Shown: piece by piece, positions 1 through 11,451 of the stretch
Layout of the letters: each line of letters begins with the position of its first letter
Numbering within the stretch: position 1 is the first letter of the stretch
Assembly (NCBI GenBank): GCA_003696125.1
Contig: RFHZ01000126.1
Location: forward strand, 1 to 11,451
DNA from: Nitrospinota bacterium
GTDB taxonomy: Bacteria; Tectomicrobia; Entotheonellia; J063
DNA length: 11,451 nt
Direction: 5' to 3'
Position numbers and translations under genes: made by a program
Notes under the pieces: generated by a model
Database searches by the model: none
What the model saw: the letters and a program-made list of their open reading frames with translations, nothing else
Told to the model about the DNA's origin: nothing

Positions 1-679
1 CTTCGAGCATGCTGGAGCGCGTCATGCGAGCGATGATGGCCAGCGGGATGGTACCCAGGGTGATGGCCGGCAGGATCAGATGGAGCAGCACATCGCGAAA
101 CGCCCGCCAGTCACCGGCCAGGAGGCTATCGAGGAGGTAGAAGTTCGTGGTGATGGGGAAAAAGATATCAGGACTGAGGCGACCGGAGATGGGGAGGAGG
201 TGGAGCTTGACCGAGAAGAGGAGGATCAGGACCAGTCCCAACCAGAATATGGGCATGGAGATACCGACCAGGGCCCCGACCATGCTGAGATAGTCGAGGA
301 GAGAATAGCGATGCGTGGCGGAGAGGACACCGGCGAGCACACCGAAGGTGGTGGCAAAGAGCATGCTCATGATGGCCAGCTCTATGGTCGCGGGAAAGTG
401 TTGCGCGATCTCGACGCTGATCCTCTCCCCGCTCTTGATCGATCTTCCCAGGTCTCCCTGAAAGATATCGGCCAGAAACCGCCAGTACTGCACATACCAG
501 GGAGCATCAAGCCCCAGCTCCTGGCGGAGAGCGGCCAGGGCTTCAGCCGAGGCCCGCTCTCCCAGCATCACCCGGGCCGCATCTCCCGGGGTGAGGTGGA
601 TCATGAGGAAGACAAAGAGCGAGATGCCGAAGAGTGTCGGTATGAGCGTTACCAGGCGTTTGACGATATAAGAAAACAC
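1..679 (-). CDS. ABC transporter permease, DppB/OppB type (3' part cut off by window edge)
   Basis: Inner-membrane permease of a peptide/nickel-class ABC importer. About 226 residues are present; the family is usually 300-340, so roughly the last quarter lies outside the window. The N-terminus (MFSYIVKRLVTLIPTLFGIS) is the typical first helix of DppB proteins, followed by the family segment LTPGDAARVMLG and an extracytoplasmic stretch with the QELGLDAPWYVQYWRFL pattern. Near the window edge the EAA-loop region that contacts the ATPase is visible (LGTIPLAIIARMTRSSMLE). I chose the GTG at 679. It lies 9 nt after the stop of the solute-binding protein gene, with an AAGGAG inside that gene's end (693-698), a rather long spacing of 13 nt. 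It is evidently co-transcribed with the binding protein. The partner permease and ATPases are presumably further left. Class assignment is firm; substrate is unknown. Confidence 0.92.
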   Translation of the reverse strand, partial: MFSYIVKRLVTLIPTLFGISLFVFLMIHLTPGDAARVMLGERASAEALAALRQELGLDAPWYVQYWRFLADIFQGDLGRSIKSGERISVEIAQHFPATIELAIMSMLFATTFGVLAGVLSATHRYSLLDYLSMVGALVGISMPIFWLGLVLILLFSVKLHLLPISGRLSPDIFFPITTNFYLLDSLLAGDWRAFRDVLLHLILPAITLGTIPLAIIARMTRSSMLE

Positions 680-688
680 CGGCTCAAC

Positions 689-2287
689 TTACTCCTTCCA
701 CACCTTGCCCAGGCGATGCTTGGTGGTCGGATGCAGCTTGTAGTTCTGCACACCCTTCTTCATCGGTACCACCTGGATGGAGTGGGCCAGGGGCACCCAG
801 GGGGCATCGCGATGCACGATGACGCAGGCCTGCTTGTAGAGACGCTCTCGCTCTGCCTGATCGGTAGAGGTCTTGGCTTTGACCAGGATCTCATGCAGTT
901 CATCGCTCCGGTAGAAGGCGATGTTCCCGGCCGGGATCCTGGCACTCTCCTTGTCCAGCAGGATGTAGAAGAAATTGTCCGGGTCCCCGTTATCCCCGGT
1001 CCAGCCGAGCAGGGCCATGTCGTGCTCCCCGCGTTCGGTCTTGTCCAGGTACGTGCCCCACTCGTAGCTGACGATGCGCGCCTCGATCCCGATCTTGCGG
1101 AGATCGGCCTGGATCGCTTCCGCCACTTTGCGTCCGTTCGGGTTATAGGGACGCGGAACCGGCATGGCCCAGAGCGTGGTCTGGAATCCGTTAGGATACC
1201 CGGCTTCGGTCAGGAGTTTCCTGGCCAGGGCCGGATCGTACCTGTAGTCCTCCACCTCGTCGTTATAGCCCCACATCATGGGAGGAATCGGGTTTTTGGC
1301 CACCGTCCCTAACCCCTCGTAGATCGTGTCGATGATGGCCTGCTTGTTGATGGCGTGATTGATGGCCAGGCGCACCTTGCGGTTATCAAACGGCTTTTTA
1401 TCCATGTTCATGGCCAGGTACCCGATGTTCATGCCCGGTTGTCGCAACACCTTGAGGTTTTTCTCCTTCTCAATCAGCGGGATATCAGAGGGATTGGGGA
1501 AGTGCATCACATCGATCGCGCCGCTGAGGAGTTCGAGCAGGCGGGTCGAGTTGTCCGGGATGGAGCGGAAGATGACCCGATCCAGGTAGGGCCGGCCATC
1601 CCAATACCGCTCGTTGGCCTCCAGGATGATGCGATCATCCTTGATCCATTGCACGAACTTGAACGGTCCGCTCCCGACCGGCTTCCGCCGGAAATCGGCT
1701 CCCAGCTTGAGCACAGCGGTAGGGCTGACAATAGAGCTGAAGTTCATCCCCAGGTTGGAGAGGAAAGGGGCTTCTGGCCGTTTCAGGGTAAAGACCACGG
1801 TCCGGGCATCCCTGGCCTCCACACTGGCAACGATATCGCTCATGGACATATACCCCCAGTACTTGTACGGTCCCTGTTCCTTGGGCAGGGGGAAGCCTTT
1901 CCCGAAGTACTTATACTTGATCGGGGCCTGGCGGGCAAAGGAGAAGACCACCGCATCCGCATCCAGCGGGGTCCCATCGTGGAAGACCACCCCTTCGCGC
2001 AGGGTAAAGGTGTAGCGGAGTCCATCGGCTGAGATAGACCAGGATTCGGCCAGCTCAGGACGGAGGCTGGTATCCTCATCCGCATAATCGACCAGGGTAT
2101 CGAAGAGGTTATCCGCCACCTTAAACGATTCCCCATCATCCTCCAGGGCCGGGTCCAGTCCTACCGAGTCCCCTCCCCGGCCAATGATAAGCACCCCTCC
2201 CTGTTTGGGTGTGGCTCCCTGTGCCGGGAAGATAAAGGCCAGGGCGGTAAGGACAAAAAAGCACCAGAAAACGGTTCGTCGGGTCAT
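689..2287 (-). CDS. Extracellular solute-binding protein family 5 (peptide/DppA-like)
   Basis: Periplasmic binding component of the importer whose permease follows; 532 residues, normal for DppA/OppA proteins. Residues 1-24 form a Sec signal peptide (MTRRTVFWCFFVLTALAFIF, then PAQG with a type I signal-peptidase site near AQG-A). There is no lipobox cysteine, so it should be a free periplasmic protein, which fits a diderm cell. Family landmarks are the early GLDPALEDD region, LRPELAESW, the FTLREGVVFHDG block (about residues 96-107) and DADAVVFSF. The ATG at 2287 is preceded by AAGGAG at good spacing. The gene begins 25 nt after the stop of the CoA-transferase beta-like gene, so it is probably in the same operon. 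Family 5 proteins bind peptides but also nickel, heme, oligosaccharides and other solutes. The catabolic genes next door make a non-peptide ligand possible, but that is inference. Confidence 0.95.
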   Translation of the reverse strand: MTRRTVFWCFFVLTALAFIFPAQGATPKQGGVLIIGRGGDSVGLDPALEDDGESFKVADNLFDTLVDYADEDTSLRPELAESWSISADGLRYTFTLREGVVFHDGTPLDADAVVFSFARQAPIKYKYFGKGFPLPKEQGPYKYWGYMSMSDIVASVEARDARTVVFTLKRPEAPFLSNLGMNFSSIVSPTAVLKLGADFRRKPVGSGPFKFVQWIKDDRIILEANERYWDGRPYLDRVIFRSIPDNSTRLLELLSGAIDVMHFPNPSDIPLIEKEKNLKVLRQPGMNIGYLAMNMDKKPFDNRKVRLAINHAINKQAIIDTIYEGLGTVAKNPIPPMMWGYNDEVEDYRYDPALARKLLTEAGYPNGFQTTLWAMPVPRPYNPNGRKVAEAIQADLRKIGIEARIVSYEWGTYLDKTERGEHDMALLGWTGDNGDPDNFFYILLDKESARIPAGNIAFYRSDELHEILVKAKTSTDQAERERLYKQACVIVHRDAPWVPLAHSIQVVPMKKGVQNYKLHPTTKHRLGKVWKE

Positions 2288-2312
2288 GATAGTTCTCCTT
2301 TCTTCCTGAGAT

Positions 2313-3047
2313 CTATTGAAACTCCAGATCCCTTACACGCCTGGGATCCAGGGTATTGAGTATCTCCAGCTCCTCGGCGGTCGGCGCAGGGGTTACCGTC
2401 ACCTCCTCCGGTACAGCGAGGGGAAAGCCGGTCTGCTCCACTACCTCGTGTACAGAGGAGGTCGGATGCACGCTCTCCAGCTCCAGGCGGCCCTGGCGTT
2501 TACGGAACACGCAGAGGGGGGTAACCACCCGATCCACCCGGCCGGCTGCGGTGACAAATTGACAGCGCTCCACAAAGGTACGGCGATTGTGCACGGTGCG
2601 CCAGAGGATGGTACGGCGGGCCGTGGGGAGGATGACGGCACTACCTGCCCCGCCGGGGAGGCGAACCCGTGGGGTATGAAATGGACCGATCACGCTCAGG
2701 TTGATATTCCCCTCCTGATCGATCTGCGCTCCGCTGAGAAAGGCGGTATCGAGTCGTCCCCGGGCGGAGAGATCAAAGATCTCGGTGAGGGAAAAGAAGG
2801 CCGCCGCCTGTCGATGCAACTGAAAGCCCACGCTAGAAGCGGGAAGCGTATCCGGCTGGCCGTCCACCCCACCGGGAATGTTCAGGTAGACCAGGGAAGG
2901 AGCGTGGAGGCGTCTGGCCAGGAGAATGGCGAGCATGGGAAGGACAGAAGCGACACCGTGGAAGACCGTCTCCCCGTTGCGGAGGAGACGGGCCATGGCC
3001 ACGATCATGATCTCGGCAATCCCATAGTTATCCTCTCCGGTCTGCAT
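2313..3047 (-). CDS. CoA-transferase family I, beta-subunit-like (GctB/IpdB type), catalytic Glu absent
   Basis: 244 residues resembling glutaconate CoA-transferase subunit B and the steroid-ring hydrolase subunit IpdB. Shared features are the early IAEIMIVAMARLL segment, ARRLHAPSLVYLN, FLSGAQIDQEGNINLS (about residues 101-116), RLPGGAGSA and a C-terminal VHPTSSVHEVVEQTGF-type block. In GctB the CoA-accepting glutamate (Glu54) sits in an ESG motif after the HAP/YAP-type strand. In a by-eye alignment from memory, the matching place here reads NIPGG (residues 56-60), with Ile at the Glu position. The protein may therefore be a hydrolase or lyase acting on a CoA thioester, as IpdAB is, rather than a transferase. 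An in-frame GTG at 3050 precedes the ATG; I chose the ATG at 3047 because AAGGAG lies 7 nt upstream of it. The start overlaps the end of the alpha-like gene by 20 nt, implying translational coupling. Confidence 0.88.
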   Translation of the reverse strand: MQTGEDNYGIAEIMIVAMARLLRNGETVFHGVASVLPMLAILLARRLHAPSLVYLNIPGGVDGQPDTLPASSVGFQLHRQAAAFFSLTEIFDLSARGRLDTAFLSGAQIDQEGNINLSVIGPFHTPRVRLPGGAGSAVILPTARRTILWRTVHNRRTFVERCQFVTAAGRVDRVVTPLCVFRKRQGRLELESVHPTSSVHEVVEQTGFPLAVPEEVTVTPAPTAEELEILNTLDPRRVRDLEFQ

Positions 3048-3849
3048 CACTCTTCTCCTTTAGATACCGGCCGAGCTTTTCTGGATCGTCTGCCAGGGTC
3101 AGGTAGCGGCCGATCTCCTCTCGATCCAGGTCATAATAGGGATAACAGGAGCAGGGAGAGGCCCCCCCCGGCACTTCGATCACGGCCTGGACCAGGAAAT
3201 GGGGAATCACGATCAACTCGGGAACCTGTCGCAGTTCTTCGGGAGAGACGATCTTCTCCGTGGTGAGGATCACTCCCCTGGCTGCCCGGGTCATCAGGAC
3301 ATCCTCAAAGGGGCTTCCCAGGATCTTTCCATTGCCGAAACGATCCGCCTCCTGGACATGAATCACGGCCCAGTCGGGCGCAATGGGGGGAATGGCAAAG
3401 ACCTCTCTGCCGCTGTACGGATCGGTGACCCGTTTGAAACCGCTGACCCGGGGCACCTCGCTCCCCTCCAGCCCGGCTACGGGCTGAAAGGGGATGCCGT
3501 AGGCTGCGGCACGCAGTCCGGCAATCACCGTATAGCAGGCGTGTTCCCATACCCGAACCCGTCCCTCCTCTACCGCCTTGCGGTAATGCGGGGCCAGGCC
3601 AAAAAGGTTCTCAAACCCGACGTATCCGGCATAGACCTCGCTCACCACCCCGGCCGCACAGAGGAGGTCGATGTCGTACGCTCCGGCGGTCTTGACCACC
3701 TTCAGATCCCGTTTTCCCTGGCGGGCCAGCTCGCGCACAAACGCCGAAGGGGAGCGATGCAACGTATTGCCTCCCAGCGCCACCAGATCCCCATCCTGGA
3801 GAAGTTTTCCTCCTGCCTCTAACGTCATTACCTTTTCCTGCATGGCCAT
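3028..3849 (-). CDS. CoA-transferase family I, alpha-subunit-like (GctA/IpdA type)
   Basis: 273 residues. Partner of the overlapping beta-like gene; together they would form the cytoplasmic heteromeric enzyme. Family features are LQDGDLVALGG (residues 18-27, in place of the usual glycine-rich GGF/WG loop), the PSAFVREL helix, DLLCAAGVVSEVYAGYVGFE (61-80), WEHACYTVIAGLRAAAYGIP (101-120), the VTDPYSG stretch and a VIEVPGGASPCSCYPYYDLD C-terminal block. In IpdA a conserved Glu near the GL.AAA helix has been assigned a role in ring cleavage. Here Glu102 is nearby but Cys105 may occupy the exact position; a real alignment is needed. Two in-frame ATGs occur: 3849, and 3843, which is better spaced from GGTGAGG. 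The gene carries a run of eight G (plus-strand C 3162-3169), yet the frame is intact. A 72-nt gap with an inverted repeat separates it from the anchor gene upstream. Confidence 0.88.
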   Translation of the reverse strand: MAMQEKVMTLEAGGKLLQDGDLVALGGNTLHRSPSAFVRELARQGKRDLKVVKTAGAYDIDLLCAAGVVSEVYAGYVGFENLFGLAPHYRKAVEEGRVRVWEHACYTVIAGLRAAAYGIPFQPVAGLEGSEVPRVSGFKRVTDPYSGREVFAIPPIAPDWAVIHVQEADRFGNGKILGSPFEDVLMTRAARGVILTTEKIVSPEELRQVPELIVIPHFLVQAVIEVPGGASPCSCYPYYDLDREEIGRYLTLADDPEKLGRYLKEKSDADRRG

Positions 3850-3881
3850 CCCTCACCATAGCAATGGATAAATAGAGTTGA

Positions 3882-3905
3882 CATCCCCGGCTTGTGGAGG
3901 GGATG
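3882..3905. repeat. Inverted repeat in the anchor/CoA-transferase intergenic gap
   Basis: Perfect 7-bp arms CATCCCC / GGGGATG separated by 10 nt, in the 72-nt gap between the membrane-anchor gene and the CoA-transferase alpha-like gene. In minus-strand RNA it would form a GC-rich stem followed by UCAACUCUAUUUAUCC. That tract is only weakly U-rich, so this is at best a partial terminator or RNA-processing element, or an operator. No convincing sigma-70 promoter is visible on the minus strand in the gap. Confidence 0.35.
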
Positions 3906-3921
3906 CACGGTTTATCAGGTC

Positions 3922-4248
3922 TTACAACAGGGCAAAGTAGAGAAAGATCACCACCCCGAGTCCCAGCAGGATCAGCAGGAGGGGGCGATGAAAGGTGATG
4001 CCCCATCCGAGATCGTTGAGCATGGTCTTTATGCCGTTCATCCCGTGAAAGATCACCACCGCAAGGAGGGCGATACGCACCCCCTGCGAGTAAGGGTGGA
4101 GCCAGTGCCAGGGTAACAGTACCAGCAGCAGTACGGCGGCAAGGCGTTGTAACACCCAGGCCCACATGCCGGGATACATCTGTGCCCAATCCGCGTACCG
4201 GGTCCAGCGTCGTCTGTACTCCTCTACCTGACTGGCGTGCTTCTGCAT
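3922..4248 (-). CDS. Succinate dehydrogenase/fumarate reductase membrane-anchor-like protein (SdhC/SdhD type)
   Basis: 108 residues with three predicted membrane helices (about 29-49, 57-78 and 88-107), the usual size and topology of a heme- and quinone-binding anchor. Two family signatures are visible. Arg35 in the WVLQR segment of helix 1 corresponds to the quinone-site Arg region. FHGMNGIKTMLNDLG (67-81) matches the H-x-x-x-G-x-(R/K)...D signature in which the His (His68) ligates heme b. The gene follows the flavoprotein directly. The flavoprotein TGA and this ATG are in the same frame, separated only by two AGG codons, which also form the AGGAGG. Because that ribosome-binding site abuts the ATG, translation probably depends on termination-reinitiation. 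Only one anchor is present and no SdhB lies next to it, which is unusual. Assignment to C or D is not possible. Confidence 0.8.
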   Translation of the reverse strand: MQKHASQVEEYRRRWTRYADWAQMYPGMWAWVLQRLAAVLLLVLLPWHWLHPYSQGVRIALLAVVIFHGMNGIKTMLNDLGWGITFHRPLLLILLGLGVVIFLYFALL

Positions 4249-4254
4249 CCTCCT

Positions 4255-5985
4255 TCACTCCTTGTGAACCTGGAGATCCGGTGGGCTCAACCGGCTCAGG
4301 GCTACCGGTCTCCAGAAGACCCGCATCTCCCCCTCTGCTCCCCGCTGCAGGCAGACGTTCCGCAGATAGTGGTGGTTATCGGTCTCCGGGTAATCGAGAC
4401 GATAATGGGAACCGCGACTCTCTCTCCTGACCAGGGCACTCTGGGTGATCAGGGCAGAGACGGTCAGCAGGTTCTGCAGGTTCAGCAGATCCTGCCAGGC
4501 CAGGTTGAAGCGTCTGCCCCCGGAGAGGGCAACCCGTTGGCAATCCTCCTGTAGCTCCGCAATCCGCTGCAGGGCAGCCTGGAGCGCTTTTTCTTCCCGT
4601 ACCAGTCCCACCTTTTCCCACATCAACTCCCGCAACTCCTGCCGGAGCGCGTAGAGGTTGGGAGCCCCCTTTTCCGGCTGCTTAAAGGGACGCAGGGTCT
4701 CCGCTATCATGGCCTGGACCTGGGTCTCCTGGTAGGGATGATGGGGAGTGTCTGCCGCGTAGCGGGCCAGGGACTCTCCAGCAATTCCTCCAAAGACGGT
4801 GGAGCAGGCCACCCCGTTGCCCCCTAGACGATTGGCCCCGTGCACCCCTCCACTGTCTTCCCCGGCGACAAAGAGACCGGGCAGGGTAGAGCGACACTCG
4901 CCATCCATGCGGATTCCCCCCATCATGTAGTGCGCAGTAGGGGAAACCTCCACCGGTTCCTCGTCGAGTCGAAATCCCATATCCCGGCATCGCTCCACCA
5001 TGCCGGGGAAATGCTGGCGGACAAAGTCGGCTCCCAGGTGGGAGACATCGATATAGACCCCACCCCGCGGTGTGCCACGCCCCTCCTGGATCTCCAGATA
5101 GCTGCTACGCGCCACGATGTCTCTGGTCGAACGCTCCATCCGCTCCGGATCGTACCGGGCCATGAACCGCTCCATCTTCCCGTTGTACAGGTACCCCCCG
5201 GCACCACGCAACCCTTCCTCCAACACGGTGCCGGTCAGTTGGGAGTCGGCCGCCAGCAGGCCGGTGGGATGGAACTGCACCATCTCCATATCGATCAGTT
5301 CCGCGCCGGCCCGGTACCCGATCGCTATCCCGTCGGTCGATTTATCGGCCGAGGAGGCAAAGATCTTGTACATGGATGGGCCTCCCCCTGTAGCCAGGAG
5401 CACCGCCTTGGCCTGCACCACCAGGAAGCTCCCTTCCCGGATATCCAGGAGCAGGGCACCGACTACCCGCTCGTGGGTCGAATCGAGGAGAAGCTCCAGG
5501 GCACGATGCTCCTCCAGGATGGTGATCCCTCTCCGGTAGACCTGCTCGGCCAGGCGGTTGATGATCTCGATACCGGTCAGGTCCCCTCGATGCACGGTCC
5601 GGTCGAACGACTGGCCGGCAAAGGGCTTCTGGTGGATGGTACCATCCGGGTTCCGGTCAAAGAAACACCCGATCTTGTTTTCCAGCTCCCGCACCCGCTC
5701 CGGAGCGGTGGTGACCAGTAGCCAGGCCAGTTCCTGGTTGTTGAGAAACTGCCCCCCCTGCAGGGTATCGACGAAATGCTTCTCGAACGAATCCTCGGGG
5801 TGGAGGACCACGTTGTACCCCCCCTGCACCATGCGGGTACACCCCGATTTGCCGAAGAGCCCCTTTACGGCAAGGGTGATGCGGAGTGGAAGGCCACTGT
5901 CGTGGGCATGAATAGCCGCACACAGCCCTGCTCCTCCACTCCCCAGGATCAGGATATCGGTCTGCAAGGTTTCATACACATCCAT
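4255..5985 (-). CDS. Fumarate reductase/succinate dehydrogenase-type flavoprotein, divergent
   Basis: 576 residues; FAD-dependent oxidoreductase of the SdhA/FrdA/NadB superfamily, cytoplasmic (no signal peptide). Numbered from the ATG at 5985: FAD-binding GSGGAGLCAA (15-24), second FAD segment ending in QGG (54-56), LATGG (197-201), substrate motif FHPTG (238-242), LEEGLRGAGG (255-264), TRDIVAR (287-293), PTAHYMMGG (349-357) and HGANRLGGNG (382-391). The active-site His, the shuttle Arg (Arg288) and the Arg of HGANR are kept. Two key places differ. The His that binds FAD covalently in SdhA/FrdA (S-H-T...QGG) is Cys49 here. The Thr of the usual T-E-G-x-R is Glu256. Cofactor linkage and substrate may thus differ. 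The track-compatible GTG at 5991 has no usable ribosome-binding site; the ATG at 5985 follows a weak ACAGGTG. It lies 37 nt after the fumarase-beta-like gene. Confidence 0.9.
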   Translation of the reverse strand: MDVYETLQTDILILGSGGAGLCAAIHAHDSGLPLRITLAVKGLFGKSGCTRMVQGGYNVVLHPEDSFEKHFVDTLQGGQFLNNQELAWLLVTTAPERVRELENKIGCFFDRNPDGTIHQKPFAGQSFDRTVHRGDLTGIEIINRLAEQVYRRGITILEEHRALELLLDSTHERVVGALLLDIREGSFLVVQAKAVLLATGGGPSMYKIFASSADKSTDGIAIGYRAGAELIDMEMVQFHPTGLLAADSQLTGTVLEEGLRGAGGYLYNGKMERFMARYDPERMERSTRDIVARSSYLEIQEGRGTPRGGVYIDVSHLGADFVRQHFPGMVERCRDMGFRLDEEPVEVSPTAHYMMGGIRMDGECRSTLPGLFVAGEDSGGVHGANRLGGNGVACSTVFGGIAGESLARYAADTPHHPYQETQVQAMIAETLRPFKQPEKGAPNLYALRQELRELMWEKVGLVREEKALQAALQRIAELQEDCQRVALSGGRRFNLAWQDLLNLQNLLTVSALITQSALVRRESRGSHYRLDYPETDNHHYLRNVCLQRGAEGEMRVFWRPVALSRLSPPDLQVHKE

Positions 5986-6022
5986 AGGCACCTGTAAGCT
6001 CGCAACGACAGGAAAAAACCGG

Positions 6023-6712
6023 TTATAACACCTCCTCTTCCTCGGAATGGATCTCGCCCAGCCGCTTCAGGGAAGGGGGAGGGAAGCGGCGGTAGAGGGA
6101 AGAGAATTGGATGTTGAGCTCCCGTTGCGCCAGGGACTGCAGGCTGTTTCCCTGCGTATCGCATTCCACCAGGAGCGGACCCAGCCTTTCCACCTCGAGG
6201 ACCCACATGGCCTGCGCCAGGCCGAGTTCCTGACGCCAGAACACGTCCACGACCCGTTTGATGGCACGGCCGTACTTGGCTCCCAGGCCGTACCCGACCG
6301 TGGTCAGATAGACGGCACCATGTGTACGGAAGGCCTGCTGGTAGATCTCCTCCTGCATTCCCCCCTTGCCGATCACCGCCTTGACCCCGTACTGCGCCAG
6401 GAGTTGGGGAATCCATTTGGCAAAGCGGAAGCTGGCCGTTGCGGTCACCGCAGAGATGCGGTATTCCCCTGGCGCCACCTCCCCTACGGCAGGTGAACAG
6501 TGGAAGGTCACGTTGCAGGTGTTGCGGATGTCGATAGGGGGGACCTGCCCCTCATCCAGCACCCGTTTGTAAAATCCGACCCGACCGGTAAAGATCAGGC
6601 CGTCCAGGTAGACGATATCTCCCAGTTGAAGCTGCTGCAAATCGGCGTCCTGCAGGGGAATCTGCAGCCGGATTTCTCGCATGCCCAACTCGTCAGACGA
6701 TGATGCGACCAT
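6023..6712 (-). CDS. Fumarase/L(+)-tartrate dehydratase beta-subunit-like protein, orphan
   Basis: 229 residues, about the size of TtdB and of the C-terminal domain of class I fumarases. Matching segments: LGDIVYLDGLIFTGR (30-44), YGVKAVIGKGGM (108-119), HGAVYLTTVGYG (131-142) and LGPLLVECDTQGNSL (177-191, cf. the FGPLIVSIDTHGNNL-type block of TtdB). The normally conserved (T/C)ARDxAHKR motif reads TGRVGFYKR (42-50), losing the Asp and His. The TTSxRM motif reads TATASFRF (90-97), keeping Thr, Ser and Arg. No alpha subunit, which holds the 4Fe-4S cluster, is adjacent, so activity as a dehydratase is doubtful unless the alpha subunit is elsewhere. The frame is open further up to a TTG at 6766, but that codon overlaps the predicted promoter -10. 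I chose the ATG at 6712, which has GAGG 7 nt upstream. First gene of the flavoprotein operon. Confidence 0.82.
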   Translation of the reverse strand: MVASSSDELGMREIRLQIPLQDADLQQLQLGDIVYLDGLIFTGRVGFYKRVLDEGQVPPIDIRNTCNVTFHCSPAVGEVAPGEYRISAVTATASFRFAKWIPQLLAQYGVKAVIGKGGMQEEIYQQAFRTHGAVYLTTVGYGLGAKYGRAIKRVVDVFWRQELGLAQAMWVLEVERLGPLLVECDTQGNSLQSLAQRELNIQFSSLYRRFPPPSLKRLGEIHSEEEEVL

Positions 6713-6764
6713 AGCGATTCCTCGTGTTGTGAGTAACGATGACTCCCTCTGATCGGTTTCTCTC

Positions 6765-6793
6765 AATATACGTCATCCGGGAACGGTACTCAA
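6765..6793 (-). promoter_or_regulatory. Predicted sigma-70 promoter of the fumarase-beta-like/flavoprotein operon
   Basis: On the minus strand TTGAGT (6793-6788) and TATATT (6770-6765) are separated by exactly 17 nt, close to the sigma-70 consensus. The start of transcription would fall near 6757, giving a leader of about 45 nt before the ATG at 6712. This supports the downstream start over the TTG at 6766. It would let blocks 5 and 6 be expressed independently of the sigma-54 operon upstream. Confidence 0.6.
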
Positions 6794-6820
6794 GAGAAAC
6801 TTCTCTGGGAGAGAGGAGAT

Positions 6821-6837
6821 GGGAGGGGGGGAGAGGG
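6821..6837 (+). other. G-quadruplex motif in intergenic region
   Basis: The plus strand carries four G3 runs with loops of 1, 1 and 3 nt (GGG-A-GGG-G-GGG-AGA-GGG), a textbook quadruplex pattern inside a longer purine tract (about 6807-6837). For the minus-strand genes this is the template strand. It sits about 28 bp upstream of the -35 box of the predicted promoter and downstream of the cytochrome b stop codon. Function is not shown. Confidence 0.45.
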
Positions 6838-6867
6838 CCTTTCCCGGGCCTGTTCAACAGGAAAGCC
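6836..6867. repeat. Imperfect inverted repeat after the cytochrome b gene
   Basis: GGCCTTTCC (6836-6844) and GGAAAGCC (6860-6867) can pair with one bulged base. A second palindrome, CCTGTTCAACAGG (6849-6861), overlaps it. In the minus-strand transcript it would form a hairpin 35-70 nt beyond the cytochrome b stop codon, followed by a C/U-rich tract rather than a run of U. It could be an inefficient terminator or an mRNA-stabilising hairpin; it is not a canonical intrinsic terminator. Confidence 0.3.
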
Positions 6868-6902
6868 TAAACCCCAGAGACCTGCCGCAATCAGGAAAAG
6901 CC

Positions 6903-7682
6903 CTACCCCGGATGGTGGACCGAAGAATCGGTTTCGGGAGACCCCGTTTCCAGGGGAGAGGAGAGAGAGCTTTGCTGCTCTTGCCGGAGCAGGCGTTCAT
7001 ATTCGAGCGGGTGCCACTCTTTCATCTCCTTACGTGAGATCCTCCCGGTGATCCACACCCAGCTCATCGGGAAGACGTCAGGGCGGAGGTGCACGTTATA
7101 GAAATGCCAGATAAAGATGGCCAGGGCCGCCAGAAGCGCTTCATCGCTATGCGCAACCTTGGCCATTCCCAAGACCCAGACCGGGAGATAGGTGACGGTC
7201 TGCACCGGGAACCAGAGGATCAGGCCTGAACCGGCCATGATGGCGATTCCCCAAAAGACGGCCCAGTAATCAAACTTCTCCCAGTACGTATAGCGATCGA
7301 ACCTGGGGCGTTCATCGGTAAACCCAAAGAAGAAGCGAAGCATGCCGTAGAGATCCTGCACATCCTTGCGGGTAGGGAGCATCTCCAGGGAGAGTTCGTT
7401 GCGCACAAGCCTGTACAGGAGATAGGCGAGATGATAGACGGCTGAGAAGATCATGACCACGGCGGCTCCTCGATGCACCCTTCCCGCCATCTCCAGCCCT
7501 CCCCAGAGGTACATGAACATGCGAGAAACCCCTACGGTGGCGTACTTGAGGGGGATGCCGGTCAAGACCAGGATGATGAAGCTACTGAACATGAGGATGT
7601 GTTGAATACGGTAATGGATTCCCATCCGTTCAAAGGAGCCGTTTTCTACAACCTCCTTGAGTTCGGCATTCGGTTCGGTCAT
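6903..7682 (-). CDS. Four-helix di-heme cytochrome b (formate dehydrogenase gamma/cytochrome b561-like)
   Basis: 259 residues. Predicted membrane helices lie at about 27-46, 72-92, 138-158 and 182-199. Histidines at helix ends or inside helices (His28, His70, His84, His178, His193, His198) offer enough ligands for two b hemes, as in the FdnI/HydC-type quinone-reactive subunits. Family-like segments are HYRIQHILMFSSFIILVLTGIPLKY at the N-terminus, GRVHRGAA (68-74), GSGLILWFP (151-159) and FIWHFYNVHLRPDVFPM (190-206). The start ATG overlaps the stop of the multiheme cytochrome gene (ATGA), so the two are translationally coupled and likely form one membrane complex that exchanges electrons between quinones and periplasmic hemes. 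The C-terminal tail (about 235-259) is low-complexity, rich in Ser, Pro and Glu, and probably disordered in the cytoplasm. No molybdopterin or other catalytic subunit is adjacent. Confidence 0.87.
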   Translation of the reverse strand: MTEPNAELKEVVENGSFERMGIHYRIQHILMFSSFIILVLTGIPLKYATVGVSRMFMYLWGGLEMAGRVHRGAAVVMIFSAVYHLAYLLYRLVRNELSLEMLPTRKDVQDLYGMLRFFFGFTDERPRFDRYTYWEKFDYWAVFWGIAIMAGSGLILWFPVQTVTYLPVWVLGMAKVAHSDEALLAALAIFIWHFYNVHLRPDVFPMSWVWITGRISRKEMKEWHPLEYERLLRQEQQSSLSSPLETGSPETDSSVHHPG

Positions 7683-8632
7683 GGTCGATTCCTCCGACGA
7701 CGGGTAATATAGACACGAAGGGAAGCCAGCAGGTCAAGGACCACGTGTAATGAGAGGGCAATAATAACCGTGCTGGTCAGGCCGCTAAAGAAGAGTTCTG
7801 TGTAGTGCACGATCTGCTGAGATTCCTCGGTCATCGGGATATGGGCAAAGGCAGAAGCAAAGCGAGCCGTTGCTCCCTGGTGGCACTGACCACAGGTATC
7901 GGCAAGTCCTGCCGTGAATTGGGATGAAGTGGGGTCACGAATGGCGTGAGCACCATGGCAGCTCGTGCAGACCGCGACCCGTGAGCTGCCCAGGATCAGT
8001 TTCCGTCCATGAAAGCTCTCCCGGTAGGTAGGCACCACATTGATGTTGAGCTTGTATTTGACGATGATCTCCGAATCGCCATGGCAGCGGGCACAGGTAA
8101 GCGGAATGCTGGTATAGTACACCCGGGAGAGCGGATCGGTTTGCGGCCTGATGTCATGCGGTGAGCCGTGGCAGTCCATGCAGTACGGGGCATCGGTTAT
8201 CTTCTCCCCGAACAGGGCCTGCCCATGGACCCCCTGCCGCACCTGTTCGAAGGTCTCATAGTGACAGGTCACACATCCTGCTGCGGCCACCGGATCATGA
8301 GGAGCCTTGGAAGCCAGTCGCTCTGCAATTGTTCGCAGGCTCTCCTCCACCTGGGTCTTCTCCTGCGCATGGGGGACCTGGGAGAAGCCGAGATGGCAGT
8401 CCTCACACTCCAGCACACCGTGTACAGAGTTCTGGAAACTCCGCAGGTTTATCACGGCCGGCCATTCCGCCTTTTCCCCTTCCGGCCTTTCATGGCAGCC
8501 GAGACAGAGTTCTGAAGCCCCACCTGACGCCGTGAAGGAGAAAAGCAGGAATAGGCCGAAGAGCACGGCTCCACCCACCAGTTTAGGGATACAGAAGCAG
8601 AAAGGCATCCTTCTCCTCCTCTCCCCCTTCAT
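7679..8632 (-). CDS. Seven-heme membrane-anchored cytochrome c
   Basis: 317 residues with seven CxxCH heme-attachment motifs (residues 43-47, 76-80, 120-124, 151-155, 180-184, 222-226 and 247-251): CLGCH, CEDCH, CVTCH, CMDCH, CARCH, CTSCH and CGQCH. Further His residues between them (for example in SVHG, GVHG, SFHG, GAHA) can serve as distal ligands. The N-terminus is a signal peptide or anchor (hydrophobic about 18-36). A second hydrophobic helix (about 283-304) followed by RRRRNRP fixes the C-terminus in the inner membrane, leaving the hemes in the periplasm. It should pass electrons to or from the coupled cytochrome b. Start: the ATG at 8632 overlaps the upstream stop (ATGA). An in-frame ATG at 8608 has an AGGAGG with 6-nt spacing and may be the true start, giving 309 residues. 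It resembles multiheme proteins of NrfB/c3-like architecture, but no specific family name is secure. Confidence 0.93.
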   Translation of the reverse strand: MKGERRRRMPFCFCIPKLVGGAVLFGLFLLFSFTASGGASELCLGCHERPEGEKAEWPAVINLRSFQNSVHGVLECEDCHLGFSQVPHAQEKTQVEESLRTIAERLASKAPHDPVAAAGCVTCHYETFEQVRQGVHGQALFGEKITDAPYCMDCHGSPHDIRPQTDPLSRVYYTSIPLTCARCHGDSEIIVKYKLNINVVPTYRESFHGRKLILGSSRVAVCTSCHGAHAIRDPTSSQFTAGLADTCGQCHQGATARFASAFAHIPMTEESQQIVHYTELFFSGLTSTVIIALSLHVVLDLLASLRVYITRRRRNRP

Positions 8633-9312
8633 GATTCCGCTCTCCTCTCATTATTCACCGGGACAGGGATGTGAAACAGGGAGAGCACCACGCTAATCGC
8701 ATATCCGAGCAGCGTACCGATGACCGCTCCCATCACCAGGCATACGGTTCCGGCACTGAGCACCCCAAAGAGCATTCCCAGCAAGACCATTCCCCGGGCC
8801 AGCAGGGTATGAGGAACCGGGGCACCATAGAAGCTCGCTGCCAGGATCAGCCCTCCTTCTCCCCCGTAGACCAGGCCGATCCAGAATCCCACGCTGAGGA
8901 AGAGGGCACCTCCCACCCAGGCTCCGGCAATGCGTCCTCTACGGGCATAGCGATTCTCCTCGCTCAAGGGAGGGATACGAATCGGTTGCCGTACCTTCTC
9001 CTTCTGGGGCCGGGCCTCTTGCAGGGCCAGCGCGAACAGGTATCCCACCCCTGCTCCCAGTGCGGCTCCGGCACCGATGAACAGGGCGGCACTGGTGACC
9101 ACACCCAGGGTGATGCCGAGGAAGGTCAGGCCACGTGCCCAGATACTGGGAGGGATAGGGGTACCAAAAAGCGCCTTAGCCACCACCAGTCCCAGATAGC
9201 CTCCATAGACCACCCCATAGAGCAGGCCGATGTAAACAAACCCGATACCACCTATGATTGTCCCCACTTCCCGCCCAATAGTTACCGGACTCTTTCTCCT
9301 CTTTCTTTCCAT
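8629..9312 (-). CDS. Membrane protein with two tandem copies of a glycine-rich domain, function unknown
   Basis: 227 residues; I do not recognise the family. Two halves (about 14-97 and 127-210) align without gaps at an offset of 113 residues. Shared positions include YGG..GL..A (36-45 and 149-158), the FGTPIP/YGAPVP segment (49-54 and 162-167), ARG...LG...GV (59-71 and 172-184) and GA..G...GY (82-91 and 195-204). Each half has about two to three glycine-rich hydrophobic segments; a basic, hydrophilic linker (100-126) joins them. The N-terminus is strongly basic (MERKRRK). The ATG at 9312 follows AGGAGG by 8 nt. It is the first gene downstream of the sigma-54 promoter and is coupled by ATGA to the cytochrome c gene, so it may be an assembly factor, channel or extra subunit of the cytochrome complex. 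That role is inferred only from position. Confidence 0.8.
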   Translation of the reverse strand: MERKRRKSPVTIGREVGTIIGGIGFVYIGLLYGVVYGGYLGLVVAKALFGTPIPPSIWARGLTFLGITLGVVTSAALFIGAGAALGAGVGYLFALALQEARPQKEKVRQPIRIPPLSEENRYARRGRIAGAWVGGALFLSVGFWIGLVYGGEGGLILAASFYGAPVPHTLLARGMVLLGMLFGVLSAGTVCLVMGAVIGTLLGYAISVVLSLFHIPVPVNNERRAES

Positions 9313-9383
9313 GATGACTACCTCCTCTGCATGAAGTGGTTATCCGACCGGACCTCTATGCTCCGGCTTCATCCAGAGGAGAG

Positions 9384-9399
9384 AGCAACTTCTGTGCCA
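9384..9399 (-). promoter_or_regulatory. Sigma-54 (RpoN) promoter of the cytochrome operon
   Basis: The minus strand reads TGGCAC-AGAAG-TTGCT, matching the sigma-54 consensus TGGCAC-N5-TTGCW at every defined base. The invariant GG (9398-9397) and GC (9386-9385) are 10 nt apart, as required for -24/-12 promoters. Transcription would start about 12 nt downstream, leaving a leader of about 60 nt to the ATG at 9312. The gene just upstream encodes a sigma-54-dependent activator, which makes a functional link likely. Confidence 0.85.
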
Positions 9400-9492
9400 G
9401 GCAAGAGGAGAAGATCCCGGCAGCAGGGAACCCTTACGGATGGCTACTTTTCCCTTTGTCCTTTCTCCGCCCCACCCTCCCCTCTATCCCAT

Positions 9493-9512
9493 CTGTAGGA
9501 AAAGCCCTACAG
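9493..9512. promoter_or_regulatory. Candidate activator-binding palindrome (UAS) for the NtrC-type regulator
   Basis: Perfect inverted repeat CTGTAGG-N6-CCTACAG centred at about 9502, roughly 105 bp upstream of the -24 element and 130 bp upstream of the expected start. Enhancer sites for sigma-54 activators are typically palindromes of this size at such a distance. Only one copy with these arms is visible. Binding by the adjacent regulator is inferred. Confidence 0.5.
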
Positions 9513-9528
9513 GGAGACAGGACAACCA

Positions 9529-9554
9529 GGAGAAGAAGGGAGGAAAGCTTCTCC
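9529..9554. repeat. Inverted repeat just downstream of the response-regulator gene
   Basis: GGAGAAG (9529-9535) and CTTCTCC (9548-9554) form perfect 7-bp arms around 12 nt, starting 37 nt after the stop of the regulator gene. It could be a weak terminator hairpin for that gene, though no U-tract follows in the minus direction, or a second protein-binding site upstream of the sigma-54 promoter. Confidence 0.3.
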
Positions 9555-9590
9555 CAGCGTTTCCTCATCGTGTTGCCTTTTCTCTACCGG

Positions 9591-11003
9591 CTACCCCTCC
9601 TCTTCTCCCATCATATCTGGGTTTCTATACTCTGCTTCAGAAATCCCATAAAGCCGCATCTTCTGATAGAAGTGGGTGCGATGGATTCCGGCTGCTTCCG
9701 CTGCAGCCGTCACATTGCCCCGGTGCCTGCGCAGCATGGTGATGAGGTAGTCACGCTCAAAGCGCTGCCTGGCTTCGCGGAAGCTCAGCGGCTCGGCTTT
9801 GAAGAGGCTCTTTTCAGCGGTCTGGAGCACTTCCGCCGGGAGTGTATGCGCCTCGACCAGCTCTCCCCGGGTCATGATCACCGCCCGTTCAACCGCCTTC
9901 TCTAACTGGCGTACATTCCCTGGCCAGGGATAGTTCAGCAGTATCTCGAGTGTTTCCGGGGTAAAGCCATGAATCTCCTTACCCGCCTTGGTCGCGTACT
10001 GCCGCAAGAAATGCGCGGCCAGCAGGGGAATATCCTCTCTCCGCTCCCGGAGAGGGGGGAGTTCGATGGTAAACGTGTTCAAGCGATAGAAGAGGTCTTC
10101 CCGGAACTTCCCCTCGGCCATTAATGCCTTCAGGGGCCTGTTTGTGGAGGAAATAACCCGCACATCCACCTGCATGAGGGTACGCCCCCCTAAGCGGAGA
10201 AATTCACCAGACTCCAGCGCTCGTAAGACTTTGCTCTGCAGGGGAAGCGGCATATCACCGATCTCATCCAGAAACAGGGTCCCCCCATCTGCCACCTCGA
10301 GCAAGCCCTTCTTGGTGCTCGACGCCCCGGTAAAGGCTCCCTTTTCGTAGCCAAACAACTCGCTCTCCAGCAGGGTTTCTGGAAAGGCGGCACAGTTGAT
10401 GGAGAGGAATACCTTCTCCTTGCGCAGGCTATGCGCATAGATCGCCTTGGCCACCAGTTCTTTACCGGTGCCGCTCTCCCCCAGGATGAGTACCGTAGCG
10501 TCTGTAGGCGCCACCGTCAGGATGAGGCGAAAGAGCTGCTGCATGGCCGGGCTCTTTCCGATCAAGGCTCCCAGGCTATACTTTTCCTGCAGCTCTCGAT
10601 GTAAGAGGCGGTTCTCCAGTAACAGACGCCGGCGTTCCAGGGCCTTCTCGATGACGAGTTCCATCTCTTCTGCCTGCACCGGTTTGGTGATGTAATCGTA
10701 CGCCCCTTTCTTCATGGCTTCCACCGCATTTTCCACCGTGCCGTAGGCGGTAAGGACTATCACCGGCAGGTCCGGATCGAGCTCTTTGACACGACGCAGC
10801 ACCTCCATGCCATCGATGCCGGGCATCTTGAGGTCTGTGATGACGAGATCAGCCGGTGTCCGTTGCAGGTCCTCCAGGGCAGCCAGGCCCCGCTCAAAGG
10901 TCTGCAAATCGTACCTCTTGCCCAGCAAGCGCTGAAAGAGGCGGCGGATGCCTTCCTCGTCATCGATAACCACAACACGAGGCTTCAAACCTGGTCTTTC
11001 CAT
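9591..11003 (-). CDS. NtrC/AtoC-family sigma-54-dependent response regulator
   Basis: 470 residues with the full three-domain plan. The receiver domain (about 9-120) has the acidic pair Asp14/Asp15, phospho-acceptor Asp57 (VITDLKMP), Thr85 and Lys107. The AAA+ domain (about 143-375) has Walker A GESGTGKE (175-182), the sigma-54 contact loop GAFTGA (222-227), Walker B TLFLDE (242-247) and the arginine-finger region FREDLFYRL (300-308). A Fis-type helix-turn-helix follows (GNVTAAAEAAGIHRTHFYQK, 429-448). All catalytic elements are intact, so it should be a working ATP-driven activator of RNA polymerase-sigma-54. The start ATG at 11003 follows AAGGA by 6 nt and overlaps the kinase gene by 19 nt. 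The next operon carries a consensus sigma-54 promoter, making it the obvious target. AtoC, of similar architecture, controls a CoA-transferase operon in E. coli; that parallel is suggestive only. Confidence 0.96.
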   Translation of the reverse strand: MERPGLKPRVVVIDDEEGIRRLFQRLLGKRYDLQTFERGLAALEDLQRTPADLVITDLKMPGIDGMEVLRRVKELDPDLPVIVLTAYGTVENAVEAMKKGAYDYITKPVQAEEMELVIEKALERRRLLLENRLLHRELQEKYSLGALIGKSPAMQQLFRLILTVAPTDATVLILGESGTGKELVAKAIYAHSLRKEKVFLSINCAAFPETLLESELFGYEKGAFTGASSTKKGLLEVADGGTLFLDEIGDMPLPLQSKVLRALESGEFLRLGGRTLMQVDVRVISSTNRPLKALMAEGKFREDLFYRLNTFTIELPPLRERREDIPLLAAHFLRQYATKAGKEIHGFTPETLEILLNYPWPGNVRQLEKAVERAVIMTRGELVEAHTLPAEVLQTAEKSLFKAEPLSFREARQRFERDYLITMLRRHRGNVTAAAEAAGIHRTHFYQKMRLYGISEAEYRNPDMMGEEEG

Positions 11004-11451
11004 GTCGTTTCCTTCTCCTGTCTCACCGGTAACCTGATGGTAAACCTGGCTCCCTGCCCGGGAGCGCTCTCCACCGAAACCGTACCCCGGTGCGCCTCGA
11101 TGATCCGGTAGGCCACGGCCAGACCGAGGCCGGTCCCCTCCCCCGGGGGTTTGGTGGTAAAGAACGGATCAAAGAGTTTGGGAAGGTGTTCGGGTAAAAT
11201 ACCAGGCCCGGTATCGGCAATGATGACCTCAACGTACCCTCCCTCTTGCCGCCGGGTCGCGATATGGATCTCCTCTTCTGCGGGGAGGACCTGCACCGCG
11301 TTCAAGACCATGTTGGTGAAGACCAGTTCCAACTGGCTCAAATCGCAGAAGACCAGAGGGAGGGCAGGATCGAAGTCCTTTTGAACCCGCAGTGCTTTCT
11401 TGGTTATCTGGTGTTCCAGGAGATGCAGGGAGTTCTCGATGGCTTCATGGA
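10985..11451 (-). CDS. Sensor histidine kinase, C-terminal part (NtrB-like), cut by window edge
   Basis: About 155 C-terminal residues are present; the reading frame stays open to the right edge, so the sensor and most of the dimerisation domain lie outside. The ATP-binding domain is complete: N box around [15 protein letters not shown]1 box DTGPGI, F box FDPFFTTK, and G2 box GTGLGLA followed by the usual [10 protein letters not shown]-type end. The upstream visible part ([20 protein letters not shown]) looks like the helix after the phospho-acceptor His, which is not in the window. It should phosphorylate the response regulator encoded next, whose start overlaps this gene's end by 19 nt. The stimulus cannot be inferred. 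Confidence 0.93.

Follow-up and report, generated by a model that had tools for sequence, protein, structure and literature searches.

Gene organization of the locus

The minus strand of the window (the whole stretch of DNA analysed, 11,451 nt) carries, in this order, the C-terminus of a sensor kinase, a response regulator gene, a 278-bp gap, and genes for a repeat membrane protein, a cytochrome c, and a cytochrome b (Table 1). An earlier note, made from the DNA letters, had placed tandem-repeat membrane protein, cytochrome c, and cytochrome b genes next to an intact activator gene containing a GAFTGA motif, and all of these elements were present.

Table 1. Features of the kinase-regulator and cytochrome gene region of the window
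Feature	Position	Strand	Basis
Sensor histidine kinase, C-terminal part (cut by contig end)	10985..11449	-	HATPase_c
NtrC-family response regulator	9591..11003	-	Pfam/NCBIfam matches, HTH alignment, tree
Putative enhancer (UAS), palindrome CTGTAGG-N6-CCTACAG	9493..9512		Exact repeat and conserved motif
Predicted sigma-54 -24/-12 promoter element TGGCACAGAAGTTGCT	9384..9399	-	Exact consensus match
Repeat membrane protein, first operon gene, 227 aa	8629..9312	-	Two glycine-rich repeats, modelled as helical hairpins
Seven-heme cytochrome c	7679..8632	-	Pfam multiheme c matches, 7 CXXCH
Membrane cytochrome b, formate-dehydrogenase-gamma/cytochrome b561 like	6903..7682	-	Pfam/NCBIfam

The regulator consists of a receiver domain, a sigma-54 AAA+ domain with GAFTGA, and a Fis-type HTH whose recognition region reads GIHRTHFYQKM. 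Its bit scores fell short of the NCBIfam equivalog cut-offs for AtoC (468.6 against 714), NtrC (452.6 against 558.6), and ZraR (405.8 against 760). The adjoining kinase gene, truncated in the window, is complete at a syntenic locus from Tectomicrobia, where the full-length protein of 639 aa has the architecture sCache_3_2-HAMP-PAS-HisKA-HATPase and is 56% identical to the window kinase over the shared part. Since the Tectomicrobia kinase has a Cache-like periplasmic domain, which scored weakly, together with HAMP and PAS domains, the signal of the kinase may be periplasmic.

The repeat membrane protein had no Pfam or NCBIfam match. Its AlphaFold2 model (mean pLDDT 81.8, pTM 0.58) contained four long helices, two per repeat, and a Foldseek search of this model against the PDB gave no match with E < 1. 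No related locus was found when the repeat protein alone was used as the query; its relatives are one- or two-repeat proteins encoded next to the same cytochromes. The window protein looks like a fused double copy: two adjacent one-repeat genes occur at L128:6306-7047 and L161:6059-6834, and a single one-repeat gene lies beside the cytochrome bc genes at Myxococcota loci. Judged from these sequences, the repeat proteins are a widespread, undescribed family encoded beside cytochrome bc genes. The cytochrome c ends in a C-terminal hydrophobic helix. Among solved chains, the cytochrome b is closest in sequence to FdnI, the formate dehydrogenase N gamma subunit (1kqf_C), and the protein is a probable quinol-oxidising or quinone-reducing partner.

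Promoter element and palindrome in the intergenic gap

The 278-bp gap contains TGGCACAGAAGTTGCT, which corresponds to TGGCAC-N5-TTGCT and is the sole exact -24/-12 copy in the window. It fits TGGCAC-N5-TTGCW with GG and GC 10 bp apart (9399-9384), and its last base lies 72 nt away from the first base of the start codon (ATG at 9312), exactly as claimed previously. First-order Markov sequence with the composition of the window would contain about 0.008 exact copies per window and 0.0002 per 278-bp gap. A profile search detected rpoN in the window's genome (PF04552, E = 1.4e-64, G000:C633), as the promoter assignment in the earlier note had required. Beside the clear rpoN, the sigma-54 DNA-binding domain was matched weakly at a second place (L002, G000:C964:5987-6253, 24.9 bits).

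The palindrome CTGTAGG-aaaagc-CCTACAG is an exact 7-6-7 repeat, as had been described. Measured upstream from the -24/-12 element, its near edge lies at 94 bp and its centre at approximately 111 bp; the former estimate of about 105 bp was a fair approximation. An unspecified inverted repeat with 7-bp arms is not significant in this gap (simulated P = 0.22), which also holds a second inverted repeat of the 7-12-7 form. Since the palindrome alone says little, its weight rests on its conservation.

Conservation at a syntenic locus and across phyla

The contig JACPSX010000058.1 of a Candidatus Tectomicrobia MAG, which a genome search placed in a different phylum from the window's genome, has the same order of kinase, regulator, repeat protein, cytochrome c, and cytochrome b (L079/L086). 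The identities to the window are 64% for the regulator, 44-47% for the repeat protein, approximately 54% for the cytochrome c, and 63-64% for the cytochrome b. Its gap contains TGTAGG-aaattc-CCTACT (TGTAGGaaattcCCTACT), with the half-sites and 6-bp spacer found in the window, and, at the equivalent place, TGGCACGACCCTTGTT, which departs from the -24/-12 consensus at one base, its -12 element reading TTGTT instead of TTGCT. The second cytochrome pair of this locus lacks a motif site. Both the -24/-12 element and the palindrome recur at orthologous loci, a conservation on which the earlier note had staked its reading.

Because this locus was the only close relative, deep footprinting leans on more distant Myxococcota loci, the regulators of which are 44-48% identical. 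Among the best 80 loci with a related cytochrome b, retrieved by cytochrome b alignment, 32 contained an NtrC-type regulator with 40% identity or more. Alignment of the regulators and their tree defined three HTH classes: G[ILV]HR/K[ST] in the window, Tectomicrobia, and Myxococcota; IDLATLYRK in Nitrospirota; and RIPRPNFYEK in Nitrospirota and one unclassified bacterium. At Myxococcota loci with related regulators, TGTCGG-N6-CCGACA precedes the -24/-12 elements of repeat-protein and cytochrome bc genes. The motif TGT[AC]GG-N6-CC[GT]ACA, with at most one mismatch, was present in 14 of the 20 G[ILV]HR/K-class loci and in none of the 13 loci with another HTH (Fisher P = 5e-5); the Myxococcota loci are akin to one another, and these motif counts are not all independent. 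At up to one mismatch, the 20 class loci contained 28 sites with a spacer of 6, and any other spacer length between 2 and 12 gave zero to three; a -24/-12-like site followed 30-350 bp downstream of the spacer-6 motif in nine of the 20 loci, compared with at most one for other spacers.

The motif sites are frequently paired, 24-25 bp apart; the window has a single site, and relatives often have two. At L106, L110, and L121 (Myxococcota), motif and -24/-12 element stand both before a one-repeat gene and before a fused cytochrome c-b gene, and Anaeromyxobacter-type loci show the motif with one mismatch only, together with weaker -24/-12 matches. Seven Myxococcota genomes contained 13 exact TGTCGG-N6-CCGACA sites. 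Six were followed by a -24/-12-like element, and all six stand in front of either a repeat-protein gene or a cytochrome c-b gene, including a repeat-protein gene at L187, outside the best 80 loci; the other seven had neither such an element nor such a gene.

The Nitrospirota loci with other HTH types were without the motif. One of them, L128 (IDLATLYRK), has a perfect TTTTGCA-N4-TGCAAAA palindrome (L128:6173-6190); approximately 63 bp further on comes a -24/-12-like element, followed by the repeat-protein genes of the locus. This alternative palindrome occurred at L128 alone among the other-HTH Nitrospirota loci, and a different regulator class is possibly wired to the same genes there.

Sites elsewhere in the genome

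The window's own genome, a MAG with an estimated contamination of 8%, contained 11 motif sites with at most one mismatch. Two of these, among the eight whose flanks were checked, had a -24/-12-like element on the same strand at enhancer distance, and each of the two lies ahead of one of the two cytochrome c-b operons identified. The earlier note had suggested searching the genome for more such palindromes in front of -24/-12 promoters, and exactly one more was found, on contig C574, where TGTAGCTGTTTTCCTACA (one mismatch) is followed by TGGTATGGAAGTTGCT, a TGGTAT-N5-TTGCT element, before a second pair encoding a 9-heme cytochrome c and a cytochrome b. The distance from site start to -24 element was 112 and 123 bp in the two operons, and the probability of one of ten random sites falling within 350 bp of the C574 operon was 0.0008. 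Genome-wide, the motif showed no excess over a reversed control, and its weight therefore comes from position. A search of the same genome with CTGTAGG-N6-CCTACAG at three mismatches gave only noise, with fewer sites than the reversed control. None of the genome's 13 remaining exact -24/-12 sites had the motif upstream at up to two mismatches. One of these regions, L020 (G000:C188:7831-7846), repeats the 16-mer TGGCACAGAAGTTGCT, spacer included, before a gene for a 396-aa exported, beta-propeller-looking protein, and has no palindrome upstream.

Alternative explanations

The palindrome lies approximately 79 bp past the regulator stop codon on the transcribed strand, and of two weak hairpins that a terminator scan placed in the gap, one overlaps it; the palindrome might accordingly act at the RNA level, as a hairpin or terminator on the kinase-regulator transcript, and bind no protein as DNA. 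However, it has no T run on either side, the T-rich tail of the overlapping hairpin is one half of the palindrome itself, and the RNA folding of the palindrome is unremarkable (z = -1.2). Both the sequence of the motif and its 6-bp spacer are retained, with symmetric variation (TAG/CTA to TCG/CGA), and the motif also stands upstream of operons that no regulator gene precedes (L081 and Myxococcota loci). We rejected this reading, which we regard as very unlikely. Chance look-alikes of both elements without function are more improbable still: an inverted repeat with 7-bp arms is expected in such a gap with P = 0.22, but the expectation for the exact promoter there is approximately 2e-4, sequence and spacing are conserved at orthologous positions, and a second motif copy lies ahead of the paralogous operon, the last two findings already speaking against chance.

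It is also conceivable that the -24/-12 element is genuine but served by another NtrC-family activator, with the adjacent pair regulating something else. Organisms that use sigma-54 commonly have many activators, and the 16-mer at L020 precedes an unrelated gene; however, that promoter lacks the palindrome, the palindrome follows the HTH class of the regulator from locus to locus, and the adjacency of regulator and operon is kept across phyla. On balance, we consider control by another activator improbable.

Proposed regulatory switch

What the sequences show directly is which parts are present, the order in which they lie, and that promoter and operator are conserved along with the HTH class of the regulator. 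The palindrome is a probable binding site of the adjacent NtrC-family regulator, and the site is very probably a genuine genetic switch in which a sensor-regulator pair, a docking site, and a promoter serve the cytochrome operon. A classical NtrC-type two-component, sigma-54-dependent switch driving the operon is, in our judgement, highly likely. Counting against it are the deviating elements of the Tectomicrobia and C574 promoters, the poorer matches at Anaeromyxobacter-type loci, the distance of the Myxococcota relatives, the single site in the window, the missing genome-wide excess of the motif, and the contamination estimate of the MAG. We infer, with strong support from sequence, that the adjacent two-component system activates the operon directly, as had been proposed.

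Judged from domains and families, the sensor kinase would phosphorylate the regulator in response to a signal; the Fis-type HTH would then bind TGTAGG-N6-CCTACA, a step for which the footprinting support is strong; and the bound regulator, by analogy with its family, would loop to the -24/-12 promoter, where RNA polymerase-sigma-54 would open the DNA in an ATP-dependent manner. The operon would thereby be switched on, and its products, the repeat membrane protein, 7-heme cytochrome c, and cytochrome b, probably make up or assist a quinol/cytochrome c oxidoreductase of the inner membrane. Activation of the genome's second cytochrome c-b operon is probably also due to this regulator. The regulon appears to be narrow, and the operator, conserved across phyla, is apparently undescribed.

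Only tentatively would we extend this to a cross-phylum module of regulator, operator, repeat protein, and cytochrome bc, in which the half-sites (TGTAGG versus TGTCGG) changed along with the recognition helix (HRTHFYQK versus HRSTLYEK) and the undescribed hairpin-repeat protein is a dedicated partner of a cytochrome b-c oxidoreductase responding to limits on respiration (redox or acceptor).

Mechanistically, this is sigma-54 activation of the textbook kind. The locus offers an uncultured lineage's regulatory circuit for a respiratory membrane complex in a concrete form that can be tested, an operator usable for finding regulons in cultured relatives such as Anaeromyxobacter, and an uncharacterised membrane protein family tied to cytochrome b-c electron transfer in Tectomicrobia, Myxococcota, and Nitrospirota.

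Comparison with known systems

The switch resembles NtrC/AtoC/ZraR-type systems in its receiver, GAFTGA AAA+, and Fis-type HTH domains, its palindromic enhancer upstream of a -24/-12 promoter, and its adjacent kinase gene, but differs from them in its operator, TGT[AC]GG-N6-CC[GT]ACA, and in its targets, which are cytochrome b-c operons. With a multiheme periplasmic cytochrome c and a membrane cytochrome b in one operon, the locus resembles the CbcBA type in its layout. CbcBA of Geobacter sulfurreducens is an inner-membrane bc-type cytochrome that is induced when better acceptors are lacking and works near -0.2 V (PMC12307469, PMC10553843). The two are alike by description, each placing a membrane cytochrome b and a multiheme cytochrome c between the quinone pool and the periplasm, and no Geobacter sequence occurred among the best 80 cytochrome b loci. 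By this analogy, a redox or acceptor signal is plausible for the window's kinase. BccR, reportedly described by Joshi, Chan and Bond in 2021, is said to be the sigma-54 regulator of cbcBA in G. sulfurreducens; the likeness in sigma-54 control is again one of description and not of sequence. To our knowledge, neither the repeat membrane protein nor the operator is known from Geobacter.

The RpoN regulon of Geobacter, which includes cytochromes of extracellular electron transfer, has the promoter consensus TTGGCACGGTTTTTGCT (PMC2725144). This consensus fits the window's element but is a general one, without a tie to the window's operator. In Desulfovibrio, the gene for the sigma-54 enhancer-binding protein DVU3142 adjoins the genes for a multiheme cytochrome c/cytochrome b membrane complex, OhcBAC, with predicted sites upstream (PMC4641369). 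The likeness lies in this adjacency; unlike the window's operon, Ohc has an octaheme cytochrome c and an iron-sulfur protein, and its regulator is divergently transcribed.

Other observations

Downstream of the operon (window 3922-6766) are genes for a fumarase C-terminal/beta-type protein, an SdhA/FrdA/TfrA-like flavoprotein, and a short SdhC-like anchor; neither an iron-sulfur subunit nor a fumarase alpha part was seen within the window. Elsewhere in the genome, two Hsp20-like genes and one GroES-like gene have exact -24/-12 elements in front of them (L025, L028, and L021), which suggests that sigma-54 controls chaperones in the window's lineage.
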